The notes beneath the pieces were generated by a model. It saw only the letters and a program-made list of their open reading frames with translations. It ran no database searches and was not told where the DNA came from. From positions 173,750 to 237,749 of the forward strand of contig NZ_KB235939.1 of assembly GCF_000332315.1 (NCBI RefSeq): a DNA stretch of 64,000 nt, read 5' to 3'. The stretch comes from Prochlorothrix hollandica PCC 9006 = CALU 1027. Its GTDB lineage: Bacteria > Cyanobacteriota > Cyanobacteriia > Prochlorotrichales > Prochlorotrichaceae. The position numbers were made by a program, and so were the translations under genes. This document shows positions 1-64,000 of the stretch, in pieces (position 1 is the stretch's first letter; every line of letters begins with the position of its first letter).

Positions 1-224
1 TCCAAGCTGTTCGCTGTACGGCTGGCTAGACAAAGCAGTCGGATTGCCAGAAATCCTGGTCTTACGCCCGTTCTTTGTCCATTTAGAGTCTTGGATTAGC
101 TCCAACCCAGACTTTTATCGTGCTTTTATGCTAATTAAAATAGCATAGATGGAGAAGGCTGGATAGATCAGTTGCAGGAAAAAAAGCCGTCCTAGAAGGA
201 CGGGGCTTTAGACCCAGATTTTAG
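1..224 (-). mobile_element. IS200/IS605-type element, deleted copy A, cut by window edge
   Basis: Bases 1-117 match the 3' end of the tnpB gene of the full copy at 3582-5046 (same strand). They then jump to the opposite end: the palindrome ATGCTA-N7-TAGCAT at 128-146, a few last codons of the small ribbon-helix-helix ORF, and the left-end hairpin GTCCTAGAAGGAC. The element ends before GTAA (225-228), which read on the minus strand is the TTAC target typical of IS608-like insertions. Nearly all of tnpB and most of the small ORF are gone, so this is a smaller and older deletion than copies C and D. The right end lies outside the window. Confidence 0.85.
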
Positions 225-615
225 GTAACACGTTAGAGGCTAGGAAGGAGCAATGCTTTCAGGATTGGAATGGCGAGGTTGACGGTTGCGGCGGCAGGTA
301 GCCGGAAGTCAGACGAGTCCAGTAATGGAGAGATTGCTGGCGCGGGGCTGATGGTTCCGTTCTCTCTCTACGCTATCGGGGCAGGGGTTTCAACCATGCT
401 GTTAGCAAAATCTGACGGGGGCGCTGACCCATTTACGTCAGGGGTATTGCCCACCCAAACCGCAGGTATGCCATGGAATCTGGGGCTTGGGGACGGCAGT
501 TTAGAACCGGCCCTAAGCCTTGAGACTGCAAGGCTAGTGATAGTCGAGGATTTTAGGCTCAAAACTAAAATTCTCGACTAGCTACCTTGGCCTGCGGTGA
601 TCTGAACCTAGATGC
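225..615. other. Intergenic stretch with uncertain ORF and a long palindrome
   Basis: A 103-codon open frame (270-581, plus strand) is present but resembles no family I recognise, and its reverse strand is also open over much of the length. I do not call it a gene. Its last codons lie inside the palindrome at 541-580. Nothing else is recognisable. Confidence 0.3.
541..580. terminator. Perfect 16-bp stem palindrome, possible bidirectional terminator for hli
   Basis: Arms 541-556 and 565-580 pair over 16 bp with one G-T wobble around an 8-base loop. The stem is AU-rich near the loop. It lies about 35 bases downstream of the hli stop codon (hli reads on the minus strand), so termination of hli transcription is the simplest role. 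There is no long U tract, so a processing or protein-binding site is also possible. Confidence 0.4.
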
Positions 616-834
616 TTAGGACAAGCTTTGGTGAATCAGGCTCAGTAAGCCCTGACCGGTGACCAGTTCCACCACCACTAGGCTAATAAAACCAATCATG
701 GCTGCACGGCCATTGAGTTGCTCGGCGCTCTTGGTGAAGCCCAACTGCTCAGTGTCATCCACGTACATTCTCGGCTCGATGGCGAAGTTGTTCAAGCGTC
801 CGCCGTCTTCTGTGGTGTATCCCCGTGTAGCCAT
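616..834 (-). CDS. hli: High-light-inducible protein (HLIP / one-helix CAB-like)
   Basis: This 72-residue protein has one membrane helix carrying the chlorophyll-binding signature ELNGRAAMIGF-like (here EQLNGRAAMIGF at about 38-49), followed by a hydrophobic stretch ending near LVTGQGLL. HLIPs sit in the thylakoid membrane, bind chlorophyll and carotenoid, and protect photosystem and chlorophyll-synthase assembly intermediates under excess light. The length and the hydrophilic N-terminus fit the family. It is monocistronic, with a strong promoter-like sequence just upstream (879-907), consistent with inducible expression. The exact paralogue (HliA-D type) cannot be assigned. Confidence 0.93.
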   Translation of the reverse strand: MATRGYTTEDGGRLNNFAIEPRMYVDDTEQLGFTKSAEQLNGRAAMIGFISLVVVELVTGQGLLSLIHQSLS

Positions 835-878
835 GGTGGTTGTCTCCGAAATTTATGTTGATTTATGTATTTGAACTA

Positions 879-907
879 ACTATAAGTTTTGAGAAGAAGT
901 ATGTCAA
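879..907 (-). promoter_or_regulatory. Sigma70-type promoter for hli
   Basis: On the minus strand TTGACA (902-907) and TATAGT (879-884) are separated by exactly 17 bases, 45 bases upstream of the hli start codon. The surrounding sequence is much more AT-rich than the rest of the window. Confidence 0.75.
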
Positions 908-1027
908 GGCATTGACAAATATAATTTTTGTGGTAAAAGCTTGTCTGAGCGTGCATGAGGATGGACAATCCCCCCCTGAACCGCACCCCCTCAGCTATGG
1001 GATCGGGGAGTTGTCCCTAGCCCTAGG

Positions 1028-1152
1028 GGTAGGAGATAACGACTGAAGTCGTTACTACGAACGGGGTGGGTACTACGAACGGGGGGGTGGGGTGATTTCA
1101 AGGGATAACGACTGAATAGATAACGACTGAAGTCGTTACTACGAACGGGGGG
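1028..1152. repeat. Repeats of AACGACTGAAGTCGTTACTACGAAC
   Basis: The palindrome AACGACTGAAGTCGTT followed by ACTACGAACGGGG occurs twice, with further partial units between. Diverged relatives (GGACTTCAGTCCTTACTACGAAC and GGACTGAAGTCCTGACTACGAAC) occur near 32908 and 58404. The stretch lies just beyond the 3' end of the NADH dehydrogenase gene. Confidence 0.8.
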
Positions 1153-1162
1153 GTGGACGGCC

Positions 1163-2509
1163 CTAGACCTTAGTCGCCATGATTGGGTTGTCCGTCGATC
1201 GACGGGGACCAATATTGTTACGACTGCGCTGGACTTCCCCCGTAATCAACCGGGCACCTCGGCTACTGGTGAAGTAATTCCAGCCCCACTGGAACATCAC
1301 GATTAATTTGTTATCAAACTCAATCAGATAAAAGACATGGGCAAAGACCCAGACGAACCAGGCCAGGATGCCGGTGAGTTTGATGTAGCCTAAGTCCACC
1401 ACAGCGGCATTTTTACCAATCACCGCTAGACTGCCATAGTCCTGGTAGTGGAACGGGTGCACGGGTTGATTTTTGAGGCGTTTGCCCAGGAGTCGCGCCA
1501 CATATTGCCCCTCCTGCATGGCCACCGGAGCCACACCGGGCAGGGCACCATCCCCCTGGTGGTCAAAATTGGCTAAGTCACCAATCACAAAAATATTGTC
1601 GTAGTTGGGCAGACTCAGGTCCGGTTGCACCTTGACGCGGCCCACCCGATCGAGGCTGGCTCCGGTGCGATCGGCCAACACCTGCCCCAAAGCCGAAGCC
1701 TTGACCCCTGCCGCCCACAGCACGGTTTGGCTGGGAATCTCTTGCAGGCCATCCCCCGTCTTCAGGGTCACCTTATCCTGGTCTATATGGGTCACCATAG
1801 CCCCCGTGCGCACCGTCACCCCCAAGCCTTCCAGGGCAGTGGCCGCATGGGCCGACAGGCGATGATCGTAGGGGGGCAAGACCCGATCCATGCCTTCCAC
1901 CAAAATAATCTGGGCCTGGGTGGTGTCGATGGTGCGGAAGTCATCGGTCAAAACATGGTAGGCCAGCTCGGCGATCGCCCCCGCCAGTTCCACCCCCGTC
2001 GGTCCACCCCCCACAATCACAAAGGTCATCCAGGCTTGGCGGCGCAGGGGATCGGTCTCTTTTTCAGCGGCTTCAAAAGCACTGAAAATACGGGCACGCA
2101 TTTCCAAGGCATCTTCAATGGTTTTCAAACCAGGGGCCACCCCTTGCCATTGATCATTGCCGAAGTAGTGGTGGCTGACCCCTGTGGCGACGATGAGGCT
2201 GTCGTAGCTGAGGCTGCCGTCTTGGAGGATCACCCGATTGTTCTGGGGATCCACATCGGTCACCTCATCCAGCAGCACTTTGACATTGGAGTTGCGGCTG
2301 AGGATGCCCCGCAGGGGAGAGGAAATGTCAGCGGGGGAGACGGTACCGGTGGCTACTTGGTAGAGCAGGGGTTGAAAGAGGTGGAAATTGCGCTTATCGA
2401 TGAGGGTGACTTGCACTGGGGCATTTTTGAAGGCTTTTGCGGCATACAGTCCCCCAAAGCCACCGCCGACGATGACAACATGGTGAGGCTGTGGTTTGGA
2501 TCTATCCAT
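1163..2509 (-). CDS. ndb: Type II NAD(P)H dehydrogenase (NDH-2)
   Basis: This 448-residue flavoprotein has two dinucleotide-binding folds: VVIVGGGFGGLYAAK near residues 11-25 for FAD and FVIVGGGPTGVELAG near 163-177 for NAD(P)H. It also has the conserved FQPLLYQVATG segment and FVIGDLANF for FAD. The C-terminal region has hydrophobic segments expected to hold it on a membrane. NDH-2 enzymes pass electrons from NAD(P)H to quinone without pumping protons. In cyanobacteria they are thought to adjust plastoquinone redox state. The cyanobacterial paralogue (NdbA, B or C) is not resolved. The gene appears monocistronic. Confidence 0.93.
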   Translation of the reverse strand: MDRSKPQPHHVVIVGGGFGGLYAAKAFKNAPVQVTLIDKRNFHLFQPLLYQVATGTVSPADISSPLRGILSRNSNVKVLLDEVTDVDPQNNRVILQDGSLSYDSLIVATGVSHHYFGNDQWQGVAPGLKTIEDALEMRARIFSAFEAAEKETDPLRRQAWMTFVIVGGGPTGVELAGAIAELAYHVLTDDFRTIDTTQAQIILVEGMDRVLPPYDHRLSAHAATALEGLGVTVRTGAMVTHIDQDKVTLKTGDGLQEIPSQTVLWAAGVKASALGQVLADRTGASLDRVGRVKVQPDLSLPNYDNIFVIGDLANFDHQGDGALPGVAPVAMQEGQYVARLLGKRLKNQPVHPFHYQDYGSLAVIGKNAAVVDLGYIKLTGILAWFVWVFAHVFYLIEFDNKLIVMFQWGWNYFTSSRGARLITGEVQRSRNNIGPRRSTDNPIMATKV

Positions 2510-2682
2510 AACAGAGGTTACTCAGGCAGGAATGGGGTGGTCAAGAGAAGGGCGATCGCGGGCAAATCCCGCATCTAACCTTAACAATTGTTTACCAGAG
2601 TAAAGCAGAATATCTGCTAGGGCAGTCTCTGGCATCACACTTTCGATCTCCAACCCGTCCTCAATCCAGTTGCTAAGCCCTA

Positions 2683-2776
2683 TCTTGCTCATCCTTCGTC
2701 TTGCTTATCCTTCGTCTTGCTCATCCTTCGTCTTGCTCATCCTTCGTCTTGCTTATCCTTCGTCTTGCTCATCCTT
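2683..2776. repeat. 16-bp tandem repeat, about six units
   Basis: Near-identical units of TCATCCTTCGTCTTGC (with C/T variation in TCATCC/TTATCC) run up to 28 bases before the start of the next gene. The repeat is open in frame with that gene but has no homologous-looking protein sequence, so I place it outside the coding region. Confidence 0.9.
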
Positions 2777-2803
2777 TTCCTAATCCTTTCGCGGTGCTGT
2801 GCC

Positions 2804-3448
2804 ATGCTTACCTTTCGTTCCCTGGGCTTTGTCTTGCTGTGGTTCACCGCCCTGGGCTATGGGGCGCTGTTTGCCCCCCCCGATGATCCCAACACCTTAG
2901 ACCTGATCACTCGTCTGTCCTTGGGCCAATGGGATGGGCTGAACCCCTTGATTATTGCTCTTTTCAACCTGATGGGGGTGTGGCCCCTGTTGTACTGTGG
3001 GCTGCTGTTTGGGGATGGTCAGCAACAGAAAATTCCCGCGTGGCCCTTTGCCCTGGGGGCGTTTGCCGTGGGTGCCTTCAGTGTGCTGCCCTATCTGGCC
3101 CTGCGCAAACCCTGTCCCCGCTTCCAGGGGCAACCCAATCGGGTGGTGCGGGCCTTTGAGTCCCGCTGGTTGGCGGCGGTGGCCTTGGGGGCGGCGGTGG
3201 TGTTTCTGGCCTATGGGTTATTTGCGGGGGACTGGGGCGATTTTGTGCAACAGTGGCAAAGCAGCCGGTTCATCCATGTGATGAGTTTAGATTTCTGCGC
3301 CCTCAGTCTGCTGTTTCCCACCCTATTGGGGGATGATCTGGCCCGTCGGGGGGTGAAGAATCCCCTGGCGTTGTGGACTGTGGCCGCGATCCCAGTGCTG
3401 GGTCCTGCCGTCTATTGGCTGGTGCGTCCGGCGCTGCCGCGATCGTAA
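2804..3448 (+). CDS. Conserved cyanobacterial membrane protein, function unknown
   Basis: This is a 214-residue protein with about five to six hydrophobic segments. The first is an N-terminal helix (LTFRSLGFVLLWFTALGYG); later ones include the stretch NPLIIALFNLMGVWPLLYCG, the stretch around PFALGAFAVGAFSVLPYLALR, and a final ALWTVAAIPVLGPAVYWL. I recognise the pattern as a conserved membrane family of cyanobacteria and plastids but cannot name a function. The ATG at 2804 is preferred over an upstream in-frame start because the region between is the 16-bp tandem repeat. R1 lies 7 bases after the stop. Confidence 0.75.
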   Translation: MLTFRSLGFVLLWFTALGYGALFAPPDDPNTLDLITRLSLGQWDGLNPLIIALFNLMGVWPLLYCGLLFGDGQQQKIPAWPFALGAFAVGAFSVLPYLALRKPCPRFQGQPNRVVRAFESRWLAAVALGAAVVFLAYGLFAGDWGDFVQQWQSSRFIHVMSLDFCALSLLFPTLLGDDLARRGVKNPLALWTVAAIPVLGPAVYWLVRPALPRS

Positions 3449-3454
3449 CTGCTG

Positions 3455-3557
3455 TACAGCAACCCTAAATCAGTTGTAAGGATCTCGAAGGCTGAAACCC
3501 TTGGTGTGGTGTGCCCCCGGAGGGGGCACACCACACGACCCATTTAGGACTGCTGTA
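3455..3557 (+). mobile_element. R1 palindromic element, copy 1
   Basis: R1 begins TACAGCAaCCTAAAT-like and ends ATTTAGGACTGCTGTA, giving 16-bp terminal inverted repeats (TACAGCARTCCTAAAT) with TA at each outer edge. Inside are a conserved CTGAAACCC block and a long hairpin (GTGTGGTGTGCCCCC / GGGGGCACACCACAC). Ten copies occur in this window in both orientations. The TA-bounded ends suggest a miniature element moved by an IS630/Tc1-type transposase; no such gene is present here. Confidence 0.85.
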
Positions 3558-3581
3558 GTAACGCCTGTCGTAACGCCTATC

Positions 3582-3790
3582 TTGACATGCTCCCCGACCT
3601 AAAGGTGCGGGGATTCTCCGGCTAGGCGAATAGTCCAAGCTGTTCGCTGTACGGCTGGCTAGACAAAGCAGTCGGATTGCCAGACATCCTGGTCTTACGC
3701 CCGTTCTTTGTCCATTTAGAGTCTTGGGTTAGCCCCAACCCAGACTTTTCGATATTTTTGGCGGCATTACCATCTCTACCATGTTCGGTG
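3582..3790 (-). ncRNA. Predicted omega RNA (TnpB guide scaffold) of copy B
   Basis: In characterised IS200/IS605 elements the guide RNA covers the tnpB 3' end and right end and continues into flanking DNA as the guide. Here the equivalent region includes the end of tnpB and the 3592-3612 hairpin. The predicted guide is the flank read outward from 3581 on the minus strand: GATAGGCGTTACGACAGGCG. The 5' boundary is a guess. Confidence 0.45.
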
Positions 3791-4833
3791 CCGCAACTCA
3801 CACAGAGGATGGAACGAACCGATAGAGCAGCCTTGCCCCAACGAAAGCCACAATCAGAACAGATCTGACTGGTTGGCTCCCACCGACTGATGATCCTGAC
3901 CTCTCGATCATTAACCCTGTTGGCCTTGGCCTCACACATAGTTCGTGCGGTGCCCCAACCCTGCTGACTGATGGCCCGTGCCAACTTCCGATTACCAAGC
4001 ATATTCTTCACCGCCAGATCCTCCAACACCACCACTTGATTTTCGTGGATGAGCTGGGTCGTGGTCTTGTGCAGAAAGTCTTTTCGGATATTGGCCGTTT
4101 TTAGCTTCAGCTTTGCAAGGCGCAGCCTAGTCTTTGCGCGACGCTTAGACCCTTTAACTTGGCGGGCCAGCTTACGCTGAAACCGTCGCGTCTTGCGGTC
4201 TAACCGATTATATCCAGGGGATTCTACCCGATCACCTGTGCTGAGAAAGGCAAAGGTTTTGATGCCTAGATCTACCCCAATTGAGGGCCGTAGTGGCTCA
4301 ATGTTGATGGGTCCAATCTCCACTACAAAGCTGGCATGGTATTGCCCAGCCGTGTTACGGATAATGGTCACAGAGCTAGGTTCAGAGGGCAGTGGCCTTG
4401 ACCACTTCACCTTGAAGCGGCCTAACTTGGCCAGTTCAAGCTTATTGCCCTTGAGGGAGAATCCCGTCCGAACAAACCGTGCCGACTGTTGGTTCAGCTT
4501 CTTTTTGAACCGAGGGAAGCCCACCTTTGACCCTTTTCGTTTGCCGCTACGGCTCTCAAAAAAGTTCTTGAAGGCGACACTTAAATCCTGAACCGACTGC
4601 TGCAAGGGCACGGCTGACACATCGGCCAACCATTTCCGTTCAGCCGTCTTTTTGGCCTGAGTGATCACCAGCTTTTGCAGTTCAGCATTGCTGGGCCATT
4701 TCTCGCCCTGCGGCACTGACCGCACAATCGCCAGGGCATCGTTGTACACAACTCGACAACACCCAAAAAGCTGATTCAGCCCTTTGACCTGTTGCGGTGT
4801 TGGATAAATTCGGTACTGGTATCGTACTTTCAT
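3622..4833 (-). CDS. tnpB: TnpB RNA-guided nuclease of an IS605-type element
   Basis: From the ATG at 4833 the protein has 403 residues, the usual TnpB size. It has an N-terminal helix-turn-helix-like region, a wedge/linker rich in Arg and Lys, and a split RuvC domain. RuvC-I is SIGVDLGIKTF (D188), RuvC-II is VVLEDLAVKNML (E271) and RuvC-III is GRDGNAAKNI (D354). Between the last two lies a four-cysteine zinc ribbon (C325, C328, C344, C347). All catalytic residues are present, so it looks active. The ATG at 4833 gives the family-typical start MKVRYQYRIYPT and sits inside a conserved palindrome; a longer reading from 4896 would run across that palindrome. TnpB is known to cut the vacated donor site and so preserve its element. 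Confidence 0.93.
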   Translation of the reverse strand: MKVRYQYRIYPTPQQVKGLNQLFGCCRVVYNDALAIVRSVPQGEKWPSNAELQKLVITQAKKTAERKWLADVSAVPLQQSVQDLSVAFKNFFESRSGKRKGSKVGFPRFKKKLNQQSARFVRTGFSLKGNKLELAKLGRFKVKWSRPLPSEPSSVTIIRNTAGQYHASFVVEIGPINIEPLRPSIGVDLGIKTFAFLSTGDRVESPGYNRLDRKTRRFQRKLARQVKGSKRRAKTRLRLAKLKLKTANIRKDFLHKTTTQLIHENQVVVLEDLAVKNMLGNRKLARAISQQGWGTARTMCEAKANRVNDREVRIISRWEPTSQICSDCGFRWGKAALSVRSILCVSCGTEHGRDGNAAKNIEKSGLGLTQDSKWTKNGRKTRMSGNPTALSSQPYSEQLGLFA

Positions 4834-4850
4834 GCTAACCATGATAGCAT
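4832..4850. promoter_or_regulatory. Inverted repeat ATGCTA-N7-TAGCAT, candidate operator
   Basis: The perfect 6-bp arms are conserved in all four element copies while the 7-base centre varies (ACCATGA, ATCATGA twice, ATTAAAA). It overlaps the tnpB start codon and lies 26 bases before the start of the divergent RHH gene. That is the expected site for a dimeric repressor acting on both genes. Confidence 0.5.
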
Positions 4851-4876
4851 AGATGGATAGACGATGGGTAGGTACA

Positions 4877-5017
4877 ATGGCGAAAGAAAGTCTCAATTTA
4901 AGGGTGTCCGGCGCTAGGTTGGCAAAGTTTAGGCGGATTGCGGAACAGAGAGAGAAGACGATGACCCAGCTTGTGGAAGACTGGATAGATCGGTTGCAGG
5001 AAGAAAAGCCGTCCTAG
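4877..5017 (+). CDS. Small ribbon-helix-helix (CopG/Arc-like) protein carried by the tnpB element
   Basis: This 46-residue protein begins MAKESLNLRVSGARLAKFRR and is too short for most gene finders. The pattern is a basic beta strand (residues 4-10), helix A (12-25), a KTMT turn, and helix B (QLVEDWIDRLQEE). This matches the RHH fold used by small dimeric DNA-binding proteins. It is read divergently from tnpB with 43 bases between the two start codons. Its stop codon lies inside the left-end hairpin. Two further copies (28687-28827 and 37664-37804) are intact with only one to three residue changes. The function as a regulator of tnpB or of transposition is inferred from fold and position. Confidence 0.75.
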   Translation: MAKESLNLRVSGARLAKFRRIAEQREKTMTQLVEDWIDRLQEEKPS

Positions 5018-5080
5018 AAGGACGGGGCTTTAGACCCAGATTTTCGGTAACTCTTGTCGTAATTCCTCAGAATCAATCCC

Positions 5081-6556
5081 TTGACTGCTGACCTTCGCCC
5101 GTTAACCCCCTTTGAACGAGGTTTTGAACACCTGAATCAGGTGGCCAGTTCCCTCAATGTCATTACCCTCAGCCGCATTGAGGGACCCCTCACTCCCGCC
5201 TTAGTTCAGGGGGCATTGCAGCGGCTGCAACAGCAGCATCCCCGCTTGCAGTGTTGTTTGGAGGGATCCCTGGCCCAAGGTTTGCGGTTCCGAGCCGCGC
5301 CCCCCGGACCCCTACCCCTGCGACTGGTAACCACGGAGGATCCCGATGCTTGGCGATCGCACTTGCACCAGGAACTCAATACCCCCCTAGCCAGCGATCG
5401 CACCCTAGGCCGATGGGTCTTAGTCAGCCAGCCCCACACCGATAGCCATCATCTGGATCGCCACCACCTGATCACCACCCTGCACCATGGCATTGCCGAT
5501 GGTCTTTCTAGTCTGCACCTCCAGGGGGAACTGTTAAGCCATTGCGCCAGCATCTTGGCCGAGGGCGATCGGCCTAACATTGAGGAGCCTAGCGTCGAGG
5601 GTTCTGCAAGCCATGATCCTGGTAGCGATGATTTTGGTAGCGAAAATCCTGGTAGCGATGATTTTGGTAGCGATAATTTTGGTAGCGATATTCTTAAACC
5701 CCGATCGCATAAACCCCGATCGCAGCCCCTGACCTTACAACCTTTGCCCGCCTTGGAGCACCTACTACCGGCGAGCCATCGAGGCTGGCGGGGCCAGGTG
5801 CAGGGACTGGGATTGCTGTTGGGGTTGGCCTGGAAATGGTGGCGCTTGCGCCCCAAAATGCTGCCCTTCGAGAAAACCGCGCCCTTGGGCGATCGCCGCT
5901 GTGATCTGGTGCAGCGGCGCTTATCCGCAACAGAAACAGAGCAATTGGTCCAGTGCTGTCGTCGCCAACAGACCACGGTGCAGGGAGCCTTGGCAGCAGC
6001 GTTTTTGTTAACCGTCGCCCAAGCCCTGGGGGGCGATCGCCCCCGACCCTTGACCTTGGGCTGTTCCTCCTATACGGATCTGCGGCGACGGCTGACTCCA
6101 GCCCTAGATCCGGGGCAGTTGGGTCTGTTTATTTCGGCGTTGGCTTCGTTCCATCACCTGCCCCCAGTCCCATCCTTTTGGGACCTGGCGCGAGAGGTGA
6201 AGCAACAGTTAACCGCAGGACTTGGGCGGGGGGATCAGTTTGCAGCGGCCTTAATGGGGGGACCCTTGATTGAGGTGATGTTGGCGACCCCCGATCGCAC
6301 GGCGATCGCCGTCAATATTACCAATGGGGGCCGGTTGAATATTCCCGCAACCTATGGACCTCTGCGGTTACAAGAGATTAGTTTTATGCCCTCCCAATCC
6401 GCCTTTGGGGGCAGTCTTGATGCGGCGGTGACTACCTTTCAGGGGGCGATGGTGCTCAATTTTATGTTTTCCACCCCCGCCAGCAGTCGAGAACAGCGGG
6501 AAAGGTTGGCGACGACGGCGATCGATCTGCTGCAATCAGCAGTAAGCCAAGGTTGA
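5081..6556 (+). CDS. Condensation-domain/acetyltransferase-like protein (HHxxxDG)
   Basis: This 491-residue protein of the chloramphenicol acetyltransferase-like superfamily has the active-site motif HHGIADG at 135-141 and an N-terminal PLTPFERGFEHLN stretch like free-standing condensation and PapA/alcohol-acetyltransferase enzymes. Such enzymes join an acyl-CoA or carrier-bound acyl group to an alcohol or amine; the substrate here is unknown. Residues of about 176-214 are a low-complexity insertion (GSDDFGSENPGSDDFGSDNF) encoded by tandem repeats. The only reasonable start is TTG at 5081, 35 bases after the tnpB element ends. The insertion may therefore have replaced the original promoter or start. 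Confidence 0.75.
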   Translation: MTADLRPLTPFERGFEHLNQVASSLNVITLSRIEGPLTPALVQGALQRLQQQHPRLQCCLEGSLAQGLRFRAAPPGPLPLRLVTTEDPDAWRSHLHQELNTPLASDRTLGRWVLVSQPHTDSHHLDRHHLITTLHHGIADGLSSLHLQGELLSHCASILAEGDRPNIEEPSVEGSASHDPGSDDFGSENPGSDDFGSDNFGSDILKPRSHKPRSQPLTLQPLPALEHLLPASHRGWRGQVQGLGLLLGLAWKWWRLRPKMLPFEKTAPLGDRRCDLVQRRLSATETEQLVQCCRRQQTTVQGALAAAFLLTVAQALGGDRPRPLTLGCSSYTDLRRRLTPALDPGQLGLFISALASFHHLPPVPSFWDLAREVKQQLTAGLGRGDQFAAALMGGPLIEVMLATPDRTAIAVNITNGGRLNIPATYGPLRLQEISFMPSQSAFGGSLDAAVTTFQGAMVLNFMFSTPASSREQRERLATTAIDLLQSAVSQG

Positions 6557-6699
6557 TATCCCTGGGCAGGATCACCTTTGGGTTAAACCAGGGTTATTTA
6601 AACGGCAAAATCTGGCCCCCGAATCCCTTAGGTTAAGGTCAGGAACCAGAATACCAGAGAGCTAAAGCTCTGCGTGACTGACAAAACTTCTGAAAGGTT

Positions 6700-6787
6700 G
6701 CTGTTTGCGTAGGGTGGGTAGAGCCTTGCAAAACCCAACACAACCATGGTGGCTGTTGGGTTTCGTACCTTAACGCAACCTACAGCG
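6700..6787. repeat. R6 repeat (GTTGGGT family)
   Basis: R6 pairs TAGGGTGGGTAGAGCCTTGC-AAACCCAAC with GCTGTTGGGTTTCGTACC-AACCTACA around a short centre, an imperfect inverted repeat seen again near 16619-16845 and 60272-60380. The R2 element is inserted at its end, splitting CCTACAGCG. The stretch 6557-6699 before it shows nothing recognisable. Confidence 0.75.
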
Positions 6788-7070
6788 GTAATTATTCAGG
6801 GGGGCACGGGAGAATGAGGGTTTCAGGCTTCAGAAAACAGACCTGAGGCGATTGGAGAGGGTCTATTTCACCTTGGCAGATTCCTCGATTTTGGTAGGGG
6901 CAATCCCCCCGTGGTTGCCCCGGCTGTGGGTCGCGAAGAGGGTCGGCACGGGGGCACGACCCCTACCCGAGGTCGAGGGTTCCCCAGTAAATTGAACCCC
7001 TTTGAGACGGTCCTGACCGGCGATCGTCGGGCTGAAACCCTACTAACTTCGTCCCCCCCTGAATAGTTAC
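6788..7070. mobile_element. R2 miniature element (about 283 bp), copy 1, with 9-bp target duplication
   Basis: The ends are GTAATTATTCAGGGGGG and CCCCCCTGAATAGTTAC, terminal inverted repeats with one mismatch. CCTACAGCG stands immediately on both sides (6779-6787 and 7071-7079), an exact 9-bp target-site duplication. The interior has no open frame of note. Other copies are at 11542-11825, 17865-18103 (end lost) and 56485-56767. The features fit a non-autonomous DNA transposon; the partner transposase is not in the window. Confidence 0.88.
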
Positions 7071-7152
7071 CCTACAGCGACCCTCTTGTGTCAGTCAGCC
7101 CGCTTAAGGCTGAGGGCAACCCTATTGAGGACACCCATCTTAGGAGACTGCC

Positions 7153-8061
7153 TTAGGAGGCTGAATCCTTGGGAACCAAGGTGACCGTGCGTCCCACAAT
7201 CTCTTCAATGTCCATCAGCAATTCCTTAGCCTGCTGATCGAGGGGCAGGTCATCATCATCATGGCCAAAGGGGTTTTCAATTTCCCGGCCCACTTCATCA
7301 ATGCCCAATAAGGCAAAGGCAATCACACCCACGGCGATCGGCGTTAACCAATGCAGGGTGCCCACTAGCTTAAAGGGAACTAAGAGAAAATAGAGCAACA
7401 GCAAATGCTTGAGGTGGATAGCATACGGTCGAGGTAAGGGAGTGGTTAAAATCCGCTCGCAGGATCCCATGCTGAGGGTGAGCTTATTGAGTAAGTCATT
7501 CAACTGGGAAAATAAAATGTCAGAAATCTTATTTTCCTGATACTTTTTTTGCAGATAAACCGATAGCCATTGGGTCATGTGGATGGGCATATTACCCGCT
7601 TTTTCCAATTCCTCAATTTGCTCTGGTTTCAAGAGTCGCCCCATGGGTTCATCTAGTTTTTCGTAGCGCAGATGTTGCTTGACCGCCGCCAGGAATAAAC
7701 CGATGACAACCATAGCATTGAGCTTTTCCTCATGGGCCTCTGCATCATTGTCGGTATCGACATAAACCCAAATACTGCGGGCAAAGCTGCGACTCAGATC
7801 CACAATATCGCTAATAATGCCGCTACCATCCCAAAATCGGCTGTAGGAAGTGTCGGTGCGAAAAACCAAGAGCAACCCTAACACCAATTCTGGAATGAGG
7901 TTCGATAGACTTTCTTGGGCAACGGGTATTCCTTTGAAATCGGCGATCGTCACCAAGAAGGAAAAGAGGACGATCATCAATACTTGTAAAGCAATACCAG
8001 GAATCACTGATCCACGAATATCGAGGATCAAGTTTAGCCAATGGCGGTTATCGGCAGTCAT
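7153..8061 (-). CDS. Bestrophin-family (UPF0187) membrane channel protein
   Basis: This 302-residue protein has four membrane segments. Two are near the N-terminus and two near 215-260. It carries the family signatures FRTDTSYSRFWDG (about 67-79), PRPYAIHLKHLLLLYF with a following PF, and IDEVGREIENPFG-DDDDLPLD near the C-terminus. Bestrophins form pentameric anion channels; in plants and algae thylakoid bestrophin-like proteins adjust proton-motive force and carry bicarbonate. Which membrane and ion apply here is unknown. The gene is monocistronic. Confidence 0.87.
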   Translation of the reverse strand: MTADNRHWLNLILDIRGSVIPGIALQVLMIVLFSFLVTIADFKGIPVAQESLSNLIPELVLGLLLVFRTDTSYSRFWDGSGIISDIVDLSRSFARSIWVYVDTDNDAEAHEEKLNAMVVIGLFLAAVKQHLRYEKLDEPMGRLLKPEQIEELEKAGNMPIHMTQWLSVYLQKKYQENKISDILFSQLNDLLNKLTLSMGSCERILTTPLPRPYAIHLKHLLLLYFLLVPFKLVGTLHWLTPIAVGVIAFALLGIDEVGREIENPFGHDDDDLPLDQQAKELLMDIEEIVGRTVTLVPKDSAS

Positions 8062-8375
8062 AGCTTTGTTTTAACCTAAAGGCAATGAGTAACAAAAAGG
8101 CAATGAGTAACAAAAAGAGCAGCAGACCGAGAGCAGCGGACCCCAGATTCCAGCCCATCTTAAACAGATCGGCCCTGTGGAGCCGTTGGGCTATCCCTGG
8201 GAAAAATGGAGCGGTATCCAACGGGATTGCTGCCGGGATCAGGGTCGGCTGGCTGGGGTCGATCGGGGGGTGATGCGGAGCCGAAGCTTCCCGGTCGGCC
8301 TTCCAGTGTCCCCTAAATTGGAACCCCTAGCAAGGGGGGAAAGGTGAGGGCTAGCCCAGCCCTTCCTGCCCCTTT
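8062..8375. other. Intergenic region, short duplication only
   Basis: AAAGGCAATGAGTAACAAA is tandemly duplicated at about 8081-8117, just upstream of the bestrophin gene. The rest shows no gene or recognisable RNA. Confidence 0.5.
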
Positions 8376-9473
8376 TTACCCCGTTTTAGTCCATCCTGCC
8401 GGATAAACCGCCCCTACATTGCGATTGCGCTTCACCTCCACCACTAGCCCTGCTCCCGGAGTCTCCAGTAAGGGCTGCAAAAATAATGAGGGGTGCAAGG
8501 CCGTCCAGAAGTAGTCCACAAATTCCGCCACTGCCTCAGGGGTCATGGCTCCCCGGCCCTGCCAGCGCAACCGTTCCTCTGCTTCCTGCCGCCAAACTTT
8601 GCTCCAGCGGTAGTCCTGGGGGGCCAAAATCAACAGATCATCGAGGCGCTGCCAGAGGGGAAGATAGTCCCTCAGGCGATCGTTGCAGGTTTGGGCAAAG
8701 GCAAAGTCACGGTCTGTGGCAAAGAGGGACCGCGATCCCTGCAACTGATCAGCCGTGACGGGACGCATCCCCACACACCACCCCTCCAATAACACAATGT
8801 CTGCCCCGGTGATCCATTGGGGTTCAACGCGATCGCCATCCCCCTGCCACAGACTTTTGTCAAAGCGGGGAATGGCCAGGGGTTTCTCCGGGGACACCGA
8901 CGACAGGCTATCGAGGATGGCGCAGGCTAGGGTCAGATCATGGGTGCCGGGGGGACCGCGCCAGCGTAGCTGAGGATCCTGCCGTTGCAACTGCTGCCGT
9001 TCCCCATGGGTTTTGTAGAAATCATCTAGGGATAAACTGACCACCTGATGACCCCAACGTTGCAGGATCCAGGTCAAGAAGGTGGCTAAGGTGGTTTTGC
9101 CCGTGCCCTGTACCCCCAGAATTCCCTGTACCCAAGGCCGATGGGGAGTATGGGGCTGGGTCACGGTGCGGTGGCGGTGGCGATCGTGGATCTGCTGGGC
9201 GAGGGGCAACCACAAGCGCCATAGGTTCACGGCCCAGGGGGGCAGGTGGTGGGGTTCCCGTTGCAGATGCTGACCATAAAATTGTTCAAAGGCCGCCCCT
9301 TGGGTCAGTAAAAATTCCCCCTGACGGCGCACAAACCCAACCACGCCATAGGCTTCTAGGCCGAACGCCTGACAATAGGCCGCATCAGCCCAGGTCAACG
9401 CTTCCAGGGCTTCCCAGTTGGGGGGGGTGGAGCCAGGGCTGCACAGGGGTTGCAAAAGATGGGACAGACTCAA
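8376..9473 (-). CDS. D-glycerate 3-kinase, plant/cyanobacterial type (GLYK)
   Basis: This 365-residue P-loop kinase has Walker A GVQGTGKTT at 120-128, LSLDDFYKTH shortly after, and RGPPGTHD, a combination typical of the GLYK family related to uridine and phosphoribulokinases. It phosphorylates glycerate to 3-phosphoglycerate in the last step of photorespiratory carbon recovery, in the cytoplasm. The start is TTG at 9473: an in-frame stop lies five codons upstream, and no ATG or GTG lies between. Confidence 0.85.
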   Translation of the reverse strand: MSLSHLLQPLCSPGSTPPNWEALEALTWADAAYCQAFGLEAYGVVGFVRRQGEFLLTQGAAFEQFYGQHLQREPHHLPPWAVNLWRLWLPLAQQIHDRHRHRTVTQPHTPHRPWVQGILGVQGTGKTTLATFLTWILQRWGHQVVSLSLDDFYKTHGERQQLQRQDPQLRWRGPPGTHDLTLACAILDSLSSVSPEKPLAIPRFDKSLWQGDGDRVEPQWITGADIVLLEGWCVGMRPVTADQLQGSRSLFATDRDFAFAQTCNDRLRDYLPLWQRLDDLLILAPQDYRWSKVWRQEAEERLRWQGRGAMTPEAVAEFVDYFWTALHPSLFLQPLLETPGAGLVVEVKRNRNVGAVYPAGWTKTG

Positions 9474-9651
9474 GGCAACACAACCTTAGGGCGAAGGGGG
9501 GGACAGGGGGGGGTGACTTCTGGATTCCCAGCCTGATGGCGGCGGGGTTCAGGGTCACACCGAGCCAAATTAAGGGGAGAAACCCTCCAATGCTGGACTT
9601 CTCCCCGTCATTTACCAGCCTATGTAGCAGCCTATCGAGTGTTGCCCCACG

Positions 9652-10428
9652 TTAAGGTGTGGATTGTAACAATAACTGCCATTCCCCCTGACTGCCATTC
9701 CAAATGGGTAATTCGGTTTCCCCCACCACGAAGGGACCCCAATAGCGTTGGGAGCCATCCTGGGCAAAGGCCACGACAATGTCCCCTGGTGTTAGGGTCA
9801 GATCCCCTGTGGGTAATGACAAAATCAGTCCAGCAGTAAACCCTTCTCCCGGGGCAAAGTCCCAATGCACCGCACTGTCTGACCTGACGCTGAGGTGAGT
9901 CCACTGGGGGCTGGTCTGGGGATCGATCGCGGGAGTCGTCGTCGGGGGCAGATTCAGGGTCTCTCCTCCGGTTTGGGCTTGGGGCGATCGTTGGAGCAGC
10001 GCCACCCGCACTGGATGGGGCGTTTGGTTACCCATGCGCAGTAAACCGGGCAGGGGTGTTGGGACAGCGGCGGTGGCGGGGTTCGGACTGGGTTGGCTGG
10101 CAAGGCTGCCATCGGGGGCGATCGCCGTGTCTGGGGTCACCCACACCGAATCACGGGGGAGGGGTTCTTGGAGATCGCGACTGAGATCCGCCGGGTTGGG
10201 CAGATCGGCAGCGGTGGGCAGGGAGACGATCGGGTTGTCACCGGGGTTGGTCTCGACGACGGCAACCGGATTTAATCGGCCTGACTCCATGGATCCAAGA
10301 TCGAGGGGTTGACCATGGAACCACAACAGCACCCAACTACTGACTAAGGCTGTGGCGGCGAGGCCAAACCCTGTCAGGGTGGGTGGATTTAGTTTAATCG
10401 TAATTTCGGGTACGGATTTATCCCCCAT
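9652..10428 (-). CDS. Conserved hypothetical membrane-anchored protein
   Basis: This 258-residue protein has one hydrophobic segment at about 17-37 (LTGFGLAATALVSSWVLLWF), then a Pro/Ser-rich linker. A compact C-terminal domain begins near LRMGNQTPHPVRVALL and contains WDFAPGEGF and YWGPFVVGE. The topology suggests a membrane anchor with an outer (periplasmic or lumenal) domain. I do not recognise a function. It stands alone. Confidence 0.65.
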   Translation of the reverse strand: MGDKSVPEITIKLNPPTLTGFGLAATALVSSWVLLWFHGQPLDLGSMESGRLNPVAVVETNPGDNPIVSLPTAADLPNPADLSRDLQEPLPRDSVWVTPDTAIAPDGSLASQPSPNPATAAVPTPLPGLLRMGNQTPHPVRVALLQRSPQAQTGGETLNLPPTTTPAIDPQTSPQWTHLSVRSDSAVHWDFAPGEGFTAGLILSLPTGDLTLTPGDIVVAFAQDGSQRYWGPFVVGETELPIWNGSQGEWQLLLQSTP

Positions 10429-10611
10429 ATCTGCCTCATGCTTGTCCTAATCAAAAATGTACCGTGATGAGTGAGTGCCCCTGATCTCTGGTCTGGGTTG
10501 CTGGGGTGGGGGTGAGACGATCCCCCTGTGGGTTGTTGTTTAGACCTTCCATCACCAAAGGCCGTGGTCAGTCTAGGGCCACGATAAGATAGATTTCGTT
10601 CCATCCGTCGT

Positions 10612-10690
10612 CGCCTGTTTGGTTGCCCCTTTGGTTGCCCCTTGGGTTGCCCCTTGGGTTGCTCCCTAAGTTACCCCCCTTGTTGCTCCC
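10612..10690. repeat. Tandem GGTTGCCCCTTG repeat upstream of ycf20
   Basis: About six units of a 12-base motif (GGTTGCCCCTTG and variants) end about 20 bases before the ycf20 start. No other feature is seen between 10429 and 10712. Confidence 0.8.
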
Positions 10691-10712
10691 TTATCTTTGA
10701 CCCATTTAGTTT

Positions 10713-11054
10713 ATGCAGAATACACGGCTCAATCAACTGCTGGATCGGGGAATCGTCCAACTGGAAAACTGGCTGAGTAACCCTTGGCGGCGGTGGTCTC
10801 TGCTGCTGATCAGTTTCCTGCTGGGATTTTTTGCGGGGGAGGTGGTGTCGTCGGTGGCGGGGCAGGCGGCTCGGTGGGATATCACCTATGCGGCGGTGTT
10901 GGTGGTGGCGGTGGAACTGCTGAGTCGTCTGGTCTATGGTTTGCCGGGGCAGGCTCGATCGAGTCGGCGATCGTTCACCCTGGAGCTATCCAATAACTTT
11001 AAGGTGGGTCTCACCTATAGCCTTTTTCTCGAAGCATTTAAACTAGGTTCTTAA
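10713..11054 (+). CDS. ycf20: Ycf20 family protein (DUF565)
   Basis: This 113-residue protein matches the Ycf20 pattern: TRLNQLL, then NPWRRWSLLLISFLLGFF, AGQAARWDITYAAV and a VYG motif, with two to three membrane helices. Ycf20 proteins occur in cyanobacteria and plastids. Plant and algal mutants are affected in non-photochemical quenching, but the biochemical role is not settled. Confidence 0.85.
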   Translation: MQNTRLNQLLDRGIVQLENWLSNPWRRWSLLLISFLLGFFAGEVVSSVAGQAARWDITYAAVLVVAVELLSRLVYGLPGQARSSRRSFTLELSNNFKVGLTYSLFLEAFKLGS

Positions 11055-11201
11055 GGGGGGGGGATTGAACTCGATCGGGGTCAGGACACCACCACAAAAC
11101 CGGCCAAGACCCTGATGCTGCAATCCTCTACCCCTCGGCTCCCCGATCGTGATCGGATTGATCAGGCCGATCGACTTAGCAGACCCAATGCCACAGCTAC
11201 C

Positions 11202-11528
11202 ATGAAGAAACGACAAATCAGTGATTTAGTCTCAAACCCCACCACGTTCTTTTTTGGGTCAGTGGTGATCTTGCTCGTGATATCAGTGTCCGGGGTGATC
11301 TTATTCCACTGGAGTGAGGTGGTTAAAAAGGCCACCTTAGGCTTTTGGGTCATTGTGCCCCCCTGCTGGTTTTGGTATGAGTTTTGTTTTCTTTATGAAA
11401 GGAAAAACACACCATTTCCTGAGGATTTTGAGAAATTTAAGTATGGCCAGGAACTGTCCCGAAATTTATGGTTAGCCATCTCAGCGGCTCTACTTCTGCT
11501 CTATTTCGGCAAACTACCGGGGTTCTAA
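11202..11528 (+). CDS. Small membrane protein, function unknown
   Basis: From the ATG at 11202 this is a 108-residue protein with three hydrophobic segments (FFFGSVVILLVISVSGVILF, LGFWVIVPPCWFWYEFCFLY, and NLWLAISAALLLLYF). An upstream in-frame ATG at 11115 would add 29 polar residues with no membrane or signal character, so the shorter form is preferred. The base composition is more AT-rich than neighbours. I do not recognise the family. Confidence 0.55.
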   Translation: MKKRQISDLVSNPTTFFFGSVVILLVISVSGVILFHWSEVVKKATLGFWVIVPPCWFWYEFCFLYERKNTPFPEDFEKFKYGQELSRNLWLAISAALLLLYFGKLPGF

Positions 11529-11541
11529 TGGGGTGCCAGGT

Positions 11542-11825
11542 GTAATTATTCAGGGGGTCACGGGGGAATGAGGGTTTCAGGCTTCAGAAAACAGACCTGA
11601 GGCGATTGGAGAGGGTCTATTTCACCTTGGCAGATTCCCCGATTTTGGTAGGGGCAATCCCCCCGTGGTTGCCCCGGTTGTGGGTCGCGAAGAGGGTCGG
11701 CACGGGGGCACGACCCCTACCCGAGGTCGATGGTTCCAAGGTGAAATGCATCCCGTTGATCCGGCTCTGACCGGCGATTGTGGGGCTGAAACTCTACTAA
11801 CTTCGTCCCCCCCCTGAATAGTTAC
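11542..11825. mobile_element. R2 miniature element, copy 2
   Basis: The full-length copy has GTAATTATTCAGGGGG and CCCCCCTGAATAGTTAC ends. Its flanks (GTGCCAGGT and TAAACCGGA) do not match, so no target duplication is visible. It fills the gap between two convergent genes. Confidence 0.85.
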
Positions 11826-11840
11826 TAAACCGGATTGGAT

Positions 11841-13004
11841 TTAGCCACGATCGGACGCTAATCCCATCAGAATTGATACAGGGTCATGACCCTCAAAAAT
11901 TCTGCGCCACACCTCCACAACCAGCACCCCCAGCACCAGGGCCAGCACCCCCAACGGCACCACCTCCCGGCCCAGCAAATAGGGGGCATAGCTGCCCAGG
12001 GAAACGGCCACCGTCACCAGAGCCACCCCCCCATAGCCCGGTTGGCCAAAAGCCAGAACCACCGACAAAACATCCGCCGTAAATAGATAGCGATCGTGCA
12101 TCTTCGGCAGCAACCAGGGCAACAGGAGATTAAACCCCAGGGCCACCTGCACCAATTGCAGGGGCGTAAAGCAGCGAAAACGACGGGACAACAGCCCCAC
12201 CAGGGTGAACGTCACCGCCCCCGTGAGCAGCAACCCCAGGGTCACAAACCGGTCATAGTCGGCCTGGGGGAACCATTGATAGATGCTGGGGGCGTTGAGG
12301 GTCAGGCGATCGTAGGTGTTGAACTGCTGCCAATACACCGACACCAGAGAACCCCAGGAGCGACCCGCCAAGGCCGCTGGCACCAGGGTCAGGCCATAGG
12401 TCAGGGGCACCCACCCCAGATGCCGCCACCGCAGTTGGCCCTGGAGCAACAGCACCAACACCAGGGGCAAGGTAAACGCCGTTTGCAACTTGAGGGCCAG
12501 CCCCAGGGTCAGGGCCACCAGTCCCCAGCGCTGATGGCCTTGGCTCAAGCCATACAACCCCGCCAGCACTGCCGCCGTATAGCCCATGTCACACTGGCCC
12601 CAATAGGCGCTATTGAGCAGAACGGTGGGGTTCAGCCACAGCACCACTGCCGCCGCCAGCCCCCAGGGATTCCAGCCAGCTTGGGACCAGGGTCGCAGAC
12701 GAGCCACCCAGTAATAGACCACCACACAGCCCAGCCCATCCAGCACCAACCCCAGGGATTTAATGGTGTCTAGGGCGGAGAAGCTGGGGAACAGATAGTG
12801 CCACAGCACCAGCAAATAGGTATAGGTGGGGTTGTAGTTATAAAACGAATGCCCCAGTGCGCCCACGCCGCCATGGCTGCGGATAAAGTCATACCAAGGC
12901 TGCAAAAAGTCGAGAAAATCCTGGGACTGAAACCCCCAAACGTCCCACCGCCACAAACTAGCGATGATGACGCAGAGGGCTAGTTTCAGGCGAAAGTCTA
13001 GCAT
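11841..13004 (-). CDS. GT-C family glycosyltransferase-like membrane protein
   Basis: This 387-residue protein has about nine to ten membrane helices. It carries an acidic motif after the first helix (QSQDFLDF) and the stretch LNPTVLLNSAYWGQCDMGYT, typical of GT87/DUF2029-type polyprenol-sugar-dependent mannosyltransferases. KMHDRYLF appears late in the protein, as in this superfamily. These enzymes transfer sugars from lipid carriers outside the cytoplasm. The acceptor is unknown. It is upstream of, and in the same direction as, no obvious partner. Confidence 0.75.
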   Translation of the reverse strand: MLDFRLKLALCVIIASLWRWDVWGFQSQDFLDFLQPWYDFIRSHGGVGALGHSFYNYNPTYTYLLVLWHYLFPSFSALDTIKSLGLVLDGLGCVVVYYWVARLRPWSQAGWNPWGLAAAVVLWLNPTVLLNSAYWGQCDMGYTAAVLAGLYGLSQGHQRWGLVALTLGLALKLQTAFTLPLVLVLLLQGQLRWRHLGWVPLTYGLTLVPAALAGRSWGSLVSVYWQQFNTYDRLTLNAPSIYQWFPQADYDRFVTLGLLLTGAVTFTLVGLLSRRFRCFTPLQLVQVALGFNLLLPWLLPKMHDRYLFTADVLSVVLAFGQPGYGGVALVTVAVSLGSYAPYLLGREVVPLGVLALVLGVLVVEVWRRIFEGHDPVSILMGLASDRG

Positions 13005-13044
13005 GGCGGTCTAGCAGAACGGGGGGAGTCGAAGTCGCTGCGCC

Positions 13045-13380
13045 TTAGGGGGTGTCGTCCAGGGGTAGGGTCATCTTTTCGGGGATGGGTTCTTCGGGGA
13101 GGAGACTGGGGGGCGAGGCCGATCGGATCCGACGAATGGGTAAGTTGGCCACCAAGGCGGTGATGCGTTGGTCACTTTCCAAGCTAAATTCCATCCCATC
13201 GTCATCGATCTCCACATAGCGGGCCACCACATCCAGGATTTCCTGGCGCATCTGGGTCAGAACTTCCGGGGCTAAGTCCGTGCGATCGTGGGCCAGCACT
13301 AATTTCAGCCGCTGTTTAACACTCTCGCGGCTCGTGGTGACGTTGCGGGTAAAAAGCCAGTCAATCAGTTCATCCAACAT
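13045..13380 (-). CDS. minE: Cell division topological specificity factor MinE
   Basis: This 111-residue protein has the MinD-binding N-terminus ([26 protein letters not shown]) and the topological-specificity domain with [19 protein letters not shown] and the DDGMEFSLE strand. It carries a Pro-rich tail longer than in proteobacteria. MinE stimulates MinD ATPase and drives the oscillation that keeps division at mid-cell. It lies 170 bases downstream of minD on the same strand. Confidence 0.95.
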
Positions 13381-13550
13381 GGAAAGGCATCAGCATAGGA
13401 ACTTGGGGCAACCAACATGCAGCCATGGACGGACAGGGGGTAAACAACAACAGCACCGAGGCAGTGAGGGGGGGATCTGGGTGGGGAGACCCTGGCTGAG
13501 GGCAACCGTTTGCCGACCCATTAGCCCCATCATACCCACCAACTTGGGGC

Positions 13551-14351
13551 TTACTTGCCCCCCAGCAACTGGCGCAGGCGAGCGAGGAAACCCTTGTTGA
13601 CATTGGTCAAGTCCAAAAACTCCACGGTTTCCCCATCCAGACGACGGGCCACATTGAGGAGCGCTTGGCCCGCCATGGAGGGGTTCTCCTGGAGCACCAG
13701 CGGCTCACCTCGGTTGGTGGACACGATCACCTGTTCATCGTCGGGTACCACCCCCAGCAGGGGCACCGACAGAATATCCTGAACATCGGCCACGGACATC
13801 ATGTCGTTGGCCTGCACCATGGCGGGGCGCAACCGGTTAACAATGAGGCGAATGGTTTTAACTCCCCCGGCTTCCAGGAGTCCAATGACGCGATCGGCAT
13901 CCCGTACCGCAGCAATTTCCGGGGTGGTGACAATGATGGCTTCATTGGCGGCGGCAATGGCATTGCGGAAGCCCATTTCGATGCCTGCGGGGCAGTCGAT
14001 CAAAATGTATTCATAACGGCTGGATAAGGCCTTCACCAACTGTTTCATTTGTTGGGGAGTGACGGATTCTTTGGTGCGGTTTTGGGCCGCTGGCAGCAGG
14101 GCCAGTTTCGGTTGTCGCTTATCCTTAACCAGGGCTTGTTCTAGGCGACAGTTCCCGGCTAAAGCATCTAACGCAGTGTAGACCACCCGGTTTTCCAGAC
14201 CCAGCAGCAGATCCAGGTTGCGTAACCCAAAATCGGCATCGACCACAACGGTTAAATGGCCCCGTGTGGCCAGGGCCATGCCGAGGTTGGCGGTGGTGGT
14301 GGTTTTACCCACTCCCCCTTTTCCAGACGTAACAACAATGACGCGGCTCAT
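13551..14351 (-). CDS. minD: Septum site-determining ATPase MinD
   Basis: This 266-residue deviant-Walker ATPase has GKGGVGKTTTTANLG at the N-terminus and IDCPAGIEMGFRNA in the middle. Its C-terminal amphipathic helix (KGFLARLRQLLG) is the membrane-targeting sequence. It binds the inner membrane as an ATP dimer and recruits MinC and MinE. minC, often placed just upstream in cyanobacteria, is absent: the upstream 400 bases contain no gene and the next gene is on the other strand. Confidence 0.96.
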   Translation of the reverse strand: MSRVIVVTSGKGGVGKTTTTANLGMALATRGHLTVVVDADFGLRNLDLLLGLENRVVYTALDALAGNCRLEQALVKDKRQPKLALLPAAQNRTKESVTPQQMKQLVKALSSRYEYILIDCPAGIEMGFRNAIAAANEAIIVTTPEIAAVRDADRVIGLLEAGGVKTIRLIVNRLRPAMVQANDMMSVADVQDILSVPLLGVVPDDEQVIVSTNRGEPLVLQENPSMAGQALLNVARRLDGETVEFLDLTNVNKGFLARLRQLLGGK

Positions 14352-14594
14352 GGGCGACGAGGAAAGACGTTGCTAAAGGGTTTCAGACGCATCATCCCCC
14401 AGGGAGGGGGCAAGGCGTGTCTAGTTTAGCGCCTTTTGTCCAGGGACGGGCTAGGGATTCCGGTCCTGGGGCGGGGAGGTGAGGGATTCCATCGCCCCAG
14501 GAGGGTCTGGTTTGGGGTGTTTTATTAGGATCCGTTATGGGTTCCCTTGGGAATTGTAAGGGCAGGATCCCCCCGATCGCCCCTGGAGTGAGGC

Positions 14595-14700
14595 AAGCTA
14601 AGGTAACGTCCCAAGCGAAGGTAGCGGCCCAAGCTAGGGTAGCGGCCCAAGCTAAGGTAGCGGCCCAAGCTAGAGTAGCGGCCCAAGCTAGGATAGAGTC
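14595..14700. repeat. 18-bp tandem repeat upstream of flv3
   Basis: About five units of AAGCTAGGGTAGCGGCCC, with single-base variants, end about 55 bases before the flv3 start. The remainder of the minD-flv3 gap (14352-14594) shows no gene. Confidence 0.88.
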
Positions 14701-14755
14701 CTAGAATAGAGTCCAGACTAGGACTGTTCAGAGCATAGCCCCCGAGGAATTCACC

Positions 14756-16477
14756 ATGGTCGCCCTGACTGAGCGCGTTCAAAACCGGTTAACCCTGACC
14801 GTTGAAGCCATTGCCCCCCACACCCAAACCCTACGCTCCCTAGATTGGGATCGCAGCCGATTTGACATTGAGTTTGGCTTGCAAAATGGCACCACCTATA
14901 ACTCTTTTTTAATCCAGGGCGATCGGGTGGCCTTGGTGGATTCGTCCCATGAAAAGTTTCGCCAACTCTATTTGGATGCCCTCCAGGGTTTAATTGATCC
15001 GACGGCGATCGACTACCTGATCGTCAGCCACACGGAACCGGATCACAGCGGACTCACCCGCGATTTATTGGCCCTGAATCCCAACTTAACGGTGGTGGGT
15101 TCCAAGGTGGCTCTGCAATTTTTAGACAATCTGGTGCACCAGGACTATCAAAAACAACAGGTGAAAAGCGGTAGCATTCTCGATTTGGGCCAGGGCCATG
15201 TGCTGGAGTTCGTCAGCGCCCCCAATTTGCACTGGCCCGATACGATTTTTACCTACGATCGCGCCACGGAAATCCTCTACACCTGCGATGCCTTTGGGAT
15301 GCACTATTGCAGTGAGGTCACCTTTGATGAAGCTTTAGGGCCGATCGAAGCTGATTTTCGCTACTACTATGACTGTTTGATGGGTCCCAACGCCCGATCG
15401 GTGCTGTCGGCCCTCAAGCGCATGGAGAGCCTAGGGCCGATCCAAACCATCGCCACGGGCCATGGTCCCCTGTTGCGCCACCACCTGACGGAATGGACCG
15501 GGCGCTATCAGGAGTGGAGCCAAGCCCAAACCAAGGCCAGCACCACGGTGGGGGTCTTTTATATTTCTGACTATGGCTACAGCGATCGGCTCTCCCAGGC
15601 CATCGCCCATGGCATCACCAAAGTGGGGGTCAATGTGGAAATGGTGGATCTGCGCACCACAGAACCCCAGGATCTGACGGAAATTGTGGGCACCCTGGCG
15701 GGCTTGGTCATTGGCACCCCCCCCAACCAGCCCCCGGAAACCATCGACACGGCCCTGAGTACCCTCCTGGCGTTGGCCAACACTAAGCAGGCGGTGGGAC
15801 TGTATGACTCCTATGGCGGCGATGATGAACCCATTGATAGCTTGTTGGGCAAATGTCGAGATGCGGGGCTAAAGGTGGCTTTTCCGCCGATTCGGGTCAA
15901 GGAAACCCCCAGTGAGGCCATTTACCAGCTCTGCGACGAGTCGGGCACCGACCTAGGCCAGTGGCTGACGCGGGACAAGGCCATCCAAAAGATGAAGTCC
16001 CTGGATAGCGATTTAGACAAAGCCCTGGGGCGCATCAGTGGCGGTCTTTATATTCTCACGGCCATGAAGGGGGATATGCAGGGGGCGATGTTGGCCTCTT
16101 GGGTGGTTCAGGCTAGCTTTGAACCCCTGGGCTTTACGGTGGCGGTGGCCAAGGATCGGGCCATTGAAACCCTGATGCAGGTGGGGGATGGCTTTGTCCT
16201 CAATATTCTGGAGGAGGGCAATTACCAGCCTCTGATGAAGCATTTCCTCAAGCGCTTTCCGCCGGGGGCCGATCGCTTTGCGGGCATCAAAACCCGTGAG
16301 GGCAGCAATGGCTCCCCGATTTTGGTGGAGGCGCTGGCCTATCTGGAGTGTGAGGTGGTGAGCCGCATGGAGTGTAGTGATCATTGGGTGGTTTATGCCC
16401 AGGTGAACCAAGGCAAGGTGTCCAATCCCGATGCCCTCACCGCTGTTCACCATCGCAAAGTGGGCAACCACTACTAA
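14756..16477 (+). CDS. flv3: Flavodiiron protein Flv3-type
   Basis: This 573-residue three-domain protein has a metallo-beta-lactamase-like diiron domain, a flavodoxin-like domain from about 263, and a C-terminal flavin reductase domain from about 425. All six diiron ligands are present: H92, E94, D96, H97, then H159, D178 and H236. In cyanobacteria Flv3 and Flv4 keep these ligands while Flv1 and Flv2 do not. The N-terminal sequence (SLDWDRSRFDIEFGLQNGTT) resembles Flv3. Flv1/Flv3 reduce oxygen to water with electrons from the photosystem I side during light fluctuations. The flv1 partner is not in the window. Confidence 0.92.
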   Translation: MVALTERVQNRLTLTVEAIAPHTQTLRSLDWDRSRFDIEFGLQNGTTYNSFLIQGDRVALVDSSHEKFRQLYLDALQGLIDPTAIDYLIVSHTEPDHSGLTRDLLALNPNLTVVGSKVALQFLDNLVHQDYQKQQVKSGSILDLGQGHVLEFVSAPNLHWPDTIFTYDRATEILYTCDAFGMHYCSEVTFDEALGPIEADFRYYYDCLMGPNARSVLSALKRMESLGPIQTIATGHGPLLRHHLTEWTGRYQEWSQAQTKASTTVGVFYISDYGYSDRLSQAIAHGITKVGVNVEMVDLRTTEPQDLTEIVGTLAGLVIGTPPNQPPETIDTALSTLLALANTKQAVGLYDSYGGDDEPIDSLLGKCRDAGLKVAFPPIRVKETPSEAIYQLCDESGTDLGQWLTRDKAIQKMKSLDSDLDKALGRISGGLYILTAMKGDMQGAMLASWVVQASFEPLGFTVAVAKDRAIETLMQVGDGFVLNILEEGNYQPLMKHFLKRFPPGADRFAGIKTREGSNGSPILVEALAYLECEVVSRMECSDHWVVYAQVNQGKVSNPDALTAVHHRKVGNHY

Positions 16478-16870
16478 GGCCATTGCTAAGGCAGTGGGCG
16501 ATGTTTCCGAAGACCCTCACCCTAAATCCCTCTCCCAGGACGGGAGAGGGACTTTGAAGAAATCTTGGTTCTCCTCTCCCGTGGGATCAGAGCAATATGA
16601 TCAGTGCAATATGATCAGTTTCTGTAGGTTGGGTTGAGGAACGAAACCCAACAAGGTACCTGGCAAAGCTTGCTGTTGGGTTTCGCCTGGTGAATCTTGG
16701 ATATAGGCCCAAACTGGTAGCAAGCTCAACCTAACCTACTCAGATCTTACTGGGGATCGTAGGTTGGGTTGAGGTACGAAACCCAACAGCCACAATGGTC
16801 GTGTTGGGTTTCGCAAGGCTCTACCCAACCTACAGCGACTACAGCGACCATATTGGGTCAGTCAACCAGG
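16478..16870. repeat. Intergenic R5 and R6 repeats
   Basis: R5 (CCCTCACCCTAAATCCCTCT followed by a CCCAGGACGGGAGAGGG hairpin) lies at about 16512-16575. Two R6 units (TAGGTTGGGTTGAGG...AACCCAAC) lie at about 16619-16735 and 16756-16845. No gene is seen. Confidence 0.8.
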
Positions 16871-16874
16871 GACT

Positions 16875-17807
16875 TTAGTCCTTCTTCGTCGCAGTGGGCT
16901 GGAGTAACCCTAGGCCATAGACTTTTTTCCAGAGACCATCCACCCAGGCGGTGGGTAAGGTTTTGAGGCAAAACAGCAACAGACTGCCGTAATCAGCGGC
17001 CACATAGCGGGGCTTGGGGTGGCGATCGCCGAGGGCTTGGTGGATCACCTCCGCCACCCGATCGACGCTCCAGGCTTGATCTAAAAATTGCTGGGCCACC
17101 TGATCCAGTTGGGCCAGGGCAGGGTGGTAAACACTGTCTTGGGGGTTGGCGATCGCCGCCTCGGAGGTGGTACGAGCCACCGTAAAAAACTCTGTTTTGA
17201 CTGGACCCGGCTCAATTAAGCTGACCCCAATGCCAAAGGGAGCCACTTCCATGCGCAGGGCATCGCTCACCCCTTCCAGGGCAAATTTGGAGGCGTTATA
17301 GACCCCACTGAAGGGAAATGCCACCTGACCCGCCACGGAACTGAGGTTAATGATGCGGCCTCCCCCTTGGTGCCGCATGGCCGGGAGCAGCGCCTGGGTT
17401 AAGGTCAGCACACTGACCACATTCACCTCCAGTTGCTGCCGCACCGCCGCCACGGGGATTAATTCCACGGGACCCATTTGCCCATAGCCCGCATTGTTCA
17501 CCAGCCCATCCACCCGGCCAAAGTGATCCAAGGTTTGCTGGGCTAAGGCTTGCACCTGGGCAGTTTCGGTCATATCTGTGGGCACCACTAGCACGTCAGC
17601 CCCCCGATCGCGACAGGCAGCAGCCACGCTGTCTAGCTTGGCAACGGTGCGAGCCGCCAAGACTAAACGGATGCCCCGATGGCGATCGGCCAGCAATTGA
17701 GCCAGGGCCGCTCCAATGCCCGATGATGCCCCAGTAATCAGCACCACCTGTTGGTGTAAGGGGGGCATAGACGGTGAATTTGATGGTGAACTTAAAGAAG
17801 TAGACAA
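16875..17807 (-). CDS. Short-chain dehydrogenase/reductase
   Basis: This 310-residue classical SDR has the NAD(P)-binding motif TGASSGIG near 24-31, NNAGYG near 100, and the catalytic Ser followed by YNASK. The substrate cannot be inferred. The protein is longer than the 250-residue core because of a C-terminal extension with a hydrophobic patch (LLLFCLKTLPTAW) like membrane-associated SDRs. It is monocistronic. Confidence 0.88.
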   Translation of the reverse strand: MSTSLSSPSNSPSMPPLHQQVVLITGASSGIGAALAQLLADRHRGIRLVLAARTVAKLDSVAAACRDRGADVLVVPTDMTETAQVQALAQQTLDHFGRVDGLVNNAGYGQMGPVELIPVAAVRQQLEVNVVSVLTLTQALLPAMRHQGGGRIINLSSVAGQVAFPFSGVYNASKFALEGVSDALRMEVAPFGIGVSLIEPGPVKTEFFTVARTTSEAAIANPQDSVYHPALAQLDQVAQQFLDQAWSVDRVAEVIHQALGDRHPKPRYVAADYGSLLLFCLKTLPTAWVDGLWKKVYGLGLLQPTATKKD

Positions 17808-17864
17808 GTGTGGAACCGCTCCTAACGATCGCGCAACTTAAGTCACTTTACCCCTGTGTTTAGT

Positions 17865-18103
17865 CCATCGCCGGTCAGAGCCGGATCAACGGGGTGTATT
17901 TCACCTTGGAAGCATCGACCTCGGGTAGGGTTCTCGCCCCCGTGCCGACCCTCTTGGCGACCCACAACCGGGGCAACCACGGGGGGATTGCCCCTACCAA
18001 AATCGGTGAACCCCCCCAAGTGAAATGGATCCTCTCCAATCGCCTAAGGTCTGTTGTCTAGAGCCTGAAACCTTCATTCTCCTGTGGACCCCTGAATAAT
18101 TAC
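17865..18103. mobile_element. R2 miniature element, copy 3, one end lost
   Basis: This copy is inverted relative to copy 1. The GTAATTATTCAGGGG end is intact at 18103, but about 40 bases of the other end are missing. The intact end abuts a cytochrome P450 gene fragment. Confidence 0.8.
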
Positions 18104-18195
18104 CACAAACTCATAGGGGGAAAACTGCCGATCCAGGACGCGATCGGGGCGGAAAACCTCCGGATCAGGATAGAGATCCTCCCAGGGATCGACCA
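18104..18195 (-). pseudogene. Cytochrome P450 C-terminal fragment
   Basis: On the minus strand the 92 bases read without a stop as VDPWEDLYPDPEVFRPDRVL followed by DRQFSPYEFV. This matches the P450 meander region (PDPEVFRPDR) and the approach to the heme-binding loop (SPYEF-PFGGG). Reading stops exactly at the end of R2 copy 3, where the heme-cysteine loop should follow; the other side is bounded by R1. About thirty codons of a roughly 450-codon gene remain. Confidence 0.75.
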
Positions 18196-18298
18196 TACAG
18201 CAGTCCTAAATGGGTCGTGTGGTGTGCCCCCGGAGGGGGCACACCACACCAAGGGTTTCAGCCGTCGAGATCCTTACAACTGATTTAGGGTTGCTGTA
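18196..18298 (-). mobile_element. R1 palindromic element, copy 2
   Basis: Inverted copy with TACAGCAGTCCTAAAT and ATTTAGGGTTGCTGTA ends and the GTGTGGTGTGCCCCC hairpin. It abuts the P450 fragment. Confidence 0.85.
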
Positions 18299-18312
18299 AC
18301 CCAGATTGGGGG

Positions 18313-19353
18313 TTAGCTGCGTTTAATCTGCTTGCGCCAACGGTTCACTTGGGGATCAATTACTCCAACCACCACACTAGAGGCCAAGACCCCAAGAATA
18401 AGGGTCAATAAAAAACCCTGCACACCAGCCCAAGACCAGCCCCTCAGGGGTTCCTGAAAGAGGAGGTAACTGGACAATGCCCCCAGGGGCCAATGGAGTA
18501 AATAAAGGGGATAACTGTAGTCGCCAATGGTACGATCGAGACCCTTAGAAACCCACGACAAATCTTTATAATAAAGGGTCACAATCAGGATCAAACTAAG
18601 GGCGATATTAGGGTACACCCCCCCCTCAAATGTCCAAGGAAAATCCGTAGTTTGGGCGATGGCAACCCAGGCCAAGCCATTGACCGTCAGCAGGATTAAG
18701 AGAAGATCTGGTTTCAGGAGTTGATGGCGATCGAGCCATGATCGCAAAGATTCCCGATAAAAATAACCAAAACTGCCCAGGGCAAAGGGTAACGAAGCTG
18801 CCGGAATGGCACTATAGCGATAGCGCAGGCCAAGGTCAGGATCCAGGAAAAAGGTGGCGATCGTATACCCCAGACTCAAAACAACCCAAAGACGAGTGCG
18901 ATTACTGCTTTTAGATAACCCCAAGCCAATGAGCAGATAGTAAACCAATTCCACCGTCAACGCCCAACTGGACGGGGACAGCCGGGGGCGCACGGTTAAG
19001 GGCGAGATCGAGGGAAAAATAAGGGTTAAGTTAAAAAACCAACTGCGGAGATTGGGAGGGAGAAACATCTCCCGTTTATAGGCCACCAGAAACTCAGCGC
19101 CACAAAGGACTAAAATCCCCAAGGTCAACAGCACACTATACCAATAGGCCGGATAAAGCCGCAGAAACCGGTTGAGGGCATAGCGGCGCTGACCGTCCCC
19201 CTGGTAACCGTAAGACTCCTGCATAATCAGGGTCATCAAAAAACCACTGAGGGTATAGAAGGAAAAGACAGCATATTGCCCAATGAGGGGCACTGATAAG
19301 AGGTGAAAAGCCACCACCCACAGGGCTAAATAGGTGCGAAACGTGCCATACAT
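18313..19353 (-). CDS. Acyltransferase-3 family (OafA/YrhL-like) membrane protein
   Basis: This 346-residue protein has about ten membrane helices. It has the family features R(T)YLALWVVAFHLL near the N-terminus with the conserved His, FFTLSGFL-like FYTLSGFLMTL, and RFLRLYPAYWY (about 62-72). These enzymes O-acylate extracellular polysaccharides or lipids. The acceptor is unknown. The stop lies about 15 bases past R1 copy 2. Confidence 0.85.
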   Translation of the reverse strand: MYGTFRTYLALWVVAFHLLSVPLIGQYAVFSFYTLSGFLMTLIMQESYGYQGDGQRRYALNRFLRLYPAYWYSVLLTLGILVLCGAEFLVAYKREMFLPPNLRSWFFNLTLIFPSISPLTVRPRLSPSSWALTVELVYYLLIGLGLSKSSNRTRLWVVLSLGYTIATFFLDPDLGLRYRYSAIPAASLPFALGSFGYFYRESLRSWLDRHQLLKPDLLLILLTVNGLAWVAIAQTTDFPWTFEGGVYPNIALSLILIVTLYYKDLSWVSKGLDRTIGDYSYPLYLLHWPLGALSSYLLFQEPLRGWSWAGVQGFLLTLILGVLASSVVVGVIDPQVNRWRKQIKRS

Positions 19354-19431
19354 GGGGCAACTGGGACAAAAGGGCTAAACAGGGGACCACTGCACCCCAA
19401 ACACTCAACAGGGGCAACTGCACCCCAAACA

Positions 19432-21054
19432 CTAAGACATTAGGGATTGGGGCGATCGGGGTTGGGCGAGCCATGCCTGCTCCACATGGCCCAAGGTGAT
19501 GAGGGGGCTGCTGGACTCCTGGGCGATCGCCTGGGCCGTCTGGGCGATCGCTTCAATGTCGCCCCCCGTTATCTCCCAGCGTTGGGCGATCGTGGACCAC
19601 GGCAAGGCCGGATCTAAGTTAACCGTTAAGGGGAAAATCTGCTGCCAGATCCGTTGCCGTGCCCCCACATCGGGCCGAGGAAACTGCCAATGGCGCTGAA
19701 CCTGGGATTGCCAGGGCCACGCCAAAGGAAACGGTTGCTGACCAATGACCAGGGTTAACAAGCCTTGGGCACAGCGCTCCTGGAACAGGGCTTTGACTAA
19801 GGGGGTGGGCAGGGGAGACTTCCAGCCCAACCAGAGGCGGGCCGGTTGCAACACCAGGACATCGGGCACAGGGGGACGATCCCGCAGTTGTTCCACCAGG
19901 GCCAAGGGCGAGGAGACCGCCATTTGGGCTAAGTCCACCACCACCAGATCCACCCCCATGGTTAGGGCCAAGGTCTGGGCCGCTAGGGTTTTGCCGGTGC
20001 CCGCTGCCCCGGTCCACAGCATCACCTCCCCCGATCGCGACGCACCGGAGCCATCCACCGCCGCCGTCAAGCGCCACCGGTAACTATCGCTCAAGGTCTG
20101 CAAACTCTGGTGCAGATAGTTCGGCAAAATCAGGGGTGCCCAGGGGTTGCCGCTGGGTTGGGTGCGGGGCCACAGGGCCGAGGCGGGCGGTACAGGGCTG
20201 GGGGAGACTCTGGATCCGGGGACAGATTCGGCGGGGGCAAAGGCTGGGGAAGTAGCCACTCCGGGGGCAGAAATTCCGGGGGTAGCAACTCCGGGGGTAG
20301 CAACTCCGGGGAGAAACCCATCAGCGGGAACTAGGGCTAAAGGGGGGGCGGGGGGCGGGGTCGATCGCAGCATTTGTTCCAACTGCTGCCCTGTGACGGT
20401 GTGGGCCAGCAACCCATTCACCAGATCATCCCGCAACCGCACGCTATGGAGCAACAGGGGCTGACGGCTTGTTCCCAACAGTTGCACCAATCCCTGCTGG
20501 AGCAACGGACAATTCTCCACCAGCCGCGATCGAGCCGCCTGCCAGTCTTGATCCGTGCGACAAAATAGCTTCAAGGCTAGATCCAGCAAGGGCCGATCGC
20601 GGTTTTCCCCCTGGAGATAGTTATAGAGCTTGGTATAACGGCGGTTCACTTCTGGAGCCAACCCCAGCAGCAGCAACTGTTTCTCAAAGGGGGTCAACTG
20701 GAGCCGTTCCTGAAGGCTGGGCAACAGCAGCAACACCCCCTGGGTCTGGCTTTCTTGAATGCGTTGGCTCAGTTGTTGTTGATAGCCAAGGGCCGCGTCA
20801 CCCGTGGGGGGCGGGGTGGGGCGCATTTCGTCATAGTTGGGGTTTTGGTTCAGGCTAATCACCCCTTTCCACCAGTGGCGGGTCACCTGATCCCGCGTCG
20901 TTTGGGCCAGACTGGCGGTTTCTTGCAGATCGCGGCGCTGCTGGCCCACGGCCACCATGAGTAACCGCTCCAGCCAATTGAGTTCAGTTTTGATGTAAGC
21001 CCAATTATCCGCAAATGGCTCAGCAGGTGGGTTCCCCATGGGCAGGTTAGTCAC
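19432..21054 (-). CDS. Winged-helix AAA+ ATPase related to Afp15-type proteins
   Basis: This 540-residue protein has an N-terminal NWAYIKTELNWLERLLMVAV helix and a middle domain (LQLTPFEKQLLLLGLAPEVN, then YLQGENRDRPLLDLALKL). This middle domain is typical of AAA ATPases found with contractile injection systems and related cyanobacterial proteins. The AAA domain has Walker A GAAGTGKT (349-356), but the Walker B position reads DVLVLQPA (398-405) without the DE pair, so ATP hydrolysis is doubtful. Residues 249-268 are a tandem GVATP repeat. No injection-system structural gene is nearby. The start is GTG at 21054; ATG at 21039 is an alternative. Confidence 0.7.
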   Translation of the reverse strand: MTNLPMGNPPAEPFADNWAYIKTELNWLERLLMVAVGQQRRDLQETASLAQTTRDQVTRHWWKGVISLNQNPNYDEMRPTPPPTGDAALGYQQQLSQRIQESQTQGVLLLLPSLQERLQLTPFEKQLLLLGLAPEVNRRYTKLYNYLQGENRDRPLLDLALKLFCRTDQDWQAARSRLVENCPLLQQGLVQLLGTSRQPLLLHSVRLRDDLVNGLLAHTVTGQQLEQMLRSTPPPAPPLALVPADGFLPGVATPGVATPGISAPGVATSPAFAPAESVPGSRVSPSPVPPASALWPRTQPSGNPWAPLILPNYLHQSLQTLSDSYRWRLTAAVDGSGASRSGEVMLWTGAAGTGKTLAAQTLALTMGVDLVVVDLAQMAVSSPLALVEQLRDRPPVPDVLVLQPARLWLGWKSPLPTPLVKALFQERCAQGLLTLVIGQQPFPLAWPWQSQVQRHWQFPRPDVGARQRIWQQIFPLTVNLDPALPWSTIAQRWEITGGDIEAIAQTAQAIAQESSSPLITLGHVEQAWLAQPRSPQSLMS

Positions 21055-21116
21055 GGTGAAAGGTATCGAAGGTTAATCGAGAGGGTTGGTCGGGGGGTGT
21101 ATCCCGCTTGGACTGC

Positions 21117-21165
21117 CCCCACCCTAAATCCCTCTCCCAGAACGGGAGAGGGACTGTGAACGTTG
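21117..21165. repeat. R5 repeat unit
   Basis: CCCACCCTAAATCCCTCTCC followed by a CAGAACGGGAGAGGGACT hairpin, upstream of the AAA+ gene. Confidence 0.75.
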
Positions 21166-21207
21166 GGAGGGGTGTCCTGGGGAGTTGACTGGAATCCGCA
21201 GTTGGCC

Positions 21208-21633
21208 CTAGGTCAGTACCCGTAAAAATTCCAGGGGCAAACCGTCGCTGTCCGCAATAAAGGCCACTTCATAAACCCGATCGCCGATGGACTGTTGGCC
21301 GGGGGGCAACAAAACCCGCAGAGCCAAGGGGGGATCCACTGCTGTTTGGGCTAAGCGCTGACCCAGGCTGTCGAGCCACTGGGGTAAAGAGGGGGCGATG
21401 GGGGTCAGATCAAAGGATAAATGATAAAAGCCCGTGTAGTGTTCATCCCCAAAGGCATCGGGGGCAGGGCGAGGCTGGGGAATCTGGATTAATTCCACCC
21501 GTCCCCCCAACCCTTCCAGCCAACAGGCTAGGGTAAATCCCGTGGTAAAGCGTTCCTGTACTCCAAAACCCAGGGCTTCATAAAAGGCGATCGCCCGATG
21601 AATATCAGCAGTGCGAATGGAAACATGGTGCAT
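21208..21633 (-). CDS. VOC (glyoxalase/bleomycin resistance) superfamily protein
   Basis: This 141-residue protein has the two paired beta-alpha-beta-beta-beta modules of the VOC fold. It begins MHHVSIRTADIHRAIAFYE, with the metal-ligand His in the first strand. The second module includes HYTGFYHLSFDL and ends SDGLPLEFL, with the terminal Glu ligand in place. The metal sites seem intact, but the reaction cannot be assigned. The next upstream gene on the strand ends 138 bases before it. Confidence 0.82.
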   Translation of the reverse strand: MHHVSIRTADIHRAIAFYEALGFGVQERFTTGFTLACWLEGLGGRVELIQIPQPRPAPDAFGDEHYTGFYHLSFDLTPIAPSLPQWLDSLGQRLAQTAVDPPLALRVLLPPGQQSIGDRVYEVAFIADSDGLPLEFLRVLT

Positions 21634-21771
21634 GGGCTACGGGGGAGGGGGGAACGTTACGGGCAAAGGCGGGGGTGAAAAAAACCGGGCGATCGCCCCA
21701 GAGGATTAGCAAGACTGCGAGTTATCGGGACACGGTAGGGCATTGGGGGGAGGCTCAGCCGTGGACAGCCC

Positions 21772-22284
21772 CTAATCTAAGGCGCGGGCATAGGCAGCAG
21801 GGCTATGGGCACTGGCTTCCGTTTCCAGATCAAAATTAATGACCGCCCACCGGGGATCCCCGTCAGACCCAGGACTAAAGACCACGGGTAAGCCATAAAG
21901 TTTGGGCAGTGGCACTGTGGTCTGCTGGGCCGACCACCCAGAGCTGCGTTCAAAATAAGCACTGATCAGACTGCGGTAGCGATCGGCGATAATAATGCGA
22001 GTCGCCCGGTAGCCTTCTGTATAAAGGCGATCGAGGGCTTCATGAATCTCAAAACGGATACCATCCGGGTGGGTATGTTGGCGATACCACTCCCCCTGCC
22101 ACTGTCGCCAGAAGCGCCCCGACTGGAGATGCACCAGATCCTGGGTTTTGGGATCCGCCTCAAAGGCACCATGGCGGGAACAAAGATAGGTATCCGTCAA
22201 GGTCAGTGCTGTTATGGACTGCCGACAATAGGGACAACGAATCTCTGCGCCAAAGACTGGATACTCTAGAACCAGATTGATCAT
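21772..22284 (-). CDS. Conserved cyanobacterial protein, TIGR02652-like
   Basis: From the ATG at 22284 this is a 170-residue protein. It has a zinc-ribbon-like start (FGAEIRCPYCRQSI, then YLCSRHGAFEA) and the conserved stretch HLQSGRFWRQWQGEWYRQHT. I recall this as a conserved family restricted to cyanobacteria (TIGR02652). Its function is unknown. The upstream ATG at 22308 adds eight acidic residues not expected in the family. Confidence 0.72.
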   Translation of the reverse strand: MINLVLEYPVFGAEIRCPYCRQSITALTLTDTYLCSRHGAFEADPKTQDLVHLQSGRFWRQWQGEWYRQHTHPDGIRFEIHEALDRLYTEGYRATRIIIADRYRSLISAYFERSSGWSAQQTTVPLPKLYGLPVVFSPGSDGDPRWAVINFDLETEASAHSPAAYARALD

Positions 22285-22592
22285 GGGAGCTTCTTCAACC
22301 TCTAACACACCACATTAGACCTGCCTGGACACCGGAACAGACTGCTGGCACGATTCCCTGAAAAGACCGCTGCGATCGCTGCGAATTCCCAGGAATTACC
22401 CCCATAGGGGTGGTTTAAGACCTGCCCCCCTGGCTTCCCAGCCACAGGGTCATCCCCCCAGCCCCAGGCTACAGCAGCCCTTGGTTCCACGGGGATTAAT
22501 CGCCCAACCAGGGTTGCTAGGCTGCTACGTTATTATAGTCTCTGACTCCAGCTTAGGTTGGGGGCACCGCTACCCCTCAAGGACTCGACCCC

Positions 22593-23162
22593 ATGACCCT
22601 TGCCAACCCTGGCAGTCCCAGCCCCCAGCCTCCCCCCCTCGCCGCCGTGACCCCCTGGACCCTCGTTCTTGGGTTTGCCCCGGATGTCGCCGCCGCCGCC
22701 TTTGTGGCCGCCAATGCTTCCGTGCTGGGACAGGTGAGCCTGGGGTTCGGCTCCAGTATTTGGTACACAGCGGTGCTCCGAGCCGATGTGGCCCCCATTA
22801 CCGTGGGAGCCTACACCAATATTCAGGATGGAGCCGTGGTGCACTGTGACCTAGATGAACCGGTGATTCTGGGGGATTATGTCACCATTGGCCACCGAGC
22901 GGTGATCCACTCAGCCCGCATTGACCGGGGCTGTTTGATCGGGATTGGGGCGATCGTCCTCAATGGGGTACACATTGGCGAGGGCAGCATTGTGGGGGCG
23001 GGGTCCGTGGTAACCCGCGATGTTCCCCCCGGCTCTCTAGTCATGGGGGTTCCCGGTAAGGTGGTGCGGGAGGTATCCCCAGAGCAAGCCGCCCACCTCC
23101 TGATCCATGCCCAGCGCTACACTCTTTTGGCCCAGGAACACGCCCACCAGCAGGGGCACTAG
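22593..23162 (+). CDS. Gamma-carbonic anhydrase-like hexapeptide-repeat protein
   Basis: This 189-residue left-handed beta-helix protein shows hexapeptide repeats from about 45 to 150. The putative metal-binding histidines are in VVHCD, TIGHRAVIHS. The family includes YrdA-type proteins and gamma-carbonic anhydrases; it is the short form, without the RuBisCO small-subunit repeats of CcmM. Activity is uncertain. The region 22309-22592 upstream shows no gene. Confidence 0.85.
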   Translation: MTLANPGSPSPQPPPLAAVTPWTLVLGFAPDVAAAAFVAANASVLGQVSLGFGSSIWYTAVLRADVAPITVGAYTNIQDGAVVHCDLDEPVILGDYVTIGHRAVIHSARIDRGCLIGIGAIVLNGVHIGEGSIVGAGSVVTRDVPPGSLVMGVPGKVVREVSPEQAAHLLIHAQRYTLLAQEHAHQQGH

Positions 23163-23200
23163 GGTTCTGGGGCTACCTCAGCCTTAGTCATGGGGTTCTC

Positions 23201-23272
23201 GCTGAAAGCGGGACAAGATTAACGGGAGAGTGGGACGCGAAGCTCCCCACTGTCGCGGCTTAAGTTGATACC
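23201..23272 (+). repeat. R4 palindromic repeat, copy 1
   Basis: R4 begins GCTGAAAGCGGGACAAGATT, has a central hairpin around GGGACAGT/ACTGTCCC, and ends GGCTTAAGTTGATACC. Other copies lie at 28976, 35755 (partial), 41141, 46851, 48275 (split) and 58551. Confidence 0.8.
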
Positions 23273-23286
23273 TGAGTCACGCACCC

Positions 23287-24324
23287 TTAGTCATTCAAAA
23301 ACCAAAAGCCATTGCGTCGCCAATGCTGCTCCTGGATAGACGCTTCCAAATCTTCCAGAGTAATCAAACCCTGTTCAATCAAAATCTCCCCCAGGCGCTT
23401 GTTGGGGGTTTGGTGCTGGGCTTGGAGGGCCGATCGCAGGTTGTCCGACGTAATCAACTCCCGACGCAAGAGGATTTCCCCCAGGGGCATCCGTTGGTTA
23501 TAAACCGCCCGTTCCAAACTTTCAGGGGTCAGCAAACCGTTATCAATAAAATATTGCCCCAGGGGAATATTACTAGCGGCCTGTTGTTCTAATGCCTGCT
23601 CCAGTTGCGCCTGGGTAATCAACGCTTTTCGCACCAGAATTTGGCCAATTTTGGCGTAGGTTGGCTCCAGCAGGTGATCCGTATCCACCGATCGATCGGC
23701 GGGAGCTGGCGAAATGGACGCGCCCACGGGGGAAAACGCCACCGACAGGGGGGGAGCCAGGGCTTGGGTCACCTCTTCCCCACGGTTAGGCACATCAAAA
23801 CCCCCCGCCCCAGCAGCGTCTAGCCCAGCAGAGTTAGCCTGGGTTTTGGCGGCAGTGAGGGGAATTTGATGGGACTCAGCCCAAACCCGCAATTCCTGAT
23901 TAACGCGACACTCCACCACAAAGTCTGAATGCCGGGGCAAGTCCGGATCAGCCGTGAAAAATAGACCTGTTACATCAGTCCCAAAAGCAATTTTGTCGCA
24001 GCTTTGCAACACACACCGTTCGGTAATGCGATTACCGTTCACATAGCTGCCATTGGTGCTGGGTTGTTGGGTGTCTGGGTGGCCATCCACTAACACATAG
24101 CACCCTTGATCAGCATCATCCTGCACACGGTACAGCGCCGCATGAATACGGGAAACCGTAGTGCCCATGAGGTGAACCGCAGCCTGTTTAGAGCGGCCCA
24201 AGGTATAAGAATCCTGGCTAAGCTCATAGGCATGGGCACCTGATTGATCCCTAATAACTAGAACACTCTGTGCAGGCCCAAGCACGCTTGTTCTCCCCGA
24301 TGTAATGCTTAAACAGCTTACCAC
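23287..24324 (-). CDS. FHA domain protein with C-terminal MshEN-like repeats
   Basis: This 345-residue protein has an FHA domain (about 20-125) with YTLGRSKQAAVHL, SRIHAAL and TNGSYVNGNRI, the residues that bind phosphothreonine peptides. After an Ala/Pro linker it has MshEN-like units (ILVRKALITQAQLEQAL, PLGQYFIDNGLLTPESLERA, RLGEILIEQGLITLEDLEA) known from GspE/PilB N-termini, where they bind cyclic-di-GMP in some proteins. It could link Ser/Thr phosphorylation to pili or secretion; this is inference. The start is GTG at 24324. Confidence 0.78.
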   Translation of the reverse strand: MVSCLSITSGRTSVLGPAQSVLVIRDQSGAHAYELSQDSYTLGRSKQAAVHLMGTTVSRIHAALYRVQDDADQGCYVLVDGHPDTQQPSTNGSYVNGNRITERCVLQSCDKIAFGTDVTGLFFTADPDLPRHSDFVVECRVNQELRVWAESHQIPLTAAKTQANSAGLDAAGAGGFDVPNRGEEVTQALAPPLSVAFSPVGASISPAPADRSVDTDHLLEPTYAKIGQILVRKALITQAQLEQALEQQAASNIPLGQYFIDNGLLTPESLERAVYNQRMPLGEILLRRELITSDNLRSALQAQHQTPNKRLGEILIEQGLITLEDLEASIQEQHWRRNGFWFLND

Positions 24325-24371
24325 TTGATGATAGCCAGGACTAAGCCCTGGAGTCCGATGTCAGCAATTTC

Positions 24372-25867
24372 AATTTTAGAATGTAGCGGGAGATACAGAA
24401 ATCACAGAGAAGGTCAAGGCGAAGATGAAAAGTGAAGTTCCCCCCTCTACTCTAGTGCCATGGAGCCTCTCCCTCTTAGCCTCGACACCTTACTGACTGT
24501 TTTGAGAGAGACCTTTCGAGGTTGCCCAGACCCCCGTAAACCCAGTAATAACACCCGTTATCCTTTGGTAGATGTGATGCTGGGAGCTTTTAGCGTGTTT
24601 TTCATGCAGAACTCCTCCTTCCTCGAACATCAGCGCCTCCTCAACAGTCGATGTGGACGACATAACCTCCAAACCCTCTTTGGGGCTGTTCAGATTCCCA
24701 CCAGCGCTCAAATCCGGAAGATTTTGGATCAACTAGCCGCCTCCCATTTGTTTGGGGTGTTTGAGTGGGTCTATCACGCTCTTCAGAGGAGAGGGTTCTT
24801 CAGACCGTATGAGACCTTAGGGGGACAATTGCTGGTTGCCTTAGACGGCAGTGAGTATCACAGTTCTACGCGGGTTCACTGTCCTTGCTGCTCTCATCGC
24901 ACCCACAAGCCAGGGAAGGTGACCTATTTCCATAGTGCTCTATTGCCTACTATTGTCCATCCCGACCAAAGCCGGGTCATTTCCTTGGCTCCTGAGTTTA
25001 TCTACCCTCAAGATGGTCATGACAAACAAGATTGCGAGATTGCAGCGGCGAAACGCTGGATTACCAAGGCTTCAGCTCTGTTTGAGAACCAAGCGATTAC
25101 CCTCCTTGGGGATGACCTGTACAGCCGCCAACCCCTGGTGGAGCAAGCTTTAAGCCATCAGTTCAACTTCCTGTTTGTTTGTTTACCCCAAACTCACAGC
25201 ACCGTGATGGAATGGGTTGAGTTCTTGGATTCTTCTGGGGAGGTTGGCACCTGGGAACACCGACTCTATCGCCAGGGGCAGGCAGAACGTTGGTCCTATC
25301 GGTATGTCAATGGCGTTCCCTTACGGCAAGAACCCCCCGCACTGATGGTCAATTGGGTGTGAGTTGCGGGTGACTCGCGAACGGGACGGAAAACAGCTCT
25401 ATCACAACAGTTGGATCACCAACCATGAGCTGACTCCAGACCTTCTGCCCCAGATCGGAGCCGCTGGACGCTCTCGTTGGAAAACGGAAAATGAAAATCA
25501 CAACGTCCTCAAAACCAAGGGCTATCACCTGGAGCATAACTTTGGCCATGGCCACCAGCATCTGTCTATGTTTTTGCTCACCCTTAATCTCTTAGCGTTC
25601 TTGTTTCACACGGTTTTGGAGTGGTCTGATCAGTCCTACCACCGGGCACGGCAACAGCGGGGCAAACGGCAAGGTTTCTTTCAAGACCTAGTTAGTCTCA
25701 CGACCTACTTTCTATTTGAGTCCTGGCAGCATTTGCTGGACTTTATCTTGGACGGCTCCCCCCCTCTACAGACTCCCTGGCCCGCTAACTCCTCTTGAGC
25801 CTTTGACCAGGGGTCTCCCTAATGTGCCCCCAATCTCTATTTGTATCCCCTGATACATTCTAAAATT
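24372..25867 (+). mobile_element. DDE insertion sequence, about 1.5 kb (ISNCY-like)
   Basis: The ends are inverted: AATTTTAGAATGTAGCGGGA at the left and, read inward on the minus strand, AATTTTAGAATGTATCAGGG at the right, with GATACA shared further in. The single transposase gene is frameshifted. No clear target duplication is seen. A solo right-end fragment of the same element lies at 46935-47037. Confidence 0.85.
24460..25798 (+). pseudogene. Frameshifted DDE transposase
   Basis: Two frames, 24460-25362 and one running through to 25798, together give one transposase of about 445 residues. The first has the catalytic Asp in LLVALDGSEYHS and a second in LLGDDLYSRQP, with a CPCC zinc-like motif. 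The second has the Glu in RWKTENENHNVLKTKGYHLE. The break is near 25357, where one extra base in TTGGGTGTGAG ends the first frame. The match resumes at once in the +1 frame, so a recent single-base insertion is likely; programmed +1 frameshifting is a less likely alternative. Confidence 0.85.
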
Positions 25868-26351
25868 AAAACTGCTGGTCCGATGTTCAATCCATAGCCA
25901 GGTTAGCGCAGAACCTTGACCCATCCCGAAACAGGTCTTAGGGGAGGATCCCATGGGAGGATCCCACGGGTGGAGTTACGCTGTGTTCCTCCGTCAACGG
26001 GGTGATTAACCCAATCCCCAGGCTAGGCAGTCTAACATTATGCTGGTTCCATGATGGAGGATCCAGATGGTAACCCAGGAGTCAGAAAAACGCCGTTCTC
26101 CTAAGCTGATGAGGGGGTAGCTAGATGGATAAACCGAGAAAATGACTGGATTTCTCCCTCCCTAAAGCAGAAAACCCTTGGATATCTTACCCAGTGTACG
26201 GCAGGGGTTACACCAGGGTGGGTGATCTGAGTTCTGAGAGAAGGCTCAGGGTAAAATCAGCCCCAAAACAGATACAGCCAGGACCGGATCCCAAAAAGAT
26301 CCAGACCTGACTGATGGTGTTGGGGACAAGGGTCCACAGGGGGGCGTAGCC
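25868..26351. other. Intergenic region, no gene recognised
   Basis: The only structure seen is a near-repeat GGAGGATCCCATGG/GGAGGATCCCACGG around 25937-25970. No tRNA, known small RNA or coding frame is evident. Confidence 0.4.
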
Positions 26352-28145
26352 CTAGCGCTTAGCTAGCTTTTTAGAGGCCATTTTCCGCAGACGGATCGAC
26401 TCAGGGGTCACCTCCAGCAGCTCATCGGATCCAATGTATTCCAAGGCCCGCTCCAAGCTCATATCCATGGGGGACTGCAATTGCACCAGTTCATCGCCGG
26501 TGGCCGATCGATGGTTGGTCAACTGCTTGGTTTTGCAGATATTGAGATCCAAATCCTGGGCGCGGTTGTGTTCCCCCACAATCATGCCTTTGTAAACCTT
26601 GGTGCCGGGTGTAATGAAAAACAGCCCCCGATCCTCCGCGTTCTTCAACGCATAGAAGGTGGCCACCCCTTCCTCAAAGGCAATCAGCACCCCATTGCGA
26701 CGGGTTTCCACCGCGCCACCCATGGCGCGATACTCCAGGAAACTGTGGTTCATGATGCCATCGCCACGGGTTAAGCGCATGAACTCACCCCGGAAGCCGA
26801 TCAGACCCCGAGCCGGAATCACAAACTCCAGTTGGGCGCGACCATTGCTGCTAATTTCCATGTTTTGCATTTCCCCGCGCCGCTGGCCCAGGCGCTCAAT
26901 GCAGCCCCCAACGCCTTCTTCCGGCACATCCAGCGCCAACAGCTCAAAGGGTTCACAGGGTTGGCCACTGATTTCCCGGTAAATCACCTGGGGCTGGGAG
27001 ACCTGGAATTCATAGCCTTCCCGGCGCATGGTTTCGATCAAAATCCCCAGGTGCAATTCACCGCGCCCGGACACCAGGAATTTATCCGGGGTATCCCCGT
27101 CTTCCACCCGCAGGGCCACGTTGGTTTCTAGCTCCCGCATCAGGCGATCGCGCAACTGCCGAGAGGTAACAAAGCTGCCTTCTTGGCCCGCAAAGGGGGA
27201 GTCATTGACGCAAAAGGTCATCTGGAGGGTGGGTTCGTCCACCTTAATTAAGGGCAGTGCCTGGGGTTCATTGGGGCAGGTGATGGTTTCCCCAATGTTG
27301 GCATCGGCAAAACCGGACACGGCTACAATCTGTCCCGCCTTGGCTTCTGCCACTTCCACCCGCTTCAGCCCTTCAAAGCCCAAAAGCTTGGTGATCTTGG
27401 ATTTAACAATGCTGCCATCTTCCTTGACCAAGGCAGCCTGTTGTCCTGCTTTGATGATCCCATTGTGGATCCGGCCAATGATGATGCGCCCCAGATAATC
27501 GGAGTAGTCCAGGGTGGTCACCTGTAACTGGAGGGGTTTCTCTGGATCACCGACGGGGGGCGGAACGTGGCGCAAAATGGCATCAAAGAGGGGCTGCATA
27601 TTGACCCCCTCATCCTCCAGTTTTGCTTTGGTGTAGCCTTCTAGACCGGAGGCGAAGAGGTAGGGAAACTCACACTGATCATCGTCGGCCCCTAACTCAA
27701 TGAATAAATCCAGGACTTTGTCCACCGCGCCGTGGGGTTCTACACGGGGGCGATCGATCTTGTTGACCACCACAATCGGGCGCAACCCTTTCTCTAGGGC
27801 TTTTTTCAAGACAAATCGAGTTTGGGGCATGGGACCTTCATTGGCATCCACAATTAAGATGCAACCATCCACCATGCCCAACACCCGTTCCACTTCTCCC
27901 CCAAAATCCGCGTGGCCAGGGGTATCGACAATATTAATCAGGGTTTCGTTGTAGTAAACCGCCGTATTTTTAGACAGAATTGTAATGCCCCGCTCCCGCT
28001 CCAGGTCGTTGGAGTCCATGACGCACACAGGGACTTCTTCTCCATCCCGAAAAACGCCGGATTGTTTTAAAAGTGCATCGACAAGGGTGGTTTTCCCGTG
28101 GTCAACGTGGGCAATGATGGCAACATTGCGGATTGGCAAAGACAT
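26352..28145 (-). CDS. typA: Ribosome-associated translational GTPase TypA/BipA
   Basis: This 597-residue GTPase has G1 AHVDHGKT (residues 12-19), a switch region with ERGITIL, G3 [12 protein letters not shown] and G4 NKID. EF-G-like domains follow, and the C-terminus has [13 protein letters not shown]-like basic residues. BipA binds the ribosome and helps assembly and translation under stress; cyanobacterial TypA is linked to stress tolerance. The length matches the family. Confidence 0.96.
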
Positions 28146-28239
28146 AAGCGACTGGTTTGAGGAGTGAGTGGGAGTGGTAGCTGGGACAAGGATCCGGTCT
28201 ATGGGTTCCAGGGATTAGCCCTAGGGTAGCCGAGATCAT

Positions 28240-28450
28240 TTGACATGCTCCCCGACCTAAAGGTGCGGGGATTCTCCGGCTAGGCGAATAGTCCAAGCTG
28301 TTCGCTGTACGGCTGGCTAGACAAAGCAGTCGGATTGCCAGACATCCTGGTCTTACGCCCGTTCTTTGTCCATTTAGAGTCTTGGGTTAGCCCCAACCCA
28401 GACTTTTCGATATTTTTGGCAGCATTACCATCTCTGTCATGTTCGGTTCC
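28240..28450 (-). ncRNA. Predicted omega RNA retained in copy C
   Basis: Corresponds to the tnpB 3' end and right-end hairpin of copy B with few changes. The predicted guide is the flank read outward from 28239 on the minus strand (ATGATCTCGGCTACCCTAG). This RNA could only act with TnpB supplied from elsewhere. Confidence 0.4.
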
Positions 28451-28643
28451 GCAACTCACACAGAGGATGGAACGAACCGATAGAGCAACCTTGCCCCACC
28501 GAAAGCCACAATCAGAACAGATCTGACTGGTTGGCTCCCACCGACTGATAATCCTAACCTCTCGATCATTAACCAAAAAGCTGATTCAGCCCTTTGACCT
28601 GTTGCGGCGTTGGATAAATTCGGTACTGGTATCGTGCTTTCAT
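28280..28643 (-). pseudogene. tnpB remnant in copy C
   Basis: The first 24 codons (MKARYQYRIYPTPQQVKGLN, then QLFG) end at a stop directly after the deletion junction. The following sequence still encodes, in another frame, the last 97 residues of TnpB with the zinc ribbon and RuvC-III Asp. RuvC-I and RuvC-II are absent, so no nuclease can be made. The C-terminal frame (28280-28576) has only a TTG start and may be kept only for its RNA. Confidence 0.88.
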
Positions 28644-28686
28644 GCTAATCATGATAGCATAGATGGGTAGACGATGGGTAGGTGCA

Positions 28687-28827
28687 ATGGCGAAAGAAAG
28701 ACTCAGTTTAAGGGTGTCTGGCGCTAGGTTGGCAAAGCTTAGGCGGATTGCGGAACAGAGAGAGAAGACGATGACCCAGCTTGTGGAAGACTGGATAGAT
28801 CGGTTGCAGGAAGAAAAGCCGTCCTAG
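28687..28827 (+). CDS. Small ribbon-helix-helix protein, copy C
   Basis: Intact 46 codons, beginning MAKERLSLRVSGARLAKLRR. It differs from copy B at residues 5, 7 and 18 and is otherwise identical, including helix B. It has stayed open although tnpB in the same element is destroyed. Confidence 0.72.
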   Translation: MAKERLSLRVSGARLAKLRRIAEQREKTMTQLVEDWIDRLQEEKPS

Positions 28828-28975
28828 AAGGACGGGGCTTTAGACCCAGATTTTCGGTAAAGAACCTCTAATAATTCTATCGTGTTTATTACCATTACTT
28901 GGCATCGGTTATGGGAGAGTTATCCCCCCTTACGGTTCTCTTCCTAGTTCTCTCCCCCTCACGACGGGGGTTGCC

Positions 28976-29048
28976 GCTGAAAGCGGGACAAGATTAACGG
29001 GACAGTGGGGCGCGGAGTACCCTACTGTCCCGGCTGAAGTTGATATCC
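28976..29048 (+). repeat. R4 palindromic repeat, copy 2
   Basis: GCTGAAAGCGGGACAAGATT start, GGGACAGTGGGG...CCTACTGTCCC hairpin, GAAGTTGATATCC end. Confidence 0.8.
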
Positions 29049-29071
29049 CAGGACTGTGCCCTACTTTGGCC

Positions 29072-29150
29072 AAAGGGTTCAAAGTCCAAGGGTTCAAAGT
29101 CCAAGGGTTCAACACCCACTAAAAAACCACACCCACTAAAAAACCACCTG
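29072..29150. repeat. Short tandem repeats downstream of psb28
   Basis: Three units of AAAGGGTTCAAAGTCCAAGG-like sequence (14-base period) are followed by two units of CACCCACTAAAAAACCA. The rest of 28857-29248 shows only R4. Confidence 0.75.
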
Positions 29151-29248
29151 CACGATCGCAAGTGGCCTGGGATAGGCTTTGGTGATACAGCGGCTCGGTT
29201 GTGGCAATAGTGGTCTTGAACCTTAGTTTTGAACCTTAGGGCCAACGT

Positions 29249-29581
29249 CTAGGATTTCTGAAAGTCGAGACCGTTGGCCTTGGCGTAACGCTCCATAAAG
29301 CGCATGAAACGATCCCACTGGGAGCTACTTTTCATCACATACACCGCCTCAATGCCTTTGGGCTGTCCGTTAACGAACTTGGCGTTCACCTGTCGGCTCA
29401 CCAGTTCTCCTTCTTCATCCACCAGGAACATGCCCAAAATTTCCTGCTTTAGTTCTTCGGACAGTGCCCGAGGACTGTCAAAGTAAAAAATAGCTTGGCC
29501 GGTGCGTCCATCTTTGGAACGGGTCAAGCGCACATCGCTGACCTCTTCATCAACACCGCGAATAAATTGAATACTTGCCAT
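29249..29581 (-). CDS. psb28: Photosystem II assembly protein Psb28
   Basis: This 110-residue soluble protein beginning [13 protein letters not shown] has the family core ([19 protein letters not shown] and a [10 protein letters not shown]-like [12 protein letters not shown]). Psb28 binds the cytoplasmic face of photosystem II intermediates during assembly and repair and is absent from the finished complex. It matches the Psb28-1 length and start. Confidence 0.95.
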
Positions 29582-29621
29582 GGGGTTGCGTCTTAAGCTT
29601 GAACTTGACTACTCCCCAACC

Positions 29622-29723
29622 TACAGCAATCCTAAATCAGTTGTAAGGATCTCAATGGCTGAAACCCTTGGTGTGGTGTGGCCCGGAGGGCGCACACCAC
29701 ACAACCCATCTCGGACTGCTGTA
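29622..29723 (+). mobile_element. R1 palindromic element, copy 3
   Basis: TACAGCAATCCTAAAT end intact; the right end reads ATCTCGGACTGCTGTA. The hairpin is slightly decayed (GTGTGGTGTGGCCC/GGGCGCACACCACAC). A short tandem GGGCATAATCCAGTCA repeat follows at about 29927-29962; otherwise 29724-30159 shows no gene. Confidence 0.83.
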
Positions 29724-30159
29724 TAAGGTGGGGGGAATTCCTGGATCATTGGGTGCCCTTAGACATTGCCCTCCCCAAGCTTCTGCACGATCGACCTGAC
29801 CGCTGATCTTCTGCCTTGCCTATCTCAGAGTCCCTATACGGGTCGGGCTGAAGCCCCAGTGTGCCTCGGTTCCAGACCTGTTCTTCGGTTCTAGACAATA
29901 TGAGCCACTATTATAACCCGTTCAGGGCATAATCCAGTCAGGGCATAATCCAGTCAGGGCATAGCCAGGGTTGGAACGCCGTTAAAATCGCTCCTTGATG
30001 GGGAAAACTAAACGTTTAGGGGCTAGATTCCCCTAGATAGGTCTAATTCTCTGGAACCATCCAGCCAGAGTTCAGGTGACGTTAACGCTGAATTCTAAAA
30101 AGAGTACGCTACTCTTAGGAGAAAGCCTTGATGCCGCTGTGCCCTTTATGCGCTGTGCT

Positions 30160-30513
30160 ATGAAGTCTCAATCATCTCAATCCCAGGAAGTAGTCCAACA
30201 GGTTGCGGAATACTTCAGTATCTTAGGGGAGCCGATGCGGCTACGCATCCTCAACCTGCTCCGGGATGGTGAAAAGTGTGTGCAGGACTTGGTGATTGAG
30301 ACAGCCACCAGTCAAGCCAATGTGTCGAAGCATTTGAAGGTCATGCTGCAAGCAGGGATTCTAAACCGTCGGACAGAAGGTACGTCAGCCTACTACAGTG
30401 TGGCCGATGAGTTGATTTTTGATTTATGTAATCTGGTGTGTGTGCGCATTGCCGATCGCATTGAACAGCAGGCACGACGGTTTCGAGATTTTAGTTTGGC
30501 TGGTAAACGTTAG
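30160..30513 (+). CDS. ArsR/SmtB-family transcriptional regulator
   Basis: From the ATG at 30160 this is a 117-residue winged-helix protein. It has FSILGEPMRLRILNLLRDGE, CVQDLVIETATSQANVSKHL (recognition helix) and GILNRRTEGTSAYYSV (wing). Only one Cys is in the usual alpha3 position (KCVQDL), so the classic thiolate metal site is incomplete. Other in-frame starts lie at 30148 (ATG) and 30076 (GTG). The ABC ATPase gene begins 23 bases downstream, so the two are probably cotranscribed. Confidence 0.82.
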   Translation: MKSQSSQSQEVVQQVAEYFSILGEPMRLRILNLLRDGEKCVQDLVIETATSQANVSKHLKVMLQAGILNRRTEGTSAYYSVADELIFDLCNLVCVRIADRIEQQARRFRDFSLAGKR

Positions 30514-30536
30514 CCTGTGGTGAGGCTGCTGGAGCA

Positions 30537-31262
30537 ATGAACCCACCCATTATTGCATTGAGCCAAATCAGTAAGACCTATGGCCTGGGAGACACCCTAG
30601 TTCACGCCTTGGATCAGGTGGATCTGACCCTGACTGCGGGGGAATATGGGGCAGTGATTGGAACGTCGGGTTCTGGGAAGTCCACCTTGATGAATGTGGT
30701 GGGGTGTCTCGATCGCCCCAGCCTAGGGCAATATCATCTCGATGGGGTGGCCGTGGCCGATCTGGATGATTTGGCATTAGCTCAGGTGCGAAACCGCAAA
30801 ATTGGCTTTATTTTTCAACAGTTCCATCTTTTACCCCAGCTTACGGCCTTAGATAATGTGATTTTGCCCATGATCTATGGCAATGTCCCCAAGCTGGAAC
30901 GCCAAGCCCGGGCCAAAGCTGCCCTGGAACGGGTAGGGCTAGGCAATCGCTTGGGCAACCGGCCCAACCAATTATCGGGGGGACAGCAACAACGGGTGGC
31001 GATCGCCCGAGCCATTGTCAATGAACCCGTCTTGCTGTTAGCCGATGAACCTACCGGCGCGTTAGATTCCCATACTACCCAGGAAGTCTTAGCCATCTTT
31101 GATGAACTCCACCACAGTGGCATCACGATTCTGGTGGTCACCCATGAAACAGAAGTGGCCCAGCGGGCCGATCGCATTATTACCTTCCGCGATGGCAAGA
31201 TCCTCAGCGATGTTTTCACGGTGAAAGAGGCGGGAGCCGTGCCCCATGGCCTGGGGCTGTAG
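30537..31262 (+). CDS. ABC transporter ATPase, LolD/MacB/DevA type
   Basis: This 241-residue ATPase has Walker [10 protein letters not shown] (about 41-49), the signature [14 protein letters not shown], Walker B LLLADEP and the D-loop GALDS. The sequence class (MacB/LolD/DevA) normally works with FtsX-like permeases and, in cyanobacteria, a periplasmic adaptor. Neither is present here: only repeats follow the stop. The upstream ArsR gene suggests a regulated unit. Confidence 0.88.
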
Positions 31263-31334
31263 GGAGTCTAAACAGCACTGTCAGCCGCCGTCTAAATCGC
31301 CAAGATAGCGCCCAGCAGACCAGTCGCCCCACAG

Positions 31335-31537
31335 TACAGCAATCGGGCACCTCGAAAAATCCAAATTCTCGCCCCTGTGCCAACGCAAGAATAGGGGTTG
31401 TGGCGGGCGGCTCCGCCCAACCCAATTAATCGGGGTGCCCAATCCTAAAGCAGTTGTAAAGATCTCCATGGCTGAAACCTTTTGGGGGGTGTGCGCCCAG
31501 AGGTTGCACACCCCACGACCCATCTCGGACTGCTGTA
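31335..31537 (+). mobile_element. R1 element, copy 4, interrupted by R3
   Basis: TACAGCAATC (31335-31344) and the continuation AATCCTAAAGCAGTTG (31441 on) are parts of one R1, separated by a 96-bp R3 element. The right end ACTGCTGTA closes at 31537. The hairpin is decayed, so this is an older copy. Confidence 0.85.
31345..31440. mobile_element. R3 miniature element, copy 1, nested in R1
   Basis: The ends GGGCACCTCG and CGGGGTGCCC are inverted repeats. AATC stands on both sides (31341-31344 and 31441-31444), a 4-bp target duplication. The inside carries GGCGGGCGGCTCCGCC and a CCAAATTCTCG block shared with the copy at 48325-48423. Confidence 0.85.
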
Positions 31538-31610
31538 GACTGTGGCAAAATCAAATTGGGTGTAGAATACTAAAGATTTGTAGCTGAGTATTTATCACTA
31601 CCAGAATAGA

Positions 31611-31841
31611 ATGTCTACTTGCACAAAACATCCTTTAGAAAATCCCATTTCCAATACCAAGTCCACCCTGATCCATCAGGAGGGGGCTGTTCTTAAGACC
31701 GATGCTAATCTCGATCGTCTTAAGCGACTGTACCAAGTCAGTCACCAAGCCGAGTTCCTCTACCTCCAAGCGGAGGCGGATACCCTACTCTGCCAACTGG
31801 AGACTGAAATCAAGGGCCGTCGCCTAGCTCATACCTACTAA
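31611..31841 (+). CDS. Small conserved protein, function unknown
   Basis: This 76-residue protein has a C-terminal helical half (LDRLKRLYQVSHQAEFLYLQ followed by AEADTLLCQLE) predicted to form a coiled coil. I have the impression of a short cyanobacterial family but cannot name it. The more AT-rich upstream sequence (31540-31610) is promoter-like. The next gene begins 96 bases downstream on the same strand. Confidence 0.6.
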   Translation: MSTCTKHPLENPISNTKSTLIHQEGAVLKTDANLDRLKRLYQVSHQAEFLYLQAEADTLLCQLETEIKGRRLAHTY

Positions 31842-31937
31842 GGACTAGGGTCTAGGGGGTTGACGGGTGAACTGCACCTGCTAACCCCCCTGACGCTGCC
31901 TGAGTCTGAGTGCCCCATTGCCCAGGAGACGTTGCCC

Positions 31938-32786
31938 ATGTTAAAACCAGACTTTTCCCAGAGATTTCGAGCCGTCGAGGGCATCTATTTTCCCCAAGAT
32001 GGAGCGTCGGACTATGCCCAGTCCAAAGAGCTATGGGAAAATGCTGCCGCCGGTTGGATTCGTACAGGTTACGGTGCCCACGCCCCCGGTGGCCTGTGGA
32101 AACAGTTTCCCCAACAGCGACGGTTCGACAGCATCGTAGACTTAGGCTGTGGCTATGGTCGCCATAGTATTTTTTTGTCGGAGCAGATGGGGGTGCAGTG
32201 CGATCGCTATTATGCCTTCGATATTGCGGAAGCCATGCTGCGCCGCTTGCTGGAGTGTAAGGCCCACTTTGATTTTTTCCCAAAGGCCGAATTTACGGTG
32301 GTTTGTATGCCCTTACAGGAGCTACCGATCGCCGATAATTCCGTCGAAATCGTCTATTCCAGTAGTGTCTTCATGCACCTGAACCGCCCTGATATTGTGC
32401 GGGTGCTGGGGGAAATCCAACGGATTCTGAAGCCGGGGGGCAGCTTTATTTTCAATGACAGTTTCCACCACAAAGACTGTCCCAGCTATCAAATTTCCAA
32501 CCTCTTCCGCCGCCTCAAGGGTGCTGACCATAAGGCAATGTACTTGCAGCAGTATACCCTGGCGGATATTGAAACCCTGATGCAGGAGTCTCGGTTGGCG
32601 GACAAAACCGGGGACTACACCATCACCCCCAATAGCTACGAAGTGGTTCCCCCCAAATTTCAGCAATTTTTACCGGGGGGCAAGTGGCTCAACGATAAGC
32701 TGATCCGAGCAGCAGACCCAGAGGTGAAGCAAACCCGTTATGCCAGTTCCTACTCGATTTATAGCGAAAATTTAGGCTTAAAGTAA
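31938..32786 (+). CDS. SAM-dependent methyltransferase
   Basis: This 282-residue class I methyltransferase has motif I IVDLGCGYGRHS, an acidic residue after strand 2 (YYAFDIAEAML) and the later LKPGGSFIFND. The substrate is unknown. The ATG at 31938 has AGGAGA ten bases before it; a TTG at 31860 would add 26 residues without a recognisable domain. R1 follows 18 bases after the stop. Confidence 0.82.
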   Translation: MLKPDFSQRFRAVEGIYFPQDGASDYAQSKELWENAAAGWIRTGYGAHAPGGLWKQFPQQRRFDSIVDLGCGYGRHSIFLSEQMGVQCDRYYAFDIAEAMLRRLLECKAHFDFFPKAEFTVVCMPLQELPIADNSVEIVYSSSVFMHLNRPDIVRVLGEIQRILKPGGSFIFNDSFHHKDCPSYQISNLFRRLKGADHKAMYLQQYTLADIETLMQESRLADKTGDYTITPNSYEVVPPKFQQFLPGGKWLNDKLIRAADPEVKQTRYASSYSIYSENLGLK

Positions 32787-32804
32787 CCTGAAGCGCTTCT
32801 ATCT

Positions 32805-32906
32805 ACAGCAGTCCTAAATGGGTCGTGTGGTGTGCCCCCGGAGGGGGCACACCACACCAAGGGTTTCAGCCATCGAGATGCCTACAACTGATTTAGGGTT
32901 GCTGTA
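32805..32906 (-). mobile_element. R1 palindromic element, copy 5
   Basis: Inverted copy with intact ends and a perfect GTGTGGTGTGCCCCC/GGGGGCACACCACAC hairpin. A GGACTTCAGTCCTTACTACGAAC repeat follows at 32908. Confidence 0.85.
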
Positions 32907-32979
32907 AGGACTTCAGTCCTTACTACGAACCTGAAGAACCGGAAGGACTGATGGTAGTTGTAGTTAAGCTTCAGCCTAC

Positions 32980-33999
32980 TTAGCTGATGACCCGGTGGCC
33001 GATGGCCAATGCCGTCACCAACATCCCCAGCACCAAAAAGGGTTGGGCACTGGCTTGGTACTTGACATCATTCTTCAGGGGATCCCGCAGGAAATACATG
33101 TCCTGGAAGGTGATTTGGGGAATGACTAACAGCACTAGCAAGACAGCATAGAAATTTTGATGAATGCTGACTAAATAGAGAGCAATGGCCAACTGAAAGG
33201 TGTCAATCATCAGCACACACACCCAAGCCGCCTTGTTAATGCCAAACATAACCGGCAGCGACTGCAACCCCAGTTGACTATCCCCTTCCACACTTTTGAA
33301 GTCATTGACCACGGCAATGCCTAGGCCCGCCATGCTATAGACCAGGGTGACGATGACAATGGTGAAATTGAGATGGCCAAACAGGGCTTGACCGGCCCAC
33401 CAAGGCAAGGCGATGTAGCTGGACCCCAGGGCATAGTTGCCTACCCAGCCATTTTGTTTGAGTTTGAGGGGCGGAGCCGAGTAAATGTAGGCAATAAATG
33501 CTCCCATCAAGGTCAAGGCGGTGACGGTGGGCACTTCATGGCCAACCCAGATATCAAGGCCATAGGCTAAGGCAATGCCCCCGCAGAGCAGCACTAAAAT
33601 CTGGGCTGTGACTTGGGGGACGGTAATGGCACCGGAGGGAATGGGACGATAGGGTTCGTTAATGGCATCAATATCGCGATCGTAAAAATCATTGAGGGTT
33701 TGGGTATACCCGGCCATCAACGGTCCCGACAGGAACATACAGGTCAAGGCTTGGAAAAAATTCTCGAAGTTCCAGATATAGTGACCCGATGCAGCAGCCC
33801 CACAGACCACACCCCAAATCAGGGGAATCCAGGTCACGGGCTTCATCAGTTGTAGACGAATTTTCCAAATGGAAGTCTCGCCCGGTTGCGCCCCCTTCAT
33901 GCCAAGCAATTGTCTGGCTTTGGCCCCTTTATCTGCGTCGGCGGGGGCGGTGGGCATTGGTTGGGGGGGGGTGTTGGGATCCGGCACTGAGTCAGACAT
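32980..33999 (-). CDS. chlG: Chlorophyll synthase (chlorophyllide geranylgeranyl/phytyl transferase)
   Basis: This UbiA-family prenyltransferase (339 residues from ATG 33999; GTG 34008 is an alternative) has about eight membrane helices. The first Asp motif is NDFYDRDIDAINEPYRPIPS and the second is NDFKSVEGD. It esterifies chlorophyllide with the C20 alcohol in thylakoid membranes, the last step of chlorophyll synthesis. HLIPs such as the one at 616-834 bind ChlG in cyanobacteria. An ArsA-like ATPase gene ends 301 bases upstream on the same strand, with R1 between. Confidence 0.96.
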   Translation of the reverse strand: MSDSVPDPNTPPQPMPTAPADADKGAKARQLLGMKGAQPGETSIWKIRLQLMKPVTWIPLIWGVVCGAAASGHYIWNFENFFQALTCMFLSGPLMAGYTQTLNDFYDRDIDAINEPYRPIPSGAITVPQVTAQILVLLCGGIALAYGLDIWVGHEVPTVTALTLMGAFIAYIYSAPPLKLKQNGWVGNYALGSSYIALPWWAGQALFGHLNFTIVIVTLVYSMAGLGIAVVNDFKSVEGDSQLGLQSLPVMFGINKAAWVCVLMIDTFQLAIALYLVSIHQNFYAVLLVLLVIPQITFQDMYFLRDPLKNDVKYQASAQPFLVLGMLVTALAIGHRVIS

Positions 34000-34050
34000 A
34001 AGGGTCACATTATCTATGCTGCTAAAGCTATGCTGCTAAATCTATGCTGC

Positions 34051-34158
34051 TACAGCAATCCTAAATTAGTTGTCAGGATCTCGATCACTTCAGTGAAACC
34101 CCTTGGGTGGTGTGTGCCCGGAGGACGCACACCACAGGACCCATTTAGGACTGCTGTA
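34051..34158 (+). mobile_element. R1 palindromic element, copy 6
   Basis: Slightly longer copy (108 bp) between the ArsA-like gene and chlG, with TACAGCAATCCTAAAT and ATTTAGGACTGCTGTA ends. It is preceded by three TATGCTGCTAAA units (34017-34050). Confidence 0.83.
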
Positions 34159-34299
34159 GATCGATGCTGCTAAGGAAAGCTGCTCAGGAAAACAGACTGC
34201 TCAAAGAACAGGCTGGAGGGTAGGGTTCATCCCGGCAACACTACGGTTCCAGGGGGATAACCGTTGCTGGTGTTGAGGGCCAGGGAACGCCTACACCGG

Positions 34300-35409
34300 T
34301 TAGGCAAAACTCAGGATTAAATGGGAGTCGGCAAACTTGGCCCCGGTGACTGCCTGACCCGCCAGGGAGGGGGGTAAGAAGATATTACGGCGCTGATCTC
34401 CGGCTTCGATCGTGATTTCAGGGCCATATTGTGTTAATTTGACCTGCTTCTTATCAAAGCCGGGTAAGAAGAGCTTGATTTGATTCAAGGCTTCATCCAC
34501 CGTCAGGGATCGCGGTACCGAGGGATCGGCACAAAACTCTGGCAGTGCCTGCTGGAGTGTAGACCAATGGTTAACCAGACCCTCACCGCTGACCGCTGGG
34601 ATCACCGATAGGGGCAAGGGGGCAAAGCGATCGCCCAGGGCAGCGGCATCATGGCCCTGATTGACGAGAACTCCCCCCACCGTCAGCCCCACCTGCTGGG
34701 CTGCACCCCAAAGATAATGGGCCGTGGCTTGGGCTATGGGTTCAGCAGTGGTCACCAGATAGGCCAGCACTTGGCTGGGATCCGCCACCGCATCTCGCCC
34801 CTGCTCCAGAAGATTATTGGCTTTTTGGGTTGGCTCCGAGAGGGTCTCGTCAGACCAGTTGACCGCCAAGACTGCACTGGCCACCGGTTGCACAAAAGGC
34901 AACAGGGTTTTGCCCAAGTCTGAATCCCCAAAGACCTGGCGAAAACGGCGGGTATACCAGCCCAAAATATCCGGCATGGCCAACATCCGGAGCGTATCCT
35001 GACTGGCAAGGCCATCATAGAGGATGACATCATAGGTTTGGCTCTGGCTCAACTCCCGCAGGTAGTTCAACGCCAAGGCCCGATCCATGCCGGGGAGAAC
35101 TCCCAACTCTTGGCCATACACCGAGCGAAAGAAGGGCGATCGCAGATATTGCTGCTCCATCTCCTTAAGCTGTTCCCAGCTTTTCTCCAACAAATGGGTT
35201 GTTTTCAGGGACTGAACCCACAGGTTGGAGCTTAACTGCTGGGGTTCAACGCCCAACTCACAGCCCAGCATTAACCCCAGGGCAGGGCTTGAGTCCTGGG
35301 ACAACAGCAACACAGCTTTGCCCTGCTCGGCATAGGCTTTAGCTGCCGCGATCGCCAGGGTTGTGCACCCTGTGCCCCCCTTACCCAGTAAGGTTAAAAT
35401 CAAGGTCAT
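34300..35409 (-). CDS. ArsA/GET3-like ATPase with C-terminal HSP20-like domain
   Basis: This 369-residue protein starts MTLILTLLGKGGTGCTT, a deviant Walker A (GKGGTGCTT) of the SIMIBI ATPases, followed by a switch-like YDVILYDGLAS. The last 80 residues (KKQVKLTQYGPEITIEAGDQ onward) look like a small alpha-crystallin-type beta sandwich found on cyanobacterial ArsA homologues. GET3/ArsA proteins handle membrane proteins or metalloids. Location upstream of chlG hints at thylakoid membrane work, but this is inference. Its ATG overlaps the stop of the upstream DUF2862 gene (ATGA), showing translational coupling. Confidence 0.82.
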   Translation of the reverse strand: MTLILTLLGKGGTGCTTLAIAAAKAYAEQGKAVLLLSQDSSPALGLMLGCELGVEPQQLSSNLWVQSLKTTHLLEKSWEQLKEMEQQYLRSPFFRSVYGQELGVLPGMDRALALNYLRELSQSQTYDVILYDGLASQDTLRMLAMPDILGWYTRRFRQVFGDSDLGKTLLPFVQPVASAVLAVNWSDETLSEPTQKANNLLEQGRDAVADPSQVLAYLVTTAEPIAQATAHYLWGAAQQVGLTVGGVLVNQGHDAAALGDRFAPLPLSVIPAVSGEGLVNHWSTLQQALPEFCADPSVPRSLTVDEALNQIKLFLPGFDKKQVKLTQYGPEITIEAGDQRRNIFLPPSLAGQAVTGAKFADSHLILSFA

Positions 35410-35630
35410 CGCCGGAACCGACCCCCAGATGCGGGTTCAACTTCTTCTTCAAAAAACCAGGTGCTGAAGTCATCGTTAAATTTAACCACAACCCCCACAT
35501 TAGCCCCATCCAGGACTCGGTAGCCCTTGACTTCACCAATGGATCCACTCTCCACGAGTTGCTTAACACCGCCTGACAGACCATCGCGAATGCTGGTCAC
35601 CCGCACCTTTTGCCCAATCCCAATAGCCAT
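35406..35630 (-). CDS. DUF2862 family small protein
   Basis: This 74-residue protein (MAIGIGQKVRVTSIRDGLSG) has an SH3-like beta pattern with VGVVVKFNDDFSTWFFEEEV, typical of the cyanobacterial DUF2862 family. Its function is unknown. It overlaps the ArsA-like gene by four bases and is the first gene of that unit. Confidence 0.78.
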   Translation of the reverse strand: MAIGIGQKVRVTSIRDGLSGGVKQLVESGSIGEVKGYRVLDGANVGVVVKFNDDFSTWFFEEEVEPASGGRFRR

Positions 35631-36120
35631 TGCAGATCCTTAAAACAAAATAAACAAAACAAAACTTAGCAATTAGTCAACCAGTTTATCAGAAAGCGGT
35701 CCGGGCAATGGCCTGAGTTTCAGCAGCTACAGGAGCGGCTGAGTGGCTTATCCCCTAAAGCGGGACAAGATTACCGGGGTGCAGCCCGGTCGTGCTGTTT
35801 AGGTCGTAAACAGGTAGTGCTGTTTAGGTAGTGAAAAGACAGGCTGCAAGCCTTCTCGTACCGTGACGACTTCACTACGTTTGGATCACTACCCGTAAAC
35901 AGACAGGCTGTAAGCCTTGTTGTACTGTTATGGCTTCACTACATTTGGATCACTACCGAGAAAAACGTCGAGACTTCAGCCCAGCGATCGGTTTCCCGTC
36001 TGCTGATGTGGGAGACGGGGTGGGCGGGCGACATTTCTGTTCACAACAACCAAAACCGGGCAGACCCCCAAAGGGATCCACCCGGTTTCGTGATGCACTG
36101 ATGGGCAGTACTGGAGTTTA
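35631..36120. repeat. Intergenic region with partial R4 and a 64-bp tandem duplication
   Basis: A partial R4 (AAAGCGGGACAAGATTACCGG) lies at about 35755-35775. From about 35830 to 35957 a unit of 64 bases (GACAGGCTG-AAGCCTT...TTCACTAC-TTTGGATCACTACC) is repeated with about 80% identity. No gene is seen before the tRNA. Confidence 0.7.
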
Positions 36121-36192
<72 letters not shown>

Positions 36193-36291
36193 CAGTCCGG
36201 CCTCCTACAGTAGCAGGCAAAGGTAGTCTGATGCAATAGGGCCGCACCAAAATCCTGAACCGGATTGGCAAGGATAGCAGATCCCATAACC

Positions 36292-36951
36292 CTAGTGTTG
36301 CTCAGGAGCCTGGTAACCGTTTTCAAAGGCAAAACGCACTAACTGGGCACGGTTATCCAAGTTGAGCTTGCCTAAGATATTACTGAGGTGGGTTTGGACG
36401 GTGCGGGGGCTAATGAACAGGCGATCGCCAATTTGCCGGTTGGTATAGCCCTGAACCACTTCCCAAAACACCTTTTCCTCGGCAGGGGTGAGGGGCAACG
36501 GTTGGGGCATAGGACGGGCTTCAGGTTCCACGGTCATCACCTTAGCCTGCTGCATCAAGCGGACAATTTCCGCATGAATCCGCCGCGATCGCTCCAATTG
36601 CGCCTCAATTTTAGCCACCAGTTCCCTGGGTTCAAAGGGCTTAATTAAGTAGTCATCGGCTCCCAAGATATGGCCCTGGATTCGATCTTCCACATCACCC
36701 CGGCTAGACAGAAAAATGAGGGGAATGAGTTGTCCTTCACGGCTAGCCCGCATTTGCCGACAGAACTCGAAGCCATCCATTTCTGGCATCATGACATCCG
36801 AGACAATCAGGTCAGGGGGATCTTTCTCAAAAATTGCCAGTCCTTCAAGACCGGAGGCTGCATCCCGTACCAGATAATCTCTTTTTTCTAGGTAACGGGT
36901 TAGTGCAGTGCGGAGCGTAATATCGTCATCAACAATTAAAATCTTTTTCAT
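36292..36951 (-). CDS. NarL/LuxR-type response regulator
   Basis: From the ATG at 36951 this is a 219-residue protein. It has a receiver domain with the acidic pocket DDD (8-10), phospho-acceptor D52 in VSDVMMPEMDG and Lys in DYLIKPFEP. A LuxR-type helix-turn-helix follows (LTPAEEKVFWEVVQGYTNRQ, then RTVQTHLSNILGKL). It resembles the Ycf29-like group of cyanobacterial and red-algal plastid regulators, but the exact orthologue is not certain. No histidine kinase is adjacent. The upstream start at 36996 adds a hydrophobic stretch unlikely to be real. Confidence 0.88.
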   Translation of the reverse strand: MKKILIVDDDITLRTALTRYLEKRDYLVRDAASGLEGLAIFEKDPPDLIVSDVMMPEMDGFEFCRQMRASREGQLIPLIFLSSRGDVEDRIQGHILGADDYLIKPFEPRELVAKIEAQLERSRRIHAEIVRLMQQAKVMTVEPEARPMPQPLPLTPAEEKVFWEVVQGYTNRQIGDRLFISPRTVQTHLSNILGKLNLDNRAQLVRFAFENGYQAPEQH

Positions 36952-37216
36952 CGTTTCCTTGCGAAGGATAAACACTAAGAGTGGAAACAAGACCACCGTT
37001 ATGGCAGTTGTGTTGCCATCCTGGGTTTAGCCACCATCTGAATTAAAGGGCGAAGGGGCTAATTGACCACCAGCGCTCAGGCGAGGGTGCATCCTCCAGA
37101 GGAATTTAGATCCTAAGAGGCGACGGAAGTTGTCCTAGGGGGTGTCCTAGGGGAATTAGCACTGCCCAGGGCTAAGTTGTACCATAACTTAGTGTATGGC
37201 TTCCCATCCCCAAACT

Positions 37217-37430
37217 TTGACATGCTCCCCGACCTCAAGGTGCGGGGATTCTCCGGCTAGGCGAATAGTCCAAGCTGTTCGCTGTACGGCTGGCTAGACA
37301 AAGCAGTCGGATTGCCAGACATCCTGGTCTTACGCCCGTTCTTTGTCCATTTAGAGTCTTGGGTTAGCCCCAACCCAGACTTTTCGATATTTTTGGCGGC
37401 ATTACCATCTCTATCATGTTCGGTGCCGCA
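37217..37430 (-). ncRNA. Predicted omega RNA retained in copy D
   Basis: Right-end hairpin (CCCCGACCTCAAGGTGCGGGG with a loop change) plus tnpB 3' sequence as in copies B and C. The guide would be the flank read outward from 37216 on the minus strand. Confidence 0.4.
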
Positions 37431-37620
37431 ACTCACACAGAGGATGGAACGAACCGATAGAGCAACCTTGCCCCACCGAAAGCCACAATCAGAACAGATC
37501 TGACTGGTTGGCTCCCACCGACTGATAATCCTAACCTCTCGATCATTAACCAAAAAGCTGATTCAGCCCTTTGACCTGTTGCGGCGTTGGATAAATTCGG
37601 TACTGGTATCGTGCTTTCAT
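37257..37620 (-). pseudogene. tnpB remnant in copy D
   Basis: The same fusion of codons 1-24 to an out-of-frame codon 307 as in copy C, with a stop just after the junction. The zinc ribbon and RuvC-III region is retained; RuvC-I and RuvC-II are lost. Confidence 0.88.
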
Positions 37621-37663
37621 GCTAATCATGATAGCATAGATGGGTAGACGATGGGTAGGTGCA

Positions 37664-37804
37664 ATGGCGAAAGAAAGCCTCAGTTTAAGGGTGTCTGGCG
37701 CTAGGTTGGCAAAGCTTAGGCGGATTGCGGAACAGAGAGAGAAGACGATGACCCAGCTTGTGGAAGACTGGATAGATCGGTTGCAGGAAGAAAAGCCGTC
37801 CTAG
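37664..37804 (+). CDS. Small ribbon-helix-helix protein, copy D
   Basis: Intact 46 codons (MAKESLSLRVSGARLAKLRR). It differs from copy C only at residue 5 and from copy B at residues 7 and 18. The stop lies in the left-end hairpin as in the other copies. Confidence 0.72.
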   Translation: MAKESLSLRVSGARLAKLRRIAEQREKTMTQLVEDWIDRLQEEKPS

Positions 37805-37837
37805 AAGGACGGGGCTTTAGACCCAGATTTTCGGTAA

Positions 37838-38457
37838 CCATCCCTAGACTGGGAATCGGGAGTCGATCTAGTCAACAATTCGTCATCTTCCAAGTTAGCG
37901 TCTTTGGTCACAGGGATGCAAGCCCAGGGGGGAGGAGTTGATACAGTTCTTAAGACAAATCTCGAACCGTGGACTGACTGGGATAAGGTCTGTTCCCTCA
38001 AGACTGTGCCCTGCAACTGTAGCCCCACAGTAGGAATCAACACCAGTTAACCACTAACCTATGTTTGGTTTCAATCCTGTGATTCCAGTAAAGTCACGTA
38101 AGCTAAATCACTTGAGTCCAGGGAGCATCTCAGTTTGGCAACTTGCTTTTCATCCCTCACTCCCCCGCCCCTTCCCCCGCCCTGGGCTACCCTGTACCCA
38201 TAACTTGAAGTATTGCCAATCCTCTGCTGCGATCGCCAGATTAAACCCACCCCTATCCCCGACCAGGAGGGGAACAAGATTGCATTTCCCCCCAGCATGG
38301 GGGGCATCGGGGAGCCAAGATCAGAACTTCGAGGTTTAGATCAATAGGTGGCTACACGGTAGCTCCCAGAAACGTCCCAACCCCTCGCCCCCAGCCGGGA
38401 AACCAGGATGCTGCTACGGAACTACCTGGGCGATGATTCTCTAATCCCATAGGCTCA
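37838..38457. other. Intergenic region, one dispersed repeat
   Basis: A block GATTAAACCCACCCCTATCC...GACCAGGAGGGGAACAAG (about 38230-38279) recurs at about 42819-42868. No coding frame with family resemblance is seen. Confidence 0.5.
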
Positions 38458-38559
38458 TACAGCAATCCTAAATCAGTTGTAAGGCTCTCGATGGCTGAAA
38501 CCCTTGTGTGGTGTGCGCCCGGAGGGCGCACACCACACGACCCATTTAGGACTGCTGTA
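38458..38559 (+). mobile_element. R1 palindromic element, copy 7
   Basis: Intact ends, hairpin variant GTGTGGTGTGCGCCC/GGGCGCACACCACAC: both arms differ from the GCCCCC/GGGGGC copies together, so pairing is preserved. Confidence 0.85.
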
Positions 38560-38717
38560 GATCAGATCCCGGCAAGCACTGACAGGGCTATCCTGTCCTC
38601 GGGACAGGGGATTAATTGGTGATTGATCAATGATTGCCCTACAATGCTCCATGAAGCCAGATGGGGACAACTCAGGGAATCGCAATTGCTCAAAAGCTGT
38701 TCTAGGAAAGGTTGAGG

Positions 38718-39731
38718 ATGACTACCGTGGATGCTCAGAAACAGCAGATTTTAGGGTTCTTCATTGAAGAAGCGCGGGAACATTTAGACACGATCGAACG
38801 GGGCTTGCTCAGCCTGAAGGATGTGGTCAATGACCAGGAACAAATGAATGAGTTGTTCCGGGCCGCCCACTCTGTCAAAGGGGGAGCGGCGATGTTGGGC
38901 TACCACAGCATCCAACAGGTGGCCCATCGCCTGGAGGATTGCTTCAAGGTTCTGAAGGAAGAGCCTAAGATTCAGGTGGATCAGGTGGCGGAGGATTTGT
39001 TCCTGCGGGGCTTTGATACGCTGCAACAACTGCTAGAACAGCTCCAGGGACCCTATGGGTTGCAGGAAGATGAAGCTGAGCAGACGGTGAAAGATGCGGA
39101 ACCGGTGTTTGTGCAGTTGCATGATCATCTGAACCAGATAACCGGAGGTGGTGCTGCCGCGATGCCACCTAACTTTGCACCCCAAGTCATGGGCATTCTC
39201 AAGGAAATGCTGGTGTTGTTCAAACAGCCCCCCAGCGATCGCGGACGGCAACAAATCCAGGGCTTTTGCGATCGCATGGCGGCCCTGGCCCCTGATGTGG
39301 AAACCTGGGAAGCCTTGACCCAAACGGCCAAGGGGGCGGTGGGCAATCCTAATGCTCCCTTTAAGGAGTTGGCCCCCCTGTTGATTAAGGAATTGAAACA
39401 GGCCAGTGAGTTAATGGCAGCCGGTAAAGGCCAGTCGGTGCACGCCAGTGCTGCCTTGCAAAAATTGGCAACGGTCCCTAGGGTAGAAGCCCCTGCAAAA
39501 GCTCCCGTAGCAGCAACGCCTGCGCCTCCGGCGGCGGTCCCTCCCGTAGCAGCAACGCCTGCGCCTCCGGTGGCGGTCCCTCCCGTTGCAGCTTCCCCTG
39601 CCCCTGAGTCCAACGAACTGGTTATTCCCCGCGATCCCAGGGGTGCGGCCCAGGCGTTGGTCAAAGCCTTCGATCGCAAGCAACTCACGGAACTAGCCCA
39701 GTTGCTGATTAAGGTCATTAAGGGGCAATAA
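38718..39731 (+). CDS. Histidine phosphotransfer (Hpt) domain protein
   Basis: This 337-residue protein has an N-terminal CheA-like P1 domain (about 5-110) with the phospho-acceptor His in ELFRAAHSVKGGAAMLGY. A helical middle region follows, then a Pro/Ala linker of tandem repeats (VAATPAPPAAVPPVAATPAP, about 255-290) and a short conserved C-terminus (LVKAFDRKQLTELAQLLIKV). No kinase or receiver domain is present, so it acts as a phosphorelay intermediate or scaffold. ATG 38718 is preferred over TTG 38712 because AGGAAAGG precedes it. Confidence 0.85.
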   Translation: MTTVDAQKQQILGFFIEEAREHLDTIERGLLSLKDVVNDQEQMNELFRAAHSVKGGAAMLGYHSIQQVAHRLEDCFKVLKEEPKIQVDQVAEDLFLRGFDTLQQLLEQLQGPYGLQEDEAEQTVKDAEPVFVQLHDHLNQITGGGAAAMPPNFAPQVMGILKEMLVLFKQPPSDRGRQQIQGFCDRMAALAPDVETWEALTQTAKGAVGNPNAPFKELAPLLIKELKQASELMAAGKGQSVHASAALQKLATVPRVEAPAKAPVAATPAPPAAVPPVAATPAPPVAVPPVAASPAPESNELVIPRDPRGAAQALVKAFDRKQLTELAQLLIKVIKGQ

Positions 39732-39844
39732 GGGTTCATCCTGAGGGACTGATCAAACTCGCCGGAACCCAAGCCCACTGGTAGGGTCAGGAAACCTGAC
39801 CCCTACACCGACTAAAATCCAGTCGGGTCATGGTTTCCGCGCCC

Positions 39845-39900
39845 AATACCGACCAAAGTACCGACCAAAATACCGACCAAAATACCGACCAAAATCCAGT
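39845..39900. repeat. Tandem ACCGACCAAAAT repeat
   Basis: Four to five 12-base units (TACCGACCAAAA) lie within the 268-base Hpt-menC gap. A duplicated CCCTAATCCAGCCCCAG follows at about 39948-39981. Confidence 0.85.
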
Positions 39901-39999
39901 AGGGCCGTGGTTTCCGCCCGTTGCCATCACGATGGTTGCCATCACGCCCTAATCCAGCCCCAGCCCTAATCCAGCCCCAGCCCTTCCTTTGCCTCGCCA

Positions 40000-41103
40000 A
40001 TGGATGTTCAGTTTGACTATCGCCACTATAGCCGTCGGTTTCAAACGGCTTTATTTACGCCCCTGGGGGTTTGGAGCAGTCGGTTGGGGATGGTGGTGCG
40101 TCTCCAGCAGGGCGATCGGGTGGTCTATGGGGATATTTCCCCCATTCCTTGGTTTGCCTGCGAAAGCTTTGATGAGGTGTTCCAATTTTGTAGCCGCTGG
40201 CCGAAAACCCTGACCGGGGGCGTGACGGCGGCGGCGATCGCGGCCATTCCTGAATCCCTGCCGGCCACTCGCTTCGGCATCGGTTGGGCCTGGGAACAGT
40301 TGCAGCGGCAAACCCTGGACCCGGACCTTGGAGGTTGGAGTCCGGATCAAAACCATTTGGACCACGATCCCCCCTTGGTCCAGTCGGCTCTGTTACCGGC
40401 GGGTCCTCAGGCGCTGGCGGTGTGGGGTGATCTCTGGGATCAGGGCTATCGCACTTTTAAGGTGAAGGTGGGCGATCGCCCCCTCCCGCGAGACCTAGAT
40501 CTAATCCAGCAGTTGCGCCAAGCCTTGCCCGCCGCCGCCCAGTTGCGCCTGGATGCCAATGGCAAGCTGACGGAAGCGGAGGCGCGGCAGTTGTTGGAGT
40601 GGTGCGATCGCCTGGGGACCATTGAGTTTGTGGAGCAACCCACCGGGGACGGGACGGGGTTACCGCCGGGGGTGCAGGATTATCGGGAACACCCCGATCC
40701 CGCAGAACTAGCCGAGGCGAAGGAAACCGCCTGGATCCTGTTGCAGACCTTGGCCCAGGATTACCAGACCCCCATTGCCTTGGATGAGTCGGTGACGACG
40801 GTGGCCCAGGTGCGGCAAGCCTACGATCGAGGCTGGCGGGGGGTGGTGGTTCTGAAACCCTCCTTGGCTGGATCGCCCCAGGCAGTGCGGGATCTGTTCA
40901 CCTTAGCCGATCTGGATTTGGTGTTGTCGTCGGCCTTTGAGACGGCGATCGGGCGACAGGCCGTCGTGTCCCTGGCCCAGGACTGGGAGGCCCACTGCTC
41001 CCCATCCCCCAGGGCTGCTGGCTTGGGGGTTAGTCAGTGGCTCCAGGCCGATGGTTTGGATAGTGCGACGGCAGCAGAAGTCTGGAAGTTTATTCATTTT
41101 TAG
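40000..41103 (+). CDS. menC: o-Succinylbenzoate synthase
   Basis: This 367-residue enolase-superfamily enzyme has FKVKVG (catalytic Lys), LRLDANGKLT (metal-binding Asp), IEFVEQPTGD and VVLKPSLAGS (second Lys). It dehydrates SHCHC to o-succinylbenzoate in phylloquinone (vitamin K1) synthesis, cytoplasmic. menE follows 138 bases downstream on the same strand, with R4 between. menF, menD and menH are not in the window. Confidence 0.92.
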   Translation: MDVQFDYRHYSRRFQTALFTPLGVWSSRLGMVVRLQQGDRVVYGDISPIPWFACESFDEVFQFCSRWPKTLTGGVTAAAIAAIPESLPATRFGIGWAWEQLQRQTLDPDLGGWSPDQNHLDHDPPLVQSALLPAGPQALAVWGDLWDQGYRTFKVKVGDRPLPRDLDLIQQLRQALPAAAQLRLDANGKLTEAEARQLLEWCDRLGTIEFVEQPTGDGTGLPPGVQDYREHPDPAELAEAKETAWILLQTLAQDYQTPIALDESVTTVAQVRQAYDRGWRGVVVLKPSLAGSPQAVRDLFTLADLDLVLSSAFETAIGRQAVVSLAQDWEAHCSPSPRAAGLGVSQWLQADGLDSATAAEVWKFIHF

Positions 41104-41140
41104 CTATTTTTAGCTATTTTTAGACATTTTTAGCCCTTGT

Positions 41141-41210
41141 CGCTTAAAGCGGCACCAGATGAACGGGACAGTGGGGCGTGGAGCCACTATCCCGACTTAA
41201 GTTGATAACC
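41141..41210 (+). repeat. R4 palindromic repeat, copy 3
   Basis: CGCTTAAAGCGGCACCAGAT start and CTTAAGTTGATAACC end, with GGGACAGTGGGG...CACTATCCC centre. It sits between menC and menE, preceded by four TAGCTATTTT-like units (41101-41132). Confidence 0.75.
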
Positions 41211-41240
41211 ATGTTTAGCCCTTGGGGGCGGGATTAGGGG

Positions 41241-42776
41241 GTGTATAAGCCAGAACTAGCCACAGTTGCCACCGCGTTGGGTCGGGTTTTAGGGCCGCAA
41301 CCGGCTGATTTGCCCTGGCTGTGGGGCTATGATCCCCAGGCTTTGGCCCACGCGGTCACGGCCCGCATGATGGCCCTGGAACAGCAAGCCGCCCAGACTC
41401 CCTGCCCCCGGATCCTGTTGGTGACGGGGGATCCCCTGGCCTTTTGGGCGGGCTTTTTGGGGGCGTTGGCGGTGCCCAGTGTGCTGTTTCTGGGGAATCC
41501 AGCCTGGGGATCGGCGGAATGGCACCAGGTCTTGACACTGGCTCAACCCCAGGTGATCTGGGGCGACTATCCTAGGGATCGAGCCGCGCAACCGGGCGAT
41601 CGCCCCTGGGATCGATGGCAGTACTGGGACCAGAGTTATCCCTGCGATCGCCCTGTCCCGGCCCTGGCCCCGGGCTGGATTCTGATCCCCACCGGGGGCA
41701 CCTCAGGGCGCTTGCGGTTTGTGATCCACACGGAGGCTAGCCTCAGGGCGGCGGTGGGGGGGTTACAGCGATCGGGTCTCGTCTCGGCACCGGGACAAAT
41801 CCATAGTTTTTGCACCCTTCCCTGGCACCATGTCAGCGGGCTGATGCAGGGACTGCGATCGCTCTTCACCGGGGGACAATTGATCTCCCTATCCTTCAAA
41901 ACCCTGGAACAACAAATCCAGGATTGCCCTGAACCCCTAGCGACCTACCCGCTGTCGTCTCGGCCCTTTTTTCTGTCCCTGGTGCCCACCCAACTCCAGC
42001 GCCTCCTCCAACACCCCCAGGCTGTTCCTGGGTTAACCCAGTTTCAGGCTATTTTTTTGGGAGGTGCCCCCCCCTGGCCCGCTTTGCTGGATCGCGGTCG
42101 GGCTTTGCAGTTGCCCTTAGCCCCCACCTATGGCATGACGGAAACCGCTGCCCAAATTGCGACCCTCAACCCCGTGGATTTCCTGGGGGGTCAGGGGGGG
42201 TGTGGACAGGTGTTGCCCCATGGCCAGGTGCAGGTGGTGGCGGGGGACCAGGGTCTGCCCCCCGGTGCCGTGGGACAGATTCAGATTCGCAGCGCTTCCC
42301 TGGCCCTGGGTTACTACAGTCTCGATCCAAAGACCCAAGCCCCTCGCCTCGATCGCTGGTCCGCATCCCCGTTTCAGCCGGACGACCTGGGGATTATGGA
42401 TTCGATGGGGTGCCTACAGGTGGTGGGGCGCAGCAGTGACAAGATTATTACGGGGGGGGAAAATGTGTTTCCGGTGGAGGTGGAGTCCGCGATCCGGGGA
42501 ACGGGGCTAGTGGCGGATGTGGCGGTGCTGGGGATGCCCGATGCCCTGTGGGGGGAGGCGGTGGTGGCGGTGTATGGGCCGGTGGAGGCTGGGGCGGGTG
42601 AGGGATTAGGGGCGTTACGGCGGATCCTGCGATCGCAGATGGCCCCCCATAAGTGTCCTAAGTATTGGCTGAAGGTCGATCTGTTACCTCGCAATGATCA
42701 AGGCAAGATCGATCGTCAGCGCTTAAAAGCCCTGGTGGAGTTGCAGCACCTAGACCTGAGGGATACCCCCTCCTGA
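41241..42776 (+). CDS. menE: o-Succinylbenzoate-CoA ligase
   Basis: This 511-residue AMP-forming ligase has the phosphate-binding loop ILIPTGGTSGRLRF (about 150-163), APTYGMTETAAQ for adenine binding, and the C-terminal hinge DLGIMDSMGCLQVVGRSSDK, plus NDQGKIDRQRL with the catalytic Lys. It activates o-succinylbenzoate as its CoA thioester in the phylloquinone pathway. The start is GTG at 41241. Its role is supported by the adjacent menC and by the thioesterase gene beyond its 3' end. Confidence 0.9.
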   Translation: MYKPELATVATALGRVLGPQPADLPWLWGYDPQALAHAVTARMMALEQQAAQTPCPRILLVTGDPLAFWAGFLGALAVPSVLFLGNPAWGSAEWHQVLTLAQPQVIWGDYPRDRAAQPGDRPWDRWQYWDQSYPCDRPVPALAPGWILIPTGGTSGRLRFVIHTEASLRAAVGGLQRSGLVSAPGQIHSFCTLPWHHVSGLMQGLRSLFTGGQLISLSFKTLEQQIQDCPEPLATYPLSSRPFFLSLVPTQLQRLLQHPQAVPGLTQFQAIFLGGAPPWPALLDRGRALQLPLAPTYGMTETAAQIATLNPVDFLGGQGGCGQVLPHGQVQVVAGDQGLPPGAVGQIQIRSASLALGYYSLDPKTQAPRLDRWSASPFQPDDLGIMDSMGCLQVVGRSSDKIITGGENVFPVEVESAIRGTGLVADVAVLGMPDALWGEAVVAVYGPVEAGAGEGLGALRRILRSQMAPHKCPKYWLKVDLLPRNDQGKIDRQRLKALVELQHLDLRDTPS

Positions 42777-42818
42777 GGGTCTACTGTGTCCCCCCTTTCG
42801 AGACCAAACGCAGGGGCG

Positions 42819-43089
42819 GCGATCGCCAAGTTAAACCCACCCCTAGCCCCGACCAGGAGGGGAACAGGAGGGGAACAAGTCTCCTGAAACCGTTGGAATT
42901 TCCTTACGAGTTTGCGTCGCTTTAGGGACTTGTGTCAGTCAGTTAGGAGCAAGGGGCTTAAGCTAGGAGCAAGGGGCTTAAGCCCCTTGTCTAGTCAGGG
43001 ACTTGTGTCAGTCAGTTAGGAGCAAGGGGCTTAAGCTAGGAGCAAGGGGCTTAAGCCCCTTGTCTAGTCAGGGACTTGTGTCAGTCAGT
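42819..43089. repeat. 73-bp tandem duplication with AAGGGGCTTAAGCCCCTT palindrome
   Basis: A unit of 73 bases (from 42924, AGGGACTTGTGTCAGTCAGT...) occurs twice in full, then in part. Each unit holds two AGGAGCAAGGGGCTTAAG blocks, the second completing the 18-bp palindrome AAGGGGCTTAAGCCCCTT. It follows a copy of the 38230 dispersed block. The repeat fills the gap between convergent menE and the thioesterase gene. Confidence 0.88.
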
Positions 43090-43127
43090 CAGGGTGGGTA
43101 CACGGTAGCGACTAGGAGGGGAAACGG

Positions 43128-43568
43128 TTAGGCTCCCTCTGCCCAGGTGTTGAGCCAGTGCACCATAGCAGCCGGGAGATCCTGGCGGTGGCGCAGGCTG
43201 GGGTTGATGCAAACATGGCGAGTGGTGGCCGTGGCCACGGGGCGATCGCGGGCATCAACCGCCTCAGGATGGGTCACCCCATAAATTTGATAGGTAATCA
43301 CAAACTCACTGGGCTTGGCTGAGGCTTGGGGCACCAGATGAACCCCTAGGGTTTGGCCGCAGGTGAGGGGTTGGAAAAAATCAATGGCGGCATGGGCAAT
43401 GGGAATCGCAACGGTTTGGGAGCGAAAAAACTGGGGCAAGGCAATGTGGGTCGCGGCCAACGAGGCTTCGTAGGCTTCGTGGCAAATGGACAGCAAATTG
43501 GCAAAATAGACCACCCCGGCGGCATCCGTATCGGCAAAATGAACCGTGCGGTAATAGACAAAGGCCAT
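43128..43568 (-). CDS. Thioesterase, probable 1,4-dihydroxy-2-naphthoyl-CoA hydrolase
   Basis: From ATG 43568 this is a 146-residue hot-dog fold protein of the 4HBT type, with the catalytic Asp in TVHFADTDAAGVVYFANLLS. Cyanobacterial proteins of this kind release 1,4-dihydroxy-2-naphthoate from its CoA ester in phylloquinone synthesis. The position opposite menE supports this assignment. The LprI-type lipoprotein gene ends 11 bases upstream on the same strand. Confidence 0.85.
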   Translation of the reverse strand: MAFVYYRTVHFADTDAAGVVYFANLLSICHEAYEASLAATHIALPQFFRSQTVAIPIAHAAIDFFQPLTCGQTLGVHLVPQASAKPSEFVITYQIYGVTHPEAVDARDRPVATATTRHVCINPSLRHRQDLPAAMVHWLNTWAEGA

Positions 43569-43579
43569 GGTGTCATCCC

Positions 43580-44998
43580 CTAGCGATCGCCCGCCAAGGG
43601 AATATCCTGAAGGGTTTGCTGGTGTTCCAAACTGAGGGACTCCATGCAAGCACTCCAATAGGCTGTAAACCCCGTGCCGCCGATCGCCCCCTCGGTCACG
43701 AAATCACAGTGGCGCTGGCGATAGTTATACCAAGCCTCCTGGGATTCCTGGAGCAGGGTTTGGGCCTTGGGGGATAAGCCGTTGAGCAGATCCTGATAGG
43801 TATTGTTTAAGGCTTGGTCCGCGTTATCGTAGGCCACCTGAGCACAGTAGTTAATTTCTGGGGTGCCCTGAGGGTCATCGCAGTTGAGGGTATTGCCCTC
43901 GATCGTCACCGTCCCCGGACTGATGCTCTGCAACCCTTGGCTAAAAAATCCAGTTTCCAAGCTCTCCCCCAAACGTTGGATTCGGGACTCCGTGAGATGC
44001 TGCAGACAGCCATTGAGTAAGGTGGGGTACAACGAACCATCTTGGGCATCATAGGTCACCGCTTCACAGAAGCGATCGCGCACCTGGAGCCAGTCCAATT
44101 GGACATCGGTCAGGGTTTCGCGATCGGCGGCGGAGAAGTTGGCCTTAACCGTTTGATAGGTTTCATTGAGGCGATCGTCGGACTCTTGGTAACTGCCTCC
44201 GGCACAACGATTGATATCGGCTTGGGTTTGGGGATCCCCACAGTCTGGCGCAGCGGCCACCGGTTTAGCGGATGCTGGGTTAGCCTCGGTGGCGATCGAG
44301 GCAGACCGGGCTGGGGTTGCCGCTTGGTTGCGGCGGGAGCCATCGATCAAAATGCTGCCAATCCTAGCATCAAGGCGGAAGTTCTGGGTTTCATGGTAGG
44401 ACGATCCCTCGTCGCCTTCATAGAGACCCGCAAAGTTACCGGGTTCGCCATCGCTGCGGAAGCTTAGGTCCTCCGGTTGGTTGGCAAAGCTGACATATTC
44501 CCGCATTTCATTGTCAGTGTTGTAGTTGAGGCTGGCGGTACCATAGACGGCTTCTGCGGACTCTAGGGTAGAACCCGGCCCAATGCCCTCTGGAGTTTGG
44601 AACTGGGGATCCTCAATGTGGATAAAACCGACCGGATCGCCATCGGTGAGGGGTTCGCTGGCAAAATACATCAGATAAAACTGGGGTTTGCCTGCTTGAA
44701 TCACGGCGATCGCCCCAAAATCGACCATAAAGTTGGGCTGATCCTCAAAGGTGTAATCACTGCCCAGGGTTTGTTTAATTTGGGCTAAGGTCATGCCCAC
44801 CTCCACCGGTCCCAGTCCTGAGGGGGTAATTTGCCAGTCGCCGGCCATGGATCCAAGGTCCGCCGTGGAGTTGGGGGCGGTGTTGAGGGCGGGATCGGCT
44901 CCGGCAGAGGGGGCTGGACCGCCACAGGCACCCAGGCTCAGGATGAGGGCGATCGTGCCCAGGGGTTGAACGAGACGCAACAGGGGGGAGTGGGACAT
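43580..44998 (-). CDS. Lipoprotein with two LprI-type (DUF1311) domains
   Basis: From ATG 44998 this is a 472-residue protein with a signal peptide and lipobox LSLGAC. A middle region of about 180 residues follows, and then two DUF1311-like domains. The first is DPQTQADINRCAGGSYQESD...DWLQVRDRFC; the second is GTPEINYCAQVAYDNADQ... AWYNYRQRHCDF. LprI proteins can inhibit lysozyme in other bacteria; the role here is unknown. The middle region has a GLGPVEVGMTLAQIKQTLG motif common in cyanobacterial lipoproteins. The gene lies directly upstream of the thioesterase gene and is probably cotranscribed with it. Confidence 0.8.
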   Translation of the reverse strand: MSHSPLLRLVQPLGTIALILSLGACGGPAPSAGADPALNTAPNSTADLGSMAGDWQITPSGLGPVEVGMTLAQIKQTLGSDYTFEDQPNFMVDFGAIAVIQAGKPQFYLMYFASEPLTDGDPVGFIHIEDPQFQTPEGIGPGSTLESAEAVYGTASLNYNTDNEMREYVSFANQPEDLSFRSDGEPGNFAGLYEGDEGSSYHETQNFRLDARIGSILIDGSRRNQAATPARSASIATEANPASAKPVAAAPDCGDPQTQADINRCAGGSYQESDDRLNETYQTVKANFSAADRETLTDVQLDWLQVRDRFCEAVTYDAQDGSLYPTLLNGCLQHLTESRIQRLGESLETGFFSQGLQSISPGTVTIEGNTLNCDDPQGTPEINYCAQVAYDNADQALNNTYQDLLNGLSPKAQTLLQESQEAWYNYRQRHCDFVTEGAIGGTGFTAYWSACMESLSLEHQQTLQDIPLAGDR

Positions 44999-45355
44999 GG
45001 GAAAATGACACAAAATAAGGGCAATGGACAGGGGAGCAGGGACAACCACCATCAGAGCGGGAAACCCTGGGGGAAACCCTGGGGGAAACCCCTGGGTTGT
45101 CGGTGGGGCTTAATCTTTGAAGCTTGCCATCGCGACTAAGGCTAGGACGCTTGCCCTAGGGGTTAAGGCTAGAATGAAATACGCAAGATGGGCTGAGATG
45201 ACCTTAGATCAAGAACCCCCTGTCGTTCACCCACGGGATATCTGCCATCAGTGAGGCTGAGGACAACGGGTTTCAGCCGGGTTGAGGATAGGGAGTATCC
45301 ACCATTGTGGCGGAAATCAATGGATTTGAGGCGTGATATCTCAAGATTGAACCCG
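44999..45355. other. Intergenic region between murD and the LprI lipoprotein gene
   Basis: Three GGGAAACCCTGG units lie at about 45059-45092. AACGGGTT (about 45267) and AACCCGTT (about 45351) form a distant inverted repeat. No gene is recognised. Confidence 0.4.
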
Positions 45356-46750
45356 TTAACCCGGACTAGAGTCTCCCAAGGCAGCACAACAGGCCCGGAA
45401 ATCATCGCCGCGATGTTCAAAGCTAGCATATTGATCGAAACTGGCGCAGGCCGGGGACAGCAAGACCACCTTAGCGCCGTGGGTTTGGGCTAAAGCCGCC
45501 GATCGGGGTACCGCTGCCCCCAGGGTTTCCGCCACCTCCACGGTGCCATAGCCCACCTCCCCCAAACGCTGGGCAAATTGGGGCGCTGCACTGCCAATCA
45601 AGACCACAGCCGCCGCCTTGCGTTGGATCTGGCCTAACCAGCCGCGATCGTCCCCCGCCTTCGCCTCCCCCCCCGCAATCAAAATCACCGGTGCCTCCAC
45701 AGCCCGGAGACCCACCTCCGCTGCATCGTAGTTAGTGGCCTTACTGTCGTTGATAAAGTCCACCCCCTGCCAGGTGCGCACCCGCTCCAGACGATGGGGC
45801 ACCCCTGGGAATTGGGCCACGGCCTGGGCAATGGTGGTCCCATCCAGCCCCGCCTGTCGGGCCGCTGCCACCGCCATTAATAGGTTCTGTTGATTATGAT
45901 GGCCCACCATGTGCAGCGTCTTGGCTTCAACGATGGCTTCCCCCCGATCCATCACCCAGCCATCTTCTAGATAGAAACCGCGATCGCCATTGCGGGGCAA
46001 CCCCAACTTGCCCTGGGTGCTGGTCCACAGGGCATCGGGCCACTGGTTCAAGGCCCGCTCCCGCAGCAAGGGATCATCCCCATTGAGAATCTGAATCTCG
46101 CTTTGATCCAGCAATTGGGCCTTAATTTCAAAATAATGATCGAGGGTGTAATGGCGGTTGAGGTGGTCGGGCGTAAAGGTGGTCCAGAGACCAATGCGGG
46201 GAGCAATGTCCCCCCCCGATTCAATTTGATAACTACTCAGTTCGGCAATAACCCAGTCCAGGGGCTGGTTCCTCGCTGCTGGCTGATCCTGCTGGAGGGC
46301 TAACTCACAGGCGGAGTAGCCAATGTTGCCACAGGCAGGAGCGTGCAACCCGGACCCTTGAAAAATAGCGGCCATGAGGGCGGTGGTGGTGGTTTTGCCA
46401 TTGGTGCCCGTAATACCCACCCAGGGGGTCGGTTGCAGGTTCCGCCACGCTAACCCCATTTCGCCAATGACATCGATGCCCTGGTGCCGTGCTGCCACGA
46501 GACCAGGAATGTCCCAGGGTACGCCGGGGCTAACCACGATCAGATGGGGCCGATCGGGACTGAGACCCTGGGCATCGTAGGGCTGACCTAAGCTAACGCT
46601 GATGCCCTCCTGGTGCAGGGTCTGTTGCTGCGATCGCAACCCGTCCCCATCCTGACCATCACTCACCCACACCTGCCACCCCTGGTGCCGCAACAACCGC
46701 GCCGCCCCCAGTCCCGACTTCCCCAAACCAATCACATGGGCTGTTTTCAT
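45356..46750 (-). CDS. murD: UDP-N-acetylmuramoyl-L-alanine--D-glutamate ligase
   Basis: From ATG 46750 this is a 464-residue Mur ligase. It has a Rossmann-like N-terminus ([16 protein letters not shown]), the ATP loop [14 protein letters not shown] (about 116-129), and the central [16 protein letters not shown] with the conserved His. The C-terminal domain has [18 protein letters not shown]. It adds D-glutamate to UDP-MurNAc-L-Ala in peptidoglycan synthesis. The longer frame to 46858 has no family similarity. Confidence 0.95.
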
Positions 46751-46850
46751 ACAATCATTCATCTCATCTGCACTGTTCCTATTATCCCTGGGGCTGAACA
46801 ATGATGAGCAGATCGTCAACCTGCTCCTGGGCACTCCAGTAGTTTTAATG

Positions 46851-46929
46851 GGTATCAACTGCAGCCGGGACAGTGGGGCGCGGGGTGTTCCACTGTCCCG
46901 TTAATCTTGTCCCGCTTTAAGCGGGAACC
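46851..46929 (-). repeat. R4 palindromic repeat, copy 4
   Basis: Inverted copy: GGTATCAACT-GCAGCCGGGA, GGGACAGTGG/CCACTGTCCC hairpin, then GTCCCGCTTTAAGCGGGAAC. Confidence 0.8.
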
Positions 46930-46934
46930 CATCT

Positions 46935-47037
46935 TAATTTTAGAATGTATCAGGGGATACAAATAGAGATTGGGGGCACATTAGGGAGACCCCTGGTCAA
47001 AGGCTCAAGAGGAGTTAGCGGGCCAGGGAGTCTGTAG
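46935..47037 (-). mobile_element. Solo right-end fragment of the ISNCY-like element
   Basis: Nearly identical to the reverse complement of 25766-25867 (last transposase codons through AATTTTAGAATGTATCAGGG). It ends at CTGTA, where an R3 element begins, so R3 insertion appears to have cut the fragment off. Confidence 0.85.
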
Positions 47038-47100
47038 GGCACCTCGATTAATTGGGTTGGGCGGAGCCGCCCGCCACAACCCTGATTCTTACGTGGGTAA
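47038..47100 (-). mobile_element. R3 miniature element, copy 2, truncated
   Basis: GGGCACCTCGATTAATTGGG and the GGGCGGAGCCGCCCGCCACA core match the inverted 3' half of R3 copy 1. The rest is lost or diverged. It starts at TGTA, the same target as copy 3. Confidence 0.75.
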
Positions 47101-47219
47101 CCTCTAGACCCGCCCCGTTCCCCTTCTAGGCAGATGGGCTAATGCTAAAATATTGCTAACGGCTTGAGGAAAAACACGGATTCTAACCCGATCGCCATTC
47201 CTAAGCTCACGTCTGCCTA

Positions 47220-47322
47220 TACAGCACTCCTAAATCAATTGTAAGGATCTCGACGGCTGAAACCCTTTTGGTGGTGTGCGCCCGGAGGGCGCACACCCCA
47301 CCACCCATTTCGGATTGCTGTA
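47220..47322 (+). mobile_element. R1 palindromic element, copy 8
   Basis: TACAGCACTCCTAAAT and ATTTCGGATTGCTGTA ends with a GTGTGCGCCC/GGGCGCACAC hairpin. It lies upstream of the toxin-antitoxin pair. Nothing else is seen in 47101-47410. Confidence 0.8.
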
Positions 47323-47410
47323 GGTTGCAGATAGCCTACAAACGCGATCGTTCTTCCCTCAAAAACTAGCTTTGGGGATACAAACCAATAGATTCAGTAG
47401 AGGTAGACTA

Positions 47411-47671
47411 ATGATGGACTCCAGCAACTCTCGACAAAGACTATTAGCGATCGTTCCTAAACTTAATAACTGGCAAACTCTGTTCCTTTTGAAATTGGCA
47501 CAAATTTTAGAGTGGCTTGTCTTTTTCAAAAATCCCTCAGAGTCTGACTCAACTCAATCTAATCTTCCCGTGTTGTCTATTACCCCGATTGTGCCAGGTA
47601 GCGGATTTACAGATACATCTCTCAATCATGACCTAGTATTAGCAGAACATGGGGAAATCTTGGCAGAATGA
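47411..47671 (+). CDS. Putative antitoxin paired with PIN toxin
   Basis: This 86-residue frame (MMDSSNSRQRLLAIVPKLNN start) overlaps the PIN gene by four bases (ATGA). The order is that of vapBC pairs, small gene first. It shows no clear RHH, AbrB or Phd motif. The N-terminal half has a helix like those in cyanobacterial proteins that precede PIN toxins. Its base composition is more AT-rich than the surroundings, suggesting transfer. Assignment rests on position. Confidence 0.55.
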   Translation: MMDSSNSRQRLLAIVPKLNNWQTLFLLKLAQILEWLVFFKNPSESDSTQSNLPVLSITPIVPGSGFTDTSLNHDLVLAEHGEILAE

Positions 47672-48066
47672 GAGGTATTCTCGTAGATACCGGGCCACTT
47701 TATGCCGCCTACGATTCTAGCGATCGTTATCATACTCGTGCCCAACAAGAACTCATTGTATTGTCCCAACAGTGCTTACCCATCATTCTGATTTATCCAG
47801 TGCTAGCAGAATGCCATAATCTATTGCTCAAGCGTTTTGGCACTGAGGTTGGCTTAGGCTTTTTACAAGATATGAAGACAGGCACAATTCTCTTAAGTCC
47901 AGAGCCAGAGGACTATGATGCTGGTATAAAAAGCTTGCAGAACTATATTGATCAAACAATTACCCTATGCGATGCGACGATCGCTGCGGTTTCTAGACGG
48001 CTCAAACTCTCTACCTGGACGTATGACTTTCATTTTGATGTGATGAGGTGTCAAGTATGGCGGTAA
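47668..48066 (+). CDS. PIN-domain ribonuclease toxin (VapC-like)
   Basis: This 132-residue PIN protein has the acidic site D7 (ILVDTGPLYAAYD), E48 (VLAECHNLLL), D102 (TLCDATIAAVS) and D120/D124 in the final strand (TYDFHFD). VapC toxins cleave tRNA or rRNA when the antitoxin is lost. The set of catalytic acids is complete. It is likely coupled translationally with the upstream gene. Confidence 0.85.
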   Translation: MRGILVDTGPLYAAYDSSDRYHTRAQQELIVLSQQCLPIILIYPVLAECHNLLLKRFGTEVGLGFLQDMKTGTILLSPEPEDYDAGIKSLQNYIDQTITLCDATIAAVSRRLKLSTWTYDFHFDVMRCQVWR

Positions 48067-48154
48067 TGATCACTACTGAACACCTACTCCTTCAGATTCC
48101 CCTGTTGGGAGAGGCTAGGGATGGGTTAATGCTAAAACATGATCTCACAAGGCT

Positions 48155-48257
48155 TACAGCAGTCCTAAATGGGTCGTGTGGTGTGCCCCCGGAGGGGGCA
48201 CACCACACCAAGAGTTTCAGCCATCGAGATGCCTACAACTGATTTAGGGTTGCTGTA
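48155..48257 (-). mobile_element. R1 palindromic element, copy 9
   Basis: Inverted copy with intact ends and a perfect GTGTGGTGTGCCCCC hairpin, downstream of the PIN gene. Confidence 0.85.
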
Positions 48258-48274
48258 TGTCTTGTCCATATGGG

Positions 48275-48440
48275 GAAGTGGGGCGCGGGGTGTTTCACTG
48301 TCTCGTTAATCTTGTCCCACTGTAGGGCACCTCGGAAAATCCAAATTCTCGCTCCTGTACCAACGCAAGAATAGGGGTTGTGGCAGGGGGCGAAGCCGCC
48401 TGCCACAATTAATCGAGGTGCCCTGTAAGCGAAAACCGGC
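48275..48440 (-). repeat. R4 repeat split by R3
   Basis: AAGTGGGGCGCGGGGTGTTT...GTCTCGTTAATCTTGTCCCAC is the R4 sequence in inverted orientation. It breaks at the centre of its CCGCTTTAAGCGG palindrome, where R3 is inserted, and resumes as AGCGAAAACC. Confidence 0.75.
48325..48423. mobile_element. R3 miniature element, copy 3, nested in R4
   Basis: GGGCACCTCG and CGAGGTGCCC ends; TGTA stands on both sides (48321-48324 and 48424-48427), a 4-bp target duplication. The internal block matches copy 1, with AGGGGGCGAAGCCGCCT in place of the shorter core. Confidence 0.85.
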
Positions 48441-48520
48441 AAAGAAAAGATAACATCACAAAAAAAGAGGCCACTCCAGTTGGAATGGACCCCTACGGGA
48501 ACGTGAAAAATTCAAGGAAA

Positions 48521-48874
48521 TTACTGTTGAACCACCAACTTCACATTGGCATTTTGCAAACCGGGACGCTTAACGTCCGTTAGGGTTTTATTGATGGCGT
48601 ACTTTTGGTTAATGGAATTGATCAGCTCAGTTTGGTTGTGCTTCTTCGCAACACCCCAAAGGTCGGCAATAAGATCAAAGGAACCATCAGCATTACGGGA
48701 CCAACCTAGGTCATACTCACCATCCAGAACCGCCACAATGTCAGCGCGGACTTGTTGGCCATTGTAACCCCGGACATCGGCATTGGTCTTAACCTCAATG
48801 CCCAAATCCCGTAGGGACGTGGTGAGAATCTCGGACTCGGTGACCTTGGTGCGTAGGGTGCTGAAGTGGGACAT
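48521..48874 (-). CDS. ycf35: Ycf35 family protein (DUF1257)
   Basis: From ATG 48874 this is a 117-residue protein that begins MSHFSTLRTKVTESEILTTS and has LDGEYDLGWSRNADGSFDLI, the family core. Ycf35 is found in cyanobacteria and red-algal plastids; its function is unknown. It lies 139 bases downstream of ycf46 on the same strand. The alternative start at 48907 lies before a better Shine-Dalgarno (GGAGGAA just before 48874). Confidence 0.87.
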   Translation of the reverse strand: MSHFSTLRTKVTESEILTTSLRDLGIEVKTNADVRGYNGQQVRADIVAVLDGEYDLGWSRNADGSFDLIADLWGVAKKHNQTELINSINQKYAINKTLTDVKRPGLQNANVKLVVQQ

Positions 48875-49013
48875 GGGGATTTCCTCCAGTGAGAAATATA
48901 AGAACAACAGTGATTAGGCAGAATCAGAAGCCTTGGCGAACCAGGCTTAAGGTCAATGCTGGTAATCGGGTTTACCAGCCTTTCCCCCGATCGGGAAATC
49001 GGGGAGAAAGCTT

Positions 49014-50534
49014 TTAGAACTCCATCCGTTGATACTCAGCAACGGCGGAGGCGGCGGGTCTTGCCCGTTGCCTTGCCCAATCGCGCAGGGCGGCAACTTG
49101 TTCACTCATGGTTTTCGACAGGGGCAAGGTGGACTTAATGGCCGCAATAATATCAAGTTGGGTAAATTCTCGTCCTTGGGCAAAGGCTTCATACATAGCG
49201 GAGATAAGAGCCTGTTCAATTTCAGCCCCAGAGAATCCCTCAGAAATCTTGGCTAATTGTTCCGTATCAAAGCGATCTAAGGCACGGTTTCGCTTATTCA
49301 GGTGAATGGTGAAAATCTCAGAGCGTTCCTCCGCCGTGGGCAAATCCACGAAGAAGATTTCATCAAAGCGTCCTTTGCGTAGGAACTCCCCCGGTAGGCG
49401 TTCAATGCGGTTGGCCGTAGCCATCACAAACACCGGCAAGGTTTTTTCCTGCATCCAGGTCAGAAAAGACCCAAAGATACGGCTAGACGTTCCCCCATCG
49501 GAGTCGGCAGAACCGGCTCCCCCGGCAAAGGCTTTATCCACCTCATCGATGAACAGGATACAGGGAGAAATGGACTCCGCTGTTTTGAGGGCACCCCGCA
49601 GGTTAGCTTCCGATCGCCCCACCGTCGAGCCATCATAGACCCGGCCCATGTCCAGGCGCAGCAGGGGCAACCCCCACAGCAGGGATGTGGTTTTGGCAAT
49701 GAGGGACTTTCCGCAACCGGGCACCCCCAGGATCAGCATTCCTTTCGGTTGGGGCAACCCATACTGGCGGGCACTTTCCGAGAAGGCATTGGAGCGTTGT
49801 CGCAACCAGTGCTTCAGCTCTTCCAAGCCACCGATGGACTCCATGGTTTGATCTTCTTCGATGTATTCCAGGATCCCATTGCGGCGGATCAGTTGTTTCT
49901 TCTCCGTCAGCACCACATCCACATCCGCTTCGGTCAGGCGACCCCGCATCACTTGAGCTTTGCGGTAGACCTTTTCCGCCTCATCTCGGGTCAGACCCAG
50001 GGCCGCTTTCAGCAGTTTTTCCCGGGCAGTGGAGGTCAGGGCAGGGGTGGGGGGGGTGGCTGGCTGGCGCAGTTGCTGGGACAGCACCTGATCCAAGGCT
50101 TGGAGGTTGGGCAGGGCAAAATCGATGACCACGACCTCAGTTTGTAGTTCCACCGGTATTTTTTGCACCGGGGACATGAGGATAATCGTTTTGTCGGTGC
50201 CTTTAATGTCGGAGATGGCATCCCGCAGGCGACGAATCACCGTGGGGCTTTCGAGGAAGGGGTGGAGATCCCTAAAGATATACAGGCCCGGTTCAGTATC
50301 ACGAATGACGCGATCGATGGCCGCTTGGGGAGAGAGGGTGTTGTGGCTGGGATTGGTACGGGGTTGACCATACTCAATAAAGCCTAGGGTCTCGGTCCAC
50401 ACCAAAAATCGCCGTTGGGGGTGATCCTGGTGGAGGATACGATCGATTTCCTGCTCTGCCCGCTCCTCCTCATAGGTGACGAGGTAGATCAGAGGATATT
50501 GAGCTTTGATGAGAACACTTAGCTCTTCTTTCAT
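49014..50534 (-). CDS. ycf46: Ycf46 AAA+ ATPase
   Basis: This 506-residue AAA protein has an N-terminal domain of about 225 residues and an AAA core with Walker A GVPGCGKS (270-277), Walker B ILFIDE (326-331), sensor MATANRIE and arginine-finger region LRKGRFDEIF. Ycf46 occurs in cyanobacteria and non-green plastids and has been linked to CO2 uptake and photosynthesis regulation; its substrate is unknown. It lies between an RHH/zinc-ribbon gene and ycf35, all on one strand. Confidence 0.92.
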   Translation of the reverse strand: MKEELSVLIKAQYPLIYLVTYEEERAEQEIDRILHQDHPQRRFLVWTETLGFIEYGQPRTNPSHNTLSPQAAIDRVIRDTEPGLYIFRDLHPFLESPTVIRRLRDAISDIKGTDKTIILMSPVQKIPVELQTEVVVIDFALPNLQALDQVLSQQLRQPATPPTPALTSTAREKLLKAALGLTRDEAEKVYRKAQVMRGRLTEADVDVVLTEKKQLIRRNGILEYIEEDQTMESIGGLEELKHWLRQRSNAFSESARQYGLPQPKGMLILGVPGCGKSLIAKTTSLLWGLPLLRLDMGRVYDGSTVGRSEANLRGALKTAESISPCILFIDEVDKAFAGGAGSADSDGGTSSRIFGSFLTWMQEKTLPVFVMATANRIERLPGEFLRKGRFDEIFFVDLPTAEERSEIFTIHLNKRNRALDRFDTEQLAKISEGFSGAEIEQALISAMYEAFAQGREFTQLDIIAAIKSTLPLSKTMSEQVAALRDWARQRARPAASAVAEYQRMEF

Positions 50535-50646
50535 AATCCATGAACCCTACGACAACCTAACTGAACAGGACTGGGACGGATTCCACACGAGGCAACAGAA
50601 ACAGTCAGGGAGTTAGAAGCCGAAGCCCAGCCCCCTAACTTCAATC

Positions 50647-51003
50647 TCAGCAGGCAACCAATGTTTCTTCTCCCTTAGGAGGAGAGGCGTAGTTACCACC
50701 GTAGACATGACCAACAGATAACTCTTCCTGATCCGAGAGGAGGCTGGATTGGTCACTCAGGGCAACCAATTTGTCATCCCGGAGAACCACAGCGGTGCCA
50801 CAACTGGGACAGTCATGGACTTGATGGGTGTGACCATAGGCTTCGGCCCGATCTACCACATCCGAATGAAGCAGGTAAAAGCTAATGGCTCGCTCCGCGA
50901 TGGAGGACATCGGCTCTGCTTCGATCGCCGCTTTGATTTTGAGTTGTTGGTGTAACTCAGGGGGAATGTAGAGCGTTACCTTCTTCTGCTGCTTGTCTTG
51001 CAT
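50647..51003 (-). CDS. Ribbon-helix-helix protein with C-terminal CxxC motif
   Basis: This 118-residue protein has an N-terminal RHH (KKVTLYIPPELHQQLKIKAA through SSIAERAISFYL) and then DCPSCGTAVVLRDDKLV, half of a zinc-ribbon or redox motif. It is 112 bases upstream of ycf46 and transcribed with it, which suggests a regulator or partner of the Ycf46/Ycf35 unit. I do not know a characterised homologue. Confidence 0.72.
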   Translation of the reverse strand: MQDKQQKKVTLYIPPELHQQLKIKAAIEAEPMSSIAERAISFYLLHSDVVDRAEAYGHTHQVHDCPSCGTAVVLRDDKLVALSDQSSLLSDQEELSVGHVYGGNYASPPKGEETLVAC

Positions 51004-51166
51004 GGAATTTACTACCGACTTACCCGGGTATGGACAATACCATAACGACTGCTCTCCAGAACTGTCAAGCTGTCATTCTGTCATGACGGCTTTTTTGTAA
51101 CATTTGTTAACAATAGGAATTTGATCACGGTAGTGGTCGGGAGGATGCAGGGCGATACAGTCCAGC

Positions 51167-51715
51167 CTAGCCCTGTTTTTTAGGGCTTAACAGCATCATC
51201 ATGTTGCGGCCCTCCTTTTTGGGAGCCTGCTGCACTTCCGCGAAGTCCTGGAGATCCTGGGCCATGCGCTTCAGGAGACTGTAGGCTAAATCACTGTGCT
51301 GAATTTCCCGCCCCCGGAAGGTGATGGTGGCTTTCACCTTGTCACCGGACTTGAGGAAACGTTGGGCATGGTTGATGCGAACTTGGTAATCGTGTTCATC
51401 GATTTTGTAACGCATCTTTACTTCTTTGACCTCAGCGTTGTGTTGACGCTTTTTGGCCTCCCTTGCCCGTTTCTCCTGTTCAAATTTATATTTGCCGTAA
51501 TCCATGATCCGGCAAACGGGGGGATCGGCTTTGTCACTGACTAATACCAGATCCAGATCTTTTTCCTGGGCAATGGTGAGAGCTTCCCTAGGGAGGAGGA
51601 TGCCCAGTTGTTGGCCATCACTGTCAACCACTCGAACTTTAGGAAAGCGGATCCGCTCGTTAATTTGGGGCAGATCGCGGTTAGGTCGTCTGGGAGTATT
51701 CGTATGCTGAGCCAT
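51167..51715 (-). CDS. infC: Translation initiation factor IF-3
   Basis: This 182-residue IF-3 has the N-domain ([20 protein letters not shown] and [16 protein letters not shown]) and C-domain ([17 protein letters not shown]). It binds the 30S subunit and checks the start codon. The start is ATG at 51715, not the rare AUU used for self-control in enterobacteria. rpmI and rplT, often next to infC, are not adjacent. Confidence 0.96.
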
Positions 51716-52175
51716 TCAGGAATTTTTAAGACCTCACTGTGTTTAGATTAGGTACCCTGGGATGGGGGGTGGCCCTAAGGTTATCCCAGCCTACCCCAGG
51801 TTGATGGAGATTTATAGGGGCAAAACTAGGGTTGAGAACCAAGGCGAACCAAGGTGAACCTAGGCTTAACCGGGTCTTAATAGAACCGGGAGTTGATCCC
51901 AGCAACACCTCCCCTGGATCGGATGGTGTCTGGGGTGGGGATGGATTGGATGAGCCACGCCATTGTTGCTCAGGCGATGGGCAACGGGAGACCCTCATGC
52001 CCCAGCCCCTTCTTCCAAACGGGGAGACGGGGAGGAAGACTTCTTCAAAGTCCCTGTCCCGTTCTGGGAAAGGGATTAAGGGTGAGGGTCTTCGGGAAAG
52101 TCGCACATCCCATTACGAGGGAACTCGCAGTTCTGTCGGAGACTAAGGGAATTGCCTGACTACCAGAGATCTCCA
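51716..52175. repeat. Intergenic R5 repeat
   Basis: R5-type sequence (CGGGAGACCCTCATGCCCCA, CTTCTTCAAAGTCCCTGTCCC, GGGTGAGGGTCTTCGGGAAAG) lies at about 51980-52110. No coding frame of note lies in the rest. Confidence 0.65.
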
Positions 52176-52277
52176 TACAGCAACCCTAAATCAGTTGTAA
52201 GGACTCGATCGCTGAAACCCCTTGTATGGTGTGCGCCCTCCGGGCGCACACCATACGACCCATTTAGGACTGCTGTA
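52176..52277 (+). mobile_element. R1 palindromic element, copy 10
   Basis: Intact ends. Hairpin arms GTATGGTGTGCGCCC and GGGCGCACACCATAC: the A in one arm is matched by T in the other, whereas most copies have GTGTGG/CCACAC, a compensatory change. Confidence 0.86.
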
Positions 52278-52415
52278 ATCTATTTGGTATTTTACTAACT
52301 TAGTAAAGTTCCTAAAGCAAATTTCATAGACTGTATCAAGAACTGTGGATATTGAAACATTTGCGATCGTCCGGATGACGCGATCGGGGTTGTTGTGGTA
52401 AGTAATTTTGCTCAT
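52191..52415 (-). pseudogene. Small ORF running into R1, possible truncated gene
   Basis: From ATG 52415 an AT-rich frame (MSKITYHNNPDRVIRTIANV...) continues for about 46 codons before entering R1 copy 10. The original C-terminus may have been lost to the R1 insertion. No family is recognised. Confidence 0.25.
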
Positions 52416-52499
52416 GGTGCCCAGACAAGCCGGATCGGGTTGAGTCTGGCGGATGGGATCCTTGGGAACAGAGGGGACTGGATCCACCCGCGTTGTGGT

Positions 52500-52560
52500 G
52501 TTGAGTCTTGGGTCTTAGGTTTTGGGTTTTGGGTTTTGGGTTTTGGGTCTTAGGTCTAGG
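52500..52560. repeat. TTTTGGG tandem repeat
   Basis: Four to five units of the heptamer TTTTGGG, flanked by GGGTCTTAGG units, just downstream of the DUF4340-like gene. Confidence 0.88.
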
Positions 52561-52566
52561 CTTTGC

Positions 52567-53541
52567 CTATGGCGCGTCCTCTAGTCCTTGGATGTCACCG
52601 TAATCCCCCGTAGGCTGTTGCCAGTCATTTAAGGGCCGAGTGACGGCTTGCTCAAAGGTGATGGGGATCAGGCGGACGGTGAGGGTGGTGGGGGCTTCGG
52701 GGGGATCGACTTGGGCATAGAGGGCGGTGCGGTTAAAGTCCGGACTACCCAGCACAAGACGATGACTAGAGCCATCTTTGAGGGTGACGGTGATGGTGGC
52801 AAAGGGTTGATCAAAGCCAAATTCCGGGGCACGATCGGCGATCACTTCCAGGGTGCGATCGCTGGCTCCTGTCACCAAAAGATTGAGTAAAAAGGCCACG
52901 GAACCATCGTTGGCGGGTCCAGGCAGGGGTTGTACCAGTTGCCACTGGGCCGGGGGAAGATCGTCGGGTACGGCTAAAGCATCTGGATCGGAAGGTTCGG
53001 CACTACTGGTTTCGGCCCCATCGGTTTCGGCACTACCGGTTTCGGCACTACCGGTTTCAGCACCATCGGTTTCAGCACTACCGGTTTCAGCACCATTGGT
53101 TTCGGCACCATCGGTTTCAGCATTACCGGTTTCAGCATTACCGGTTTCAGCACTACCGGTTTCGGTACCATCGGTTTCGGTACCATCGGTTTCAGCACTA
53201 CCGGTTTCAGCACCAGCCTCGGTTTCAGCACCAGCCTCAGGATCGTCCGCCGCTGTACCGTCATTGCTGACATCAGCTTCCGGGGTGGGCGTTGCGGTGG
53301 ATTGATCGGGTGCAGCCGGATCGGGGGCGGGGGGTTCCGGCGATCGCATCAACTCCACAGTGGCCTGGGTCGTGATCACCTGAATGCTTTGGATATCGGC
53401 TTCTTCAAAGGCAAACAGGTCTTTGGCTTCGGTCTCAGCGGTTTCCTGGCGGGGAACCAAAACGGTGTCGTAGATCAAGTAACCGCCGCCCAAGACGATG
53501 GCAGCAGCCACAAGGGACAGGGTCGATCGCGGCAATGGCAT
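52567..53541 (-). CDS. DUF4340-like protein of a Gld-type ABC cluster
   Basis: This 324-residue protein has one N-terminal membrane helix (LSLVAAAIVLGGGYLIYDTV), then LFAFEEADIQSIQV, and a C-terminal domain (WQLVQPLPGPANDGSVAFLL, VTLKDGSSHRLVLGSP, ALYAQVD) like DUF4340 proteins encoded next to GldG-type transporters. Between them, residues of about 105-190 are 15-base tandem repeats encoding GSAET/DGAET pentapeptides. It is the last gene of the unit and 164 bases after the GldG-like gene. Confidence 0.78.
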   Translation of the reverse strand: MPLPRSTLSLVAAAIVLGGGYLIYDTVLVPRQETAETEAKDLFAFEEADIQSIQVITTQATVELMRSPEPPAPDPAAPDQSTATPTPEADVSNDGTAADDPEAGAETEAGAETGSAETDGTETDGTETGSAETGNAETGNAETDGAETNGAETGSAETDGAETGSAETGSAETDGAETSSAEPSDPDALAVPDDLPPAQWQLVQPLPGPANDGSVAFLLNLLVTGASDRTLEVIADRAPEFGFDQPFATITVTLKDGSSHRLVLGSPDFNRTALYAQVDPPEAPTTLTVRLIPITFEQAVTRPLNDWQQPTGDYGDIQGLEDAP

Positions 53542-53705
53542 AGGGTCTGATCTCTAGCTCTGAAGGGATATCTGAAGGGGTCAAGTTTGAGGGGTCTAGG
53601 GAGAGGGTGTTTGGTTAGGGCAGGGGTGGGGGATCGGCGATCGACCCACCCCCGTACACCAAGCCACCCGTCCCGGCGAGTCATGGATGAGGGAGAGGCG
53701 GGCAC

Positions 53706-55460
53706 CTAGCGCCGCTTCCACCAGAGGACACCACAGAGACCGAAGCCCAACAGGGGCAGGAGCACCGTGGACAGCAGGCCCACAAAATTGCTCTGGGTGG
53801 TGGTCATCTCGATGCGGCGGTTGGTGGGATCCTTGGGGCTAATGGACAAGACTTGATCGTCCCGCTGGCTCAACCAAATCACCGCATTGGTGAACACATC
53901 CCCATTGAGTTGCTGGTTAAAAATGCCGTTGGCGATGAAGTTGGCATTCCCCACCACCACTAGGCGGGGTTCCAAGGGGGCGGCTGTATCGATCGCGGCA
54001 GGGGCAGTGTCTGGCGGGGTGTCTGAAGTAGGGTCAGGAGTGGCTTCTGGCGTAGTTTCTGGCGGGGTCGCTTCCTCTGGATCGGTAGCTTCCGGTGTAG
54101 CTTCTGGGGTTGCTTCTGGCGTAGTGTCTGGGGTTGCTGCGGCGGGACGATCGCGGCGCAACGCTGCCCCCAAGGTTAAGGGACCTTGGAGATCCTCCCC
54201 TTCGTTATAGCCCAGCTTATTTTCCAGATCAGCCTCGGCCCAGCTTTGGTCATTGGTCAACAGCAGGGCTGTCGCTTCCACCGCCTCCGGTGCATTGAGA
54301 ACCACCGGGCGAGATTCGGGATAAAAGGAATTGCCGCTGCCAAATTCGGCAGTAATGGGGTGGGAGCCATAGCGGGTGACCAGGGGAGCCGTGGGTCCAA
54401 AGCCCACAACGCCACCGGTGGATTGATCGACCCCCATGACACCGCCGCCGCCAGCTCCATCCAGCACTAGGCGGGGATCTAAGCTAACCCCCCATTTTTC
54501 CCAGACGGGAGCCAAACTGGCATCGGTGTCTGGGGTCTCATAGGCGGCCAACATCAGGACGCTGCCCCCCTCGGTCAGATATTGATCGAGGGCTGCCACT
54601 TCCGGGGGGAAAAAGCCCTGGCGCGGTCCCGGGATCACAATCACGTTGGCATCCGGGGGAATGGCGGGCTGGCCTTGGGCGAGGCGTTCCGCTAGGTTGA
54701 GGGGTTGGGTGGTGTAGTTCCGTTCCTGGAGCCGATCGACGGCCTGGGAGATTTGATCCAGGGAATATTCCCCATGGCCCTGGATAACGTAGACGATCGA
54801 TTGGCGATCGTCCCCCAGACGGGCCAGGGCGTTGGTTAACCGGGACTCTGAGAGGATGGCTTGTTGATCCGAGGGCGATCGCTGGAGGGTCTGGAGGGAC
54901 TGGGTTTGGCCGTCATATTCCAAGACCACGTCCCCAATGGCCGTGACCCCCAAGCGGCGGGCTAGATCCGGTTGCTCCCTGGGATCCACAAATTCATAGG
55001 TTAACTGGCCACCGCTGAGCCGTTGGTAGTTGCGCAGGGTGGTGAGGTTGGTTTCGGAATTAGAGTTATCAAAGACCCACACCTTCACAGGGCGATCGAG
55101 GGCTTTGGCCACCTGCACCGATTGGGGCGCAAGGCTAAACACCTGGTTTTCCGTCAAGTCCACCTGAAGGGAGTTGATCACCGCGACCCGGTTAATCACC
55201 GCCAACAGCACCACCACGGCGACAGTGGCAATGAGGGCGTTGGCTCCGGACTGGGTCGATCGCTGTTGCCAGAGATTCTGCTGCTGGGCTGACACCAGAA
55301 AGGAGCCGATTAAAATCACCAAACCGAACCCCAGCAAGCTTAGGGGTAGTGCGCCCCATGTCCCAGAGACCACCCCGGCGGACAATCCCATCAGGGTGAG
55401 GAAGGGACCAAGCCAAGCAATGTAGCGCCAAAGATTCGGCTTTGCAGATGAAGACTTCAT
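53706..55460 (-). CDS. GldG-like ABC transporter auxiliary membrane protein
   Basis: This 584-residue protein has two N-terminal helices (WLGPFLTLMGLSAGVVSGTW and LSLLGFGLVILIGSFLV), a third near 75-95, a long outer domain with QVDLTENQVFSLAPQSVQVA and VIQGHGEYSLDQISQAVDRL, and a C-terminal helix before WWKRR. This matches the GldG/DUF4350 family. A low-complexity ATPE/TTPE stretch (about 430-480) interrupts the outer domain. In gliding Bacteroidota GldFG work with GldA; in cyanobacteria the function is unknown. Confidence 0.83.
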   Translation of the reverse strand: MKSSSAKPNLWRYIAWLGPFLTLMGLSAGVVSGTWGALPLSLLGFGLVILIGSFLVSAQQQNLWQQRSTQSGANALIATVAVVVLLAVINRVAVINSLQVDLTENQVFSLAPQSVQVAKALDRPVKVWVFDNSNSETNLTTLRNYQRLSGGQLTYEFVDPREQPDLARRLGVTAIGDVVLEYDGQTQSLQTLQRSPSDQQAILSESRLTNALARLGDDRQSIVYVIQGHGEYSLDQISQAVDRLQERNYTTQPLNLAERLAQGQPAIPPDANVIVIPGPRQGFFPPEVAALDQYLTEGGSVLMLAAYETPDTDASLAPVWEKWGVSLDPRLVLDGAGGGGVMGVDQSTGGVVGFGPTAPLVTRYGSHPITAEFGSGNSFYPESRPVVLNAPEAVEATALLLTNDQSWAEADLENKLGYNEGEDLQGPLTLGAALRRDRPAAATPDTTPEATPEATPEATDPEEATPPETTPEATPDPTSDTPPDTAPAAIDTAAPLEPRLVVVGNANFIANGIFNQQLNGDVFTNAVIWLSQRDDQVLSISPKDPTNRRIEMTTTQSNFVGLLSTVLLPLLGFGLCGVLWWKRR

Positions 55461-55578
55461 GGATATTTTTAGGGATGAGGTGACGGGATAGAAGGGCTAG
55501 GGGACGGGGCATCAACCCCAGGTGTCAAGGTCAAGGAACCGGGGGCGATGGGGGGGCGATGGGGTCTACTTCACCGTC

Positions 55579-56382
55579 CTAAGAGCGCTGGAACCGTAAG
55601 GTTTCGATCGACTGGGCCGTCAGGAAAAGACCCAGGAAAATATAGCTGCCAAACAGCACGAGGGCACTGCTGTCGAAGTTGCCCTGCACCCAATCGCCAT
55701 AGTGTTTTAAGAGCGACAGATGGGTAAGGGCTTCCCCCATGGCTCCCCCCACGAGGCTACCGATGCCCTCCAAGAGCACCAACATCAACACCAACACAAA
55801 GGTGAAGACCACCGAAAGCAACGTGCTGGCGGTCAGGGAGGAAATGAACATCCCCATGGACAAAACGCTGGCGGCCATTAAGACCAGACCCAAATGGCTC
55901 ACCAAAAACAGGGTGGGGGCAAGGGGGGGGTTGGCGGCGCTGAAGGTGACCGCCTCACAGAGCATCAACGGTAAAATCATGCCCACAAAAAAGGTGAGCA
56001 CCCCCAAGAGCTTGGCTAAGGCCACGGCCCAGTTATGGACGGGGGAGGTGGCAATCAGTTCTAGGGTGCCTTGTCTGCGTTCTTCGGCATAGAGACCCAT
56101 GGAGAGCATGGGCAAGACCACCAGGGAAATAACCCCCAAGACCCCCAGGAAATTTTGCAGCACTAAAAAGGGCACATCGACGGCGACGGGGGATCCGCCT
56201 TGGAGGGACTGTTGCATGTCGTATTGCCCCACGTCCCGCAGCAATCCAAACAGGCTCATGCTGTACCAAACCCCATTGACGAGCCAAAAAAGACCGGCCA
56301 CGCCATAGGCCAGGGGTGAGGCAAAGTAGCCTTGGAGTTCTTTTTTATAGATGGCGAAGCAGTTACCAACCAGGATTTTCAT
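55579..56382 (-). CDS. ABC transporter permease, GldF/ABC-2 type
   Basis: This 267-residue protein has six membrane helices. It begins with YKKELQGYFASPLAYGVAGLF and has LPMLSMGLYAEERRQGTLELI, the conserved motif of ABC-2 permeases with coupling glutamates. It lies 118 bases upstream of the GldG-like gene and after the ATPase gene on the same strand. Confidence 0.87.
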   Translation of the reverse strand: MKILVGNCFAIYKKELQGYFASPLAYGVAGLFWLVNGVWYSMSLFGLLRDVGQYDMQQSLQGGSPVAVDVPFLVLQNFLGVLGVISLVVLPMLSMGLYAEERRQGTLELIATSPVHNWAVALAKLLGVLTFFVGMILPLMLCEAVTFSAANPPLAPTLFLVSHLGLVLMAASVLSMGMFISSLTASTLLSVVFTFVLVLMLVLLEGIGSLVGGAMGEALTHLSLLKHYGDWVQGNFDSSALVLFGSYIFLGLFLTAQSIETLRFQRS

Positions 56383-56484
56383 AGATCACCTATATAAGGG
56401 GGTGGTTATCAGAGGATGGCTATCAGGAAAGGGGAGTGGTTCAGTCAGGGAGCCGAGATTTGGCCCTCACCCTAAATCCCTCTC
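56383..56484. repeat. R5 fragment beside R2
   Basis: CCCTCACCCTAAATCCCTCT runs directly into R2 copy 4 and continues beyond it at 56768 (ATCCCTCTACCTGGGGGCGA). This shows that R2 inserted into an R5 repeat. Confidence 0.8.
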
Positions 56485-56767
56485 GTAATTATTCAGGGGT
56501 CCACAGGAGAATGAGGGTTTCAGGCTCTAGACAACAGACCTTAGGCGATTGGAGAGGGTCTATTTCACCTTGGCAGATTCCCCGATTTTGGTAGGGGCAA
56601 TCCCCCCGTGGTTGCCCCGGCTGTGGGTCCCCAAGAGGGTCGGTACGGGGGCAAGAACCCTACCTGAGGTCGAGGGTTCCCCAGTAAACTGGACCCCTTT
56701 GAGACGCTCCTGACCGGCGATCGTCGGGCTGAAACCCTACTAACTTCGTCCCCCCCTGAATAGTTAC
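56485..56767. mobile_element. R2 miniature element, copy 4
   Basis: Full ends as in copy 1. The 9 bases on either side are ATCCCTCTC and ATCCCTCTA, an 8-of-9 match to a target duplication. It separates the ABC ATPase gene from its permease gene. The rest of 56768-56984 has three TCTAGG-CAAG-CTGCC tandem units (about 56920-56985). Confidence 0.88.
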
Positions 56768-56984
56768 ATCCCTCTACCTGGGGGCGAGGGACTTTGAGAA
56801 AGACTTAGGGACTATCTGGCTGCTTTGCTCTGGTCTGGGCGATGGGGCTGGGGGTCAGCTAGGGATAGGCCAAGGTGATGGGTTCCCGACCGGATCTGTG
56901 TCCCTAAGGGTTTAGTCTGCCTAGGCTCAAGTCTGTCTAGGGTCAAGTCTGCCTAGGCTCAAGTCTGTCTAGGATCAAGCCTGC

Positions 56985-58067
56985 CTAGGGTTGATCATCG
57001 GGTTCAAGGCCGGGTTCAAGGCCGGGTTCAGGGCCGGGTTCAGGGCCGGGTTCAGGGTCGGGTTCAGGGTCGGGGGTGATGAGGGTGTCCTCCGTGGTAT
57101 CGAGGCTAGGGGCGCTAGGGGGGGTGTCGGTCATGGTGAGCTTGAGGAACACATCTTCCAGGCTGACCCGATTGCGGCGCAATTCATACAGCCCAAACCC
57201 AGCCCCCACCACCGTCGCGGCCAGGAGCTTACCGATATCCGTTTGGTTTTGGGCGATCGCCGCTAGCCGATGGTGTCCGGGGGCTAAGCCCTCCCGATCG
57301 CCCAGGGTCAGGGACTGCACCACCGACAGATCCCCTAGGGTTCGTAAAATCTCCTCCGGTTCCCCTTCCACTTCCAGGTCATAGCTGATGGAGCCAGCGG
57401 CCATCTCAGCGGTGAGGCTTTCAGGATTATTGGTGGCCACCACTTGGCCTTTGTTAATGATGGTGACCCGATCGCAGGTCATCCCCACTTCCGGCAAGAT
57501 GTGGGTGGAGAGAATCACCGTGTGCTGTCCGGCCAAGCTTTTGATCAAGCGGCGCACTTCGGCAATTTGCAGAGGGTCAAGGCCCACGGTCGGTTCATCC
57601 AAAATAATGACGGGGGGATCGTGGACGATCGCCTGGGCAATGCCCACCCGCTGACGATAGCCCTTGGACAGCTTGCGGATCAGGGTCTGGCGGCGATCGT
57701 CGAGACTACAGCGACGGATGGCAGAGTCTACCCGGCTGATGCGATCGCCGGGGCTGACCCCCTTCAGTTCCGCCACAAAATGCAAAAAGCCCTGCACCGT
57801 CATTTCGGGATACAGGGGTGGGTTTTCCGGGAGATAGCCAATGGACTGGCGCACCGCCATGGGCTGACTGTGGACATCATGACCAGCGATGCGAGCCGTG
57901 CCGCTGCTGGCGGGCAAGTATCCAGCCAAGATCCGCATAGTGGTAGTTTTACCCGCGCCGTTGGGTCCCAGAAAGCCTAGAATTTCCCCGGTTTCCACCC
58001 GAAAATTCAGATCGGAGATGGCGGGCTGGTTGCCATAAAATTTGGTCAGTTTCTCGACTTCAATCAT
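56985..58067 (-). CDS. ABC transporter ATPase of the Gld-like cluster
   Basis: This 360-residue ATPase has Walker A GPNGAGKTT (34-42), the signature LSKGYRQRVGIAQA, Walker B VIILDEP and GLDP. It has a C-terminal extension with a regulatory-type domain, then a low-complexity tail of Pro-Glu/Gly-Pro repeats (PEPGPEPGPEPG) encoded by GGGTTCAGGGCC units. It most resembles GldA/NatA-type ATPases. It is the first gene of the cluster; the permease gene follows after a 602-base gap filled by R2. Confidence 0.9.
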   Translation of the reverse strand: MIEVEKLTKFYGNQPAISDLNFRVETGEILGFLGPNGAGKTTTMRILAGYLPASSGTARIAGHDVHSQPMAVRQSIGYLPENPPLYPEMTVQGFLHFVAELKGVSPGDRISRVDSAIRRCSLDDRRQTLIRKLSKGYRQRVGIAQAIVHDPPVIILDEPTVGLDPLQIAEVRRLIKSLAGQHTVILSTHILPEVGMTCDRVTIINKGQVVATNNPESLTAEMAAGSISYDLEVEGEPEEILRTLGDLSVVQSLTLGDREGLAPGHHRLAAIAQNQTDIGKLLAATVVGAGFGLYELRRNRVSLEDVFLKLTMTDTPPSAPSLDTTEDTLITPDPEPDPEPGPEPGPEPGLEPGLEPDDQP

Positions 58068-58759
58068 GGATCATCCTGGCAAAATGGGTCAGGGTCAGGG
58101 GTAATGGGCCTATGGAGAACCGAACTGGGCAGACCCAGCACAGGTGAACCCTAGGGGGGAGACAAGGCCCGTTTCAGGCTAAGGGGAGCCGGAAAGCGGA
58201 GACGTTGTCAAGGGAGGGAGCCGGGAACCGTGGGTTCCGTTCCAGCCATCTAGTGTATCGCCTGTATCGTAATTTACGGATAAAGTACGGCTAACAATGG
58301 GATAAACCAATCCCGGTCTGCTGCCGACCCTATGCCCAGGGTTAGGTAACCCCTCCAGGGGTCGTAGGGATCAGGCTTCCGGGGCATTGAGGAGATCTGG
58401 GGAGGACTGAAGTCCTGACTACGAACAGAGGATCCTTGGCGTGGGGGAAAGGACTGAAGCCCTGACTACCAGCGGATGATGTTGGTCGTGGGGGTCAGGA
58501 TTTTTGGACCTTGAGGGAATCCCCAAGGCGGTATTCTTGAAAGGGCTTACCGCTGAAGGCGGGACAGGATTAACGGGACAGTGACTGTCCCGGCTTAAGT
58601 TGATACCCCTTGCAAGCAAGGGGATGGGTTTATCAGACTGGTTTAATAAAAACGGGTGCCACCATGCCCTGGGAATCCCCGGCAGGGTAAACCCTAGGGT
58701 TGTGGATAGCACTCCTAACCCAACTAAATAACTAACGTTGTGCCTCGCAGAGGAAAATT
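58068..58759. repeat. Intergenic region with R4 copy and tandem repeats
   Basis: GGACTGAAGTCCTGACTACGAAC and a second unit lie at about 58404-58475. R4 copy 6 lies at 58551-58607, with the loop reduced to GGGACAGTGACTGTCCC. No gene is seen; argJ begins at the end. Confidence 0.7.
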
Positions 58760-60001
58760 ATGGCAACTTGGCAAGTGATTAATGGCGGGGTGACCGCGCC
58801 CAAAGGATACCGGGCCGCAGGCATTACCGCAGGACTCAAGCCCTCAGGGCTACCTGATTTGACGCTGATTGTGTCCGATACGGCGGCGATCGCCGCCGGG
58901 GTTTTCACCACCAGCCAAGTGCGGGCCGCCTGTGTAGACTACTGTCGCCAGCGCCTCCAGGCCAAGGCCAGCGCCCAGGCCATTCTCTGCAATGCGGGAC
59001 AGGCTAACGCGGCCACGGGGGAACAGGGCTGGGCTGATGCCGTCCAAAGCACCCAATGGGTGGGCCAAGCCTTGGACATTGAGCCGGAGTCGGTGCTAGT
59101 GGCCTCCACGGGGGTCATCGGCCAGCGCATCAAAATGGACAAGCTGCAAGCCGGTATTCCCCTGGTGGTGGCGGCGTTGTCCGAGACGGGATCCGACACT
59201 GCGGCCAAGGCCATCACCACCACGGATCTGGTGCCCAAGTCCATTGCCCTGGAAATGACCCTCCAGGATCGCCCGGTGCGCATCGGCGGCATTGCCAAGG
59301 GATCGGGCATGATCCACCCCAACATGGCCACCATGCTGTCCTTTATTACCTGTGATGCCACGGTGTCCCCCCCCCTGTGGCAGGCGATGTTGGTCCGAGC
59401 CGTCGATCGCAGCTTCAACCAAATCACCGTCGATGGGGACACCAGCACCAATGACAGCGTTATTGCCCTCGCCAACGGCCAATCCCGCACCCCCTCGATC
59501 ACGGAACCAGGAGCCGATGCGGACAAGTTGGAAGCCATGCTGACGGAGGTGTGTGTGTACCTGGCTAAGGCCATTGCTCGGGACGGGGAAGGGGCTACCT
59601 GTTTGATGGAGGTGCAGGTGTCGGGGGCCGCAGACGATGCCGGTGCCCGCAGTATTGCCCGGACGATCGCCGGATCCAGCCTGACGAAAGCTGCTATTTT
59701 TGGCAATGATCCCAACTGGGGCCGCATTGCGGGGGCTGCGGGCCGAGCCGGGGTTCATTTTGATCAGGGTCAGTTACAGGTTTGCCTGGGGGACTTTGTG
59801 CTGATGGACCAAGGACAGCCGTTAGTCTTCGATCGGGCTGCTGCCAGTGCTTACCTCAAGGCCAAGAGTGAGGGGGCATACTTAAAAGATGACACGGTGC
59901 TGATCCGGGTGTCGGTAGGCGATGGGGCGGGTCAAGGCACAGCTTGGGGTTGTGATCTCAGCTATGACTATGTGCGCATCAACGCTGAATACACCACTTA
60001 A
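58760..60001 (+). CDS. argJ: Glutamate N-acetyltransferase / amino-acid acetyltransferase ArgJ
   Basis: This 413-residue precursor has the self-cleavage site in KGSGMIHPNMATMLSFITCD (the Thr after PNMA is the nucleophile), which gives alpha and beta chains. Other features include VFTTSQVRAACVDYC and, near the end, DPNWGRIAGAAGRAG. The enzyme transfers acetyl from acetylornithine to glutamate in cyclic arginine synthesis. The length is standard and it is monocistronic. Confidence 0.95.
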   Translation: MATWQVINGGVTAPKGYRAAGITAGLKPSGLPDLTLIVSDTAAIAAGVFTTSQVRAACVDYCRQRLQAKASAQAILCNAGQANAATGEQGWADAVQSTQWVGQALDIEPESVLVASTGVIGQRIKMDKLQAGIPLVVAALSETGSDTAAKAITTTDLVPKSIALEMTLQDRPVRIGGIAKGSGMIHPNMATMLSFITCDATVSPPLWQAMLVRAVDRSFNQITVDGDTSTNDSVIALANGQSRTPSITEPGADADKLEAMLTEVCVYLAKAIARDGEGATCLMEVQVSGAADDAGARSIARTIAGSSLTKAAIFGNDPNWGRIAGAAGRAGVHFDQGQLQVCLGDFVLMDQGQPLVFDRAAASAYLKAKSEGAYLKDDTVLIRVSVGDGAGQGTAWGCDLSYDYVRINAEYTT

Positions 60002-60448
60002 TCCCCTTGGCTCACTCGATTCATGGGCTACTGTGTACCCACCTATAGACGGGCGCATCTCGTCATTGGGGGGGGCAGGATCGGATTGAAATCAGGGGAG
60101 GTCAATGCCCCCATTTTGGGTACGGGCGAAGCATGGGCGCAGGTATTCTCTGGGTGATCGCCCCAAGTTTTGCCGCCCATGCTTCGCCCCTACGATGCAC
60201 CCCCCCAACCCTGACATGCGCCCCCTATAGACCTATAGACCCATCTATAGACCCACCTATAGATCTAAATACTGACAAAACTTCTGACAGGCTCATGTTT
60301 CTGTAGGTTGGGTAGAGCCTTGCGAAACCCAACCCAACCCTTGTGGCTGTTGAGTTTCGTACCTCAACCCAACCTACAACTGTTAGCCCGTCTCATTAGC
60401 CCGTCTCATTAGCCCATCTCATTAGCCCATCTCATTCCCCTTTAAACC
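60002..60448. repeat. Intergenic repeats: CTATAGAC, R6 and CCCATCTCATTAG
   Basis: CTATAGACC-type units (60222-60266), an R6 copy (about 60272-60380) and a 13-base tandem repeat CCCGTCTCATTAG/CCCATCTCATTAG (60386-60434) fill the gap. No gene is seen. Confidence 0.75.
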
Positions 60449-61174
60449 GTGACCCATACTCCCTCTGCTGCCAATTTGACGCGATCGCTCCAAACCGTTG
60501 TGGGGGTGGCCCTGGGTGCTGCCCTGGTAGGGGGTGGGGTGGGCTGGCTCCTGCGCATGGAATCCCCGATATTGCCCAAGGCTGGACTCCTCCAGCGCGA
60601 TCAGGACTTTGGCCCGCGATCGTGGCCAGGACAAACCCCAGAAGAGCTATCCACAGACTCAGACGGCCTCTGGTTTGATACCCCCCATTCCCCTGGGGAT
60701 TTTACGGGGAATGATGCCCCTAGCTCTGAACTGACCTATGACTCCTATGACTCCTACGACTCCTACGACTCCTATGATTCCGCCGCTGATCCGGTCATGG
60801 ATTCCAGCGCCCTAGGAGTCGAGGATCCGGCCTATGACCCTGGGATAGCCGACGACTCGACGCTCCCACCCCTGGATGGAACCTCAGCTACCCCTGAGTT
60901 GGGCACCGAGGCAGGTTATCCGTCGGACTACGATGGGGCGAGTGCTGGGGAAGGCGAGGCGGGCAATGATTTTTCCAACGATCTTTCCAACGATCTTTCC
61001 AACGATTTTTCAACGGATCCAGAGGCCACCTTCAACGCCCCAGAGCCGGTCTCCCCAGTTCCCAACGATCCGAACGTCCTCCCCCCCTTATCCTCCACGG
61101 CTCCCCCCGCCCTCAGTCATCTCTCCTCCACGACCCCCCTATCCCCCCCTGGGGCTGAGACCAACAGTTTTTGA
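60449..61174 (+). CDS. Low-complexity membrane-anchored protein, function unknown
   Basis: This 241-residue protein has one N-terminal membrane helix (LQTVVGVALGAALVGGGVGW). The rest is acidic and disordered, with tandem TYDSYDSYDSYDSYDS and SNDLSNDLSNDFS repeats and a Pro/Ser-rich end. The start is GTG at 60449. No domain is recognised outside the helix. The codon pattern is open for the whole length, which supports translation, but the function is unknown. Confidence 0.5.
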   Translation: MTHTPSAANLTRSLQTVVGVALGAALVGGGVGWLLRMESPILPKAGLLQRDQDFGPRSWPGQTPEELSTDSDGLWFDTPHSPGDFTGNDAPSSELTYDSYDSYDSYDSYDSAADPVMDSSALGVEDPAYDPGIADDSTLPPLDGTSATPELGTEAGYPSDYDGASAGEGEAGNDFSNDLSNDLSNDFSTDPEATFNAPEPVSPVPNDPNVLPPLSSTAPPALSHLSSTTPLSPPGAETNSF

Positions 61175-61531
61175 AGCGGTTGCAGTAGTAACGCGATGGG
61201 CAACGTATGGGAAACCCTCATCCCCCAGCCCCTTCTCCCAGGGCGGGAGAAGGGGAGCAAGAATTCTTCAAAGTCCCTCGCCCGTTCTGGCAGAGGAATT
61301 TAGGATGAAGGTCTTTGGAAAAGTCACCCATCACATTAGTGGGGAGACGGGGAGCAAGAACGTTCAAAGTCCCTCGCCCGTTCTGGGAGAGGGATTTAGG
61401 GTGAGGGTCTTTGGAAAAGTCACCCATCACATTAGTAATGTCCTTAGTCCTAATGTCCTAGGGGGTCATATCCTCGGTGGTAGTGTCTTAGAATAAAGAC
61501 TGCCCGGATTACCCAACCTTCAGACTCCCCT
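61175..61531. repeat. Two R5 units between genes
   Basis: CCCTCATCCCCCAGCCCCTT...GGCGGGAGAAGGGG and two AAAGTCCCTCGCCCGTTCTG-AGAGG...GAAAAGTCACCCATCACATT blocks lie at about 61210-61435. No gene is seen. Confidence 0.8.
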
Positions 61532-62548
61532 ATGGCTCCCGCAGTTTTAATCGACAACCTTCAAAAACGCTATGGCTCCGTCGAAGCCCTTAAAAATCTC
61601 TCCCTCAGCATCGAGCCAGGGGAATTATTCGGCATCCTCGGACCCAATGGAGCTGGCAAAACCACGACTCTCCGCTGTCTCTGCACCCTGTCTCGTCCCG
61701 ATGGGGGTCGCTTGGATGTGGATGGGATTTCGGTGTTGGATAACCCCAAGGTGGCACGGCAGAAGCTGGGTTATGTGGCCCAGGAAGTGGCCCTCGATAA
61801 GGTGCTCACGGGTCGAGAACTGCTGCGGCTCCAGGCGGCGATTTACCATATTCCAGGGGCTGCTATTAACCAGCGAGTGGAGTCCATGGTGGAACTGCTG
61901 GGGCTGCAAGAGTGGGCGAACCAGAAGTCTGGAACCTATTCGGGGGGGATCCGCAAGCGTCTGGACTTGGCCATGGGTCTGTTGCACCAGCCGAAGGTGT
62001 TGGTGTTGGATGAACCGACGGTGGGGTTAGACATCGAAAGCCGCACGGTCATTTGGCAGTTTTTGCGCCAACTGCGGCAGCAGGGCATCACCGTTTTGTT
62101 GACGAGCCATTACCTGGAAGAAATTGATGCCTTGGCCGATCGCGTTGCCATTATTGACCAAGGCACCGTCATTGCCACGGGTACCCCCTCGGAACTGAAG
62201 GACCGGGTGGGGGGCGATCGCATCACCCTGCGGCTGCGGGAATTTTCCCCCCTAGAGGAAGCGGAAGCCGCCAAAACCCTGCTGCAATCCCTGGATAGCG
62301 TGGAAGACGTGATTATCAACAGTGCCCAAGGTAACTCCCTCAATTTGGTGGTCAAGTCCGCCAATGCCTTGGGCTTAGTGCAAACAGCTTTGACGGAGGC
62401 CCAGTTGCCCACCTTTGGCATTGCCCAGTCCCGCCCTAGCCTGGATGATGTCTATCTGGCGGCGACGGGACGAACTCTGATGGATGCGGAGTTGGCCGCT
62501 GCGGGTAGCCGGGATCCCAAAGCGGAACGCAAACAGAATATGCGCTAG
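61532..62548 (+). CDS. ABC transporter ATPase, DrrA-type
   Basis: This 338-residue ATPase has Walker A GPNGAGKTT (37-45), the signature YSGGIRKRLDLAMG, Walker B VLVLDEP and GLDI, and a C-terminal domain ending RPSLDDVYLAATGR, typical of daunorubicin-resistance (DrrA) type ATPases. A partner ABC-2 permease is not adjacent: the next gene is a small unrelated membrane protein. The substrate is unknown. Confidence 0.88.
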   Translation: MAPAVLIDNLQKRYGSVEALKNLSLSIEPGELFGILGPNGAGKTTTLRCLCTLSRPDGGRLDVDGISVLDNPKVARQKLGYVAQEVALDKVLTGRELLRLQAAIYHIPGAAINQRVESMVELLGLQEWANQKSGTYSGGIRKRLDLAMGLLHQPKVLVLDEPTVGLDIESRTVIWQFLRQLRQQGITVLLTSHYLEEIDALADRVAIIDQGTVIATGTPSELKDRVGGDRITLRLREFSPLEEAEAAKTLLQSLDSVEDVIINSAQGNSLNLVVKSANALGLVQTALTEAQLPTFGIAQSRPSLDDVYLAATGRTLMDAELAAAGSRDPKAERKQNMR

Positions 62549-62694
62549 GGCAAGATCCGGCTCCATCCCACTTTAGACGGGCCAGAGGCCCCACCCAAGA
62601 GGTTGTTGTCAGCCGTCTCGGCTATCCCTGAGCGAAAGTGAGATACACCTCAAGATCCGTCCTCTGCCTGTTGCCCCCGTTGATTCCTAGCCCC

Positions 62695-62820
62695 AACCCT
62701 TCTAGCTCTAACTCTTCTAGCTCTAACTCTTCTAGATCTAAATCTTCTAGCCCCAACCCTTTTAGCCCCAACTTTCCTTACTCCAACTCTTCTAGCCCCA
62801 AGCCTCCTAGCCCCATTCGT
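62695..62820. repeat. Tandem TCTAGCTCTAACTCT repeat
   Basis: About eight 15-base units (TCTAGCTCTAACTCT, drifting to CCTAGCCCCAACCCT) fill most of the gap before the next gene. Confidence 0.88.
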
Positions 62821-62854
62821 TGCCACCGATCGCGCCCCGTCTCCCCCTAAACCC

Positions 62855-63277
62855 TTGGCCAAACCCCCGCCCCCGTCTTTGCCTCCCCGCCCCTCCGTTG
62901 ATGAAGGGGCATTTGCCGATCGCCGTGAACAACAACGGCTGCGGTTATTTATTTACCTGATTCCGTTGGTGGGCTTTTTCCCGGCCCTGTGGTGTTTCTA
63001 TGGCAAAGGTTCCCGGCGATCGGCAACCCTGGTTAGCCGCCGGGAGCGCCAAGTCAGTCGCATGGCCATCACCCTGGGGCTGGGCTGGCTGGTGGCGACG
63101 ATCCTGGTGACGACGGGCAGTTCGTTAGCTGAACTGCCTGAGGTGGGGCGGCTGGTGTTGGGCAGCGGTCTGACTTCGGGCTATTTCCTGGTCAATTTCT
63201 GGCTGATGGTACAGTTGTGGCGTAATCAACGGCTCTGGATTCCCGGTATTAGTGACCTGGGCGATCGCCTGCCTTAG
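62855..63277 (+). CDS. Small membrane protein, function unknown
   Basis: This 140-residue protein has a Pro-rich start, then three hydrophobic segments (LFIYLIPLVGFFPALWCFY, MAITLGLGWLVATILVTTG, and LTSGYFLVNFWLMVQLW). The Arg-rich segment (SRRERQVSR) between helices is probably cytoplasmic. I recall similar cyanobacterial membrane proteins without a known function. The start is TTG at 62855; the true start could be slightly downstream or, since the frame stays open, upstream. Confidence 0.6.
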   Translation: MAKPPPPSLPPRPSVDEGAFADRREQQRLRLFIYLIPLVGFFPALWCFYGKGSRRSATLVSRRERQVSRMAITLGLGWLVATILVTTGSSLAELPEVGRLVLGSGLTSGYFLVNFWLMVQLWRNQRLWIPGISDLGDRLP

Positions 63278-63295
63278 GGGTGCCGCTTGGGCGGC

Positions 63296-63395
63296 CCTCA
63301 CCCTAAATCCCTCTCCCAAAGCGGGCGAGGGACTTTGAAGAATTCTGGCTCCCCTTCTCCCAGGGCGGGAGAAGGGGCTGGGGGATGAGGGATGA
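63296..63395. repeat. R5 repeat and short AT-rich repeats
   Basis: CCCTCACCCTAAATCCCTCT...GAAGAATTCTGGCTCCCCTT...GGCGGGAGAAGGGGCTGGGG. It is followed at about 63476-63530 by GCAGAAATTA and ATATCTCAGC units before the last gene. Confidence 0.78.
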
Positions 63396-63539
63396 AGATC
63401 AAGTTGCCAAACTGGGATGCTCCCTGCCTTAATCCCCCCAAAAACCGCCGATCTGTTCATTATTTCTAAGAATATCGCAGAAATTAGCAGAAATTAGCAG
63501 AAATCCGCAGAATATCTCAGCATATCTCAGATCTAACCT

Positions 63540-64000
63540 ATGGCCAGTATTACCTTCGACCATGTAACCAAACGCTACGACAACGGTTTTGTGGCGGTGG
63601 AGGATTTGAATCTGACCGTGGCCGATCGGGAATTCTTAGTGTTGGTGGGTCCCTCCGGGTGCGGTAAAACCACCTCCCTGCGCCTCTTGGCAGGGCTAGA
63701 AACCCTCTCCCAGGGCAACCTTTATATTGACGATCGCTGCGTCAACACCCTCCCGGCCAAAGACCGCAACATTGCCATGGTCTTCCAGTCCTACGCCCTC
63801 TATCCCCACATGACCGTGTTTGAGAACATGGCCTTTGGTCTGAGCCTCCAGGGGGTGCCCAAATCCACCATTGCCCAACAGGTGCGCCAAGCGGCCCAAC
63901 AACTGGACATCGAACCCCTGCTCGATCGCAAACCCAAGGAACTATCGGGGGGCCAACGGCAGCGGGTGGCCGTGGGGCGGGCCATTGTTCGCCATCCCGC
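63540..64000 (+). CDS. ABC transporter ATPase, MalK/UgpC type (partial)
   Basis: The first 153 codons of a CUT1-type ATPase: MASITFDHVTKRYDNGFVAV, Walker A GPSGCGKTT, Q-loop MVFQSYALYPHMTVFENMAF and signature LSGGQRQRVAVGRA. These ATPases energise uptake of sugars, glycosylglycerol or glycerol-3-phosphate with separate permeases and binding proteins. The Walker B and regulatory domain are beyond the window edge. Confidence 0.93.
   Translation, partial: MASITFDHVTKRYDNGFVAVEDLNLTVADREFLVLVGPSGCGKTTSLRLLAGLETLSQGNLYIDDRCVNTLPAKDRNIAMVFQSYALYPHMTVFENMAFGLSLQGVPKSTIAQQVRQAAQQLDIEPLLDRKPKELSGGQRQRVAVGRAIVRHP

Follow-up and report, generated by a model that had tools for sequence, protein, structure and literature searches.

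Two short elements of equal length, C (28240..28856) and D (37217..37833), lie in the window, the 64,000-nt stretch of the Prochlorothrix hollandica PCC 9006 genome analysed here. Both are 617 bp and lie on the minus strand in the sense of tnpB; C is a non-autonomous derivative of a TnpB element and D is a second copy with the same deletion junction. Read in that sense, each starts with CGAAAATC after the target tetranucleotide TTAC (28857..28860, minus strand, GTAA on the plus strand, for C; 37834..37837, minus strand, for D) and ends in GGGGAGCATGTCAA, the last letters being TCAA. From the left end onwards they carry an RHH gene of 46 codons plus stop on the plus strand (28687..28827 in C, with the last codons and the stop inside the left-end hairpin; 37664..37804 in D), a divergent intergenic region (28639..28686 and 37616..37663, minus strand), a truncated tnpB frame, which in C (28569..28643, minus strand) runs for 24 codons into a TAA at the junction, and an omega RNA scaffold region (28240..28407 and 37217..37384, minus strand). 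The flank 3' of the TCAA end of C (28220..28239, minus strand) is its presumed guide by analogy with the reRNA of ISDra2 (PMC8612924), and 37197..37216 (minus strand) would be that of D.

The full-length reference is copy B (3582..5046, minus strand, 1465 bp), which encodes a TnpB of 403 aa (3622..4833, minus strand) and, divergent from tnpB, the 46-codon RHH gene (4880..5020, plus strand). This TnpB matches Pfam OrfB_IS605 and Cas12f1-like_TNB above cut-off as well as NCBIfam guided_TnpB, and its alignment to ISDra2 TnpB (8bf8/8h1j) spans residues 5-367 with the RuvC catalytic motifs. Copy B is a TnpB-only IS200/IS605 element, because none of the five Y1_Tnp matches of the genome falls within an element of the family. 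A pattern search finds about 105 right and 99 left ends genome-wide, and TTAC stands directly before 98 of the 99 left ends in all size classes. The elements have subterminal hairpins, the fixed target flank TTAC and the TCAA right end, and a target duplication is absent from their flanks. Gap-free copies comprise 14 full-length ones, all with the 403-aa TnpB, three of 1066 bp (a 399-bp deletion), one of 867 bp, the two of 617 bp and 43 of 255-377 bp. Many other apparent size variants, such as those of 421, 468, 488 and 720 bp, contain 100-N gaps and were not counted as real forms. The 1066-bp copies (L047, L070, L105) have in common an in-phase tnpB deletion (B538-935, in copy B numbering), and a 270-aa TnpB without RuvC-I stays open in L047 and L070. 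The part of copy A at the window start (1..226, minus strand) belongs to a different, shorter family of omega-RNA-only elements (276-bp type) and is cut by an assembly gap just beyond the window.

How did C and D arise? In both, B284 is joined to B1131 across a 2-nt microhomology (28572..28573 in C and, identically, 37549..37550 in D, minus strand), which takes tnpB from codon 24 to about codon 306; the sequence-only reading, whose coordinates for the two elements were exact, had the first codon right and placed the second at 307. RuvC-I and RuvC-II are both missing. C and D differ at 5 of 617 positions and have in common four substitutions (B138A, B208A, B249G, B1149T) found in none of the 18 other long copies, and their flanks are unrelated. 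Shared junction and shared substitutions at two unrelated sites argue that C and D are the product of neither chance nor a bigger duplicated block, and that the deleted form moved as a unit, as had been proposed. A single deletion with later movement of the deleted form to a second site is the simplest reading of these sequences. Genome-wide, the exact junction occurs in C and D only, a count that is a lower bound given that some 39 element stretches are interrupted by 100-N assembly gaps. Of the findings that would have counted against the sequence-only reading, a junction limited to two copies is the case for this exact junction, a larger duplicated block is contradicted by the flanks, and breakage of RHH frames elsewhere is partly seen (see below).

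In C and D the deletion has spared both ends with the TTAC flank, the divergent region with its candidate promoter and operator, an intact RHH frame and the 3' end of tnpB. Does this right end hold an entire omega RNA? Fifteen right ends from TnpB relatives, mostly 50-74% identical to the TnpB of copy B, were aligned (alignment A5). Covariation among them supports a four-helix structure: of its 26 pairs, 14 show both-side changes, the cells with such changes number 44 against 17.4 in shuffles (reached in 0 of 500), and 85% of cells are paired compared with 36-43% in slid controls. In this alignment hairpin 1 of copy B has its left arm displaced by one base, at a small cost to the pairing count; folded by itself, copy B does form the hairpin. 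The case for an RNA structure rests on covariation, the single-sequence folding energy alone being not significant (z -1.14). Searched with the element, Rfam returned nothing meaningful. With the structure model R1, copies B and C score 140.1 bits, D 137.8 and the short families described below 136.6-138.1, so that the scaffold is whole in C and D and in the short forms alike; by this model, the right end of C and D is a complete omega RNA scaffold, in agreement with the earlier claim that it was retained. It is untranslated in C and D, where the tnpB frame stops at the junction; in copy B the tnpB frame overlaps it. C and D by themselves are no evidence of selection for the omega RNA, because the 335 bp retained there exceeds it. 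The ISDra2 reRNA has about 150 nt with a guide of ~16 nt taken from the flank, and is functional from a separate plasmid (PMC8612924).

The RHH frame, intact in C and D as had been noted, is open at 37 places in the genome. Among 20 long copies pN/pS is 0.38 for distinct changes and 0.39 pairwise, and against relatives (L165-L168) pS is 0.83-1.01 and pN 0.15-0.21; judged from these ratios, the gene is under purifying selection. The monomer model (pLDDT 84) has two helices, a predicted helix-helix core, and Foldseek matches are almost all RHH proteins (probability up to 0.94, TM about 0.74), but the E-values, about 0.3, are weak for a protein this short. The match to Pfam DUF6364 is below cut-off. 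Structure predictions point to a CopG/Arc-like RHH protein, and the operator-like repeats in the divergent promoter region, like the Foldseek matches to CopG, CopASO and Arc, recall the repressors of that type; unlike those, this protein has its gene within a TnpB element, and the left-end hairpin codes for its C-terminus. The divergent region of C, like that of D, contains, in order, two 11-bp direct repeats (CTACCCATCGT CTACCCATCTA), an extended -10-like site (TGCTATCAT) and an inverted repeat ATGCTA/TAGCAT. Tandem 11-bp repeats upstream of tnpB are common to 19 RHH loci, with z = 7.5 at lag 11. In most of these loci the extended -10-like site comes next, a site identified by eye and with a loose pattern; a consensus promoter scan found no standard sigma-70 promoter at the proposed -10 site. 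From these motifs, the 48-bp region is a candidate for both the RHH operator and the omega RNA/tnpB promoter.

RHH homologues are present in 29 of 390 genomes of the class. Of 29 loci inspected, 16 have a divergent tnpB beginning nearby, whose product is about 27-34% identical to the TnpB of the window. In closer TnpB relatives the divergent slot is taken by a Y1 TnpA or else by another small RHH-like protein, whose final residues KKPS are coded by the left-end hairpin; several TnpAs in this slot likewise end in KPS. Comparison of these loci indicates that RHH occupies the slot that relatives give to TnpA, an exchange which suggests that the dose of TnpB needs control. The alternatives seen in the slot are TnpA or several distinct RHH-like proteins of 35-48 aa, with the hairpin-coded KPS ending frequent in both (L191, L197, L236, L238, L241, L244, L245 and L252, upstream of tnpB; compare L193, L194, L228, L232 and L239).

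How important is RHH to the shortened elements? The sequence-only reading saw in C and D a non-autonomous element exporting a guide RNA and a regulator. Guide scaffold and RHH gene are indeed kept, but RHH as essential cargo is not supported: it is lost in 43 of the 49 gap-free shortened copies, those of 255-377 bp, and four RHH-bearing copies (L036, L046, L094, L102) carry the same GA insertion within a stretch of (AG)n, which shifts the frame and ends it after 29 codons. RHH is therefore not needed for spread. The 43 copies hold the left hairpin, usually the promoter-like site, and the last 168-174 bp from just before the first omega RNA hairpin. Of copy B, the 276-bp family retains approximately B1-71, a middle piece at roughly B190-227, and B1298-1465; the 257-bp family resembles it but has less of the left part, and the 302-bp family retains B1-108, B191-215 and B1292-1465; as the junctions differ, the 276-bp and 302-bp families stem from separate deletions. 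Their endpoints, B1298 (276 and 257 bp) and B1292 (302 bp), fall 4-10 nt ahead of the first hairpin at B1302. Both the extended -10-like site and the ATGCTA...TAGCAT inverted repeat lie in the middle piece, into which another small repeat is inserted in a few copies. Both 11-bp repeats are kept in C and D, at most one in the short families. Identity within size families is 97-99%. C and D themselves form a side branch of two copies.

Elements of this kind are not confined to one genome. A search of 12 cyanobacterial genomes with R1, with inspection of the surroundings, found guide-RNA-only elements of ~185 bp (genomes G288, G538, G170, G029) and ~300-330 bp (G609, G122), each with a left-end hairpin, an AT-rich -10-like site and an RNA beginning at hairpin 1; across other cyanobacteria their size is about 160-330 bp. 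A pattern made for one omega RNA type has matches in 21 of 390 genomes, which represent 17 of 160 genera. A tnpB lies directly upstream in 2 of 30 pattern loci (L320, L326), and in L331 a divergent TnpB-like match ends some 300 nt before the RNA; most solo copies examined in other genomes have no tnpB upstream of the first hairpin. About half of the 30 loci are minimal elements and most others have a conserved ~190-nt leader. Read from sequence, one solo omega RNA type differs from the TnpB-linked type by a GG/CC to CC/GG switch in hairpin 1. Solo elements are present in near-complete genomes too, such as G029 and G288. The leader (GTTGAAA...GCGAT...GGGCAATGG...CCAACC), which has no match in Rfam, lies between left-end hairpin and omega RNA (L305, L310, L316-L319, L321, L322, L324, L328, L260, L290), and one copy is in the window's genome (G000:C1:16251).

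How are elements that lack both TnpA and TnpB moved and maintained? Both proteins would have to act in trans, as had been recognised. The reading that we prefer, with a probability of about 0.7, is that C and D are PATE-like IS200/IS605 mini-elements made by one deletion from a TnpB-RHH element, which use TnpA and TnpB in trans and whose promoter RHH represses. TnpA in trans would move C, D and the short copies, a step supported by the spread of copies without TnpA. The tnpB promoter in C and D would transcribe a short leader, the omega RNA and the flanking guide; TnpB of the full-length copies would load this RNA and cut the vacated donor site, and recombination would then restore the element there. 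Cutting by TnpB in trans is proposed because the RNA is intact and because of the ISDra2 precedent. RHH would repress the shared promoter through the 11-bp repeats, also in C and D. The same scheme without RHH would also account for the 255-377-bp copies, which are commoner, and for the 160-330-bp elements of other cyanobacteria, which have a promoter-like site upstream of their omega RNA. C and D are one branch of a large stripped-down family, in this and other cyanobacteria, that probably borrows a nuclease for its own retention. And the source of TnpA? None of the five Y1_Tnp matches lies in a family element, and a cognate TnpA was not found in the assembly. Its sole canonical Y1 TnpA (L130, G000:C10:75866-76228) is part of another IS605-type element and shares about 40-43% identity with TnpAs from relatives that have these ends. 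L130 adjoins a different TnpB, and the right end of its element also finishes in GTCAA; the TTAC and left hairpin of the window-element type are not seen there.

The main rival holds that C, D and the small families are passive MITEs or PATEs, mobilised by TnpA only through their intact ends, and that the omega RNA region persists because of its overlap with the right end, with no role as a guide. Much of the retained DNA is indeed right-end sequence, and the PATEs of Haloquadratum walsbyi include 52-bp forms consisting of ends only (PMC3119063). Against this, the retained right end is at least 168 bp long, well past the terminal hairpin, and both the breakpoints of two different deletions and the point where conservation begins in solo elements elsewhere lie at the omega RNA's 5' edge, which passive mobilisation leaves unexplained. 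The promoter-like site upstream in the short forms and the hairpin 1 switch in one solo omega RNA type also speak for the RNA, and make purely passive elements unlikely, if still worth weighing. Might the deleted form never have moved? Two older full-length insertions could have been shortened to one form by gene conversion, for which many 97-98% identical copies are available and with which the unrelated flanks agree, but the private substitutions lie on both sides of the junction (B138, B208, B249 and B1149), which would require conversion of almost the entire 617 bp, and deletion families of other sizes also occur as multiple copies at scattered sites; conversion seems improbable. That the short forms are mis-joined repeats of a scaffolded assembly, as the runs of 100 N in about 39 element stretches might suggest, is very improbable, since C and D contain no N, differ at five positions, have private substitutions in common, and have solo counterparts in near-complete genomes.

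Elements without TnpA and TnpB and with IS605 ends are already known as PATEs (PMC3119063; PMC7290912), and C and D show what defines these: no transposase gene, IS605-type ends and near-terminal palindromes. Those of Haloquadratum walsbyi are likewise mobile, with related ends, and some arose by core deletion of a TnpB element; nested small repeats target them too (PMC3119063). They differ in being described without a guide RNA, core deletion there leaving 52 bp (PMC3119063), whereas the elements here keep a complete omega RNA with a promoter-like site, and C and D also RHH. A PATE-like sequence of Halanaerobium hydrogeniformans comprises the left-end hairpin, the last 58 nt of tnpB and the whole 160-nt right end (PMC7290912); there too, the omega RNA region would be retained. 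In contrast to the elements here, it is a single copy without RHH, without multi-copy families and without a guide-RNA interpretation (PMC7290912). In ISDra2 the reRNA also comes from the tnpB 3' end and right end, the guide from the flank, and the target site equals the TAM (PMC8612924), but ISDra2 has a TnpA and targets TTGAT, whereas the family here targets TTAC and has RHH in the place of TnpA, C and D also lacking TnpB. The IS1341 group similarly has TnpB without TnpA between subterminal hairpins (PMC9956272); what sets the present family apart is the conserved divergent RHH gene in the TnpA slot.

A search conducted mostly outside the subscription literature found no publication that links RHH to TnpB or treats guide-only elements in their own right. 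Meers et al. (Nature, 2023) reportedly mention PATE-like elements with guide RNAs. As far as the literature searched shows, three features are new: many PATE-like elements hold an entire omega RNA together with a promoter-like site, an RHH gene takes the place of TnpA, and guide-RNA-only elements recur across cyanobacteria. A broader proposal, advanced tentatively, is that guide-RNA-only transposons (~160-330 bp, with left-end hairpin, built-in promoter and complete omega RNA) are widespread and repeatedly evolved in cyanobacteria, live off the TnpA and TnpB of others and may outnumber them, and that TnpB elements in which an RHH autorepressor replaces TnpA are likewise widespread, a design that the guide-only forms escape through loss of repressor and operator. 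If the omega RNAs of the short elements are made and used, TnpB would be a shared public good and guide RNAs the spreading unit. Nature would then offer an example of one nuclease serving guides dispersed through a genome, as in CRISPR, and the origin of RNA-guided nucleases with separately encoded guides would become testable. Many cyanobacterial short repeats and MITEs could be re-read as guide RNA genes.

Other repeats accompany these elements. A 103-bp palindromic repeat (ACAGCA...), found in the window at 3455-3557, 18196-18298, 32804-32906 and 48155-48257, is nested in several short copies (L058, L085, L108, L078, L119 and L322), where it frequently interrupts the ATGCTA/TAGCAT site or sits in the left hairpin. 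A repeat of ~283 bp with inverted ends (TTCAGGGGGG...CCCCCCTGAATAGTTACC) occurs at 6788-7070, 11542-11824, 56485-56767 and 17867-18103, and several elements of the TnpB family sit at CTGAATA.TTAC, apparently within such repeats. Window positions 52951-53260 hold an array of a 15-bp tandem repeat with 15 registered copies.
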